Shown here piece by piece: positions 1 through 45,484 of a stretch of DNA of 45,484 nucleotides. Numbering within the stretch: the first letter of the stretch is position 1; each line of letters opens with the position of its first letter. The notes beneath the pieces are model-generated. The model searched no databases. It was given only the letters and a program-made list of their open reading frames with translations, and had not been told where the DNA came from. The DNA is from Desulfuromonadales bacterium (GTDB lineage Bacteria; Desulfobacterota; Desulfuromonadia; Desulfuromonadales; JAHYIW01). The position numbers and the translations under genes were made by a program. The stretch covers positions 1-45,484 of the forward strand of contig JARGFI010000021.1 of assembly GCA_029210745.1 (NCBI GenBank), given 5' to 3'.

Positions 1-74
1 TATGTCCAGCGTTTAACTTGATCGAATACCCTCATTTATAGCGTTCACACCTCCCTCAGTTATCGTGTTTACTC

Positions 75-560
75 TCAGGACGACAACATTTCCAGCGGTC
101 CAAGAAAGTCAGCCAGTTGCGCTGACTGATCAAAGGAGGGCGGATTAAAGGTTCCGTTGGCTATTTTTTTCTCGAGGATTTTTAATCGCTGCCTCGCTGC
201 AGCAAAGTGGTTCCAGCCATGATTCACCAACCTACCCTTTGCCATGACGTTGGTAGGTGACTTTTCACGAGAATCGGCTTGAGCCGAATCTTCACCTGAT
301 TCCGGAGCCCCCTCAGGGGAATCTTCTGAGCTTGGAACAGCACCCTCCACGGATGTACCGGAATCAATCGCGTCAGCAGGTGACCCTGCGAGTGAGTCAG
401 CGGGTGAGGAAGAAACGGCTGACGTCTCGCCCGTGGCCACAACCGGGGGCGTTGAAACGGCAGTCGCAGAAGGCACTCCTGTCCCTTCCGCCCAGACCGC
501 AGCCAAAGGAAATAGAACAATAAATATTGAGCAAAAGAACAAAGTAATAGACCGTTTCAA
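75..560 (-). CDS. Secreted low-complexity protein of unknown function
   Basis: A 161-residue protein if read from the TTG at 560. I prefer this start because a strong GGAGG lies 7 bases upstream and the protein then opens with a classic signal peptide: KR, a hydrophobic core ITLFFCSIFIVLFPLAA, and a VWA|EG cleavage-like site. The frame stays open upstream to a GTG at 782. Residues about 25-105 are rich in Ser, Pro, Ala, Glu, Asp and Gly and look disordered. The last 55 residues are more ordered and basic (GRLVNHGWNHFAAARQRLKI) and could be a short helical domain. No family is recognised. The product is probably periplasmic or extracellular. The reading frame and signal peptide are well supported; the function is unknown. 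Confidence 0.55.
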   Translation of the reverse strand: MKRSITLFFCSIFIVLFPLAAVWAEGTGVPSATAVSTPPVVATGETSAVSSSPADSLAGSPADAIDSGTSVEGAVPSSEDSPEGAPESGEDSAQADSREKSPTNVMAKGRLVNHGWNHFAAARQRLKILEKKIANGTFNPPSFDQSAQLADFLGPLEMLSS

Positions 561-778
561 AACACGACCTCCAATAACTACTGTAAGGTTAAAAAACAGC
601 ATAATTGCTGTAAGCTTTTGGTAAGTATGATTCCTTGACATAGCGGCTCCGCTTTTCGATTTATGTGTCTGTGTCTGATCTTCGCGCAGCTGGCTGGCCG
701 TGAAAACTTCCGCGTATCGAAACCTGCCTAAACTCCCATCGGGAGAAGCTGTATCGCACTGGCTTTCGTGGTGTTGTT

Positions 779-1024
779 TCACTCTCCACGTTGGCCCATA
801 CCAACGAACACAAGAATTGGCGCATCTTTCAGGATTTTGCCTGGTGCTGACTTGGATGGCCCGGAAACTCTGTCAAGACAAACCATTTTCCTCTGGCTTG
901 AACAACCGATGTCTGCCTTTGACTCGACCATTAACCTGAGTCTCACGCTATTCCCCTGAGCTGAACTCCAGACCACTAAGGTCGCCATCAAAATGCATAT
1001 ATTGCGCAACTTGCGGGAAAGCAT
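779..1024 (-). CDS. Possible small exported protein
   Basis: An 81-residue ORF starting with ATG at 1024. Its N-terminus looks like a signal peptide: SRKLR, then ICILMATLVVWSS, then AQG. The rest contains two cysteines and no recognised motif. The ribosome-binding site is weak (AGG four bases before the ATG). Its stop overlaps by four bases (GTGA) the upstream GTG of the next ORF, which would suggest coupling if that longer start were used. It could equally be a chance ORF in the leader of the gene at 75-560. Confidence 0.28.
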   Translation of the reverse strand: MLSRKLRNICILMATLVVWSSAQGNSVRLRLMVESKADIGCSSQRKMVCLDRVSGPSKSAPGKILKDAPILVFVGMGQRGE

Positions 1025-1186
1025 TAACCTATGTGGCCATCACGACAGACAAGGTTCACGATGTTTGAATGCTCAATAACATACTGGTCCCCAAGGAGTA
1101 AACATTAGTCAAAATTTTTCGTCGTATTGCAAACGCCCCCCCTATCCTCCAAATTCATATAAAAACGCCTTGCGATTTTCCACCAT

Positions 1187-2707
1187 TCACCACACACTCG
1201 TTACGCTGAAACTCGCGACATGATCTGTTCGTTCGACACCCGCAACATAGCCGACATTCTCGATAGAATCGTTTGCGTAGCGGGCCTTCAGTTGCCAGTC
1301 AGGCGCGACCATCCAGTCGACAGCCACAAACGACTGCCGGTGCTTTTCCAAAACAGCTTGATCAAAACCACGTTTTTCCCAATCACACCCCAGGATCATT
1401 TGTACACTTTCAGCCAGCCACCAATCAAGTGCAATATACCAGTCTTTGCCCCCGCCACCGACGTGATGACCAAGGATCTTTCCATTATAGGTATATCCCG
1501 ACCGGTAAAGGGAGTGGCGATACCAGACCGGGCTTGAAAGGTCAGCATACTCCAGTCGCAACGAAACAGATTCACTCGGCTCAATTACCGGCAGGTAAAG
1601 CCCGCCAATATAGGCATTTTTGGCGATCCAGTGCCCCGCTTCATCTTCACCACCGACTTCACCGTACAACACCGTATTCCAGAGAAAGGGCAGATGAACA
1701 CTAAAATCAACAGCGGCGACTGAGTTGCTGGTGTCTTCACCACCGTTCAGATTTTTCCCCCCTAAAATGGTAACAAACTCACTGGCAGCAATATCCGGTC
1801 GCCCCTTACCACCAAAGATGACACAGCGCGACAAACCGAGCTCGAACCAGGGAAACGGCTTGACATCAATGCGCATTCCGGCAAAGTAGGGCTCGGCAAC
1901 CGTGCGCGTTTCTTCCAGACGACTCCAGAAAAGGTCCAAACGCAGCGGCCCTAAAAAACGGAAAAACCCTGGCAATATGAGCGGTGACGGATTGGTTATC
2001 CGCAGCATGTCCCGCGGCTTTGCATTGTTGCTCAGAACCAGCGAACCGTGCCTGCCACGTCCCCACCAGAGTGATTGTCGACCGACTGAGAGTTCAAATG
2101 CCAAAAGTTGCAGCGCCAGTTTACTGTGACGCGTCTCGAAGTGACGCTCCGCCTGGGTGTAATTATTGTCCAGATAGCTCAGCGACGGCTGCCAACTGAC
2201 CAGCAGCCAGTCAGAAAAACGCAGCTCCGATGTCCAGCCCAGCTCAATGTTATGGCTTTCTGAATAATCCCTGCCCGTCGCGTTATAATCGAGAGCAAAC
2301 TGTCGCGCATTGGTTCGCGGAATTGTCGTCGGTTGTCCGTCGCGATAATCATAACGCAGGGTAACACGGGTGATGGGCTGAATATAGCTCTTTGCGGCAG
2401 CGGAAGAGGTGGTCAGAATATCACCGGCAAACTCTTTTTTCAAGAGCCTGAGAAGTTTCCGGTTGAACGGTGAAACACCCTGGTCGGACAGCATGTTCTG
2501 CTCTGCCTCAACAACCAGACGCGCCGCCTCCGAGCGGGCGTACGGCCTATTTCCGGACAATGCTGATTGCACCGCTCCGGACGCAGTCAACCGGTCGAGG
2601 GCGGAATAAACCCAGCTGCCCAAGGGCAGCGACGAAGAAACTTCTGCTGCATGCGCGCTCACGCAAAACACACACCAAAAGACTGAGGCGAACAGAAACT
2701 GACGCAA
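1187..2707 (-). CDS. Wzi-like capsule assembly outer-membrane protein
   Basis: About 506 residues from the TTG at 2707. I choose this start because GAGAGG lies 9 bases upstream and the product then begins directly with a signal peptide (RQFLFASVFWCVFCVSAHAA). The frame also runs back to a TTG at 2740. The mature protein has a helical N-terminal segment (SALDRLTASGAVQS...EAARLVVEAEQN). A predicted beta-barrel follows, with the Wzi-family signature VGRQSLWWGRGRHGSLVLSNN and ITNPSPLILPG. The chain ends in aromatic VTSVW, as expected for an outer-membrane barrel. Wzi-type proteins bind or organise surface capsule or exopolysaccharide. No capsule biosynthesis genes sit beside it, so the ligand is unknown. 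It follows lnt on the same strand after a gap of about 96 bases. Confidence 0.8.
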   Translation of the reverse strand: MRQFLFASVFWCVFCVSAHAAEVSSSLPLGSWVYSALDRLTASGAVQSALSGNRPYARSEAARLVVEAEQNMLSDQGVSPFNRKLLRLLKKEFAGDILTTSSAAAKSYIQPITRVTLRYDYRDGQPTTIPRTNARQFALDYNATGRDYSESHNIELGWTSELRFSDWLLVSWQPSLSYLDNNYTQAERHFETRHSKLALQLLAFELSVGRQSLWWGRGRHGSLVLSNNAKPRDMLRITNPSPLILPGFFRFLGPLRLDLFWSRLEETRTVAEPYFAGMRIDVKPFPWFELGLSRCVIFGGKGRPDIAASEFVTILGGKNLNGGEDTSNSVAAVDFSVHLPFLWNTVLYGEVGGEDEAGHWIAKNAYIGGLYLPVIEPSESVSLRLEYADLSSPVWYRHSLYRSGYTYNGKILGHHVGGGGKDWYIALDWWLAESVQMILGCDWEKRGFDQAVLEKHRQSFVAVDWMVAPDWQLKARYANDSIENVGYVAGVERTDHVASFSVTSVW

Positions 2708-2803
2708 AAAATCGGACCTCTCGAGAATGGCATTGAACAAGTGGCGAAAAATAACAGAAAAACACTTTTAATTCAAAATAAAAATCTGCACTCCGGCCAT
2801 GAG

Positions 2804-4318
2804 CTATGGTTGTCGTTTTAAGTATCGTCGCAACAACAGAAGAGAAATCGCGCAACAAAGGTAAGGCAAAGTAAACCCGAACTGCCGGTAAAGTGTCGAC
2901 TCGGCGCCGGGGAAAATCCCGGCGGTCAGGGTTGCCTCCATGAACAACCCGCTTTGCGCAATAATTTCCCCGGACGGCGCAATAAACGCGCTCACCCCGG
3001 TATTGGCCGCGCGAGCCACCCAGATGCGGTTTTCAATCGCGCGCACCCGCGTCATCGCCAGATGCTGCCAGGGCGCGGAGGTGTTGCCGAACCAGGCGTC
3101 ATTGGTGATATTGACCAGCAGATCGGCTCCGCGCCGCACATACTCCGCCGCCAGTTCGGGGAAGATTCCCTCAAAACAGACCAGCACTCCGGCCTTTTTT
3201 CCGTCAAAGTCGAGAGGGGTCATTTCACCAGGGGAAAACTCGCCGATTCCGACGACCAGTTTATCAACAAAAGTGAGTATATTTTTCAGCGGAACGTACT
3301 CACCGAAGGGCACCAGATGAACCTTGTCGCTGCGCCCCGATATTTCACCGCTCGGGGTCAGCATGAAGGCACTGTTAAAATAACGTAAACCTTCTCCGTT
3401 CGCTTCGTAGGCCGGACTGCCGAAAAGCAAATGAACCGACTGGTCGCGGGCGATATCACGCACCTGACGAGACAATTGATTGCTCTCCTGAAAATAGAAG
3501 GGCGTCGCGCTTTCCGGCCAGATGATCAACTCCGGTGTGACCACCGCCGGGCTGAGCGAAAGGTGCCGGTAGGTATCGAGGGTAACTTGCTGGTAGGCGG
3601 GATCCCACTTCAATGACTGAGCAATATTGCCCTGTACCAGAGTGACCCGGGTACGCTCATCCGTCGTGCCACTGTGTAAATTATCGAGCCGAAACCAGCC
3701 ATAACCGATAACACAGAGGATGAGCAACACGGTCCCCGCCAGCACCGGTCTCAGTTCAATCCGGCGCACACGCTCAGCCAGAAGCCACTCGGCAATCACG
3801 GCATTGACCAGCATGATGATAAAGCCGATGCCGTAAACCCCGAACATGTCGGCGAACTGGGCAACGATCAGGTTGTCGCTCTGCGAATATCCGAGCAATC
3901 CCCAGGGGAACCCGCTGAACAGCTTCGCGCGGACAAACTCCAGGGCAATCCACAACGACGGCAATGACAGATAATAGGGGAGATGAATTTTTTGACGCAG
4001 GGCAACCGCAAAAAAGAGGGCAAAAGCAAAATAAAGGGCAAGATAACCGCTCAATAACAGATAGGCTATCAGAGAGAAAAACCAGTTCAATCCCCCGAAG
4101 GTGGTCATGACGACGTTCACCCAGTAAAGAACAAGGGCAAAGAAAACCACGCCGACGATGAAACCGTTTCGCCACGGGCGCTGTCGTGCGGCAATCAGCA
4201 CCGGGACAAAAGCGAACCAGGCACAAAGATAGAAGCCGGGACGGGGATAGGCGAGCGCCAGCAAGATCCCGCTGGCAAGACTGGCCATCAATGCTGAATC
4301 GATCGGCAGGCGACGCAT
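2804..4318 (-). CDS. lnt: Apolipoprotein N-acyltransferase
   Basis: A 504-residue inner-membrane enzyme that adds the third acyl chain to the N-terminal cysteine of lipoproteins, the last step of lipoprotein maturation. The N-terminal third is a set of hydrophobic helices (from ALMASLASGILLALAYPRPG onward). The C-terminal half is a nitrilase-like domain with the expected Glu (WPESATPF), Lys (KVHLVPFGEYVP) and Cys (GVLVCFEG, around residue 380) regions, and NITNDAWFG downstream. The length is normal for the family. It starts two bases after the stop of the ybeX-like gene, as in the ybeZ-ybeY-ybeX-lnt arrangement of Escherichia coli, and is almost certainly co-transcribed with it. Confidence 0.96.
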   Translation of the reverse strand: MRRLPIDSALMASLASGILLALAYPRPGFYLCAWFAFVPVLIAARQRPWRNGFIVGVVFFALVLYWVNVVMTTFGGLNWFFSLIAYLLLSGYLALYFAFALFFAVALRQKIHLPYYLSLPSLWIALEFVRAKLFSGFPWGLLGYSQSDNLIVAQFADMFGVYGIGFIIMLVNAVIAEWLLAERVRRIELRPVLAGTVLLILCVIGYGWFRLDNLHSGTTDERTRVTLVQGNIAQSLKWDPAYQQVTLDTYRHLSLSPAVVTPELIIWPESATPFYFQESNQLSRQVRDIARDQSVHLLFGSPAYEANGEGLRYFNSAFMLTPSGEISGRSDKVHLVPFGEYVPLKNILTFVDKLVVGIGEFSPGEMTPLDFDGKKAGVLVCFEGIFPELAAEYVRRGADLLVNITNDAWFGNTSAPWQHLAMTRVRAIENRIWVARAANTGVSAFIAPSGEIIAQSGLFMEATLTAGIFPGAESTLYRQFGFTLPYLCCAISLLLLRRYLKRQP

Positions 4319-4320
4319 GA

Positions 4321-5178
4321 TCAGGCAACGGGAAGGGTATCGGGAGGATCAAGCGGGGTGACACGCACTTTACGAATCGAACGCGCATCACTCTCGACAA
4401 CACTCATGCGCAGCCCCTGATCAACAACTGCCTCTCCCGATTTGGGGAGATAACCAAAAATCTGGCACAGATACCCCCCGACTGAATCGATCTTGTCCCG
4501 CAATATTTCCACATTGAAATAGTCCTCAAATTCCTCCAGACTCATGCGGGCATCGACCAGCACGCCACCATCCGACTCGACAATCAGCAGATCTTCTTCC
4601 TGATCAAACTCGTCCTGAATATCCCCCACGATCTCTTCCAGCAGGTCTTCAATCGTAATCAGCCCGGAAGTTCCGCCATATTCATCGACGGCGATCGCCA
4701 GATGAACGCGTTTGACTTTAAATTCCTGAAGGAGTTCCTCAATATTCTTGGTTTCAGGGACAAAATAAGGCTCGCGCATGACCTTGCCGAGATTAATCTC
4801 AGCATTGTCAACCCCCCAGTAATTGAGCAAGTCCTTGGCGTAAACGACACCGACGATACGGTCGACACTCCCCGCATAGAGCGGGATACGGGAATGCCCG
4901 GCATCGATAATTGCCTTGAGAACCTCGCTAACGCCAGCTTCGACCGCGCAACAAACCATGTCGGTTCGCGGTACCATGATTTCACGTACAATCGTCTCGC
5001 CGAGGGTAAAGATCGAGTGAAGCATCTCCCCTTCATCTTCGTTGATAACGCCTTCGGCCTCGGATTTCTCAATAATTTCCTGGAGTTCTTTTTCCGTCAA
5101 GGCGGGACGCGGCCCACCAGAAAGCAACAGAAAAAAACGCTTCCAGAGCGGGAACAAGTGTTTTTCTTCTTTACCCAC
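4321..5178 (-). CDS. ybeX: CBS-domain protein, CorC/HlyC family
   Basis: A 285-residue cytosolic protein with two CBS domains and a C-terminal CorC/HlyC transporter-associated domain. The first CBS region includes REIMVPRTDM, HSRIPLYAGS and IVGVVYAKDLL. The second includes VHLAIAVDEYGGTSG and LITIEDLLEEIVGDI. It starts with GTG at 5178, preceded by GGGG. Unlike the membrane-bound HlyC-type proteins it lacks an N-terminal DUF21 membrane domain, so it matches the short YbeX/CorC type. That protein has been linked to magnesium efflux and, with YbeY, to ribosome maturation. It lies 68 bases after ybeY and directly before lnt in the same operon. Confidence 0.92.
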   Translation of the reverse strand: MGKEEKHLFPLWKRFFLLLSGGPRPALTEKELQEIIEKSEAEGVINEDEGEMLHSIFTLGETIVREIMVPRTDMVCCAVEAGVSEVLKAIIDAGHSRIPLYAGSVDRIVGVVYAKDLLNYWGVDNAEINLGKVMREPYFVPETKNIEELLQEFKVKRVHLAIAVDEYGGTSGLITIEDLLEEIVGDIQDEFDQEEDLLIVESDGGVLVDARMSLEEFEDYFNVEILRDKIDSVGGYLCQIFGYLPKSGEAVVDQGLRMSVVESDARSIRKVRVTPLDPPDTLPVA

Positions 5179-5246
5179 AAGAGCCCCTTAAACATCGACA
5201 CACTGATTGATAGATTGGCAGCGAGTCTTCCCAGGTCAAAACCTGC

Positions 5247-5717
5247 TCAGGCATGATCTGTGGCAGTCAACATTTCGGTTTCAATCAAGCGAAAGATTTC
5301 CTGTTCTTTTGCTTCCATGATCCGGGCTTCACCTTCATCGCCGCGCTCATGATCATATCCCAGCAGATGCAAAATACCGTGCAGAAGAAGGAAAATGAGT
5401 TCACGCAGCGGATCGATTCCGGCTTCGAGGGCGTCACGCGTTGCCGTATCGACCGAGATGGCAACATCTCCGAGCAAGGTGGGCTGCACCCCGACGCCGT
5501 CACCTTCCTGCATCGGAAATGAGATGACATTCGTCGGCCGATCGTGCTGCAGATAGGCTTTGTTCAAAGCGTGGATTTCGTCGTCGCTGACAATAATGAT
5601 TGACAGTTCCGCGTCAGGACATGCCAAGGCGTTTAAGATCTTCCTTGCGGCCCGCTTCAGCAGTAACGTGGGTATCTTGTGTTTCTTTTGCCGGTTCTCG
5701 AGGTGAATCGTCGCCAT
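5247..5717 (-). CDS. ybeY: Endoribonuclease/rRNA maturation factor YbeY
   Basis: A 156-residue zinc metalloprotein involved in 16S rRNA 3'-end maturation and ribosome quality control. The family's zinc motif is present as HGILHLLGYDHERG. The frame is open upstream to 5774, but MATIHLENRQ at 5717 fits the normal YbeY N-terminus. With this start the gene overlaps the end of the HD-phosphodiesterase gene by about 100 bases, in a different frame. That is longer than usual, but the conserved domain begins well inside it. It belongs to the phoH-ybeY-ybeX-lnt operon. Confidence 0.93.
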   Translation of the reverse strand: MATIHLENRQKKHKIPTLLLKRAARKILNALACPDAELSIIIVSDDEIHALNKAYLQHDRPTNVISFPMQEGDGVGVQPTLLGDVAISVDTATRDALEAGIDPLRELIFLLLHGILHLLGYDHERGDEGEARIMEAKEQEIFRLIETEMLTATDHA

Positions 5718-8004
5718 TTTTCTTTCTCGTTGCGTCTTTGTCGCGCTCTTTAAAGGCCGGTTCGGGGTAGTCAATCCGCTGATGGAAAATCCCGCCCAGG
5801 ATCTGATTGAAACTCTTGGCGATATTATGCAGGTCTTTCAGGGTCAGTTCACATTCATTGAGCTGTCCGTCGTTGAAGATATTATTGATAATTTTCTGCA
5901 CTAACCCCTGAATGCGTGCCGGGGTCGGATCGGTCAGGGTCCGGCTGGCGGCCTCAACGGCGTCGGCAAGCATGATCAGTGCCGCCTCCCGGGTTTGCGG
6001 TTTCGGCCCGGGATAACGATAATCCTGTTCATTGATCGCCGGCATGTCTGTCCCGGCCTGGGTCTTGGCCTTTTCGTAGAAAAATTTGATCAGAGCCGTC
6101 CCCTGGTGCTGGCGGATGATATCGACCAGAGCTTCTCCCAACTTGATCTCACGTGCCATTTCGGCACCATCCTTGACATGCGAAATCAGAATCAAGGCAC
6201 TCATCGAAGGGGCGAGACGATCATGCCGGTTTTCTCCCCCCCTGATATTTTCAACGAAATACAGTGGTTTTTTGATCTTGCCGATGTCGTGGTAATAAGC
6301 AGCCACCCTGGCCAGCAAAGGGTTCGCGTTAATCTCTTCAGCCGCCGCCTCGACCAGATTGCCGACAATAATTGAATGGTGATAGGTGCCGGGCGCCTGG
6401 ATCATCAGTTCGCGCAAAATCGGCGTGTTCATGTTCGCCAACTCAAGCAACTTGACATCGGTGGTGTATTTAAACAGGTATTCAATTAGCGGGACCGTGC
6501 CATTGACAATCACCGCGCAAACCAGCCCGTTGCCAAGGGCAAACCCGAGTTTATACAGCAGTTGCACCTCAAATCCACGCCCGCTCAACAGATGTAAACC
6601 AAGAACCAGGGAAACGTTCGCAAGGGACAGAATCAATCCGGCCCGATAAAGGGTCGTGCGTTGTTTACACTGGCGCACCCCGTGTGCGCCAACCAGACTT
6701 CCCAGAAACACATAAAGGGTAATAAACAGGCTGTTGCCGAAGAGAACCCCGGCAAGAAGAGCGACTGACAGCGTAAAGAACAGGGCAATTTCAGAATTGA
6801 GCACAATCCGCACCAGCATTGCCCCGGCAGCAAAGGGAATCACGTAATAATAACTGGCACCATCGATCGCAGGGAGTGTCCCTTCGAGAGCGGTCGAAAC
6901 AAAGATCGAGACTTTGATAAGGACAAAAAGCCCGGCCAGGACAACGGTCAGAAAGAGGATATCGCGGTTACCGGGATTATATTTGCGGATATTGCGTCCG
7001 GCAAAACGATGCATGATAAAAAACAACAGGCTGATACAGATAAACATTCCAACCGCTGTTCGTTGATTCCCCGGCTCATTCCCCAATTCGCTGAGGGCAC
7101 GTAATTCCTGAATCTGCTCAACAGTCACCCGCTCCCCCTCGCGGACGATCATTTCTCCTTTTTTCACCTGAAACAAAACCGGGGCAACGGCTTCCAGCGC
7201 CTGCTGTTTGCGTGATTCGGTTTCATTTTTATTGAAAGTCAGATTGGGACGCAAAATCCGTTGACAGACTGCAATCAGCGTCTGCTTCTGCGCCCGGCTC
7301 AAACCGTCGATCTGCGATAATCGCTTGTGCAGCAACGTCTGGGCAGAGGCCAGGTCAAGGATTCCTTCCCCGCCCTTGACCACGTCCTCCTGCTGCGATT
7401 GAAGATTGCGCAGCACGACACCACGTTCAACGTCTGCGCTGAAAAGTCGGTTATTGGTAACTATCTTGCTTCGCAGCACCGCATTGATCGCCGTGCGCAC
7501 CGCCTCAATAAATTCAGGCGTTTTCGGCAAACCGTCAAGCCAGCGAATTTCTTCAATACTCAAGGAATCACCGAGCAGTCCGGTAACCTGCTGCGCCAAC
7601 GCTTCAAAGTTCTTCTCTCCAGGTGCACTTTCAGCCGCCACCAGGCGAAGGATCTGAATCAATTTCTTTTCAAGCTCTATCCCGGCGCGCGCATCGTAAT
7701 CGTATAACGGACGAACCGCGTCAGCCGCCTCCTGGCGTTTCTTGGCCGTCAACCCTTCATCAGGGATCAACATTTCTAGCGGAGCCTTGACATCGCGTGA
7801 CGCAACATCTCCCGGCGTATAATGGACCGGCGCAAAGCCTCCTTTGGGAATGATGACCCAGGTCAGAAAAAAGGTGAGCAGAAACAACAGACAATACCGC
7901 TGAGAGCGACTTTCGGGCCCCGCCTTCTCACGCCAGAAACCAGCCCACCAGATCTTCAACGGGCTTTCTTTTTCCGCCTTACGCTCGTTTTTTGTCATCA
8001 TCAT
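5614..8004 (-). CDS. 7TM-HD family cyclic-dinucleotide phosphodiesterase-like membrane protein
   Basis: A 796-residue membrane protein of the 7TM-HD (YqfF/PgpH-like) family. One N-terminal membrane segment (LLFLLTFFLTWVIIP) is followed by an extracytoplasmic domain of about 270 residues. Then come several membrane helices (from AVGMFICISLLFFIMHRF) and a cytoplasmic HD domain with YYHDIGKIKKP near residue 570. Other HD-family positions are visible (APGTYHHSIIVGNL, IISHVKDG-like ILISHVKDGAEMA, ADAVEAAS). PgpH homologues in Gram-positive bacteria hydrolyse cyclic di-AMP; the substrate here is not shown by the sequence. The last 40 residues are charged and low in complexity. Its ATG overlaps the phoH stop by four bases (ATGA), so the two are translationally coupled. 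Confidence 0.92.
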   Translation of the reverse strand: MMMTKNERKAEKESPLKIWWAGFWREKAGPESRSQRYCLLFLLTFFLTWVIIPKGGFAPVHYTPGDVASRDVKAPLEMLIPDEGLTAKKRQEAADAVRPLYDYDARAGIELEKKLIQILRLVAAESAPGEKNFEALAQQVTGLLGDSLSIEEIRWLDGLPKTPEFIEAVRTAINAVLRSKIVTNNRLFSADVERGVVLRNLQSQQEDVVKGGEGILDLASAQTLLHKRLSQIDGLSRAQKQTLIAVCQRILRPNLTFNKNETESRKQQALEAVAPVLFQVKKGEMIVREGERVTVEQIQELRALSELGNEPGNQRTAVGMFICISLLFFIMHRFAGRNIRKYNPGNRDILFLTVVLAGLFVLIKVSIFVSTALEGTLPAIDGASYYYVIPFAAGAMLVRIVLNSEIALFFTLSVALLAGVLFGNSLFITLYVFLGSLVGAHGVRQCKQRTTLYRAGLILSLANVSLVLGLHLLSGRGFEVQLLYKLGFALGNGLVCAVIVNGTVPLIEYLFKYTTDVKLLELANMNTPILRELMIQAPGTYHHSIIVGNLVEAAAEEINANPLLARVAAYYHDIGKIKKPLYFVENIRGGENRHDRLAPSMSALILISHVKDGAEMAREIKLGEALVDIIRQHQGTALIKFFYEKAKTQAGTDMPAINEQDYRYPGPKPQTREAALIMLADAVEAASRTLTDPTPARIQGLVQKIINNIFNDGQLNECELTLKDLHNIAKSFNQILGGIFHQRIDYPEPAFKERDKDATRKKNGDDSPREPAKETQDTHVTAEAGRKEDLKRLGMS

Positions 8005-8990
8005 GAAGAAGTATCACTTTTTTTTCGAAAGCTACGTTGATCGCGTTCATACGCCTGCACAATTGATTGTACAATCGGATGGCGCACAACATCCTGATCC
8101 GTAAAGTAATTAAAGCTGATTCCGTCAACCCCTTGCAAGATGCGTCGGGCTTCGACCAGGCCGGAGCCTTTTCCGTTTGGCAAATCGATCTGGGTAATAT
8201 CCCCGGTAATGACCGCGCGACTGCCAAGCCCGATCCGGGTGAGAAACATTTTCATCTGTTCAGCCGTGGTATTCTGGGCCTCATCGAGGATAACAAAGGC
8301 ATCATTCAAGGTTCGCCCGCGCATAAACGCCAACGGCGCGACCTCCACAACCCCTTTTTCAATCAGCTCCTGCCCTTGCTCCAGCCCCAGCATATCAAAT
8401 AACGCATCATAGAGCGGCCGCAGATAGGGGTTGACCTTCTCGGCAATGTCCCCCGGCAAAAAACCAAGCCGTTCCCCCGCTTCAACCGCCGGTCGTGCCA
8501 GCAGTATCCGGCTCACTTCTTTCTTTTTTAAATAGGCGACTGCCGTGGCCATGGCCAGGTAGGTTTTTCCGGTACCGGCCGGCCCGACGCCAAAGACCAC
8601 ATCGAATGAACGCATGGCGTCAAGATAACTTTTTTGCGCCAGACTTTTGGGAGCAATGATCTTGTTGCGTGCCGAGACAAAAACAGTGTCGAGGAAAATT
8701 TCTTTGAGTCGGGCACTGGAATCCTGACAGAGAACACGCACGGCATAATCGATATCGGCCGGATAGAGCGGATACCCGGCAACCAGAAGTGACTGTAGTT
8801 CTTCGAGTAATCGTCGGGCAATTTTGGCCTGTGCAGCATCACCCGTAATTGAGACATCAAGACCGTTCGAACTGATGCGCACGTCCAGTAGCCGTTCAAT
8901 CTTCTTCAGATGCCGATTTTGCTGCCCGAAGAGAAGACCTGCCATTGCCGGATCTGTACTGGCAAACTTCTCATTATTATTGTTCCCCAA
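8001..8990 (-). CDS. phoH: PhoH-family ATPase (YbeZ-like)
   Basis: About 329 residues from the TTG at 8990, preferred because AGGAAGGA lies six bases upstream; the frame is also open to a GTG at 9023. A short KH-like N-terminal region is followed by the PhoH P-loop ATPase core. This shows GVGPAGTGKTYLAMA (Walker A), a Walker B region with FVILDEAQNTT, and the sensor-like RAVITGDITQIDLP. PhoH/YbeZ proteins are cytosolic nucleotide-binding proteins, proposed to act with YbeY in RNA metabolism. This is the first gene of the minus-strand phoH-HD-ybeY-ybeX-lnt operon and is divergent from eno, with about 180 bases between them. Confidence 0.94.
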   Translation of the reverse strand: MGNNNNEKFASTDPAMAGLLFGQQNRHLKKIERLLDVRISSNGLDVSITGDAAQAKIARRLLEELQSLLVAGYPLYPADIDYAVRVLCQDSSARLKEIFLDTVFVSARNKIIAPKSLAQKSYLDAMRSFDVVFGVGPAGTGKTYLAMATAVAYLKKKEVSRILLARPAVEAGERLGFLPGDIAEKVNPYLRPLYDALFDMLGLEQGQELIEKGVVEVAPLAFMRGRTLNDAFVILDEAQNTTAEQMKMFLTRIGLGSRAVITGDITQIDLPNGKGSGLVEARRILQGVDGISFNYFTDQDVVRHPIVQSIVQAYERDQRSFRKKSDTSS

Positions 8991-9088
8991 AAGTTGTCCT
9001 TCCTCTGCCAATATTGCGAACACATACTGTTATCACTCCGGACATCTAAAATCAATTCTTTTTGCTTTGACGTAAAACCAGAAAAAAC

Positions 9089-9116
9089 TTTCAATTTCCG
9101 CCGATTATGATATAAA
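9089..9116 (+). promoter_or_regulatory. Possible sigma-70 promoter for eno
   Basis: TTTCAA, a 16-base spacer and TATAAA lie about 60 bases upstream of the enolase start, in the divergent phoH/eno region. The -10 box is good and the -35 box is weak. A TTGACG at 9068 is an alternative -35 for a poorer -10. Confidence 0.35.
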
Positions 9117-9149
9117 ACCGCGTATGACATACGGTTGTATTGACATTAA

Positions 9150-10460
<1,311 letters not shown>

Positions 10461-10488
10461 GTTCTGTCGCGTTATTGCGCTACCCATG

Positions 10489-10519
10489 CCCGCTGCGCAA
10501 GCAGCGGGTTTTTTTGTTT
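10489..10519 (+). terminator. Rho-independent terminator of eno
   Basis: Perfect 8-base arms CCCGCTGC and GCAGCGGG with a GCAA tetraloop are followed by seven T residues. It lies about 30 bases after the enolase stop. Confidence 0.93.
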
Positions 10520-10670
10520 CGACTTAATTCACTGTAATTAACCGCAATAACCTGCTATATTCATGGTATTTACTTCGATTTCATGGGGCTGTGTATCGGC
10601 TCTCGAATATATATTTGCAATCCACTCTTGACGCCAACCGGGCAACTCTCTGGATTGTACCAAAACGATT

Positions 10671-10691
10671 GAATATTCTTGAGGAATATTC
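10671..10691 (+). promoter_or_regulatory. Leader hairpin next to the RNase E/G ribosome-binding site
   Basis: GAATATTC occurs twice with five bases (TTGAG) between the copies. GAATATTC is its own reverse complement, so the two copies can pair as a perfect 8-base stem. The right arm ends directly against the GGAAGG ribosome-binding site at 10692-10697. The position suggests translational control or autoregulatory cleavage. RNase E controls its own mRNA through leader hairpins in Escherichia coli; the role here is inferred. Confidence 0.5.
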
Positions 10692-10703
10692 GGAAGGACT
10701 TGC

Positions 10704-13157
10704 ATGAGCAGGAAAATGCTGGTGAATGCCACCCATCCCGAGGAAAATCGGGTGGCCATTGTCGAGGACGGCGTTCTGTCCGTTCTGGACATTGAAGTTG
10801 CGGGGCACGAACAGACCAAGGGGAATATTTACAAGGCGATTGTCGTCCGGGTTGAATCCGGCCTGCAGGCCGCTTTCGTCGATTATGGCGCAACGCGCCT
10901 CGGGTTTCTTCAGATTGACGACGTGCATGGTTCGTTTTTTCAGGCCGCGGAAGAAAAAAGCGAAAGCAAAAGTCGACCACGCATCAACGATCTGCTTCAG
11001 CGCGGACAGGAAATCATTGTCCAGGTTGTCAAGGAAGAGCGCGGCACCAAAGGTGCGGCACTGACCACCTACCTGTCCCTGGCAGGGCGCTATATGGTTT
11101 TAATGCCTGACAGCCGAACCAAAACCCTGTCGCGAAAAATTGAGGCCAGTTCCAAACGGAAAAAACTCAAGGAGGATATGGACTCGTTCGATTTGCCCGA
11201 AGACATGGGCTATATTGTGCGTACCGCTGCCCTCGACCAGACCAGCACCGAGCTCAAACGTGACTGCACCTATCTGATGCGCATTTATGAACAAATTCTG
11301 CTGTCAGCCAAAAAACTCAAGGCCCCGGCCTTGATCTACCGTGAATCAAACCTGGTATTGAGATCGATTCGAGAACACTTCACCCTCGAAACAGACGAAG
11401 TTCTGGTTGATGATCCCAAGGTTTTTCAGGAAGCCAAAGACTTCTTTCAGGAAATCATGCCGGAGTACGCACAACTGGTCAAGTTGCATCAGGAGCGTCG
11501 CCCCATTTTTTCACGCTACCAGATTGAAGCGCAGATCGAAGCGATCAGCACTAACCGGGTGCCCCTCCCCTCTGGCGGGTCGCTGGTCATAGATCAGACC
11601 GAGGCGCTGGTCGCCATTGATGTCAACTCCGGCAAAATGGTCGGCGAACATGGCGTTGAAGCGACCGCCCTCAGAACCAACCTTGAAGCAGCGCAAGAAG
11701 CTGCCCGGCAGTTGCGCCTGCGCGATCTGGGCGGGTTGATCGTTATTGACTTTATCGATATGCGTGAAAACAAAAATAATCGCGCCGTTGAAAAAGAACT
11801 GAAACAAACCCTCAAAACAGACAAAGCCAAGATTACTGTCGGCAAGATCAGTCAATTCGGCCTGCTCGAAATGAGTCGGCAGCGGATGAAGCAAACCCTT
11901 ATCGAGGCCACCCTGCTGACCTGCCCGCACTGCAACGGCAGCGGCTCGGTCAAAAGCGTCGAAACCCGAGGGGTTGGTTTACTCAGGCAAATCCATGCCG
12001 GAATCGCCAAAGGGCAGATCGGTCGCGTTGTTGTCGAAGCACCGCTCGATGTTGTTTCTTACCTGCTCAATGCCAAGCGTGGCGAATTGACCGAACTCGA
12101 AAATAAGCATGAGGTCGAGATTCAGATCCTTGGTCGAACCGATTACTTTGAAGGACAGAACGACATTCAATTCCTCAAGCGCCAGAAGGAAGAGAAAGCA
12201 GTTGTCCCCCCGGAAGCAGACTCCCCTGCTGATAACATCGTAGAAACACCGCCGGTCGCGACCGCAGTTCCTGGTGGCGAAGACGTCGTGAAATCAAAGC
12301 GCCCCCGGCGACGACGCGGCGGGAAAGGGGCAAAAACAACGGCGGAGGAACCCCTTGCGGCACCTCACGAGCCAGTTACCGCACCGGAATCGACGCTATC
12401 GGAAACAGACACGCCCGCCACACCAACTGATGAGGGAGAACAGACCGAACAACAGCCCCCCACCAGAAGACGCCGACCACGACGGAGAAAAACATCGGCT
12501 CAGAAAGCCGCTGAGACGCTGACGGTTCCGTCCGCCACCGATCAAGAGAATGGTGATCAGAAGACAACTGTGGTGCAGACAGACCCTGCAGAAGAACCTG
12601 CCGACGCTGAGGAGATAAAGAAACCGCGTCGCCGTCGCACGACAAAAAAATCAACGCCACCCGTCGATCACGTCTCAGCGCTCGACGGTTCTGGTGAAAA
12701 GACCATCGCCCAAAACCAACCGGCTGCCGAAGAAAAAAATTCTTCCCCGACCGAGGCCGAGAACAACATTCAAGTACCGGCGGCAAAGCGCAAGACAACC
12801 AGAAGATCATCGGCATTAAAAGTAGAAACGGCTGAACTCACCCCACCACAGGGAGATCCTCCTTCACAAGAAAAGCTGGCGGAGACCGTAAAACCTGCCA
12901 CTGAAGAAAAACTCCCGGCAAAACGCAGCCGCACCAGGCCCGCTGACGCGGCACAATTGTCGGTCAACGATGACCTGCCACAAGCGGCCGCCAAAGTGAA
13001 ACAGACACGGCGCAAAAACGCGTCAACGGCTGCTCCCGAAGAGAACAGGACGCACGACGAGACTGCCGTCAAAGATGCCGTGACAGACACTGCACCGGTT
13101 CAAAAGCGACGCGGACGACCGAAAAAAAAGCCGGACGTCGAGACTGCCCCGGACTGA
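10704..13157 (+). CDS. Ribonuclease E/G family protein with long basic tail
   Basis: An 817-residue endoribonuclease of the RNase E/G family, for mRNA turnover and rRNA/tRNA processing. It starts with ATG after GGAAGG. The S1 domain is at about 35-125 (GNIYKAIVVRVESGLQAAFVDYG). The 5'-sensor/RNase H region follows. The catalytic DNase I-like part contains AIDVNSGKMVG and GLIVIDFIDM, with the metal-binding aspartates in those segments. The zinc-link CPHCNGSG is near residue 410. The conserved core ends near 490. The remaining ~325 residues are disordered (Pro, Glu, Thr, Ala) with seven arginine/lysine-rich clusters, such as KRPRRRRGGKG and KRRGRPKKKPD, which probably bind RNA or partner proteins. 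RNase G lacks such a tail, so it is closer in architecture to RNase E. Confidence 0.93.
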   Translation: MSRKMLVNATHPEENRVAIVEDGVLSVLDIEVAGHEQTKGNIYKAIVVRVESGLQAAFVDYGATRLGFLQIDDVHGSFFQAAEEKSESKSRPRINDLLQRGQEIIVQVVKEERGTKGAALTTYLSLAGRYMVLMPDSRTKTLSRKIEASSKRKKLKEDMDSFDLPEDMGYIVRTAALDQTSTELKRDCTYLMRIYEQILLSAKKLKAPALIYRESNLVLRSIREHFTLETDEVLVDDPKVFQEAKDFFQEIMPEYAQLVKLHQERRPIFSRYQIEAQIEAISTNRVPLPSGGSLVIDQTEALVAIDVNSGKMVGEHGVEATALRTNLEAAQEAARQLRLRDLGGLIVIDFIDMRENKNNRAVEKELKQTLKTDKAKITVGKISQFGLLEMSRQRMKQTLIEATLLTCPHCNGSGSVKSVETRGVGLLRQIHAGIAKGQIGRVVVEAPLDVVSYLLNAKRGELTELENKHEVEIQILGRTDYFEGQNDIQFLKRQKEEKAVVPPEADSPADNIVETPPVATAVPGGEDVVKSKRPRRRRGGKGAKTTAEEPLAAPHEPVTAPESTLSETDTPATPTDEGEQTEQQPPTRRRRPRRRKTSAQKAAETLTVPSATDQENGDQKTTVVQTDPAEEPADAEEIKKPRRRRTTKKSTPPVDHVSALDGSGEKTIAQNQPAAEEKNSSPTEAENNIQVPAAKRKTTRRSSALKVETAELTPPQGDPPSQEKLAETVKPATEEKLPAKRSRTRPADAAQLSVNDDLPQAAAKVKQTRRKNASTAAPEENRTHDETAVKDAVTDTAPVQKRRGRPKKKPDVETAPD

Positions 13158-13170
13158 CAGCTTAGTAATA

Positions 13171-13210
13171 AAAACAAAAAGGCCGCTCAAATGAGCGGCC
13201 TTTTTGTTTT
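13171..13210. terminator. Bidirectional terminator between RNase E/G and citrate synthase
   Basis: A hairpin (GGCCGCTC / GAGCGGCC, loop AAAT) is flanked by A residues on the left and T residues on the right. It can therefore terminate both the plus-strand RNase gene and the converging minus-strand citrate synthase gene. Confidence 0.92.
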
Positions 13211-13225
13211 GCATTGTAAAACGAA

Positions 13226-14542
13226 TTACTTGGCAGCTTTGGCTGCATCTTCGAGCATCGCGGTCGTCAGCGACTTGGGCCGCTCAATGCCGTAGCCCAG
13301 AGCACGGTCCCAGGTGATGTTCGCCAGGCAACCAAGGGCACGACCAACACCGAAGAGCACGGTGTAGAACTCGTACTGAGTCACGCCATAATACCATTGA
13401 ATGACACCAGACTGCGCATCGACATTCGGCCACGGGTTCTTGGCCTTACCATGTTCGGTGAGAACGCCCGGTGCAACTTCAAAGATCATTTTGATCAACT
13501 GGAACAGCGGGTAATCCTTGAGACCCGGGGTCTTCATGCAGAATTCGCGCTGCGATGTGTAACGCGGGTCGGTCTTGCGCAGTACGGCGTGGCCGTAACC
13601 GGGGATAACCTGACCGCTGTTGAGAGTATCCCACAGCGCTTTCTTGAGACCTTCTTCAGTCGGCACTTCACCACCGAGTTTGGCCATGAAGTTTTGGGTC
13701 CAGCGGAGAACTTCTTCGTTGGCCAGGCCATGGAGCGGACCAGCCAAACCGTTGATCCCGGCACTGTAGGAGTAGTAAGCGTCGGACAGGGCCGAAGCAA
13801 CCAGATGCGTGGTGTGAGCGGAAACGTTGCCGGACTCATGGTCAGAGTGCAGGATGAAGTACATCCGGGCGACGTCGTCATAAGGAGCCGGGATCCCCAT
13901 CATCCGAGCAAAATTCCCGCCCATGTCAAGTTTCGGGTCGGCTTCGATATGGGTATCGCCCATGTACTTCATGCGATAGATATACGCTCCGATCGGACCC
14001 AGTTTGGCCATCAGGTTGGTACAATCTTCGTACATGTCTTCCCAGCAGGTCATCTTGTTGAACTTGCCGGCGGCATAGTTGCTGGCAAAGATCGAATCGC
14101 GCTGCATGGCAATAATGGCCGAGGAGAACATGGCCATCGGATGGGAATCACGCGGCAGGGCGCGCAACACGTCGATAACGTACTGCGGAATCTGCGAACG
14201 CGTTTTCCACTCTTCGCACACTTCCTGAGCCTGCTTCAGCGTCGGCACATCACCAGTCAGGAGCAGATACCAGAAACCTTCAACATAAGGATAATCGCTA
14301 CCCGGAACCTTCGGCAACGCCGCAAAGGTCTCCGGAATGGTCATGCCGCGAAAACGAATGCCTTCCATCGGATCCAGATAGGAAATATCAGTAACCAGAC
14401 AGCGGACGCCGCGGGCCCCACCGATCGCCTGGGAAATGGTCACATCACCCAGTTTCACATCGCCGAATTCCTTAACCAGCTTGGTGGTCCGGGGACGGTG
14501 TGCATCGATCTTCTTGCGCAGGACTTCTTTCAATGTCGACAT
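13226..14542 (-). CDS. gltA: Citrate synthase, eukaryote-like type
   Basis: A 438-residue enzyme condensing acetyl-CoA and oxaloacetate, the entry step of the citric acid cycle. The catalytic trio aligns by motif with the pig-heart enzyme: His271 in GPLHGLANEEV, His318 in GYGHAVLRKTDPRY and Asp375 in NVDAQSG. Motifs such as HSDHESGNVSAHTTHLV, GINGLAGPLHGL and the mitochondrial-like N-terminal LKEVLRKKI are those of eukaryotic citrate synthases rather than of the hexameric E. coli type. Geobacteraceae are known to carry such an enzyme. AAGGAGAG lies seven bases before the ATG. It is a single gene with its own promoter at 14611-14639. In this physiology it would be the main flux point for acetate oxidation. 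Confidence 0.97.
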   Translation of the reverse strand: MSTLKEVLRKKIDAHRPRTTKLVKEFGDVKLGDVTISQAIGGARGVRCLVTDISYLDPMEGIRFRGMTIPETFAALPKVPGSDYPYVEGFWYLLLTGDVPTLKQAQEVCEEWKTRSQIPQYVIDVLRALPRDSHPMAMFSSAIIAMQRDSIFASNYAAGKFNKMTCWEDMYEDCTNLMAKLGPIGAYIYRMKYMGDTHIEADPKLDMGGNFARMMGIPAPYDDVARMYFILHSDHESGNVSAHTTHLVASALSDAYYSYSAGINGLAGPLHGLANEEVLRWTQNFMAKLGGEVPTEEGLKKALWDTLNSGQVIPGYGHAVLRKTDPRYTSQREFCMKTPGLKDYPLFQLIKMIFEVAPGVLTEHGKAKNPWPNVDAQSGVIQWYYGVTQYEFYTVLFGVGRALGCLANITWDRALGYGIERPKSLTTAMLEDAAKAAK

Positions 14543-14568
14543 AATCTCTCTCCTTTAATGGAAAATGT

Positions 14569-14588
14569 GACGGACAAAAGGGTCCGTC
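14569..14588 (-). promoter_or_regulatory. Hairpin in the citrate synthase leader
   Basis: Seven-base arms GACGGAC/GTCCGTC with a six-base loop lie within the predicted untranslated leader, about 20 bases before the ribosome-binding site. There is no T-run, so it is not a terminator. It may stabilise the messenger or affect translation. Confidence 0.35.
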
Positions 14589-14610
14589 CAAGCGAAATTA
14601 AACGTTGCTT

Positions 14611-14639
14611 ATGTTAACGGATTGTTCAACCGTCGTCAA
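14611..14639 (-). promoter_or_regulatory. Sigma-70 promoter for citrate synthase
   Basis: On the minus strand, TTGACG is followed by an exact 17-base spacer and TAACAT. The -10 lies about 70 bases upstream of the gltA ATG. Both boxes are close to consensus. The gap between gltA and dusB (14543-14932) contains no convincing gene. Confidence 0.6.
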
Positions 14640-14826
14640 CCCTCAATATCCAGCAACGACACGTCAATTTAGAATGGCCTTATACATGACAATTCGAAAG
14701 ATAACAGTCAGAGCATACGGTGTCAGCAGACAAAGCGACCAGGCATGTATAAACTGCACGTATATTGTCTGGTCCGATTTTCCAAATATTGTTCTAACAA
14801 CTCACTTTCTAATTGTCAAGAGGATT

Positions 14827-14845
14827 ATTGTATACTGTATCCATC
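14827..14845 (+). promoter_or_regulatory. Imperfect GTATAC palindrome, candidate operator in the gltA/dusB region
   Basis: The sequence ATTGTATACTGTAT is identical over 14 bases to the left and centre of the perfect palindrome upstream of pyc (40936-40958). The right arm here is degenerate (GTATCCATC against GTATACAAT). It lies about 90 bases before dusB and about 190 bases upstream of the gltA -35 box. A further GTATAC core sits at 14909-14914 inside ACGTATACGT. A TTGTCA at 14813 could be a -35 for dusB, placing the palindrome over the -10. The match to the FadR-type GntR pattern (TnGT...ACnA) is by eye. Confidence 0.45.
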
Positions 14846-14932
14846 GCCAGTATTGTTGCAATCTCCTCCGGAAAATAACCGCAATTTTTCTCTTGCATCG
14901 ACTGGCACGTATACGTAAAATGCCTAAAAATT

Positions 14933-15931
14933 ATGCACAAAATCATCCCCCTGACAATCGGCAGTCTGAAACTGGCGAACAATATTATCGCTGCTCCCCT
15001 TGCCGGTATCACCGACTCTCCCTACCGTCGGCTGCTGAAACATTTCGGGGCGGGGCTGGTCTTCACTGAAATGGTCAGCGCCAACGGACTGATTCGCGAT
15101 GGCAAGGGGTCTGTTGTGCTCTTACAGTCGGATCCGGCTGAATCCCCGCTGGGCATTCAGCTGTTCGGTGATGATCCGGTTGTCCTGGCCGAAGCAACGC
15201 GACGCAGTGCCGCTTACGGAGCACTGATTGACATCAACATGGGTTGTCCGGTTAAAAAAGTTATTCGTTCCGGGGCAGGGAGCGCCCTGTTGAAAAACCC
15301 GCGACTGATTGGCCGCATTATTGCGGCGGTGCGCGCGGCCACGGACAAACCGTTGACGATCAAAATTCGCTCGGGGTGGGATGTGCAGCATCTCAATTTT
15401 CTGGAAGTTGCCCGGATTGCGCAGGACGAAGGGGTTGATGCCATTACCCTGCACCCGCGCACCCGCACGCAGGGGTTCTGTGGTCGCGCCGACTGGCAAC
15501 AACTCGCGGAGTTGAAAGGTGCAGTCAACGTTCCGGTCATCGGCAGCGGCGATATCATGACCGCCGCCGACGCTGTCGAGATGCTCCATGTCTCCAAATG
15601 CGACGCGGTCATGATCGGTCGCGGGGGGCTCGGTCGCCCCTGGTTGATCCGCGAGATTCTGTCCCGACTGGGCGGGGATGACCCCACTCCGGTGACCATG
15701 GCTGAGCGTTGCGACATTGCTCTACGCCATCTTGACTGGCAGCGTGACCTGTTCGGTGAGCACAAAGCTGTTCTCGATCTGCGCAAACATCTCTCCTGGT
15801 ATTCGCGCGGGATAAGCGGTGCCGCGACCTTTCGTGCGCAACTGAGCTCAATCAACGACTTCGATCCCTTGCGCCGCACAGTCACCACCTTTTTCGATGC
15901 TGCCCTGGCGACAGAAAACCTCAACCTGTGA
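14933..15931 (+). CDS. dusB: tRNA-dihydrouridine synthase (DusB/NifR3 type)
   Basis: A 332-residue flavoenzyme reducing uridine to dihydrouridine in tRNA. The TIM-barrel core shows APLAGITDSPYR near the start, FTEMVSANGL, the catalytic cysteine in DINMGCPVKKV, KIRSGWD, TLHPRTRTQGFCGRADW and VMIGRGGLGRPWL. The ATG has no clear Shine-Dalgarno sequence, but the protein N-terminus (HKIIPLTIGSLKLANN) is normal for the family. It is the first gene of an operon with a histidine kinase and an NtrC-like activator, the same order as nifR3-ntrB-ntrC in alphaproteobacteria. Its stop overlaps the next start by four bases. Confidence 0.94.
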   Translation: MHKIIPLTIGSLKLANNIIAAPLAGITDSPYRRLLKHFGAGLVFTEMVSANGLIRDGKGSVVLLQSDPAESPLGIQLFGDDPVVLAEATRRSAAYGALIDINMGCPVKKVIRSGAGSALLKNPRLIGRIIAAVRAATDKPLTIKIRSGWDVQHLNFLEVARIAQDEGVDAITLHPRTRTQGFCGRADWQQLAELKGAVNVPVIGSGDIMTAADAVEMLHVSKCDAVMIGRGGLGRPWLIREILSRLGGDDPTPVTMAERCDIALRHLDWQRDLFGEHKAVLDLRKHLSWYSRGISGAATFRAQLSSINDFDPLRRTVTTFFDAALATENLNL

Positions 15932-17031
15932 ATCATCGTACAGAGCAGCAAATAGACCCGCAACTTTACATGCGGGTACTCGAAAACCTCGATCGCGCGG
16001 TCATTGCAATTGATGCACAGGGGGTCATCCAACTCTTCAACCCCGCCGCAGAGCTCAATACCGGCTACTCCGAACGCCAGGTCCTCGGTCGGCGTTACGA
16101 CGATATCTGCATTTTTGACAACGCATTTACTTACCTGATCCAGGCCGCACTGGAAAATGGCCGATCAATTTCGACTCAGGAACATATCATGCTGCGCCGT
16201 CCGATCGGCAAGCCACTGCCGGTGACAATCTCGGTTGCGCCCATGTTTGTTGAGCAGGGGAAAATTGACGGTGCCGTGCTGATTATCCGCGATATGTCCC
16301 CGGTGGTGAAACTGGAAGAGGCGGTTCGTCGTGCCGACCGCATGACGATGCTCGGCACCATGTCTGCCGGACTGGCTCACGAAATCAGGAACCCGCTCGG
16401 AGGGATCAAGGGGTCAGCACAATTGATGGCGATGGAGCTTCCCGAGGACAGTCCGCTGAACGAGTATATTGAGGTCATGATCCGTGAGGTCGATCGCGTA
16501 GACGGGATTATTGAAGAGTTAATGAATCTCAGTCGACCGCGTACCGCAGAAAACTCCGCAGTCAATTTGAGTAAAGTGCTCAACGATATCGTTCTTCTGC
16601 AAAAAGAAGCTCATTGTGACAAGAACATTCACTTTATCCTCAACCTCGACCCGAGTATCCCGGAGTTGATCGGTGACGAACGACTGTTGACACAGCTGTT
16701 TCTGAATCTGATCAAAAATGCCGCGGAAGCAATCGAGGACACGGGTGCAGTCACCATCAGCACCCGCATTACCAGCGAATACCAGACGCGCAGCGAAGCT
16801 GATCACCCGGCATCGCTGATTCACATCGAGGTCAAGGACAATGGCACGGGGATTCCGCCGGAAACGATGAAACGTCTCTTCACCCCCTTCTTTACCACCC
16901 GCAAAAGCGGTAACGGTCTGGGGCTGGTCATGTGTCAGAAGATTATCACCGAGCACGACGGCTTTATCAAGGTTGACAGTGATCCGGCTGGCGGGACAAG
17001 TTTTTCCGTCTATCTTCCACTCCGCCGTTAA
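15928..17031 (+). CDS. PAS-domain histidine kinase, NtrB-like
   Basis: A 367-residue soluble sensor kinase with no membrane segment, so it senses a cytoplasmic cue. A PAS domain occupies about 15-125 (RVLENLDRAVIAIDAQGVIQLFNPAAE). The dimerisation/phosphoacceptor helix has His151 in GLAHEIRNPLGGIKG. The ATPase domain has the N box (FLNLIKNAAEAIED), a G1-like VKDNGTGIPPE and the F/G2 region FFTTRKSGNGLGL. It starts with GTG overlapping the dusB stop (GTGA). It is followed after 30 bases by its probable response regulator. The architecture and gene order resemble NtrB, but the signal is not determined by the sequence. Confidence 0.92.
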   Translation: MNHRTEQQIDPQLYMRVLENLDRAVIAIDAQGVIQLFNPAAELNTGYSERQVLGRRYDDICIFDNAFTYLIQAALENGRSISTQEHIMLRRPIGKPLPVTISVAPMFVEQGKIDGAVLIIRDMSPVVKLEEAVRRADRMTMLGTMSAGLAHEIRNPLGGIKGSAQLMAMELPEDSPLNEYIEVMIREVDRVDGIIEELMNLSRPRTAENSAVNLSKVLNDIVLLQKEAHCDKNIHFILNLDPSIPELIGDERLLTQLFLNLIKNAAEAIEDTGAVTISTRITSEYQTRSEADHPASLIHIEVKDNGTGIPPETMKRLFTPFFTTRKSGNGLGLVMCQKIITEHDGFIKVDSDPAGGTSFSVYLPLRR

Positions 17032-17061
17032 ACCGATGCAGCACGAAAGGAACACCTGATC

Positions 17062-18483
17062 ATGGCGATTAAACGCATCCTCATTGCCGATGACGAAGAA
17101 AGCATTCGCTGGGTTCTGTCAAAAGCACTGACCAAACAGGGGTTCACCGTCGATCTTGCCGCCGACGGTACCGAGGCGTTGGCATTATTTCGCAAACAAC
17201 GCTACGACATGGCCTTCCTCGATATCCGCATGCCGGGTTTAAGTGGTCTGGAATTACTCGAAAAATTTCACGAAAAATCGCCGGCAATGCTCACCGTCGT
17301 GATGACGGCGGAATCGACGATGAAAAACGCCGTGACAGCGATGAAGATGGGTGCTTACGACTACATCATCAAACCCTTCGATTTAAGTGTTATCGATGCG
17401 ATTATCGTCAAGGTTGAGAAGGCGTCACAAGCCAGTGAAGATATTGGGCGCCTCAAGGATGAGCTGAAGGAACGCTATCAGCTTAAGCGCGCCATCATCG
17501 GTCACAGCCAGCCGATGCAAGATATCTATAAAGTTCTGGGGCGCATCGCCCCTTCCGACGTGACCGTACTGATCACCGGAGAGTCCGGTACCGGCAAGGA
17601 ACTGATTGCCCGTGCCCTGCACTATAACAGCCCGCGCCTCGGCAAACCCTTTGTGGCAATCAACTGTGCAGCGATCCCGCGCGATCTGCTGGAAAGTGAA
17701 CTGTTCGGTTTTGAAAAAGGGGCCTTTACCGGTGCCACTGAACGCAGAGCCGGAAAATTCGAGCAGGCCAACGGCGGCACCATCTTCCTGGATGAAATCG
17801 GCGACATGCCGGTTGAGTTGCAAGCCAAACTGTTACGGGTATTGCAGGAAAAAGAAATCACCCGGACGGGCGGCACAACCCAGAAGGTCAACGTGCGCAT
17901 TGTCGCGGCAACCAACCAGAATCTGCCGGAGCAGGTCCGCAACAAAGAGTTTCGCGAAGACCTTTTTTATCGGCTCAACGTTGTGCCGATTACGCTGCCG
18001 CCACTGCGCGAACGGCGTGAAGATATCCCGACGCTGGTTGACCACTTTATTCGCGAATGTCGGGAAGAATTCGGCACCACCACTCAGGGCTGTTCCAAAG
18101 AGGCGCTCCGCCTGCTCAGCAGCTACGACTGGCCGGGAAACATCCGCGAACTGGAAAATATCATTCAGCGCGCGGCGCTGTTGTCACCCGACCCAATCCT
18201 GACTCCGGCCGATTTTTCAATGCTCGTCAGTACCGACAGCAATGGCGAAGATTCCCTGGAAGCGTTGATTGACCGCAAGTTGCGTAATTCACTGATGCAC
18301 ATGAATGTTCAGGAACTCGACAATCTGTATGAGATGGTTCTCTATCAGATGGAGCGCCCGCTGATTAATATCGTGCTTGAAAAAACACGGGGCAACCAGG
18401 TGCGCACGGCCGAGATTCTGGGGATCAACCGCAATACTCTGCGAAAAAAAATCCAGACCCTTATGATCGATGTCAAAAAATGA
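17062..18483 (+). CDS. NtrC-family sigma-54-dependent response regulator
   Basis: A 473-residue enhancer-binding protein. The receiver domain has an acidic pair at Asp10-Asp11 and phosphoacceptor Asp54 (FLDIRMPG). The AAA+ domain has Walker A GESGTGKE near 173, the sigma-54-contacting GAFTGA loop near 221, Walker B GGTIFLDEIGDMP and the arginine-finger region FREDLFYRLNVVPI. A C-terminal Fis-type helix-turn-helix follows (GNQVRTAEILGINRNTLRKKI). All key residues are present, so it should be active. The ribosome-binding site is AAAGGAA. It is paired with the upstream kinase and overlaps the downstream HD-domain gene by four bases. I saw no clear -24/-12 promoter in the window, so its targets may lie elsewhere. 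Confidence 0.95.
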   Translation: MAIKRILIADDEESIRWVLSKALTKQGFTVDLAADGTEALALFRKQRYDMAFLDIRMPGLSGLELLEKFHEKSPAMLTVVMTAESTMKNAVTAMKMGAYDYIIKPFDLSVIDAIIVKVEKASQASEDIGRLKDELKERYQLKRAIIGHSQPMQDIYKVLGRIAPSDVTVLITGESGTGKELIARALHYNSPRLGKPFVAINCAAIPRDLLESELFGFEKGAFTGATERRAGKFEQANGGTIFLDEIGDMPVELQAKLLRVLQEKEITRTGGTTQKVNVRIVAATNQNLPEQVRNKEFREDLFYRLNVVPITLPPLRERREDIPTLVDHFIRECREEFGTTTQGCSKEALRLLSSYDWPGNIRELENIIQRAALLSPDPILTPADFSMLVSTDSNGEDSLEALIDRKLRNSLMHMNVQELDNLYEMVLYQMERPLINIVLEKTRGNQVRTAEILGINRNTLRKKIQTLMIDVKK

Positions 18484-19064
18484 CCAGAGCACAGCATGAC
18501 CACGGCGTTGATCCCCGCGCCCTGCTCGATAAATATTACCCGTCCGGCGATCCGGCGCGGCAAATACTGCTGGAGCACAGCCGTCAGGTAGCGGATAAAG
18601 CCGTAGCGATTGCAACGCGACTGGCCCGGACAACGCCGATCGACATCACGTTTGTTGAAGAGGCCGCACTCCTCCACGACATCGGCATCCGTTTCACCAA
18701 TGCCCGAACACTCGGTTGTCACGGTGAGCTCCCCTACCTCGCCCACACCTGGAAAGGACGCGAACTGCTCGAAGCCGAGGGACTTCCCCGCCATGCGCTG
18801 GTCTGTGAACGTCATATCGGGGTCGGTCTCGCGGCGGAAGATATTCGCCGTCAAGCCCTGCCCTTGCCGGAACGCGATATGCTCCCACTCACCCTCGAAG
18901 AGCGGGTTATTGCCTATGCAGATCTGTTTTTTTCAAAAACCCCGGGAGTTTTGGAACGCAGTGTCGATGAAGTTCGGGCCTCATTGAAAAAATTTGGCGC
19001 CAGCAAGGTGGCCCGTTTTGACGACTGGCACGCGCAATTTTGTGACGTGGCTGATCGGGCCTGA
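18480..19064 (+). CDS. HD-domain hydrolase
   Basis: A 194-residue soluble protein of the HD superfamily. Visible metal-binding positions are the early His (LEHSRQVADKAVAIA), the HD pair in EEAALLHDIGIRFTNA, later histidines (CHGELPYLAHTWKG, VCERHIGVG) and a final Asp region (ERVIAYADLFFSK). Such proteins are usually phosphohydrolases acting on nucleotides or related compounds; the substrate is unknown. The ATG overlaps the stop of the NtrC-like gene (ATGA), so it is part of the dusB-kinase-regulator operon. Confidence 0.85.
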   Translation: MTRAQHDHGVDPRALLDKYYPSGDPARQILLEHSRQVADKAVAIATRLARTTPIDITFVEEAALLHDIGIRFTNARTLGCHGELPYLAHTWKGRELLEAEGLPRHALVCERHIGVGLAAEDIRRQALPLPERDMLPLTLEERVIAYADLFFSKTPGVLERSVDEVRASLKKFGASKVARFDDWHAQFCDVADRA

Positions 19065-19102
19065 TAAAATAGCAACTGTCCCGCCGGCAACGGAGTGCGC
19101 GC

Positions 19103-19705
19103 ATGGCAGACTGGTTACAGCAACTTTTTTCCTTGTTACCGGAAGGTGGCCTCTACGTTCTGCTGATCGGCCTGATTGCTTGTTGCGAATCGCTGGTTGG
19201 TATCGGTCTGATCGTCCCCGGCAGCACCTTGACTGTTTTCGCCGGGTTCCTCGCCCTGCACGGTAAAGGTGATATCGGGTCGATTATGTGCGTCGCGGCG
19301 CTGGGATCATTCTGCGGAGATGTTGTCAGCTACTGGCTCGGCGCACGCTTCGGCCCGTATCTTGTCACCTCGCGCTTACTGCGTCGCCGTATCCCCCTCT
19401 ACCGGAAAACCGAACTTTTTTTCCTCGAACATGGCGGCAAAAGTATCTTTTTCGGGCGCTTTATTGGCCCGATCCGCGGATTTACCCCGTTTGTCGCCGG
19501 CGGCGCCCGCATGCGTCCGGGCAGCTTTCTCGCCTGGACCACAGTCAGCGTCGTGCTTTGGGGGTTAGCCTACCCCGGTCTCGGTTATGTTGCGGGGGCC
19601 AGTTGGGAAAATGTGCAGGATTGGACCGGTCGGCTGGTAATCTTCATCGGGATGGCGCTGGTGATAACGGTTCTGTGGATATGGGGGCGGCGCAAGATTC
19701 GCTAA
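19103..19705 (+). CDS. DedA-family membrane protein
   Basis: A 200-residue integral membrane protein of the DedA (SNARE-associated/VTT) family. It shows LIGLIACCESLVGIGLIVPGS, the conserved GARFGPYL and the charged/glycine motif FFGRFIGPIRGFTPFVAGGARM. At least four hydrophobic segments follow through VIFIGMALVITVLWIWG. DedA proteins affect envelope integrity and are implicated in moving or flipping undecaprenyl phosphate or phospholipids. GGAG precedes the ATG. It lies 38 bases after the HD gene and may be the last gene of that operon. It converges on guaA with no obvious terminator hairpin in the 50 bases between them. Confidence 0.9.
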   Translation: MADWLQQLFSLLPEGGLYVLLIGLIACCESLVGIGLIVPGSTLTVFAGFLALHGKGDIGSIMCVAALGSFCGDVVSYWLGARFGPYLVTSRLLRRRIPLYRKTELFFLEHGGKSIFFGRFIGPIRGFTPFVAGGARMRPGSFLAWTTVSVVLWGLAYPGLGYVAGASWENVQDWTGRLVIFIGMALVITVLWIWGRRKIR

Positions 19706-19756
19706 GGATCTTACCCAAGCCCCCTGTTTCCGACCAAAAGCAGAGCAAACGAAAAG

Positions 19757-21316
19757 CTATTCCCACTCAATCGTCGCCGGCGGTTTGCTTGAAATGTCGT
19801 AGGTAACGCGGTTCACTCCGCGCACTTCGTTGATAATCCGGTTACTGATCCGCGCCAGGTCGGCGTACGGCATCGGGTACCACCCCGCAGTCATAAAATC
19901 CCTGGTTTCAACGGCGCGCAGGGCAATGACATATTCGTAGGTGCGACCATCCCCCATAACCCCGACACTTTTGACCGGCAAAAAGACAGCAAAAGCCTGG
20001 CTGATCTTGTCGTAATGTCCGGAGTTGTAAAGTTCTTCGATGTAAATTGCATCGGCCTGACGCAGAATATCGCAAAACTCTTTTCTGACCTCGCCAAGAA
20101 TGCGTACACCAAGTCCCGGACCAGGGAACGGGTGCCGCCAGACCATGCGATGCGGCAAGCCAAGTTCTTCCCCGATCGCCCGGACCTCATCTTTGAACAG
20201 TTCGCGCAACGGCTCCAGCAATTGCAACTTCATATAGTCGGGCAATCCGCCAACATTATGATGACTTTTGATATTGTGGGCCTTGCCGGTTTTCGCTCCG
20301 GCAGACTCGATCACATCGGGATAGATCGTTCCCTGTGCCAGCCACTGCGCATTCGCCAACTTGCCGGATTCTTCCTCAAAGATATCGACAAACAGATTGC
20401 CGATAATCTTGCGTTTTTTCTCCGGATCGGCTTCTCCTTGCAGCCCCTTCAGAAAGCGTTCTTCGGCATCGACCCGGAGCACTTTAACCCCGAGGCTTTC
20501 GGCAAAGGTCGCCATCACCTGGTCGCCTTCGCCGAGGCGCAGCAGACCATTGTCGACAAAGACACAAATCAGTTGGTCACCGATGGCGCGATGGATTAAG
20601 GCGGCCGCAACGGACGAATCGACCCCGCCGGACAAGCCGAGAATCACTTGCTCCGCCCCGACCTGCTCACGAATGCGTTGAATCGCATCATCAATAATGC
20701 GTCCCGGAGTCCATTTTCCGCTGCATTTGCAGACAGAACGCACAAAATTGTTCAGCAGTTGCTCACCGCGCGGGGTATGGTTGACCTCGGGATGGAACTG
20801 GACGCCGTAAAGGTGACGCTGAACATTCTGAATCGCACACACCGGGGCATTGTCACTAATCGCCACAACCTCAAAAGCAGGCGGAACCACCGCGACATGA
20901 TCGCCGTGACTCATCCATACCGGGCTGTGTCCCTCGATAAAAAAACCGTCAAACAGTGGACCGGGGGCCCCTTGGGAGTGCACGTCGGCATGACCGAATT
21001 CACGTTTTCCGGCAGTAACCACCTCACCGCCGAAATGACGACTGAGGAGTTGCATGCCGTAACAGATAGCAAACACCGGCACACCCAGATCGAACAGTTC
21101 CTCGGCAACCTGCGGGGCACCTTCTTCATAGACCGATTTGGGTCCTCCGGAAAGGATAATCCCTTGCGGTCGAAACGCTCTGATCGCATCGATATGCATG
21201 TCGAAGGGGTGCAGCTCGCAGTAGACGTGCGCTTCACGGACCCGGCGAGCAATCAGCTGAGAATACTGCGAACCGAAATCGAGGATCAGAATCTTCTCGT
21301 CATGGATGTTTAACAT
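19757..21316 (-). CDS. guaA: GMP synthase (glutamine-hydrolysing)
   Basis: A 519-residue enzyme converting XMP to GMP. The N-terminal class I glutamine amidotransferase has [13 protein letters not shown], the nucleophile in [10 protein letters not shown] and the catalytic His/Glu in [12 protein letters not shown]. The ATP-pyrophosphatase domain has the P-loop [16 protein letters not shown]. The C-terminal dimerisation domain ends in the typical [17 protein letters not shown]. The length is normal. It lies five bases after guaB and forms a guaBA operon for the last two steps of guanine nucleotide synthesis. Confidence 0.98.
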
Positions 21317-21321
21317 GCGCC

Positions 21322-22882
<1,561 letters not shown>

Positions 22883-22942
22883 GGGAAAAGCCGCTACTGC
22901 CAAATTATTTTTCTCTTTTGCCTGCATCATCCTTGAAGATAA

Positions 22943-22972
22943 GCAAAAAGGGCGTGCCACAGCACACCCCTT
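22943..22972 (-). terminator. Terminator of typA
   Basis: Read on the minus strand, GGGTGTGC and GCACGCCC form a stem with one mismatch and a TGTG loop, followed by five T residues. It lies about 35 bases after the typA stop. Confidence 0.75.
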
Positions 22973-23004
22973 CTGTTGATCAAATGTTCAATTTCATCAT
23001 TTTT

Positions 23005-24816
23005 TCACTGTTTCTTTTTTTCCATTTTTTTGCGCTCATTGGCATCGAGATAGCGCTTGCGCAGCCGGATCGATTTCGGCGTGACTTCAACCAGTTCATC
23101 ATCGCCGATAAATTCGAGCGCCTGTTCGAGGCTGAGAATTCGCGGCGGGATAATCCGCACCGCCTCATCGGTGCCGGAAGAACGCACGTTGGTCAGCTTT
23201 TTCCCGCGGCTGCAGTTGACGACCAGATCGTTCTCCTTGGCATGCTGACCGATGATCATACCATCATAGAATTTGACCCCGGGGCCGACAAAAAGAATCC
23301 CGCGATCCTGTAGATTAAAGAGCGAATAAGCCACTGTTTCACCGGAATCCATCGCAATCAGCACACCGTTCTTGCGTCCCTCGATCTCCCCCTTGTAGGG
23401 AGCATACTCATAAAAAACATGATTGAGGACTCCGGTACCACGGGTGTCGGTCATAAATTCAGTGCGGTACCCGATCAACCCTCGCGACGGAATGACAAAT
23501 TCAAGTCGGTTGACTCCGTCCATAGAGGACATCGACACCATTTCCGCCTTGCGTGTGCCAAGTTTTTCGATAACTGTCCCCTGATACTCCTCCGGGACGT
23601 CAATGGTCAGATATTCCATCGGTTCGCAGCGCACGCCATCGATTTCACGAAAAATAACCTGCGGCTTGGAAACCGCCAGTTCAAAACCCTCGCGACGCAT
23701 ATTCTCGATCAGAATCGAGAGATGGAGCTCACCACGCCCGCTGACCTTGAAGGTGTCGGTATTGTCGGTATCCTCAACTCTTAGCGCCACGTTGGTGCGC
23801 AGTTCCTTCATCAACCGGTCGCGAATATTGCGTGAGGTAACAAACTTCCCCTCAGTCCCGGCAAAGGGGGAGCTGTTGACAATAAAATTCATTGACAGGG
23901 TCGGCTCATCGATGGCGACATAAGGGAGCGCCACCGGCGCATCAGCACAGGCCAGAGTTTCACCGATCCCCAGATCTTCAAAACCGGCAATCGTAACAAT
24001 ATCGCCTGCCTCAGCCGAGGCAATTTCAATCTGCTGCAACCCCTGGTAGCCGAGCAGCTTGCTGATCCGGCCGTTTTTGATGATTCCGTCGCAATCAATG
24101 TGCGCCACCGTCTCGCCCGCCTTGACCGTCCCGTTAACAATTTTCCCGGTCGCGGTGCGACCGATAAATTTATTGTAATCGATATTACTGACCAGCAGCT
24201 GAAAGGGTGCGGCAGGATCGCCGGTCGGCGGATCGACCCGGTCGCGAATAACATCAAACAACGGTTCGAGATTATCCGAATCGTCAGACAGTTCCACCTT
24301 GGCAAAACCAAGCTTGGCGCTGGCATAGACAATCGGAAAATCGAGCTGTTGCTCGTTGGCATTCAATTCACAAAAAAGATCGAAAACCATATTGACGACC
24401 GGCTCGGGGCGTGCGCCAGGGCGGTCGATCTTGTTAATGACGACGATTGGCTTGAGTCCGAGCTCAAGCGATTTCTTCAACACGAAACGGGTCTGCGGCA
24501 TCGGCCCGTCAAAAGCATCGACCAGCAACAATACTGAATCGACCATCTTCAGCACGCGCTCGACCTCGCCACCAAAATCGGCATGCCCGGGGGTATCGAC
24601 AATGTTGATTTTCAGACCACCGTGCTGGACCGAAAGATTCTTGGCCAGGATAGTGATCCCCCGCTCTTTTTCCAGATCGTTGCTATCCATCACCCGCTCG
24701 GTGATTTGCTGGTTCTCGCGAAAAACCCCCGACTGCACCAGCATGGCATCCACCAGGGTGGTCTTGCCGTGGTCAACGTGGGCAATAATGGCAATGTTAC
24801 GAATTTGTTCTGACAT
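23005..24816 (-). CDS. typA: GTP-binding protein TypA/BipA
   Basis: A 603-residue translational GTPase from the ATG at 24816. The frame is open to 24876, but [20 protein letters not shown] is the normal N-terminus and GGAG lies upstream. The G1 motif is AHVDHGKT, the switch/G2 region ERGITI, G3 [12 protein letters not shown] and G4 [10 protein letters not shown]. Domains II and III and the BipA-specific C-terminal domain ([34 protein letters not shown]) follow. The chain ends in a lysine-rich KKMEKKKQ tail. BipA binds ribosomes and helps large-subunit assembly and stress adaptation. It is a single gene, divergent from the M48 protease gene. Confidence 0.97.
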
Positions 24817-24907
24817 ACGTACGCTATCTCCAATGACTCTGTGGTATTTTAGCCGATCAGACAAAGCCCCGACCAACTTTTATTACGGTGTTCTTGGTAA
24901 ACAGAGA

Positions 24908-24936
24908 ATTATAAATAACATTCGGCTGAAATACCA
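24908..24936 (-). promoter_or_regulatory. Possible promoter for typA
   Basis: A consensus TATAAT on the minus strand lies 17 bases from a weak TGGTAT -35. It sits about 90 bases upstream of the typA start in the divergent gap of about 220 bases before the M48 gene. Confidence 0.35.
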
Positions 24937-25040
24937 GCTAAAAATCATTGCCGGAGTAAAAATCTGCCTTACATGCTGCCATCCTGCTTGCCGCCGACCA
25001 CAAAGCAGGCTACTATGTCGACAAACAAGGACATCAACCA

Positions 25041-26363
25041 ATGCATTTAGCCATTCGTTTCCATCACATCGTCAGTCTCCTGCTCATCATGACCCTGCTT
25101 GTCAGTTGCGCCACCAATCCGGTCACCGGACGACAGGAGTTGTCTCTGGTCAAAGTCTCCACCGAACAGGAAGTTGAACTCGGCCGAAAAACCTTTCCCG
25201 TTGCGATACAGCAATCGGGAGGCCGCTATCCGGATGAAGCCTTGCAGGACTACGTTAATGCCATCGGCAAACGTCTGGCGCAAGGGTGCGAACGCCCCGA
25301 TCTGCCTTTTCAGTTCGCCGTCGTCAACGATTCGACTCCCAACGCCTTTGCCCTCCCCGGCGGGCAGATCGCCATCACCCGCGGCTTGCTGGTCAACCTG
25401 ACCAATGAAGAACAACTCGCGGCGGTACTCGGCCACGAAATTGGCCACGTTACCGCCCGGCATGCAGTTCAGGGGATCAATCGGGGCGTGCTTCTTGACC
25501 TGGGAATGACCGTTCTGGCGAGTGCCGGCGCAGACGGTGATTACGCTGCGCTCTCCTTGCAAGCGGGACAGTTGACGGCCACCCTGCTCGACCGAACCTA
25601 CTCGCGCACGCAGGAAGCGGACGCGGATCGGCTCGGCATCAACTATATGGTTATCGCCGGTTACGATCCACAGGGCGCCGTTGAGTTGCAGGAATTCTTC
25701 TCTCGCGAGGTCGAAGGCTGGCGCAGTGGCAATCAACTCGAAAAACTGTTTCGCACCCACCCCTTCTCAAGTGATCGACTCAAACAAAACCGCGCCTATC
25801 TGGCGTCATTGCCGTCAGCCACCATCACCGACAAGGCTCACCGCACAACAAATTTCCGCCGCGCGACGACACGCCTCAGAGACACCCGTGAAGCCTACGC
25901 CCGACACGACAAAGCTGTCGCTCTGGAACGGCAGGGGCATCCCCGTGACGCCATAGTCCTCTACCTGAAGGCCGTCACCACAGCGCCGAATGAAGCCCTG
26001 TTGAGACATTCCCTCGGCATGGCCCAACTGCGTGCCGGGGACCGGATCGCGGCAAAACGCCAGCTGCGACAGGCCGTCCTGCTTGACGAGAACGACTACC
26101 AATCGCGCCTGGGTCTCGGTTATCTCTATCAACTTGAGGCCAATTATCGGCGCGCCCTGCTCCACCTGCGTGCGGCTCAAAAGCTGCTACCGACCACCAG
26201 AGGAGCCTACCTGCTTGCCGAGACTTTTGAAAAAACGGGGCAACCCGCTGCAGCACTCGGATATTATCGTCAGGTCGCCGCGCAGGAACCACAAACCACT
26301 CTCGGGCAGGCTGCTGCGGCACGCATTGCACAATTGACCGAAAGCCATGGCGCCGCACAATGA
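25041..26363 (+). CDS. M48 zinc metalloprotease lipoprotein with TPR-like tail (BepA-like)
   Basis: A 440-residue periplasmic protease. The N-terminus is a lipoprotein signal ending in the lipobox LVSC (Cys near residue 23). The M48 domain carries the zinc motif [10 protein letters not shown], with a downstream glutamate in the [15 protein letters not shown] segment. The C-terminal ~170 residues contain tetratricopeptide-like helical repeats ([51 protein letters not shown]). BepA/YfgC of Escherichia coli has this design and acts in assembly and quality control of outer-membrane proteins such as LptD. AAGGA precedes the ATG. It overlaps the next gene by four bases. Confidence 0.92.
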
Positions 26364-26875
26364 ACTGGCACGAGTATCTTCTGGCGGGAGAAACTTTGCA
26401 CTGGGAAGGCTGCCCCATGCCCCGCTGTTACGTATTCAAACGGTGGAAACAGACACTGTTCGGAATCCCCATCCTGGCACTTTCCGGCTACTGGTTTTTC
26501 CAGGGGATGCGCCTTGCGGCCAGCGGCTACCCCAGCTGGCTACCCCTGCTCCCCCTCCCCTTCATTGTCGCTGGATATTACCTGAGCATTGGCCAGCTGT
26601 TCAGTGCGAGGCGGCGCTGGGAAAAACTTTTTTATGCCATCAGCGACTTGCGGGTCCTCCGCTTTGACAACCATTGCGTCACTGCCCTTGAGCTGTGCAA
26701 CATCAGTTATTTCAAACTGAACTTCCACGGCAAGCAGCTGGGATCACTTGAAATTTTCGCCGGATCGACAGAACACCGACTGACGCTCGAATGTATCGAG
26801 TATCCGACCCAGGCAACCACCCTCCTGGAAACGGCCATGAGCCGCTCCGGGCAGCGGCTCGCGGCGCCTGAATGA
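26360..26875 (+). CDS. Membrane protein with PH-like (DUF304-type) domain
   Basis: A 171-residue protein of no assigned function. Two membrane segments (FGIPILALSGYWFFQ; LPLLPLPFIVAGYYLSI) are preceded by GETLHWEGCP and followed by FYAISDLRVLRFD, an arrangement like bacterial PH (YdbS/YdbT-like) membrane proteins. The C-terminal beta-rich part (LCNISYFKLNFHG...GSLEIFAG) fits that fold. It is translationally coupled to the M48 protease gene (ATGA overlap), suggesting a joint envelope role. The family call is by motif pattern only. Confidence 0.6.
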   Translation: MNWHEYLLAGETLHWEGCPMPRCYVFKRWKQTLFGIPILALSGYWFFQGMRLAASGYPSWLPLLPLPFIVAGYYLSIGQLFSARRRWEKLFYAISDLRVLRFDNHCVTALELCNISYFKLNFHGKQLGSLEIFAGSTEHRLTLECIEYPTQATTLLETAMSRSGQRLAAPE

Positions 26876-26950
26876 GCCTCGAAAGCTGTTGACTTTTAAT
26901 CACTGCTTTGCGAACATCGGCGCCTGTCCACTCCGCCTGAAAGATAAGTT

Positions 26951-28273
26951 ATGAATAAAACTTTTTTTCTCGAAACGTTCGGCTGCCAGATGAATGTGGT
27001 CGATTCCGAACGAATCTGTCACTTGCTGGCCGAAATTGGTTATTATCGCACCGAACACGTCGACAACGCCAACCTCATTCTGCTCAACACCTGTTCGGTA
27101 CGGGACAAGGCGGAGCGCAAGGTCTACGGCCATCTGGGCAGCTTCAAACCACTCAAAAGTGCCAATCCCGAACTGATTATCGGCGTCGGCGGCTGCGTCG
27201 CACAGCAAGAAGGCGAACAGCTGCTCACCAACATCCCCTTTCTTGATCTTGTTTTCGGTACGCATAACATCCACAAACTCCCCGCCATGGTTACCGCCGT
27301 CGAACAGGACCGGGTGCGTTGTCACGAAACCGACTTCCTTGATCGCGAAACCCGCTTGCAGTTGTGGCCGAATCGCGCCGACATCAGCGGCGGCGTCACC
27401 CGTTTTGTCACCATCATGCAAGGCTGCGACAACTTCTGTTCGTTCTGCATTGTCCCTCACGTCCGCGGGCGGGAAATCAGTCGCCCGAGCACCGAAATCA
27501 TTCGCGAAATTGAAGGGCTGGCCGCCCAGGGGGTGAAAGAAGTCACCCTGATTGGCCAGAACGTCAACTCCTACGGGGGCAAGGATGAAACCGAAATATC
27601 CTTTGCCGAGCTGCTGCGCAAGGTTGCTCTTGTTGAGGGCATTGAACGATTGCGATTTACCACCTCGCACCCGAAGGATCTTTCCGACGATTTGATCGCA
27701 ACGTTCAGCGAAATTGACACCTTGTGCAATCATCTGCACCTGCCGGTACAGTGCGGGTCGTCGCCCATCCTGAAACGGATGAATCGGGGATACACCCGCG
27801 AGGACTACCTGAAAAAAGTTGCCAAGCTGCGCCAGGCGCGTCCCGATATCCGTCTGACTTCCGACATCATCGTCGGCTTTCCCGGTGAGACCAAGGAGGA
27901 CGCGGCTGCAACCTTGTCCCTGATTGAGCAGGTACGTTACGCCGACCTGTACCTCTTTCAGTATTCGCCACGCCCCGGAACCGCTGCGGCGGCGCTGGTC
28001 GATGACATTTCCAAGGCGGTCAAACAGGAACGTTTTGACCGGATGCTGGCCATGCAGCGCACCATCAGCCAGGAAGTCTGGAACGCAGATGTCGGCACGA
28101 CCCTGCCGGTGCTGGTGGAGGGACACGGGCGTCAGAAAAGTGGTCAACTGTTCGGGCGCACAACCTGGAACAGAATCGTTAATTTCACCGGAGACGATCC
28201 CCTGATCGGTTCTGTTCAGCCGGTACGGATCATCAAATCTTTGAAAAACTCGCAACTGGGAGAGCTTTTATGA
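26951..28273 (+). CDS. miaB: tRNA-2-methylthio-N6-isopentenyladenosine synthase
   Basis: A 440-residue radical SAM methylthiotransferase modifying A37 of tRNAs. The N-terminal MTTase domain has cysteines in ETFGCQMNVVD, LLNTCSVRDKAE and VGGCVAQQEG, which bind the auxiliary cluster. The radical SAM motif is CDNFCSFCIVPHVRGRE. The C-terminal TRAM domain begins near 375 (TLPVLVEGHGRQKSGQLFGRT). The length matches MiaB rather than RimO or MtaB. The Shine-Dalgarno sequence is weak. It overlaps the PHP-domain gene by four bases. Confidence 0.97.
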   Translation: MNKTFFLETFGCQMNVVDSERICHLLAEIGYYRTEHVDNANLILLNTCSVRDKAERKVYGHLGSFKPLKSANPELIIGVGGCVAQQEGEQLLTNIPFLDLVFGTHNIHKLPAMVTAVEQDRVRCHETDFLDRETRLQLWPNRADISGGVTRFVTIMQGCDNFCSFCIVPHVRGREISRPSTEIIREIEGLAAQGVKEVTLIGQNVNSYGGKDETEISFAELLRKVALVEGIERLRFTTSHPKDLSDDLIATFSEIDTLCNHLHLPVQCGSSPILKRMNRGYTREDYLKKVAKLRQARPDIRLTSDIIVGFPGETKEDAAATLSLIEQVRYADLYLFQYSPRPGTAAAALVDDISKAVKQERFDRMLAMQRTISQEVWNADVGTTLPVLVEGHGRQKSGQLFGRTTWNRIVNFTGDDPLIGSVQPVRIIKSLKNSQLGELL

Positions 28274-28920
28274 TCGACTTGCATACCCATACCCTCTTCA
28301 GCGACGGCGAGCTGATCCCCGCCGAACTGGCCCGTCGAGCTTCCGTTCTGGGCTATCGCGCACTGGCGATGACCGACCACGGCGATATGTCGAATTTTGA
28401 TCTGATCATCCCGCGTATTGCCGCAGTCGCTGAAGATCTCGGGGCCGCGTGGGGGATTACCATCATTCCGGGAATTGAACTGACCCACATTGCCCCCCCC
28501 GACATTGCCGCCGCGACCCGCCATGCACGTGAACTTGGAGCAAAAATTATCGTTTGCCACGGCGAAACGATCGTCGAGCCGGTCGCGCCGGGGACCAACC
28601 GGGCGGCCATCAAGGCGGGGGTCAACATCCTTTCTCATCCCGGATTGATCTCCCTTGAAGACGTTAAACTCGCCGCCGAACTGGGGGTCTGCCTGGAAAT
28701 AACAACGCGCAAGGGCCACGCTTATTGCAACGGCCATGTGGCAAAACTGGCGGTGCAGGTCGGGGCCAGACTGGTCGTCAACAGCGATACCCATGCGCCA
28801 GGCGATCTGTCCCCGAAAGAATTCGCCCGGAAAGTTGCCAACGGTGCCGGATTAAGCAACGATCAGTTCGACACCTGTTTACAGAATTCTGCCGCGCTCG
28901 TCGCAGCGGCCCTCAGTTAG
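28270..28920 (+). CDS. PHP-domain phosphoesterase (histidinol-phosphatase-like)
   Basis: A 216-residue metal-dependent hydrolase. PHP metal ligands are visible as DLHTHTLFSDG, MTDHGDMSNFD, GIELTHI, ILSHPGLI and NSDTHAPGD. It is shorter than HisK-type histidinol phosphatases and stands outside any histidine operon, so it is probably a general phosphoesterase with unknown substrate. It is coupled to miaB (ATGA) and lies four bases before the M42 peptidase gene. Confidence 0.85.
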   Translation: MIDLHTHTLFSDGELIPAELARRASVLGYRALAMTDHGDMSNFDLIIPRIAAVAEDLGAAWGITIIPGIELTHIAPPDIAAATRHARELGAKIIVCHGETIVEPVAPGTNRAAIKAGVNILSHPGLISLEDVKLAAELGVCLEITTRKGHAYCNGHVAKLAVQVGARLVVNSDTHAPGDLSPKEFARKVANGAGLSNDQFDTCLQNSAALVAAALS

Positions 28921-28924
28921 GTCA

Positions 28925-30001
28925 ATGACGATGCACGAACACGATTTTAAACTCCTTAAAGAACTGGTCGAAGCCCCCAGTCCCTCCGGCTACGAGCAAC
29001 CGGCACAACGAATTATCCGCCGCGAGCTGGAACCGCTGGCCGATCTGCTGGAAACCGATGTCATGGGTAACGTTATTGCGCGGATTCGCGCTGACCGCGA
29101 CGATGCACCACGGGTGATGCTCGCCGGTCATTGCGATGAAATCGGTTTCATGGTGAAATATATTGACGAACAGGGGTTCATCTATTTTGCCCCGATCGGC
29201 GGCATTGATCCCCATCTGGTCCCTGGACAGAGAGTTCATATCCACACCGCACGGCAGCCAATTTTGGGGGTAATCGGCAAAAAACCGATCCATATGATCG
29301 AGACCAAGGATCGTGACACGGTCCTCAAGCTCAAACAGCTTTTTATCGATATCGGCAGCAGCAGTCGTGCCGAAACCGAAGAGTTGCTCGCGGTTGGTGA
29401 CCCCATCACCTTTGCCGTCGGCCTGGAACGTTTGGGTGGCGACCGAGTCACATCCCGGGCCCTTGATGACAAAATGGGCGCCTATATTATCACCCGCGTG
29501 CTGCGCAATCTCCATGCGCGAGGGGCTTCCCCCGTCGAACTGATCGGCGTGTCAACCGTTCAGGAAGAAGTGGGGCTGCGCGGCGGTGCGACCAGTGTTT
29601 ACGGGATCAAGCCGGATGTCGGGATTGCCGTTGAAGTCGGTTTCGCCACCGATTATCCGGAAATGGACAAAAAAGATATCGGACATATCAAGATCGGCGG
29701 CGGCCCGATTATTGGCCGTGGTCCGAATATCAATCCGGTTCTTTTCCGTCTTTTGCTTGAAACAGCACGCGCTGAAGGGATTCCCTGCCAGGTCATGGCG
29801 GCTCCTCGCGCCACCGGAACCGATGCCAATGTCATGCAGCTGTCGCGTGGCGGCGTTGCGACCGCGCTGGTCAGTGTTCCGCTGCGCTACATGCATACGC
29901 CTGTCGAACTTTTATCGTTGACCGACCTGGAACATACCGTTCAGCTGTTGACAGCGGTTCTCGACAAAATTGATAACAAAGCGATGTTTATTCCCAATTA
30001 A
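28925..30001 (+). CDS. M42-family metallopeptidase
   Basis: A 358-residue cytosolic aminopeptidase of the M42 (glutamyl aminopeptidase/tetrahedral aminopeptidase) family. Metal ligands and catalytic residues are visible in LAGHCDEIGFMV, SRALDDKMGAYI, STVQEEVGLRGG, AVEVGFATDYP and RYMHTPVELL. Such enzymes form large dodecameric shells that trim peptides. It follows the PHP gene by four bases, so miaB, the PHP gene and this gene form an operon. Some members were once labelled endoglucanase M; that activity is not supported by the sequence. Confidence 0.92.
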   Translation: MTMHEHDFKLLKELVEAPSPSGYEQPAQRIIRRELEPLADLLETDVMGNVIARIRADRDDAPRVMLAGHCDEIGFMVKYIDEQGFIYFAPIGGIDPHLVPGQRVHIHTARQPILGVIGKKPIHMIETKDRDTVLKLKQLFIDIGSSSRAETEELLAVGDPITFAVGLERLGGDRVTSRALDDKMGAYIITRVLRNLHARGASPVELIGVSTVQEEVGLRGGATSVYGIKPDVGIAVEVGFATDYPEMDKKDIGHIKIGGGPIIGRGPNINPVLFRLLLETARAEGIPCQVMAAPRATGTDANVMQLSRGGVATALVSVPLRYMHTPVELLSLTDLEHTVQLLTAVLDKIDNKAMFIPN

Positions 30002-30088
30002 GTCAACTCTGAAAAGATTTCACTGCCCTTTATTTGTGCCACATTGCAGCGACAGAGTATCAGCCAACGAGGACTATCAGGAGCCATG

Positions 30089-30655
30089 ATGAACCAACAG
30101 CTTAACGTTGAGGAACAAAAGATTCTTTTAAAAATTGCGCGTGATGCCATCACCGCACAGGTCTGCAACGGGGTGGTTTACGTTGAACCGCGGGAGGAAA
30201 TGGCACTGAACAACCGCAGCGGCTGTTTTGTAACTATCAAGAAGGGGCGCAAGCTGCGGGGCTGCATCGGAAATTTTCAGTCGGAAAAACCGCTTTTCAA
30301 GGAAGTTGCCGAGATGGCGATTGCCTCGGCAACCAAAGATCCCCGTTTTGCACCCATGACATCAACCGATCTGGACAACTTTTTTCTTGAAATTTCTGTC
30401 CTTGGCCCTTTGGAAAAAATTGAATCGATCGATGAGATCAGTGTCGGTCGTGACGGCATCTATCTGGAAAAGAATGTCCATCGCGGGGTTCTGTTGCCCC
30501 AGGTTGCAACGGAAAACGGCTGGGACCGGGAAACATTTTTAAGTCAAACCTGCGTTAAAGCAGGGCTTCCAGTGAACGCCTGGCAGGACAATGATGCAGA
30601 TATCTATATTTTCAATGCGCAAATATTCAACGACGATATCTTCCCTCCCCGCTGA
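30089..30655 (+). CDS. AMMECR1-domain protein (AmmeMemoRadiSam system protein A)
   Basis: A 188-residue protein with the AMMECR1 domain. It shows GVVYVEPREEMALNNRSGCFVTIKKGRKLRGCIG, where LRGCIG is the family signature, and further on SATKDPRFAPM, EISVLGPLE, GVLLPQVATENGWDRETFL and the conserved cysteine in SQTCVKAGLP. Two adjacent ATGs occur at 30086 and 30089; AGGAG is best spaced for the second. The frame extends upstream to 30044 without a good start. The usual partners, a MEMO-domain protein and a radical SAM enzyme, are absent from this window. The function is unknown. Confidence 0.88.
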   Translation: MNQQLNVEEQKILLKIARDAITAQVCNGVVYVEPREEMALNNRSGCFVTIKKGRKLRGCIGNFQSEKPLFKEVAEMAIASATKDPRFAPMTSTDLDNFFLEISVLGPLEKIESIDEISVGRDGIYLEKNVHRGVLLPQVATENGWDRETFLSQTCVKAGLPVNAWQDNDADIYIFNAQIFNDDIFPPR

Positions 30656-30721
30656 GCCTCTTCATCTTGCAACGTTCCTCCCCGCCATGCCCAAAACGTA
30701 ACTACACCTGCCCGTCCAAGG

Positions 30722-30758
30722 GTCTGTATCCCCGAGTGATCCTGACGGGGATACAGAC
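30722..30758. repeat. Long palindrome (REP-like)
   Basis: Thirteen-base perfect arms GTCTGTATCCCCG and CGGGGATACAGAC flank an 11-base loop. It lies about 65 bases after the AMMECR1 stop. Only a short T-run follows, so it is not a typical terminator. Its form is that of dispersed intergenic palindromes. Confidence 0.6.
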
Positions 30759-30810
30759 TTTCAACCTTAAAAACCCTGGATTCCGGCTAAAATCTTGCCA
30801 GAATGACGCT

Positions 30811-30859
30811 GTAGGAGTCGCCTTCAGGCGCGATTGTTCGCGGCTAAAGCCGCTCCTAC
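30811..30859. repeat. REPIN-like pair of inverted REP sequences
   Basis: GTAGGAGTCGCCTTCAGG (plus strand, 30811 onward) and GTAGGAGCGGCTTTAGCC (minus strand, reading back from 30859) face each other across a short AT spacer. Each begins with the GTAGGAG head and contains its own small GC hairpin. This is the layout of REP doublets mobilised by RAYT transposases. The rest of 30656-30951 holds no gene that I can support. Confidence 0.75.
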
Positions 30860-30951
30860 AAAAAAGCTGAACAGTTACCCCAAAACAACAATGGCCTCCC
30901 GTTGGGGAGGCCGCGCTGTATCTTCTTCCATATAACGAGCATTGTGCACAG

Positions 30952-31320
30952 TCAGTCCGCCTGATCTTTCTTGTTTTTCCCGATCATAAATGGATGGGCC
31001 TGACGACTGACGATATAGTCCGCAAATATTTTGATCCACAAGGTTGATCCGGCCAAAGCGCTCCAGACTTTATAGGGGAAAAGCGCCAGCACCACACCGA
31101 CGATAATGACAACCGCCATGCTCCCGGCCACCAGGTTGACGATCCCGGTGGCGGGTGCCCAACGTTTTGGGTTGGGCGGTGCTTCGCCGCGCTTGAGCGC
31201 AACTTCTGAATAATCGTGTTTGAAAAATATTCGCCACGCTCGCCGCAGCCAGATGAACGCCATCGGAAATAACGACAAGAAAAGCAGCCAGGTAATCACG
31301 ATGCTGATATCAAAAACCAT
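30952..31320 (-). CDS. Small membrane protein of unknown function
   Basis: A 122-residue protein with two predicted membrane helices (SIVITWLLFLSLFPMAFIWL and MAVVIIVGVVLALFPY), a basic cytoplasmic loop between them and a charged C-terminus. It is not recognised as a named family. GGGAG precedes the ATG. It lies downstream of the symporter operon but behind that operon's terminator, with a possible promoter of its own at 31371-31399. Proximity suggests, without proving, a link to the transporter. Confidence 0.7.
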   Translation of the reverse strand: MVFDISIVITWLLFLSLFPMAFIWLRRAWRIFFKHDYSEVALKRGEAPPNPKRWAPATGIVNLVAGSMAVVIIVGVVLALFPYKVWSALAGSTLWIKIFADYIVSRQAHPFMIGKNKKDQAD

Positions 31321-31370
31321 CTATTACTCCCGTCTATCGATTTACACCAGGTAGAAACAATCCGCGCTAT

Positions 31371-31399
31371 CTATTACCTGATGATTGTTTGTCAGGCAA
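31371..31399 (-). promoter_or_regulatory. Possible promoter for the small membrane protein gene
   Basis: On the minus strand TTGCCT, a 17-base spacer and TAATAG lie about 50 bases upstream of the ATG at 31320. Confidence 0.35.
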
Positions 31400-31408
31400 T
31401 AAAATAAT

Positions 31409-31440
31409 TTAAAAAAAACCCCGCCGGCGCACCGGCGGGG
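31409..31440 (-). terminator. Terminator of the symporter operon
   Basis: On the minus strand, nine-base perfect GC-rich arms (CCCCGCCGG/CCGGCGGGG) with a four-base loop are followed by eight T residues. It lies about 40 bases after the symporter stop. Confidence 0.93.
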
Positions 31441-31477
31441 TAATTGATCAGGCAAAAGCTCAGATCAGCGCAGAAAT

Positions 31478-33292
31478 TTAGTGTGCGTGGGTTCCATCAA
31501 CAGCCTTGGAACCACGCGGGGTACGCACACTCTCGACCATATGCTGAATATGCTCGGGACATTCCGGAGTCACCTTGCTGACAATATAGGCAACGATGAA
31601 GTTAACAATCGCTCCGATACCACCGAAAGCGTTCGGCTCAATCCCCAAGAAGAAGTTCGCTTTACCACCGAACATACCGAGGAACTCCGTCCCTTTGATA
31701 AAGAAGATCCCTTTATGGGCAAAGACGTAGAACATGGTCACGCCGATACCGGCGATCATTCCGGCCATGGCGCCTTCCTTGTTCATCTTCTTGTTGAAAA
31801 TCCCCATCATCAAAGCCGGGAAGATTGAGCTGGCGGCAAGTCCGAAGGCAATCGCCACGGTCCCGGCAGCGAAGCCCGGAGGATTCAGACCGAGCCAACC
31901 GGCAACCACGATCGAGCATGCCATGGCGATCTTACCGGACATGAGTTCACCTTTTTCCGTCAGATCAGGCATCAGGATATTCTTGAGCAAGTCGTGAGAA
32001 ATTGCAGAGGAAATTGCCAACAACAGACCCGCTGCGGTCGAAAGCGCGGCGGCAAGGCCACCGGCGGCAACCAGTGCGATAACCCAGTTCGGCAACAGCG
32101 CGATTTCCGGGTTCGCCAAAACCATGATATCGCGGTTAACCGTCAGCTCACTGCCCTTCCAGCCGGCGGCGGCAGCTTTGGCGTTGAAAGCTGCGTTCTT
32201 GGATTTGTCGTTGTAATACTGAATCCGACCGTCACCGTTCTTGTCTTTGAACTTGAGCAGGCCGGTAACTTCCCAGCGCTTCATCCAGTCCGGGCGATCT
32301 TCATAGACAAGAGCGCTTTCGGTGGCATAGATGTCGCCGTCAACTTTGACTGCGCTGTTAACGGTCGCATGCAGATTCAACCGCGCCATGGCGGCAACGG
32401 CCGGAGCGGTGGTGTACAGGATCGCAATGAAGACCAACGCCCAACCGGCGGAAGAGCGGGCATCCTTGACCGTTGGAACGGTGAAGAAGCGCATGATAAC
32501 GTGCGGCAGGCCGGCAGTACCGATCATCAGCGACGCAGTGTAAACGAACATATTCAAGGTGCTTAAGCGCGTCGTCTCGGTGTACTTGCCAAAACCGAGA
32601 TCAGTAACGACCTGATCCAGTTTACTGAGCAAAGTCATGTCGGTACCGACAAAGTCGCCACCGAGTCCAAACTGCGGAATCGGGTTACCGGTCAGTTGCA
32701 GCGAGATAAAGATTGCCGGCACAGTGTAAGCAAGAATCAATACACAGTACTGGGCTACCTGGGTATATGTAATCCCCTTCATGCCACCGAACACCGCGTA
32801 CATGAAAACAATCGCCATCCCGATGAAGATCCCGTTATGGTTGGAAACCCCGAGGAAGCGAGAGAACGCAACCCCGACACCGGTCATCTGACCGATGATG
32901 TAGGTCAACGAAGCCATCAGCAGGCAGAGAACACCAACCAGACTGGCTGCGTTGGAGTAATAACGATCACCGAAAAACTGCGGCACGGTAAATTTTCCGA
33001 ACTTGCGCAGATAAGGAGCCAACAGCATCGCCAGGAGAACGTACCCCCCGGTCCACCCCATCAAGAAGAGTGCGCCACCGTAACCCATACCAGCGATCAA
33101 GCCGGCCATGGAGATAAACGACGCCGCCGACATCCAGTCAGCACCGGTCGCCATCCCGTTCAGAACCGGGTGTACCGCTCCGCCAGCAGCGTAGAATTCA
33201 CTGGTACTGCCTGCACGCGCCCAGACGGCAATGCCGATATACAGGGCGAAGGTGAGGCCAACAACAATATACGTTAAGGTTTGAAGATCCAT
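31478..33292 (-). CDS. Sodium:solute symporter large subunit, acetate-transport type
   Basis: A 604-residue SSS-family transporter with about 13 hydrophobic segments. Family features include the N-terminal GMATGADWMSAASFISMAG, MTGVGVAFSRFLG and a sodium-site region near VAAGGLAAALSTAAGLLLAISSAISHD. A soluble loop of roughly 70 residues between membrane segments contains DKNGDGRIQYYN (residues 350-361), which fits an EF-hand calcium-loop pattern except at the last position. It is paired with a small DUF4212 subunit, the arrangement of the VC_2705-type symporters; related genes in Geobacter have been proposed as acetate transporters. AGGAGG precedes the ATG. The substrate is inferred. Confidence 0.88.
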   Translation of the reverse strand: MDLQTLTYIVVGLTFALYIGIAVWARAGSTSEFYAAGGAVHPVLNGMATGADWMSAASFISMAGLIAGMGYGGALFLMGWTGGYVLLAMLLAPYLRKFGKFTVPQFFGDRYYSNAASLVGVLCLLMASLTYIIGQMTGVGVAFSRFLGVSNHNGIFIGMAIVFMYAVFGGMKGITYTQVAQYCVLILAYTVPAIFISLQLTGNPIPQFGLGGDFVGTDMTLLSKLDQVVTDLGFGKYTETTRLSTLNMFVYTASLMIGTAGLPHVIMRFFTVPTVKDARSSAGWALVFIAILYTTAPAVAAMARLNLHATVNSAVKVDGDIYATESALVYEDRPDWMKRWEVTGLLKFKDKNGDGRIQYYNDKSKNAAFNAKAAAAGWKGSELTVNRDIMVLANPEIALLPNWVIALVAAGGLAAALSTAAGLLLAISSAISHDLLKNILMPDLTEKGELMSGKIAMACSIVVAGWLGLNPPGFAAGTVAIAFGLAASSIFPALMMGIFNKKMNKEGAMAGMIAGIGVTMFYVFAHKGIFFIKGTEFLGMFGGKANFFLGIEPNAFGGIGAIVNFIVAYIVSKVTPECPEHIQHMVESVRTPRGSKAVDGTHAH

Positions 33293-33307
33293 AGTTTATT
33301 GTCCTCC

Positions 33308-33562
33308 TCATTCTTCGTGAACGTCAAATTTTTCATCAATCTTTCCCATCAGTTTGGCATAGACGAAAATCAGAATGATGAATACATACATCGAGCCCTG
33401 CTGAGCAAACCAGAAGCCCAGCGGATAACCACCCAGGTGGATACTGTTGAGTGCCGGCGCAAACAGGATGCCGGCCCCATACGAGACCACAAACCAAACT
33501 GCCAGCACTTGCGCGATAAGCGTCAGCACGGCCTTCCAATAAGCTTGTCCAGATTTATCCAT
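33308..33562 (-). CDS. Sodium:solute symporter small subunit (DUF4212)
   Basis: An 84-residue protein from the ATG at 33562, chosen because GAGGAGG lies nine bases upstream; the frame is open further to 33634. It has two membrane helices and the family signatures AYWKAVLTLIAQVLAVWFVVS and GGYPLGFWFAQQGSMYVF. It ends with a charged KFDVHEE. It is the obligatory companion of VC_2705-type symporters and lies 15 bases before the large subunit. Confidence 0.92.
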   Translation of the reverse strand: MDKSGQAYWKAVLTLIAQVLAVWFVVSYGAGILFAPALNSIHLGGYPLGFWFAQQGSMYVFIILIFVYAKLMGKIDEKFDVHEE

Positions 33563-34243
33563 AGTGTGTAACCTCCTCTCAAAAAACAGTGAGTTTCCGT
33601 GAAACCCTAACGTGAAATACGTGGTTCGTCGCAATCGCCGAACCGCTTAACTTTCAATCGTACGCAGGCTTCTCTCCTTTCTGAAATTAAACAGGTTATC
33701 GTTTTAAAATCTGCGGCCCGTCATAGGTCGAGACATCCAGATTGAAAACATTTCGAAGATTAATTTGACACGCTGCTCTGCACCAAACCTTCGTGCGCAG
33801 CGCATAAAACTAATTCATCACTCACCATGACAGCCTGCCCCCCTGACTGCCGAAACCTTTCAAATACCGTTTTACGAAATCTAACCGCAAAAAACAAAAC
33901 AGTCAATAAAAAAATATAACCACGTTTTATGTTTTTCTGTAAAGGGTGTGATTCATATACGCAAGCTACTAATTTATCTACAAAATCCTTTATTTTCAGA
34001 AACTTGAAAAAAATTGTAAACAAACATTTTTTTAACAGAGAATTCATACCACAAAAAAACGACTGTGCAAAAGATGAAACATCGAAACAAAAAACCATCA
34101 ACAATACGCCTAAAACAAAAGTCTAGATCCATACTAGCCGACCAGGAGACAAATTCAAGCCCCTGGATTACATTAATGGTATTTTTTTATCAGCGTAGCA
34201 GCGCTCGTACCGTTTTCATCCATATCAACAAAACCCACCCGCC
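33563..34243. other. Long AT-rich intergenic region without a supported gene
   Basis: About 680 bases between the IclR regulator and the symporter operon, markedly AT-rich from 33860 to 34130. A 114-residue minus-strand frame at 33760-34104 exists, but it has no Shine-Dalgarno sequence and an unconvincing composition. The region probably holds the symporter promoter and regulator sites; the best candidate (TTTTCA, 17 bases, TATGAC near 33725-33755, minus) is weak. Confidence 0.4.
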
Positions 34244-35017
34244 TCAATTAACCTGCTGCGTCATGTCACGTCCAAGGTAATGACCAAGATACCCCATTTT
34301 TGAAGAGATGATTTCGCCGGACCGCCGCAACGCCGGGAGCAAAATGCTTTCGACCTGCGCGGCATCCGCCCTGAATTCGGGCCATACCAACGCCAGTGAA
34401 CCGACGACAACACCTTTTTCCGAAAACAATGGAACGGCGGCGCATGTCACACTTTCATCGATTCCGGTCGCCCCCACACAAATACCTGCCGCGCGAATAT
34501 TTTCCAGGCTATCTGCAACTGATGGGGACGCGGACAAACGGGCAGACGGAAGCGCTTCATACGCCAGAAATATCTGCCCGACAGGAGATAACTCAAGCTG
34601 AACGCGATGCCCCACCAACGAAAACACCTTGACCTGTTGTGAGGTTTCCACGACATCAAAAAACAGCGCCTCCCGGTCGCGACGCACCACCAGGTAGGCA
34701 GCCTCATTGCATTCACGGACCAATTGCTCCATAACCGGATGTGCCTGACGGAGCAGTGTCATGCGCGACAACAGCCGCTGCCCGACCTCAAAAGCCGCCA
34801 GGCTCAAACGATATTTGCCGCTCCCGACACAGTGCTCAACATAGCCGCGCCCTTCGAATGTTGCAAGCAAACGAAAGACGCTGGCCTTGTTCATCCCCAG
34901 ACGCTCACTCAGTCGCGTAAGACTGACATCCGCTTCTTCAGCGCACAGCGCCTCCAGGACATCAAGCGCATTTTCGACCGAGTGAATACTGTATGATTTT
35001 TTTCCCCTGACCGGCAT
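34244..35017 (-). CDS. IclR-family transcriptional regulator
   Basis: A 257-residue regulator from the ATG at 35017, supported by GGAG nine bases upstream. The N-terminal winged helix-turn-helix is SIHSVENALDVLEAL...LTRLSERLGMNKASVFRLLATFEGRGYVE. The C-terminal effector-binding domain shows HPVMEQLVRECNEAAYL and, later, GICVGATGIDESVTCAAVPLFSEKGVVVGSLAL. IclR proteins often control acetate, aromatic or sugar use. It lies upstream of the symporter genes on the same strand and divergent from the polyamine genes, so either could be its target; the symporter is the better guess. Confidence 0.9.
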   Translation of the reverse strand: MPVRGKKSYSIHSVENALDVLEALCAEEADVSLTRLSERLGMNKASVFRLLATFEGRGYVEHCVGSGKYRLSLAAFEVGQRLLSRMTLLRQAHPVMEQLVRECNEAAYLVVRRDREALFFDVVETSQQVKVFSLVGHRVQLELSPVGQIFLAYEALPSARLSASPSVADSLENIRAAGICVGATGIDESVTCAAVPLFSEKGVVVGSLALVWPEFRADAAQVESILLPALRRSGEIISSKMGYLGHYLGRDMTQQVN

Positions 35018-35091
35018 AATGAAGGTCTCCATGTCGTCGGCACCACCAACCCGCAACAACCAATTGCGTCACAACAGCATCCACTGCAGCG

Positions 35092-35120
35092 AAACTAATA
35101 CGATGTTTTATTTTTGTCAA
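35092..35120 (-). promoter_or_regulatory. Sigma-70 promoter for the IclR gene
   Basis: On the minus strand TTGACA, a 17-base spacer and TAGTTT lie about 75 bases upstream of the ATG. Confidence 0.5.
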
Positions 35121-35398
35121 GTCAATTTTACCGCAAGAGCGGAAGTTCGCATACAACGCTACCAGAATCTGGCAAAGCCATTAATTAACTATTTATTATA
35201 ATTATAATTTTTACACCAAACATGCCTTAATCGTCATTATATTAATTTCAATTATTTTAAAAATAATGTTTTACAAACCTCTTCACGAAAAAGAGTCGGC
35301 TCAACATAACAAAACATCTGGTACCGGGGCGGGAGTGGCGTCGCCGGTAATTTTTGAAGTCAGCTGAAAAAAGCGGAAGGTTTGCCTCAGCAAATGAT
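35121..35398. other. Divergent intergenic region, AT-rich, no gene seen
   Basis: Between the IclR promoter and the polyamine promoter lies a strongly AT-rich stretch (35175-35275) and a GC-rich imperfect hairpin near 35318-35345 followed by five T residues. No protein or RNA gene is supported. Confidence 0.4.
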
Positions 35399-35427
35399 TT
35401 GACTTGGATGGGCCATTACGGTAAAAA
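35399..35427 (+). promoter_or_regulatory. Sigma-70 promoter for the polyamine genes
   Basis: TTGACT, a 17-base spacer and TAAAAA lie about 150 bases upstream of the start of the carboxynorspermidine dehydrogenase gene. Confidence 0.5.
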
Positions 35428-35575
35428 CGCTTTTTCGTGAAACTTAAATGGAGACACCGCCAGTCGTTTCAATTCAGCCTGGCAGCTCCGCAACCAGGTT
35501 TTATTGATCCTGGATGAGTCGGGTGGTAAAGAGAGACAGAACCAACGTGTTTTTGATTTCAGAGAAAGAAACTAC

Positions 35576-36766
35576 ATGGGGAAAAAACTGCTGATTATCG
35601 GTGCTGGCGGCGTAAGCCAGGTGACCACCTGGAAATGCGCTATGCTGCCAGAGGTTTTTACAGAGATCACCCTGGCCAGTCGCACCAAATCAAAGTGTGA
35701 TCAGATTGCCGCGCTGTTGCCGCGCCCGATCAATACTGCGCAGGTCGACGCCGACAACCTTGCCGAGACGGTCGCGCTGATCAACCAGGTCAAGCCCGAT
35801 CTGGTGATCAATCTGGCGCTCCCCTACCAGGATCTGCATCTGATGGAGGCCTGCCTTGCAACGGGGGTTAACTACCTCGATACGGCGAATTACGAACCGC
35901 CCGAAACAGCAAAATTCGAATACGGCTGGCAGTGGAATTATCAAAAACGTTTTCGCGACAAGGGGATTATGGCGCTGCTCGGCAGCGGCTTCGACCCTGG
36001 CGTCACCAGTGTCATGACCATGTATGCGCTCAAACACTATTTTGATGAAATTCATCATATCGATATCATCGATTGCAACGCCGGCAGTCACGGCATGCCG
36101 TTCGCCACCAACTTCAACCCGGAAATCAACATCCGTGAAGTAACCGCCAAGGGGCGTTACTGGGAAAACGGGGAATGGGTTGAAACCGCTCCGCTGTCGG
36201 TCAAACAGGCATACACAATGCCGGAGAATCTCGGTTCACTCGATATCTACCTGATGTACCACGAGGAGCTCGAATCTCTCGCCCGGTTTGTTCCCGGTCT
36301 AAAACGCGCGCGTTTCTGGATGAGCTTTTCCGATAATTATCTCAAACACCTCGAAGTCTTGCAGAATGTCGGCATGACCGGGATTGAACCGGTCGCGTTT
36401 CAGGGACAGCAGATTGTGCCCTTGCAATTTCTCAAGGCACTCCTTCCCGATCCCGCCTCCCTCGGGCCGAAAACCACGGGGCACACCTGTATCGGGGTCG
36501 AGGTTGAAGGGGTTAAGGACGGCAAGTTCCGCAAATATTTCATCTACAATATTTGCGATCATCAAAGCTGTTATGCCGAAGTCAAATCGCAGGCAATCTC
36601 TTACACTGCGGGGGTTCCGGCAATGATCGGTGCCAAGCAGATGGTGACCGGGAAGTGGCAGGGGCAAGGGGTCTTCAACGTCGAACAATTGGACCCTGAT
36701 CCATTCATGGAAGATCTCAACCACCATGGCTTGCCGTGGAAAGAGGTCTTCGTCGCAGGCTTTTGA
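35576..36766 (+). CDS. Carboxynorspermidine dehydrogenase (saccharopine dehydrogenase-like)
   Basis: A 396-residue NAD(P)-dependent enzyme from the ATG at 35576; the frame extends upstream to 35504 without family similarity. A Rossmann motif GKKLLIIGAGGVSQVT opens the protein. Typical family segments follow: TLASRTKSKC, NLALPYQDLHLMEACLATGVNYLDTANYE, ALLGSGFDPGVTSVM and YFIYNICDHQSCYAEVKSQAISYTAGVPA. It condenses aspartate semialdehyde with putrescine or diaminopropane to give carboxy-(nor)spermidine. The next gene encodes the matching decarboxylase, which makes the assignment firm. The ribosome-binding site is weak (AGAGAAAG). Confidence 0.9.
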   Translation: MGKKLLIIGAGGVSQVTTWKCAMLPEVFTEITLASRTKSKCDQIAALLPRPINTAQVDADNLAETVALINQVKPDLVINLALPYQDLHLMEACLATGVNYLDTANYEPPETAKFEYGWQWNYQKRFRDKGIMALLGSGFDPGVTSVMTMYALKHYFDEIHHIDIIDCNAGSHGMPFATNFNPEINIREVTAKGRYWENGEWVETAPLSVKQAYTMPENLGSLDIYLMYHEELESLARFVPGLKRARFWMSFSDNYLKHLEVLQNVGMTGIEPVAFQGQQIVPLQFLKALLPDPASLGPKTTGHTCIGVEVEGVKDGKFRKYFIYNICDHQSCYAEVKSQAISYTAGVPAMIGAKQMVTGKWQGQGVFNVEQLDPDPFMEDLNHHGLPWKEVFVAGF

Positions 36767-36803
36767 TATACCCTGTGTCACCCTGAGGCATCGGTGAGTA
36801 ACG

Positions 36804-37964
36804 ATGGATAAGATCTGCGCCGCAAAAACTGATCTGAGTCAAATACAGACTCCGTCCTTCGTCGTTTACGAGGAAGCGTTAGAGCATAATCTGGCGATTC
36901 TGCAACAGGTGATGGATGGCAGCGGAGCGCGGATCCTGCTGGCGCTGAAGGGCTTCGCCATGCATCACTGCTTTCCGCTGCTGAGCAAAACACTCCACGG
37001 AACCTGCGCCAGTGGCCTGCATGAAGCCATGCTCGGTCACGAACTCTTTCCAGGGGAAGTTCACGTTTTCGCCAGCGCTTTCAGCGCCGCCGATATGCGC
37101 GCCGTGGCCCCTTACGCCAACCATCTGGTGTTTAACTCAATCTCCCAATGGCAAAGGTTCGGTCCGGTAGCCAGACAGCTTAACCCGGACATCGACTTCG
37201 GCTTGCGCTGCAACCCGGAACATCGCGAAACTGAAGTCGATATCTACAACCCCTGCGCTCCCGGTTCTCGCCTGGGGATCATTGCCGACGAATTCGATCC
37301 CTTTGCCCTTGAAGGGATCAGCGGCCTGCACTTTCACACCCTGTGTCAGGATGATGCTGACGCCCTGGAGCGAACCGTGGCCGCGTTTGAAGAGAAATTC
37401 GGCGCCGGTCTGGCACCATTGCGCTGGGTCAACTTCGGTGGCGGTCATCATATCACCCGTCCGGGGTACGACATCGCAAGGTTGATTCGCGTTATCCGCG
37501 CATTTCGTCAGCGTCACCCCCATTTAACCGTCTATCTCGAACCGGGGGAAGCGGTTGCCCTGAACGCCGGGATTCTGGTTGCCAGTATCCTTGACCTCAC
37601 CCGCAATCACGCAACCGAAAATGCCATCCTCGATACATCGGCGTCCTGTCACATGCCCGATGTCCTGGAGATGCCTTACCGTCCCGAAATCATCGGTGCG
37701 GGCAAGCCGGGCGAGAAAGCCCATACCTACCGCCTGGGCGGGCTATCGTGTCTCGCTGGCGATATCATCGGTGATTATTCCTTCGACCACCCTCTCGCCA
37801 TCGATGACCGTCTGGTTTTTCTCGACATGGCGATCTATTCGATGGTCAAAACCAACACCTTTAACGGCGTTAAACTGCCAGCAATCTATTACGGCAGAAA
37901 AGACGGTTCTCTGGAATTAGTGAAAAGCTTCGGTTACGAGGATTTCAAAGGCCGGTTGTCCTGA
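36804..37964 (+). CDS. nspC: Carboxynorspermidine decarboxylase
   Basis: A 386-residue PLP-dependent (fold III, alanine-racemase-like) decarboxylase. The PLP lysine region is ILLALKGFAMH, with SGLHEAMLG, the specificity helix region GLHFHTLCQDDADAL, NFGGGHHITRPGYD, LEPGEAVALNAG and CHMPDVLEMPYRPEI downstream. It converts carboxynorspermidine or carboxyspermidine to norspermidine or spermidine. It lies 37 bases after the dehydrogenase gene, and the pair gives an S-adenosylmethionine-independent route to triamines. The window does not show which diamine is used; no aminotransferase or ornithine/arginine decarboxylase is present. Confidence 0.93.
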   Translation: MDKICAAKTDLSQIQTPSFVVYEEALEHNLAILQQVMDGSGARILLALKGFAMHHCFPLLSKTLHGTCASGLHEAMLGHELFPGEVHVFASAFSAADMRAVAPYANHLVFNSISQWQRFGPVARQLNPDIDFGLRCNPEHRETEVDIYNPCAPGSRLGIIADEFDPFALEGISGLHFHTLCQDDADALERTVAAFEEKFGAGLAPLRWVNFGGGHHITRPGYDIARLIRVIRAFRQRHPHLTVYLEPGEAVALNAGILVASILDLTRNHATENAILDTSASCHMPDVLEMPYRPEIIGAGKPGEKAHTYRLGGLSCLAGDIIGDYSFDHPLAIDDRLVFLDMAIYSMVKTNTFNGVKLPAIYYGRKDGSLELVKSFGYEDFKGRLS

Positions 37965-37978
37965 ATTTGCAGCATCGT

Positions 37979-39237
37979 TCACTTGCGTCGCCAGGCATGG
38001 AATGTCTCCACCCAGGCCAGCAATTTTTCCGGGACATGTGCCTTCTTCCATTCCCCGGCCGCCATCTTGTTGGCCTCGGCCAGGGTCGGATAGGGGTGGA
38101 TGGTGCCGAGAATCTTGTTCAGGCCGAGGCCATGCTTCATCGCCAGAATATATAGGCCGACCCGGGCGACCTCCGGATCAGTGAAGGTGACCCATGGGAT
38201 GACCCGATAGTCAACCGGGAACTTTTTGGAATCTCCAAACAGGGCATTGACGCTGGCGTACCAGGCCTGGTGCCCGGCGGGATGGGTAAACTGGTACGGC
38301 GCGGCGACCGTAGGCAAGCATCTTTGCAGAGCGAATCAGCGCCTTGCTCGGGACGCAACCGGTATTGAGGCAGTCGCCCCCCATCTTGTGCTTCTCGATG
38401 AGCGCAACCTTGGCCTTGACCGCCGCAGCGATGTAGCTGGAGACCAGTCCGGCGGAACCGGCGCCGAGGACGATAACGTTATAAGCGAATTTTTTCGGCT
38501 GAGTAAATTCTTGAGCGTCTGACGTTTCTTCATGATCTCGATCCCCTTGCGGGCAATGAGCGGAAAAACACCAAGCAGGACAAAGGAGAACAGCAGGCCG
38601 GGAGAAAGAATCCCGCTCAGGCTGTTGATCTGACCGAGCTGGGTGCCGGCGTTGGCATACACTGCGGACCCCGCGAGCATACCGACCTGACTGACCCAGT
38701 AAAAGTTCAACGTGCGCATCGGGGTCAGCCCCATCACCAGGTTGATGATGAAAAATGGAAAGATCGGCACCAGCCGCAAGGTGAACAGGTAGAACGCCCC
38801 CTCTTTTTCAACCCCCCGGTTGATCGCCGCCAGCCGATCGTGGAAGCGGTTTTGCACCCAGTCCCGCAGCAAAAAGCGGCTGACCAGAAAGGCCAGGGTT
38901 GCACCGATGCTGCTGGCGAAGGAGACACCACCAGTGCAGGCAAGAAACCGAACAGCGCGCCACCGGCCAGGGTCATGACCGCCGCCCCTGGCAGCGACAG
39001 GGCGGTCACCAGGACATAAAGAACAAAATAAAGCCCCAAAGTCAGCAGTCGATGAGCCGCATAGAACTGCTGGAACTCCGCCTGACGGGCCTTGAGTTCG
39101 GCGAGGGTCAGGTAGCGTTGCAGATCGAAAACAAAGAACGTCACGACCAGTACGGCAATGGCAATAATAACCAGGATTTTTTCCAGCGACCCGACATGAT
39201 GAACCCCTTTATTCGTTTTCCGAACAGCTGGCACCAC
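37979..39237 (-). pseudogene. Broken TVP38/TMEM64-FAD-dependent oxidoreductase fusion gene
   Basis: The remains of a protein joining a TVP38 membrane domain to a mercuric-reductase-like flavoprotein. The TVP38 part starts near 39237 (LEKILVIIAIAVLVVTFFV; LSLPGAAVMTLAGGALFG), then shifts frame near 38922 and continues as LLRDWVQNRF, RLVPIFPFFIINLVMG and YANAGTQLGQI. A second frame change at about 38500-38535 leads into NVIVLGAGSAGLVSS and the redox-cysteine motif GGDCLNTGCVPSKALIRSAKM. That then jumps near 38310, with another frame change, to PYQFTHPAGHQAWYASVNALFG, the C-terminal dimerisation part. From family knowledge, roughly 250 residues of FAD/NAD domain are missing there, and about 55 more between EVARVGL and YILAMKHGLG near 38155. 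It cannot yield an active enzyme. It overlaps the radical SAM gene end. Confidence 0.88.
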
Positions 39238-40126
39238 AGGCGAAACAGGAATAACAGCGGTGATGACCGAGCATGACCCGCCTGTCCATCGCGACCTTCA
39301 GCGTTGGTCCCAGATCATAGCCCAGGACATCATCCACCAAGGTACAGGCATATACGCCACACTGCCCGTTTTTACGCACAACCATCTTGCTGAAATGACA
39401 CATGAAGGCGGCACGCTGCTCGGCGCTTAAATAATGGGTCATGCAGGTTTCGGTAATCTCCGGGACCTGATGGAAAGAGCCGGACAAATGAAATTCCGGA
39501 AACTTGATGATGGTAATATCGTCGGGAACACCGACACTGCGGAAAAAGGGAACATAGCTGCGATCCACGGCGGCGCTGTCCTCGTCCGGAAGCATCAGAC
39601 GGGCGATGGAGACACCAAAACCGGCCCGATGGAGCCGTCCCAGGGTGTCGAGCGCTTTGTTGAAGTTCCCCGTGCCGCGTGCCGCGTCGTGTCTGGCCGG
39701 GTCGGGATAATCCAGACTGACCCGGAACTTGAGCGGATTCGGCTTATTGGCCAGCCCAAGCACCTTGGCCATGCGGTTCATCAGCGGCTCGGTGGCGTTG
39801 GTCAACACCAGGCAGGGACGATGCTCCAAAGCGGTCTCTAAAATGGCAACAAACTGCGGGTTGACAAACGGCTCACCGCCGGTGAAGGAAAACTTTTTGA
39901 CCCCGAGTTCCAGCGCTTCGTCGATAAAGCGTCGGACATCGTCCAGGGTCAGATACTCGATGCGGTTATCTCCAGGCTTTGCGCCTTCGAAACAAAAAGG
40001 GCAGCGCAGATTGCAGTTGGTTCCGGTGTGAAACCAAAGCTCTTCAAGCAGCCGGGGCTGAATATAACCACGTGGCTCATTTTGGCTGGTGGTGAACCAA
40101 GTGTCGTCAGTGCTGTTCATCTTCAT
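39209..40126 (-). CDS. Radical SAM protein with SPASM-like cysteine-rich C-terminus
   Basis: A 305-residue radical SAM enzyme. The SAM-cluster cysteines are C38, C42 and C45 (CNLRCPFC), and the SAM-binding TGGEPF lies at 82-87. The C-terminal third holds eight cysteines in the segments TETCMTHY, FMCHF, GQCGVYAC and HRCYSCFACGASC, enough for two auxiliary iron-sulfur clusters, as in SPASM proteins. GGAG precedes the ATG. The gene looks intact, although its downstream partner is broken. No precursor peptide gene is visible nearby, so its substrate is unknown. It is transcribed with the TetR gene upstream, with a 42-base gap. Confidence 0.85.
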   Translation of the reverse strand: MKMNSTDDTWFTTSQNEPRGYIQPRLLEELWFHTGTNCNLRCPFCFEGAKPGDNRIEYLTLDDVRRFIDEALELGVKKFSFTGGEPFVNPQFVAILETALEHRPCLVLTNATEPLMNRMAKVLGLANKPNPLKFRVSLDYPDPARHDAARGTGNFNKALDTLGRLHRAGFGVSIARLMLPDEDSAAVDRSYVPFFRSVGVPDDITIIKFPEFHLSGSFHQVPEITETCMTHYLSAEQRAAFMCHFSKMVVRKNGQCGVYACTLVDDVLGYDLGPTLKVAMDRRVMLGHHRCYSCFACGASCSENE

Positions 40127-40168
40127 AAAAAGCTCTCCGGTAGTTTCCTGATCTTCTTTCCGTGCGTG

Positions 40169-40756
40169 TCAAGGTTTGAGTTCGAGCAGAACCCGCAACG
40201 CGTCAAGTGCCCGTTTAAGCGGGCCTCCCTCTTTCTTCAGCCGGGATTGCATGATCCCGCCTTCAATCGTTCCTACCACCAGTTCGGCCAGCTGGTCGGC
40301 GGGCAGATCCTGACGGAGCTGGCCGTTCGCCTGGGCGGCTCGAATCGTTTCTTCCAGTTTGTCGATCCACTCGACAAAAACCTCACTGACCAGTTCCGCA
40401 AAAGACGGTGCGTTGTCGCAAGTTTCAAGCGCCGTGTTGCCAAACAGGCAACCACCGACAAACCCTTTGCTGCAATTACGCTCCATAACATGACAGAAAA
40501 AACTGTCCAGCCTGGCTCCGGGGGTGTCCCCGTGCAGGGTGTCGTCCAGAAATTGCCCGAAAGCATCCCTCTCCCGCCGCAAAACCGCCAGGCCGACCTC
40601 TTCCTTGCTGGCAAAGTGAAAATAGAGGTTCCCTTTGGTCATGCCGGTCGCGTCCAGCAGATCATTGATAGTTGTGGTCAAAAATCCCTTGCGCTGAAAA
40701 ACTTGCGCGGCTTCATCAAGAATTTTTGTCCGCGTGATTTCACCCTTGGTTGCCAT
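40169..40756 (-). CDS. TetR/AcrR-family regulator
   Basis: A 195-residue repressor from the ATG at 40756, supported by GGAGG seven bases upstream. The open frame beyond it covers the promoter and is not coding. The helix-turn-helix reads TRTKILDEAAQVFQRKGFLTT and LDATGMTKGNLYFHFASKEEVG. The ligand domain carries cysteines (RNCSKGFVGGCLFGNTALETC), reminiscent of electrophile-sensing members of this family such as NemR/YcdC-like proteins. It is the first gene of the radical SAM/oxidoreductase operon and probably represses it. Confidence 0.92.
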   Translation of the reverse strand: MATKGEITRTKILDEAAQVFQRKGFLTTTINDLLDATGMTKGNLYFHFASKEEVGLAVLRRERDAFGQFLDDTLHGDTPGARLDSFFCHVMERNCSKGFVGGCLFGNTALETCDNAPSFAELVSEVFVEWIDKLEETIRAAQANGQLRQDLPADQLAELVVGTIEGGIMQSRLKKEGGPLKRALDALRVLLELKP

Positions 40757-40774
40757 AATCTGACCTCCGAAAAA

Positions 40775-40790
40775 CAGACCATCCGGTTTT
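40775..40790. promoter_or_regulatory. Candidate TetR operator
   Basis: CAGACC-ATCC-GGTTTT lies between the -10 box and the Shine-Dalgarno sequence of the TetR gene. It resembles the AGACC-N4-GGTCT pattern known for NemR, with one arm imperfect. Its position predicts autorepression. Confidence 0.45.
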
Positions 40791-40792
40791 TT

Positions 40793-40822
40793 TATAAATA
40801 CCAGCTGACGCCAGGATGTCAA
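40793..40822 (-). promoter_or_regulatory. Sigma-70 promoter of the TetR/radical SAM operon
   Basis: On the minus strand a consensus TTGACA is followed 18 bases later by TTTATA. Transcription would start just before the candidate TetR operator. Confidence 0.6.
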
Positions 40823-40935
40823 GAAACTTTACGCAGCACCTCACCGCAGCGCCATGCCGGAACGTCGCTGACGACGATGAGACAACACAACGAACAAAGC
40901 TCGCGCAGGCAAGTTTAAAGCACATAAAAAAGTGG

Positions 40936-40958
40936 ATATTGTATACTGTATACAATAT
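40936..40958. promoter_or_regulatory. Perfect 23-base palindrome upstream of pyc, candidate operator
   Basis: The arm ATATTGTATAC is followed by a single T and then by its exact reverse complement. It contains two GTATAC cores and lies 355 bases upstream of the pyruvate carboxylase start, in a 490-base gap without a supported gene. A TTGTAT inside it with TTATCT 17 bases on could be an overlapping promoter. The form fits operators of FadR-type GntR regulators. It has a partial copy at 14827-14845. Confidence 0.6.
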
Positions 40959-41141
40959 AAATTATCTGCCATCATGTCTGTCAATAATGTGAAGAAATCA
41001 CCACAACATACTGGATTTAAATCGTTTTTAATCATTTCACAACTGCGTCGACCTGATCGTAACAGCACTAATAAAGCATTAAATGAGTTAAAATATGGCA
41101 CTATTTGTCGATTGTTCGTATATTTCAAGATCGATTGTCCC

Positions 41142-41171
41142 TTGACAGTCCAGTTGTTCAGATATTATAGT
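41142..41171 (+). promoter_or_regulatory. Sigma-70 promoter for pyruvate carboxylase with operator half-site
   Basis: TTGACA is followed by TTATAG after 17 bases (or TATAGT after 18). The half-site GTATACAA at 41179-41186 falls at the expected transcription start, where a bound repressor would block initiation. The leader to the pyc ATG would be about 135 bases and is AT-rich. Confidence 0.6.
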
Positions 41172-41312
41172 CCACCGCGTATACAACTTTCATAAACCAC
41201 TACAATTAAAAGATTTTTTAGCGTTAGTAAAAATTTTAACCGTGCTGATTTTGTTTAAAATTTTGATAAAATTAAAGATCTGTTTCAGCAACCACTTTTG
41301 GAGAAACATTCA

Positions 41313-44300
41313 ATGACAGTAAAGAAATTCAAGAAAGTCATGGCAGCCAACCGCGGCGAAATTGCGATCCGGATTTTTCGCGCCTGCACCGAACTGGGAA
41401 TTAACACGGTAGCGATTTATTCGGAAGAAGACAAGCTGTCACTGCATCGTTACAAAGCTGACGAAGCCTACCAGATCGGCAAAGGCAAGGGACCGATCGA
41501 CGCCTACCTGAGTATCGACGAAATCATCGACCTGGCACGCCGCAAAGATGTCGACGCGATTCACCCCGGCTACGGTTTTTTATCGGAAAATGCCGATTTC
41601 GCCGAAGCATGTGAGCGCGCGGGGATTGCGTTCATTGGCCCCACCCCTGAGATTCAGCGTCTTCTTGGCGACAAGGTTTCCGGGCGCAAGGTTGCAACCG
41701 AGGCCGGAGTCCCGGTGGTACCGGGCACGGAAGATCCGGTCAGCAGCGAAGAGGAGGCTCTGATCTTCGCCAAATCGTGTGGCTATCCGATCATTGTCAA
41801 GGCTTCGGCCGGAGGGGGTGGCCGTGGCATGCGGGTGGCCCAGAATCAGAAGGAACTGCTCGAAGGACTTAAATCAGCCGCCTCGGAAGCCCAGGCGGCG
41901 TTTGGCAATGCCACCATTTTTCTCGAAAAATATATCGAAAAGCCGAAACATGTCGAGGTTCAGGTCCTCGGCGACAAGCACGGCAACCTGGTCCATTTTT
42001 ATGAGCGCGACTGTTCTATCCAGCGCCGCCATCAAAAAGTCATTGAAATCGCTCCGTCACTCTACCTGACGAAAAAGAAACGTGAGCAGCTGTGTGACTA
42101 CGCGCTGAAAATTGCCGGCGCGGTCAACTATGTCAATGCCGGCACCATTGAATTTCTGATGGACAAGAACGGCGATTTTTACTTTATTGAAGTCAATCCC
42201 CGCATTCAGGTTGAGCATACCGTGACCGAACTGGTGACAATGCGCAACCTGGTGCAGGCACAGATTCGCATTGCCCAGGGGCACAAGCTCTCTGACCCGG
42301 AGATCGGCATCAAAAGTCAGAAGGATATTGAACTGCGGGGCTTTGCGATCCAGTCACGCATTACGACCGAAGATCCGAACAATAATTTCGCCCCGGATTT
42401 TGGAATTATCAAAGCCTATCGCACCGCCGCCGGGTTCGGGGTACGTCTTGACGCCGCCGCCGGTTACGCCGGAGCAATCATCACCCCGCACTACGACTCC
42501 TTGCTGGTCAAGATCTCAACCTGGGGATTAACTTTTCGCGATGCCTCCCGCACCATGGATCGCGCACTGCAGGAATTCCGTATTCGCGGAGTCAAGACCA
42601 ATATCGGTTTTCTGGAGCGCGTCATCACGCATCCGCTCTTTCTCGCCGGGGAATGTGACACCTCGTTCCTTGATGAACACCCGGAAGTGTTTAAATTGCC
42701 GGTCAAGCAAGATCGCGCCAACAAGCTGCTCAGTTTCATCGGCAACATTTCGGTCAACGGCTACCCCGGCATCCAGCCGGGGAAAGCACTGCGCTTTAAA
42801 GACCTGCGCGAACCGGAAGTACCGGAGATTCACTACAGCCAGCAACACCCGCGCGGCACCCGCGACATCCTGCTCGCCAAAGGTCCGCAGGGACTGGCAG
42901 AATGGGCCCTTGCCAACAAACAGCTGCTGGTTACCGACACCACCTGGCGTGATGCCCACCAGTCGCTGATGGCAACCCGCATCCGCACCTATGACCTTGA
43001 GCGGATCGCTGAAGCAACCGCCCATCTCGGTGGTGGACTGTTCTCTCTTGAAATGTGGGGGGGAGCAACCTACGACGTCTCCATGCGCTTTTTGCGCGAA
43101 GACCCCTGGGAGAGGCTGCAACGGCTGCGCAAGAAAGTACCGAACATTCTCTTTCAGATGTTGCTGCGCGGCTCCAACGCGGTAGGATACACCAATTATG
43201 CGGACAATGTGGTCCAGGAATTCGTCATCAAGGCGGCGCACAGCGGCATCGACATTTTCCGGATTTTTGATTCGCTGAACTGGGTCAAGGGGATGCAGGT
43301 GGCCATGGACGCCGTGCGTGAACAAACCAACGCCGTATGCGAAGCGTCAATCTGCTATACCGGCGACATCCTCGATCCAAAACGCGACAAATACCCCCTC
43401 TCCTACTATGTCTCGATGGCAAAAGAGCTGGAGAATATGGGCGCACATATTCTGGCGATCAAGGATATGGCCGGGTTGCTCAAACCGTTCGCCGCTGAAA
43501 AGCTGGTCAAGGCACTCAAACAGGAGATCGGGATTCCGATTCACCTCCACACCCACGACACCTCAAGCAACGGGGGTGCGATGCTGATGATGGCCGCCCA
43601 GGCGGGATGCGACATCGTCGACGCGGCCCTTTCCTCAATCTCCGGCCTGACTGCGCAACCGAATCTCAACGCGATGCTGGCAACGTTTGAAGGCACCATC
43701 TGGGATCCAAAACTCAATCAAAAAAACATGCAACTCCTCGCCAACTACTGGGAGACGGTTCGCTCCTATTACGCACCCTTCGAATCCGAACTGCGCAGCG
43801 GCACGGCACAGGTGTACCATCACGAGATTCCCGGTGGGCAATATTCAAACTACAAGCCGCAGGTCGAAGGGCTCGGACTCGGTCATCGCTGGGAAGAATG
43901 CAAGGAGATGTACCGTAAAGTGAACGATATGTTTGGCGATCTGGTCAAGGTAACCCCCTCTTCAAAAATCGTCGGCGATATGGCGATGTTCATGGTGCAG
44001 AACAATCTGGAGCCCAACGACGTGTTCGAGCGCGGAGCCGACCTGGCCTTTCCGCAAGGAGTCATCGATTTCTTCAAAGGGATGATTGGTCAGCCCTACG
44101 GCGGTTTCCCGCCGGAGTTGCAGAAGATTATCCTCAAAGGGGAAGAACCACTCACCTGCCGTCCCGGCGAACTGTTGGAACCGGTGGATTTTGCGGCCAA
44201 AAAACAGGAGCTGGAAGGCCGGATTGGTCACCCGGCCAACGCTGAAGATGTTCTGTCGGCAGTCCTCTATCCGGAGGTCTTTGAGGAATTTGATCGGCAT

Positions 44301-44768
44301 CGTCAGGAATTCAGCGACACATCGGTCCTCCCGACCCCCGTCTTTTTCTACGGGCTGGAACCTGGGGACGAAGTTTCCATCGACATCCAGCCAGGCAAAA
44401 CCCTGATTATCAAGCTCAACGCCATCGGACGAATTCAGGACGACGCCACGCGCAACATTTACTTTGAGCTTAACGGCGAACCACGCCAGATCGTGGTCAA
44501 GGATCTGTCTGTCGAATCAAGCGAAGCAACGCATGACAAAGCCGATGCGGGGAATGACAAGCAGATCGGCGCACCGATGCCGGGCAAAATTTTCAAGCTG
44601 CTGGTGAGTGTCGGAGAAAAGATCAAAGCGGGGGAAACCGTGCTGACGACCGAAGCAATGAAGATGGAGACCAATGTCAAAGCCAAAACTGATGGCGTCG
44701 TCGCGGAGGTCCGCTTTAAAGAAGGAGATCAGGTCGATCAGGGTGATTTACTGATTGTCCTTGAGTAA
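41313..44768 (+). CDS. pyc: Pyruvate carboxylase
   Basis: An 1151-residue single-chain enzyme making oxaloacetate from pyruvate, bicarbonate and ATP. I start at the ATG at 41313, nine bases after GGAGA; a TTG at 41298 is in frame but lies in the Shine-Dalgarno region. The biotin carboxylase domain (1-460) has AANRGEIAIRIFRA, the glycine-rich SAGGGGRGMR, EVQVLGDKHGN and EVNPRIQVEHTVTE. The carboxyltransferase domain (about 530-810) has DTTWRDAHQSLMATR, EMWGGATYDV and HLHTHDTSSNGGAM. The C-terminal biotinyl domain has biotin Lys1117 in EAMKMETN. It supplies oxaloacetate for the citrate synthase reaction and for gluconeogenesis. Confidence 0.98.
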   Translation: MTVKKFKKVMAANRGEIAIRIFRACTELGINTVAIYSEEDKLSLHRYKADEAYQIGKGKGPIDAYLSIDEIIDLARRKDVDAIHPGYGFLSENADFAEACERAGIAFIGPTPEIQRLLGDKVSGRKVATEAGVPVVPGTEDPVSSEEEALIFAKSCGYPIIVKASAGGGGRGMRVAQNQKELLEGLKSAASEAQAAFGNATIFLEKYIEKPKHVEVQVLGDKHGNLVHFYERDCSIQRRHQKVIEIAPSLYLTKKKREQLCDYALKIAGAVNYVNAGTIEFLMDKNGDFYFIEVNPRIQVEHTVTELVTMRNLVQAQIRIAQGHKLSDPEIGIKSQKDIELRGFAIQSRITTEDPNNNFAPDFGIIKAYRTAAGFGVRLDAAAGYAGAIITPHYDSLLVKISTWGLTFRDASRTMDRALQEFRIRGVKTNIGFLERVITHPLFLAGECDTSFLDEHPEVFKLPVKQDRANKLLSFIGNISVNGYPGIQPGKALRFKDLREPEVPEIHYSQQHPRGTRDILLAKGPQGLAEWALANKQLLVTDTTWRDAHQSLMATRIRTYDLERIAEATAHLGGGLFSLEMWGGATYDVSMRFLREDPWERLQRLRKKVPNILFQMLLRGSNAVGYTNYADNVVQEFVIKAAHSGIDIFRIFDSLNWVKGMQVAMDAVREQTNAVCEASICYTGDILDPKRDKYPLSYYVSMAKELENMGAHILAIKDMAGLLKPFAAEKLVKALKQEIGIPIHLHTHDTSSNGGAMLMMAAQAGCDIVDAALSSISGLTAQPNLNAMLATFEGTIWDPKLNQKNMQLLANYWETVRSYYAPFESELRSGTAQVYHHEIPGGQYSNYKPQVEGLGLGHRWEECKEMYRKVNDMFGDLVKVTPSSKIVGDMAMFMVQNNLEPNDVFERGADLAFPQGVIDFFKGMIGQPYGGFPPELQKIILKGEEPLTCRPGELLEPVDFAAKKQELEGRIGHPANAEDVLSAVLYPEVFEEFDRHRQEFSDTSVLPTPVFFYGLEPGDEVSIDIQPGKTLIIKLNAIGRIQDDATRNIYFELNGEPRQIVVKDLSVESSEATHDKADAGNDKQIGAPMPGKIFKLLVSVGEKIKAGETVLTTEAMKMETNVKAKTDGVVAEVRFKEGDQVDQGDLLIVLE

Positions 44769-44774
44769 AACACT

Positions 44775-44791
44775 ATGCACTGAAAGTGCAT
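44775..44791. repeat. Short inverted repeat after pyc
   Basis: Arms ATGCACT and AGTGCAT with a GAA loop lie just after the pyc stop, without a clear T-run. It could be a weak terminator. Confidence 0.35.
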
Positions 44792-44835
44792 CGGTTTCTT
44801 GGTGACTGAAAGTCCCCTAATTTAGTTTGGAATTC

Positions 44836-44991
44836 ATGTCGTTGAGAGTGTCAAACTTCGGCAGTCAATGGGATCAAATCTTTTCCGATGCGTTGATGAC
44901 CGTGTGCGCGATCGACCGGCTTATTCATCATGCCAGCATTATTGAAATCGAAGGAGGGAGCTATAGGAAGAAGCAACACCTGAGAAAATAA
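44836..44991 (+). pseudogene. C-terminal remnant of an IS21-family IstB helper ATPase
   Basis: A 51-residue frame reads SNFGSQWDQIFSD, AIDRLIHHASIIEIEGGSY and RKKQHLRK, then stops. These are the C-terminal features of IstB (SNLPFSEW-like, then IDRL-HH and a SYR ending). The ATPase domain and the istA transposase are absent; an in-frame stop precedes it at 44818. It is a dead fragment of an insertion sequence. Confidence 0.75.
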
Positions 44992-45051
44992 CGAAACTCA
45001 ACCGGCCATCTTAATTGTCGTCAAACCGGACAAGATAGTTGACGCGAGACA

Positions 45052-45075
45052 AAAGGAGGCAAAAACGCCTCCTTT
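45052..45075. terminator. Hairpin between the IstB and RAYT remnants
   Basis: Nine-base perfect arms AAAGGAGGC/GCCTCCTTT with a six-base loop. The minus strand continues with a short T-run; the plus strand does not. It may be a terminator or part of an element end. Confidence 0.45.
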
Positions 45076-45111
45076 AGTGGATTATTTTATCCCGCTAGCC
45101 CGGATGGATAG

Positions 45112-45484
45112 AGTGTTTGCTTTGAATGGGACGGGCTCTACATACATCTGAATCCGGTCAGGGCCACAATGGTTGCCAGGCCCGAGGAACACCCCTGGTC
45201 CAGCTATCGTTGCTACATCGGCCAAAACAGAGCGCCCGAATGGCTGAAAACGGATTTCATCCTCGGTTATTTCGGCGCGGATAACGTAAAAGCGCACAAA
45301 AGGTATCGGGAGTTTGTCGAAGACCTTCTTGTCAGGGAATACGACAATCCGCTGAAAGAGGTGGTCGCCTCGACAGTGCTGGGGAGTCCGGAATTTGTTG
45401 CTGAAGTGTCGGAGCGGAATCTCGGAGGTCACCGGGATGTGAGGAATGTTCCAGCGCTAAAGCAACTGACGCAGCGACTGTCAA
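45112..45484 (+). pseudogene. 5'-truncated REP-associated tyrosine transposase (RAYT), running off the window
   Basis: An open frame after a stop at 45109 reads LYIHLNPVRATMVARPEEHPW, SSYRCYIGQNRAPEWLKTDFI and LGYFGADNVKAHKRYREFV. These are the C-terminal signatures of Y1-type REP-associated transposases, followed by a tail with VLGSPEFVAEV and NVPALKQLTQRLS. The catalytic N-terminal half (HUH motif and most likely the tyrosine) is missing upstream, replaced by the IstB remnant. The 3' end lies outside the window. Confidence 0.82.

Follow-up and report, generated by a model that had tools for sequence, protein, structure and literature searches.

A palindrome upstream of the pyruvate carboxylase gene as a predicted operator shared by citric-acid-cycle, ATP synthase and complex I genes in Geobacter-like and Desulfuromonas-like bacteria

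What is the role of the palindrome at 40936–40958, which lies upstream of the pyruvate carboxylase gene pyc and recurs in part beside the citrate synthase gene gltA? We examined it in the window, by which we mean the whole stretch of 45,484 nucleotides analysed here, in the remainder of the same genome (G000) and in related genomes. Direct reading bears out the original prediction that perfect arms flank a central T (ATATTGTATAC T GTATACAATAT; 11-base arms, fully complementary, no strand assigned), as well as its statement that a 14-base copy (ATTGTATACTGTAT) with a degenerate right arm is present at 14827–14840. In 100 dinucleotide shuffles of the window, no match to the palindrome was obtained with up to three mismatches allowed, and Rfam at gathering scores gave no RNA family across the whole window. 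The outer bases of the 23-mer break the symmetry in G104, the single other genome of the same genus that was compared, and the inner 17-mer is identical there; the unit tracked throughout is therefore the 17-mer TTGTATACNGTATACAA, and the perfection over 23 bp at 40936–40958 is partly owed to luck. In the window, the core operator (TTGTATACTGTATACAA) occupies 40939–40955. Judged by its recurrence, the palindrome is very probably the binding site of a DNA-binding protein that is predicted to exert joint control, in Geobacter-like and Desulfuromonas-like bacteria, over the citric-acid (TCA) cycle, complex I, ATP synthase and an enzyme that charges tRNA.

The genome G000 contains 15 matches to the 17-mer at up to three mismatches (6 for the reversed control) and 6 at up to two mismatches (1 for the control). 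Three matches are exact, and these lie upstream of pyc, of icd, which encodes a monomeric isocitrate dehydrogenase, and of a GntR/FCD regulator gene (gntR). In total, 13 of the 15 sites are upstream of pyc, gltA, acnB, icd, mdh, sdhC, two nuoA genes, atpI, the atpF operon, glyQ, a FAD/Fe-S oxidoreductase gene and gntR, as assigned from reading frames, NCBIfam, Pfam and tblastn; of these sites, that of nuoA1 (TTGTATACACTTTACCA) is weak. The other two sites, at three mismatches on contigs C26 and C28, were set aside as chance matches from their surroundings. The idea of an operator shared between pyc and gltA is thus supported, with the 17-mer recurring before many genes: 13 of the 15 sites precede energy-metabolism genes, glyQ or gntR. 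A regulator dedicated to the oxaloacetate node, as originally proposed, is too narrow a description, the targets being spread over complex I, ATP synthase and glyQ as well as the TCA cycle.

The original prediction also held that the window contains no GntR gene and that the regulator would act in trans. In agreement with this, the GntR protein search of G000 gave no match inside the window, and matches were confined to contigs C41 and C63. The probable GntR-type regulator gene lies on contig C41 (G000:C41:17954-18655, minus strand), and an exact 17-mer ends 41 bp before its GTG start, so that a GntR gene carrying the site in its own promoter, which had been sought, is present. The C41 protein has an N-terminal winged helix-turn-helix (PF00392, E 1e-19, 70.3 bits against a cut-off of 27) and a C-terminal FCD domain (PF07729, E 4.5e-26, 92.1 bits against 24.3), and by both Pfam domains it is a member of the GntR superfamily, FCD (FadR-type) branch. 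None of the named NCBIfam GntR equivalogs (PmiR-like, PdhR, FadR, NanR, PhnR and others) scored above its cut-off among the 25 families listed out of 29, the best-scoring one being TIGR03338 (132.5 of 271.5 bits). The best 80 of 280 relatives include, among named genomes, Desulfuromonas, Malonomonas, Desulfuromusa, Geothermobacter, Geobacter and Oryzomonas. When 400 bp upstream of these orthologues were scanned, or as much as the contig contains, a site was found at 80 of 80 (12 exact, 58 with one mismatch and 10 with two), mostly near −48, and the reversed control gave best matches of 4–8 mismatches. A short palindrome bound by a dimer is a trait of the FCD branch; a palindromic site, to which a dimer may bind, precedes the gene in all 80 orthologues.

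The sites and the regulator gene also occur together across genomes. Of 136 genomes of the order, 106 contain the 17-mer with at most one mismatch (reversed control, 0 of 136), and a search of 277 genomes of the class gave an orthologue of the C41 protein at E 1e-60 or better in 217. At least three sites (up to two mismatches) are present in 214 of the 217 genomes with an orthologue vs 21 of the 60 without, and, among genomes at least 90% complete (a filter on completeness alone, not on contamination figures), in 166 of 167 vs 4 of 33; these counts ignore kinship, and the genomes are related. The gene is missing, and sites are absent or nearly so, in the groups f12 (4 genomes), f17 (14 genomes, one site in total), g24, g50 (3), g60 (2) and g72 (8 genomes, 4 sites in total). 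All 14 genomes of f17 (G109–G122) are without the GntR gene, and the three examined (G109, G113 and G118) do have gltA and pyc. The pattern is not without exceptions: G136 has the regulator gene, yet one site, and G217 has at least three sites without an orthologue, those at icd and gltA being kept. G244 has six sites without an orthologue, and the three of the six that were examined are not at regulon genes.

Sites in further genomes were classed by comparison with the target proteins of G000. Nine genomes of the order gave 67 sites at up to two mismatches (control, 3), with 56 at the gene classes seen in G000, and four genomes of families f24 and f25 gave 26 (control, 4), with 24 at these classes; the 13 genomes combined thus have 80 of 93 sites at regulon gene classes. 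By gene, the site was found at gntR in all 13 genomes, at icd in 12, at the atpF operon in 9, at acnB and the oxidoreductase gene in 8 each, at glyQ and gltA in 7 each, at sdhC in 5, at atpI in 4, at mdh and nuoA in 3 each and at pyc in 1 (G104). The site before glyQ, which encodes glycyl-tRNA synthetase, is centred 38–81 bp before the start codon; it is seen in G000 (G000:C56:21972-21988; L005, L018), in 7 of the 13 further genomes (L245, L277, L282, L291, L300, L309, L391) and in both genomes of family f13. The conserved site-bearing FAD/Fe-S oxidoreductase has NuoF-like and glutamate-synthase-small-subunit-like parts, and we presume that it may be an SfrAB-type NADPH oxidoreductase; its label rests on Pfam (L007, L284), on tblastn (L350, L358, L379, L383, L389) or on N-termini shared by eye (L252, L295, L304, L310).

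The remaining 13 of the 93 sites are off the regulon (L254, L255, L259, L260, L266, L268, L273, L281, L287, L289, L294, L385, L394). Genes near them include rubrerythrin-like, cytochrome c, NiFe hydrogenase, molybdopterin oxidoreductase and TrkA-type genes. Sites near rubrerythrin-like genes were each seen in a single genome (L260 in G063; L385 in G161, read by eye), and L268 and L289 (G090 and G105) lie near multihaem cytochrome genes that come after the atp operon.

The position of the operator relative to candidate promoters suggests how it might act; the promoter positions are consensus matches rather than mapped starts, from a scan without a chance control. At gntR, the promoter TTGACA-N16-TACAAT, with the right arm of the operator as its −10, was found in the own gene, in the consensus of the 80 orthologues and in four of four f24/f25 genes, one of which has a variant with TTGACT and a spacing of 17. 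At icd and mdh, the left arm forms the −10 of TTGACA-N15 (13/13 and 4/4, respectively), and at acnB the operator covers the −10 (9/9). The glyQ operator is centred downstream of the consensus promoter, at about +15 to +27 (8/8), and that of nuoA in G161, G182 and G253 at about +8 to +17. With the core promoter overlapped at gntR, icd, mdh and acnB, and the operator just past it at glyQ, repression is the likely default mode. In G000, operators lie at −53 (sdhC), −55 (nuoA2) and about −52 (gltA), and an operator near −53 could serve either activation or repression. The scan gave no promoter pair at 6 of 10 atpF, 8 of 9 oxidoreductase, 4 of 6 sdhC and 3 of 3 Geobacter-group (f24/f25) gltA sites.

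The second copy in the window lies between gltA (13226–14542, minus strand; Pfam Citrate_synt 3.7e-92) and dusB (14933–15931, plus strand; Pfam Dus 9.2e-84). The gltA operator occupies 14828–14844 on the minus strand and reads ATGGATACAGTATACAA in the gltA direction, with two mismatches. A −35-like TTGACA in the same direction (14819–14814, minus strand) begins 8 bp from it and belongs to a candidate gltA promoter at 14791–14819 (minus strand; TTGACA-N17-TAGAAC with a TG extension), whose pattern is conserved in the alignment. The earlier worry that this site lies nearer to dusB loses its force, the gltA-directed promoter being directly beside the site and recurring in the alignment. dusB adjoins gltA in 30 of 30 loci, and gene order cannot separate the two as targets; dusB was set aside as a target, with the promoter beside the site facing gltA. 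Across the order, the operator is 6–8 bp upstream of the −35, with CTTGAC in 28 of 29 aligned regions. In 36 chosen genomes, of which G025 and G097 had no gltA match, leaving 34 loci, a site with up to four mismatches, its centre between −198 and −309 relative to starts placed by tblastn, was found in 29 of the 30 that have the regulator (the miss is G038) and in 0 of 4 without it (G109, G113, G118, G130). By this comparison of sequences, gltA is an old, conserved member of the regulon. In L380, L384 and L398 (f24/f25, the Geobacter group), the gltA operator, read by eye, comes after the −10, where the promoter script gave 0 of 3 pairs; a shift from upstream of the −35 in the Desulfuromonas group to downstream of the −10 in the Geobacter group is a weak inference from these loci.

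The situation at pyc (41313–44768, plus strand; Pfam PYC_OADA, biotin carboxylase and biotinyl domains) is different, and here the original expectation of conservation in relatives, which holds for gltA, fails outside the genus. The site is present in 2 of 33 genomes, G000 and G104, both of one genus (G103 gave no match; G007, with pyc split over two contigs, and G097 were left out), and at the other 31 pyc loci, four of them without the regulator, the best match has 5–7 mismatches, the same as for shuffled control palindromes. On this distribution, the pyc copy is a recent, genus-level gain. A candidate pyc promoter (41142–41171, plus strand; TTGACA-N18-TATAGT, with TTGACA at 41142 and TATAGT at 41166) lies about 190 bp downstream of the palindrome and is also found in G104. 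The centre of the palindrome is about 230 bp upstream of the expected pyc transcription start and overlaps no obvious promoter. At this expected start is a putative half-operator, GTATACAA (41179–41186, plus strand), the only one of the four half-site matches in the window (14828, 40939, 40948, 41179) that is outside the two operators; the whole pyc intergenic region is similar in G104, and conservation of the half-site there adds little. The half-site together with the distant palindrome invites a looping model, and control of pyc via the palindrome, perhaps by looping, is the least certain step of our proposal. A TetR-type regulator gene (40169–40756, minus strand; Pfam TetR_N, TetR_C_13) is divergent from pyc and is followed by a radical SAM gene (39209–40126, minus strand; Pfam Radical_SAM 1.8e-22), and both could also be targets of the palindrome.

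The pyc copy admits readings other than pyc control. It may be a real operator for the TetR-type and radical SAM genes on the divergent side, or one that serves no gene at all, in keeping with its confinement to one genus and with its distance of about 180 bp from the TetR-type start, compared with about 230 bp from the likely pyc start. The exact 17-mer match, the half-site at the pyc promoter candidate and the fact that pyc feeds the regulated pathway point back to pyc, and although we do not favour this reading, it has an appreciable chance of being right. That the palindrome is functionless chance sequence is hardly credible: the asymmetry of the outer three bases on each side in G104 and the genus-level conservation at pyc would fit, but shuffled windows do not reproduce it, the exact 17-mer also precedes gntR and icd, and conservation of the 17-mer across the class refutes chance for the motif in general.

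Concerning the protein that binds, the sites could belong to HgtR (GSU3364), the hydrogen-dependent growth repressor of Geobacter, acting alone or in competition with the GntR protein, with the GntR gene as one more target. HgtR is reported to repress gltA, atpG and nuoA, which belong to site-bearing operons here (PMC7726332, PMC7894505). Targets of this type carry the operator in G000 and, at up to two mismatches, in 7 (gltA), 9 (atpF operon) and 3 (nuoA) of the 13 further genomes. The HgtR gene is distinct from the GntR gene, and the comparison is one of reported targets. A site before the GntR gene in each of the best 80 orthologues, and site numbers that track the presence of this gene, make HgtR an unlikely owner of the operator. 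Another GntR-type protein might also bind, such as that encoded by the second match in G000 (C63:56794-57036), and here the two f13 genomes are relevant. All six sites of G102 are at regulon genes (glyQ, icd, the oxidoreductase gene, atpI, gltA and sdhC), and of the four sites in G101 the three examined are at icd, acnB and glyQ (f13 site loci: L345, L346, L351, L352, L357, L358, L403–L406). Neither genome has a recognisable orthologue, the best matches being at E 1.9e-22 with 27% identity (G101) and E 1.2e-10 (G102). Retention of regulon sites in both, although a recognisable orthologue is missing, counts against the GntR model, and their more distant GntR-type matches would suit another protein of this type. 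Against this, the C63 protein is just 36% identical over residues 4–84, and an exact site is found at the C41 gene; we consider a different GntR-type protein very unlikely.

We therefore favour, with good confidence, the palindrome as the operator of the autoregulated GntR/FCD protein encoded on C41, acting as follows. A dimer of this protein would bind the 17-mer and, at genes whose core promoter lies under the operator (gntR, icd, mdh, acnB) or just upstream of it (glyQ, and the Geobacter-group nuoA), would repress by occlusion or as a roadblock. Release from DNA would follow when the FCD domain binds a metabolite, for which a TCA carboxylate is the most plausible candidate. At gltA, sdhC and one nuoA of G000, with the operator centred near −53, the protein may activate or repress. 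At pyc, the genus-specific exact operator about 230 bp upstream of the start expected from the candidate promoter might act with the half-site, perhaps through looping.

The putative ligand pocket may be of an altered type. Histidine is found at positions 135, 139 and 183 in 80 of 80 orthologues, at least 78 of the 80 retain arginines 164, 166 and 175, and position 205, which by the usual FCD rules we take to be the fourth metal ligand, is T, N or A and never histidine. The usual ligands are Asp-His-His-His with a D-x3-H spacing, on which the call of an Asp-to-His replacement depends. This set is not present, with Asp and the fourth His replaced; Asp-His-His-His ligands are not universal in the FCD family. 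The best match among solved structures, 7xp0/7xp1 (E 9.2e-30; FCD-type), is presumably PmiR, a GntR/FCD regulator of Pseudomonas aeruginosa, which reportedly senses 2-methylisocitrate, according to the title of a 2022 study by Cui and colleagues. PmiR differs in its host, probably in its targets and in the metal site, where Asp and the fourth His are replaced in the family described here. PdhR and FadR, also of GntR/FCD type, exert wide control of carbon metabolism from a palindrome, and the protein proposed here would resemble them in controlling central carbon metabolism broadly from such a site; the C41 protein is far below the NCBIfam cut-offs for both (51.7 of 330 bits for PdhR, 29.4 of 249.2 bits for FadR).

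Closer to hand is GSU3370, which belongs to the GntR family and comes from Geobacter sulfurreducens. The best 80 of the 280 related loci include no named record of this species. The order ispD, ispF, glnS near the GntR gene of a Geobacter genome (L326) fits, we presume, the locus tags around GSU3370. Its binding at the gltA promoter is said to have been described by Ueki and Lovley in 2010. GSU3370 is reported to bind the gltA promoter, and little is said to be known of how it works or what it does in central metabolism (PMC10599522). It is alike in family, in bacterial class and in its reported binding before gltA, which carries the operator here; the text consulted gives no operator or regulon, and the two proteins are compared by description (PMC10599522). 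Our literature search, with most subscription journals outside its coverage, gave no description of the operator or regulon, which may be in print elsewhere, and no paper on TTGTATAC with Geobacter. The regulator family is already known; operator and regulon are not described in the literature searched.

A broader and more speculative idea, which we doubt in its full extent, is that a single GntR protein, autoregulated and with an FCD pocket modified to three His, might throughout the class be the ancestral master switch for carbon flow linked to respiration. Through it, glycyl-tRNA synthetase would be coupled, along with the TCA cycle, complex I and ATP synthase, to a single TCA metabolite, and the sign of regulation at gltA, and perhaps nuoA, would have switched in evolution as the operator moved from about −53 on the Desulfuromonas side to downstream of the promoter on the Geobacter side. 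The glyQ site is unexpected, as it would have a TCA regulator also act on a gene for tRNA charging. Geobacter-like bacteria reduce metals and produce current by oxidising acetate via the TCA cycle, and with the operator defined, a regulator gene identified and a list of conserved targets to hand, the control of TCA flux in these bacteria becomes testable.
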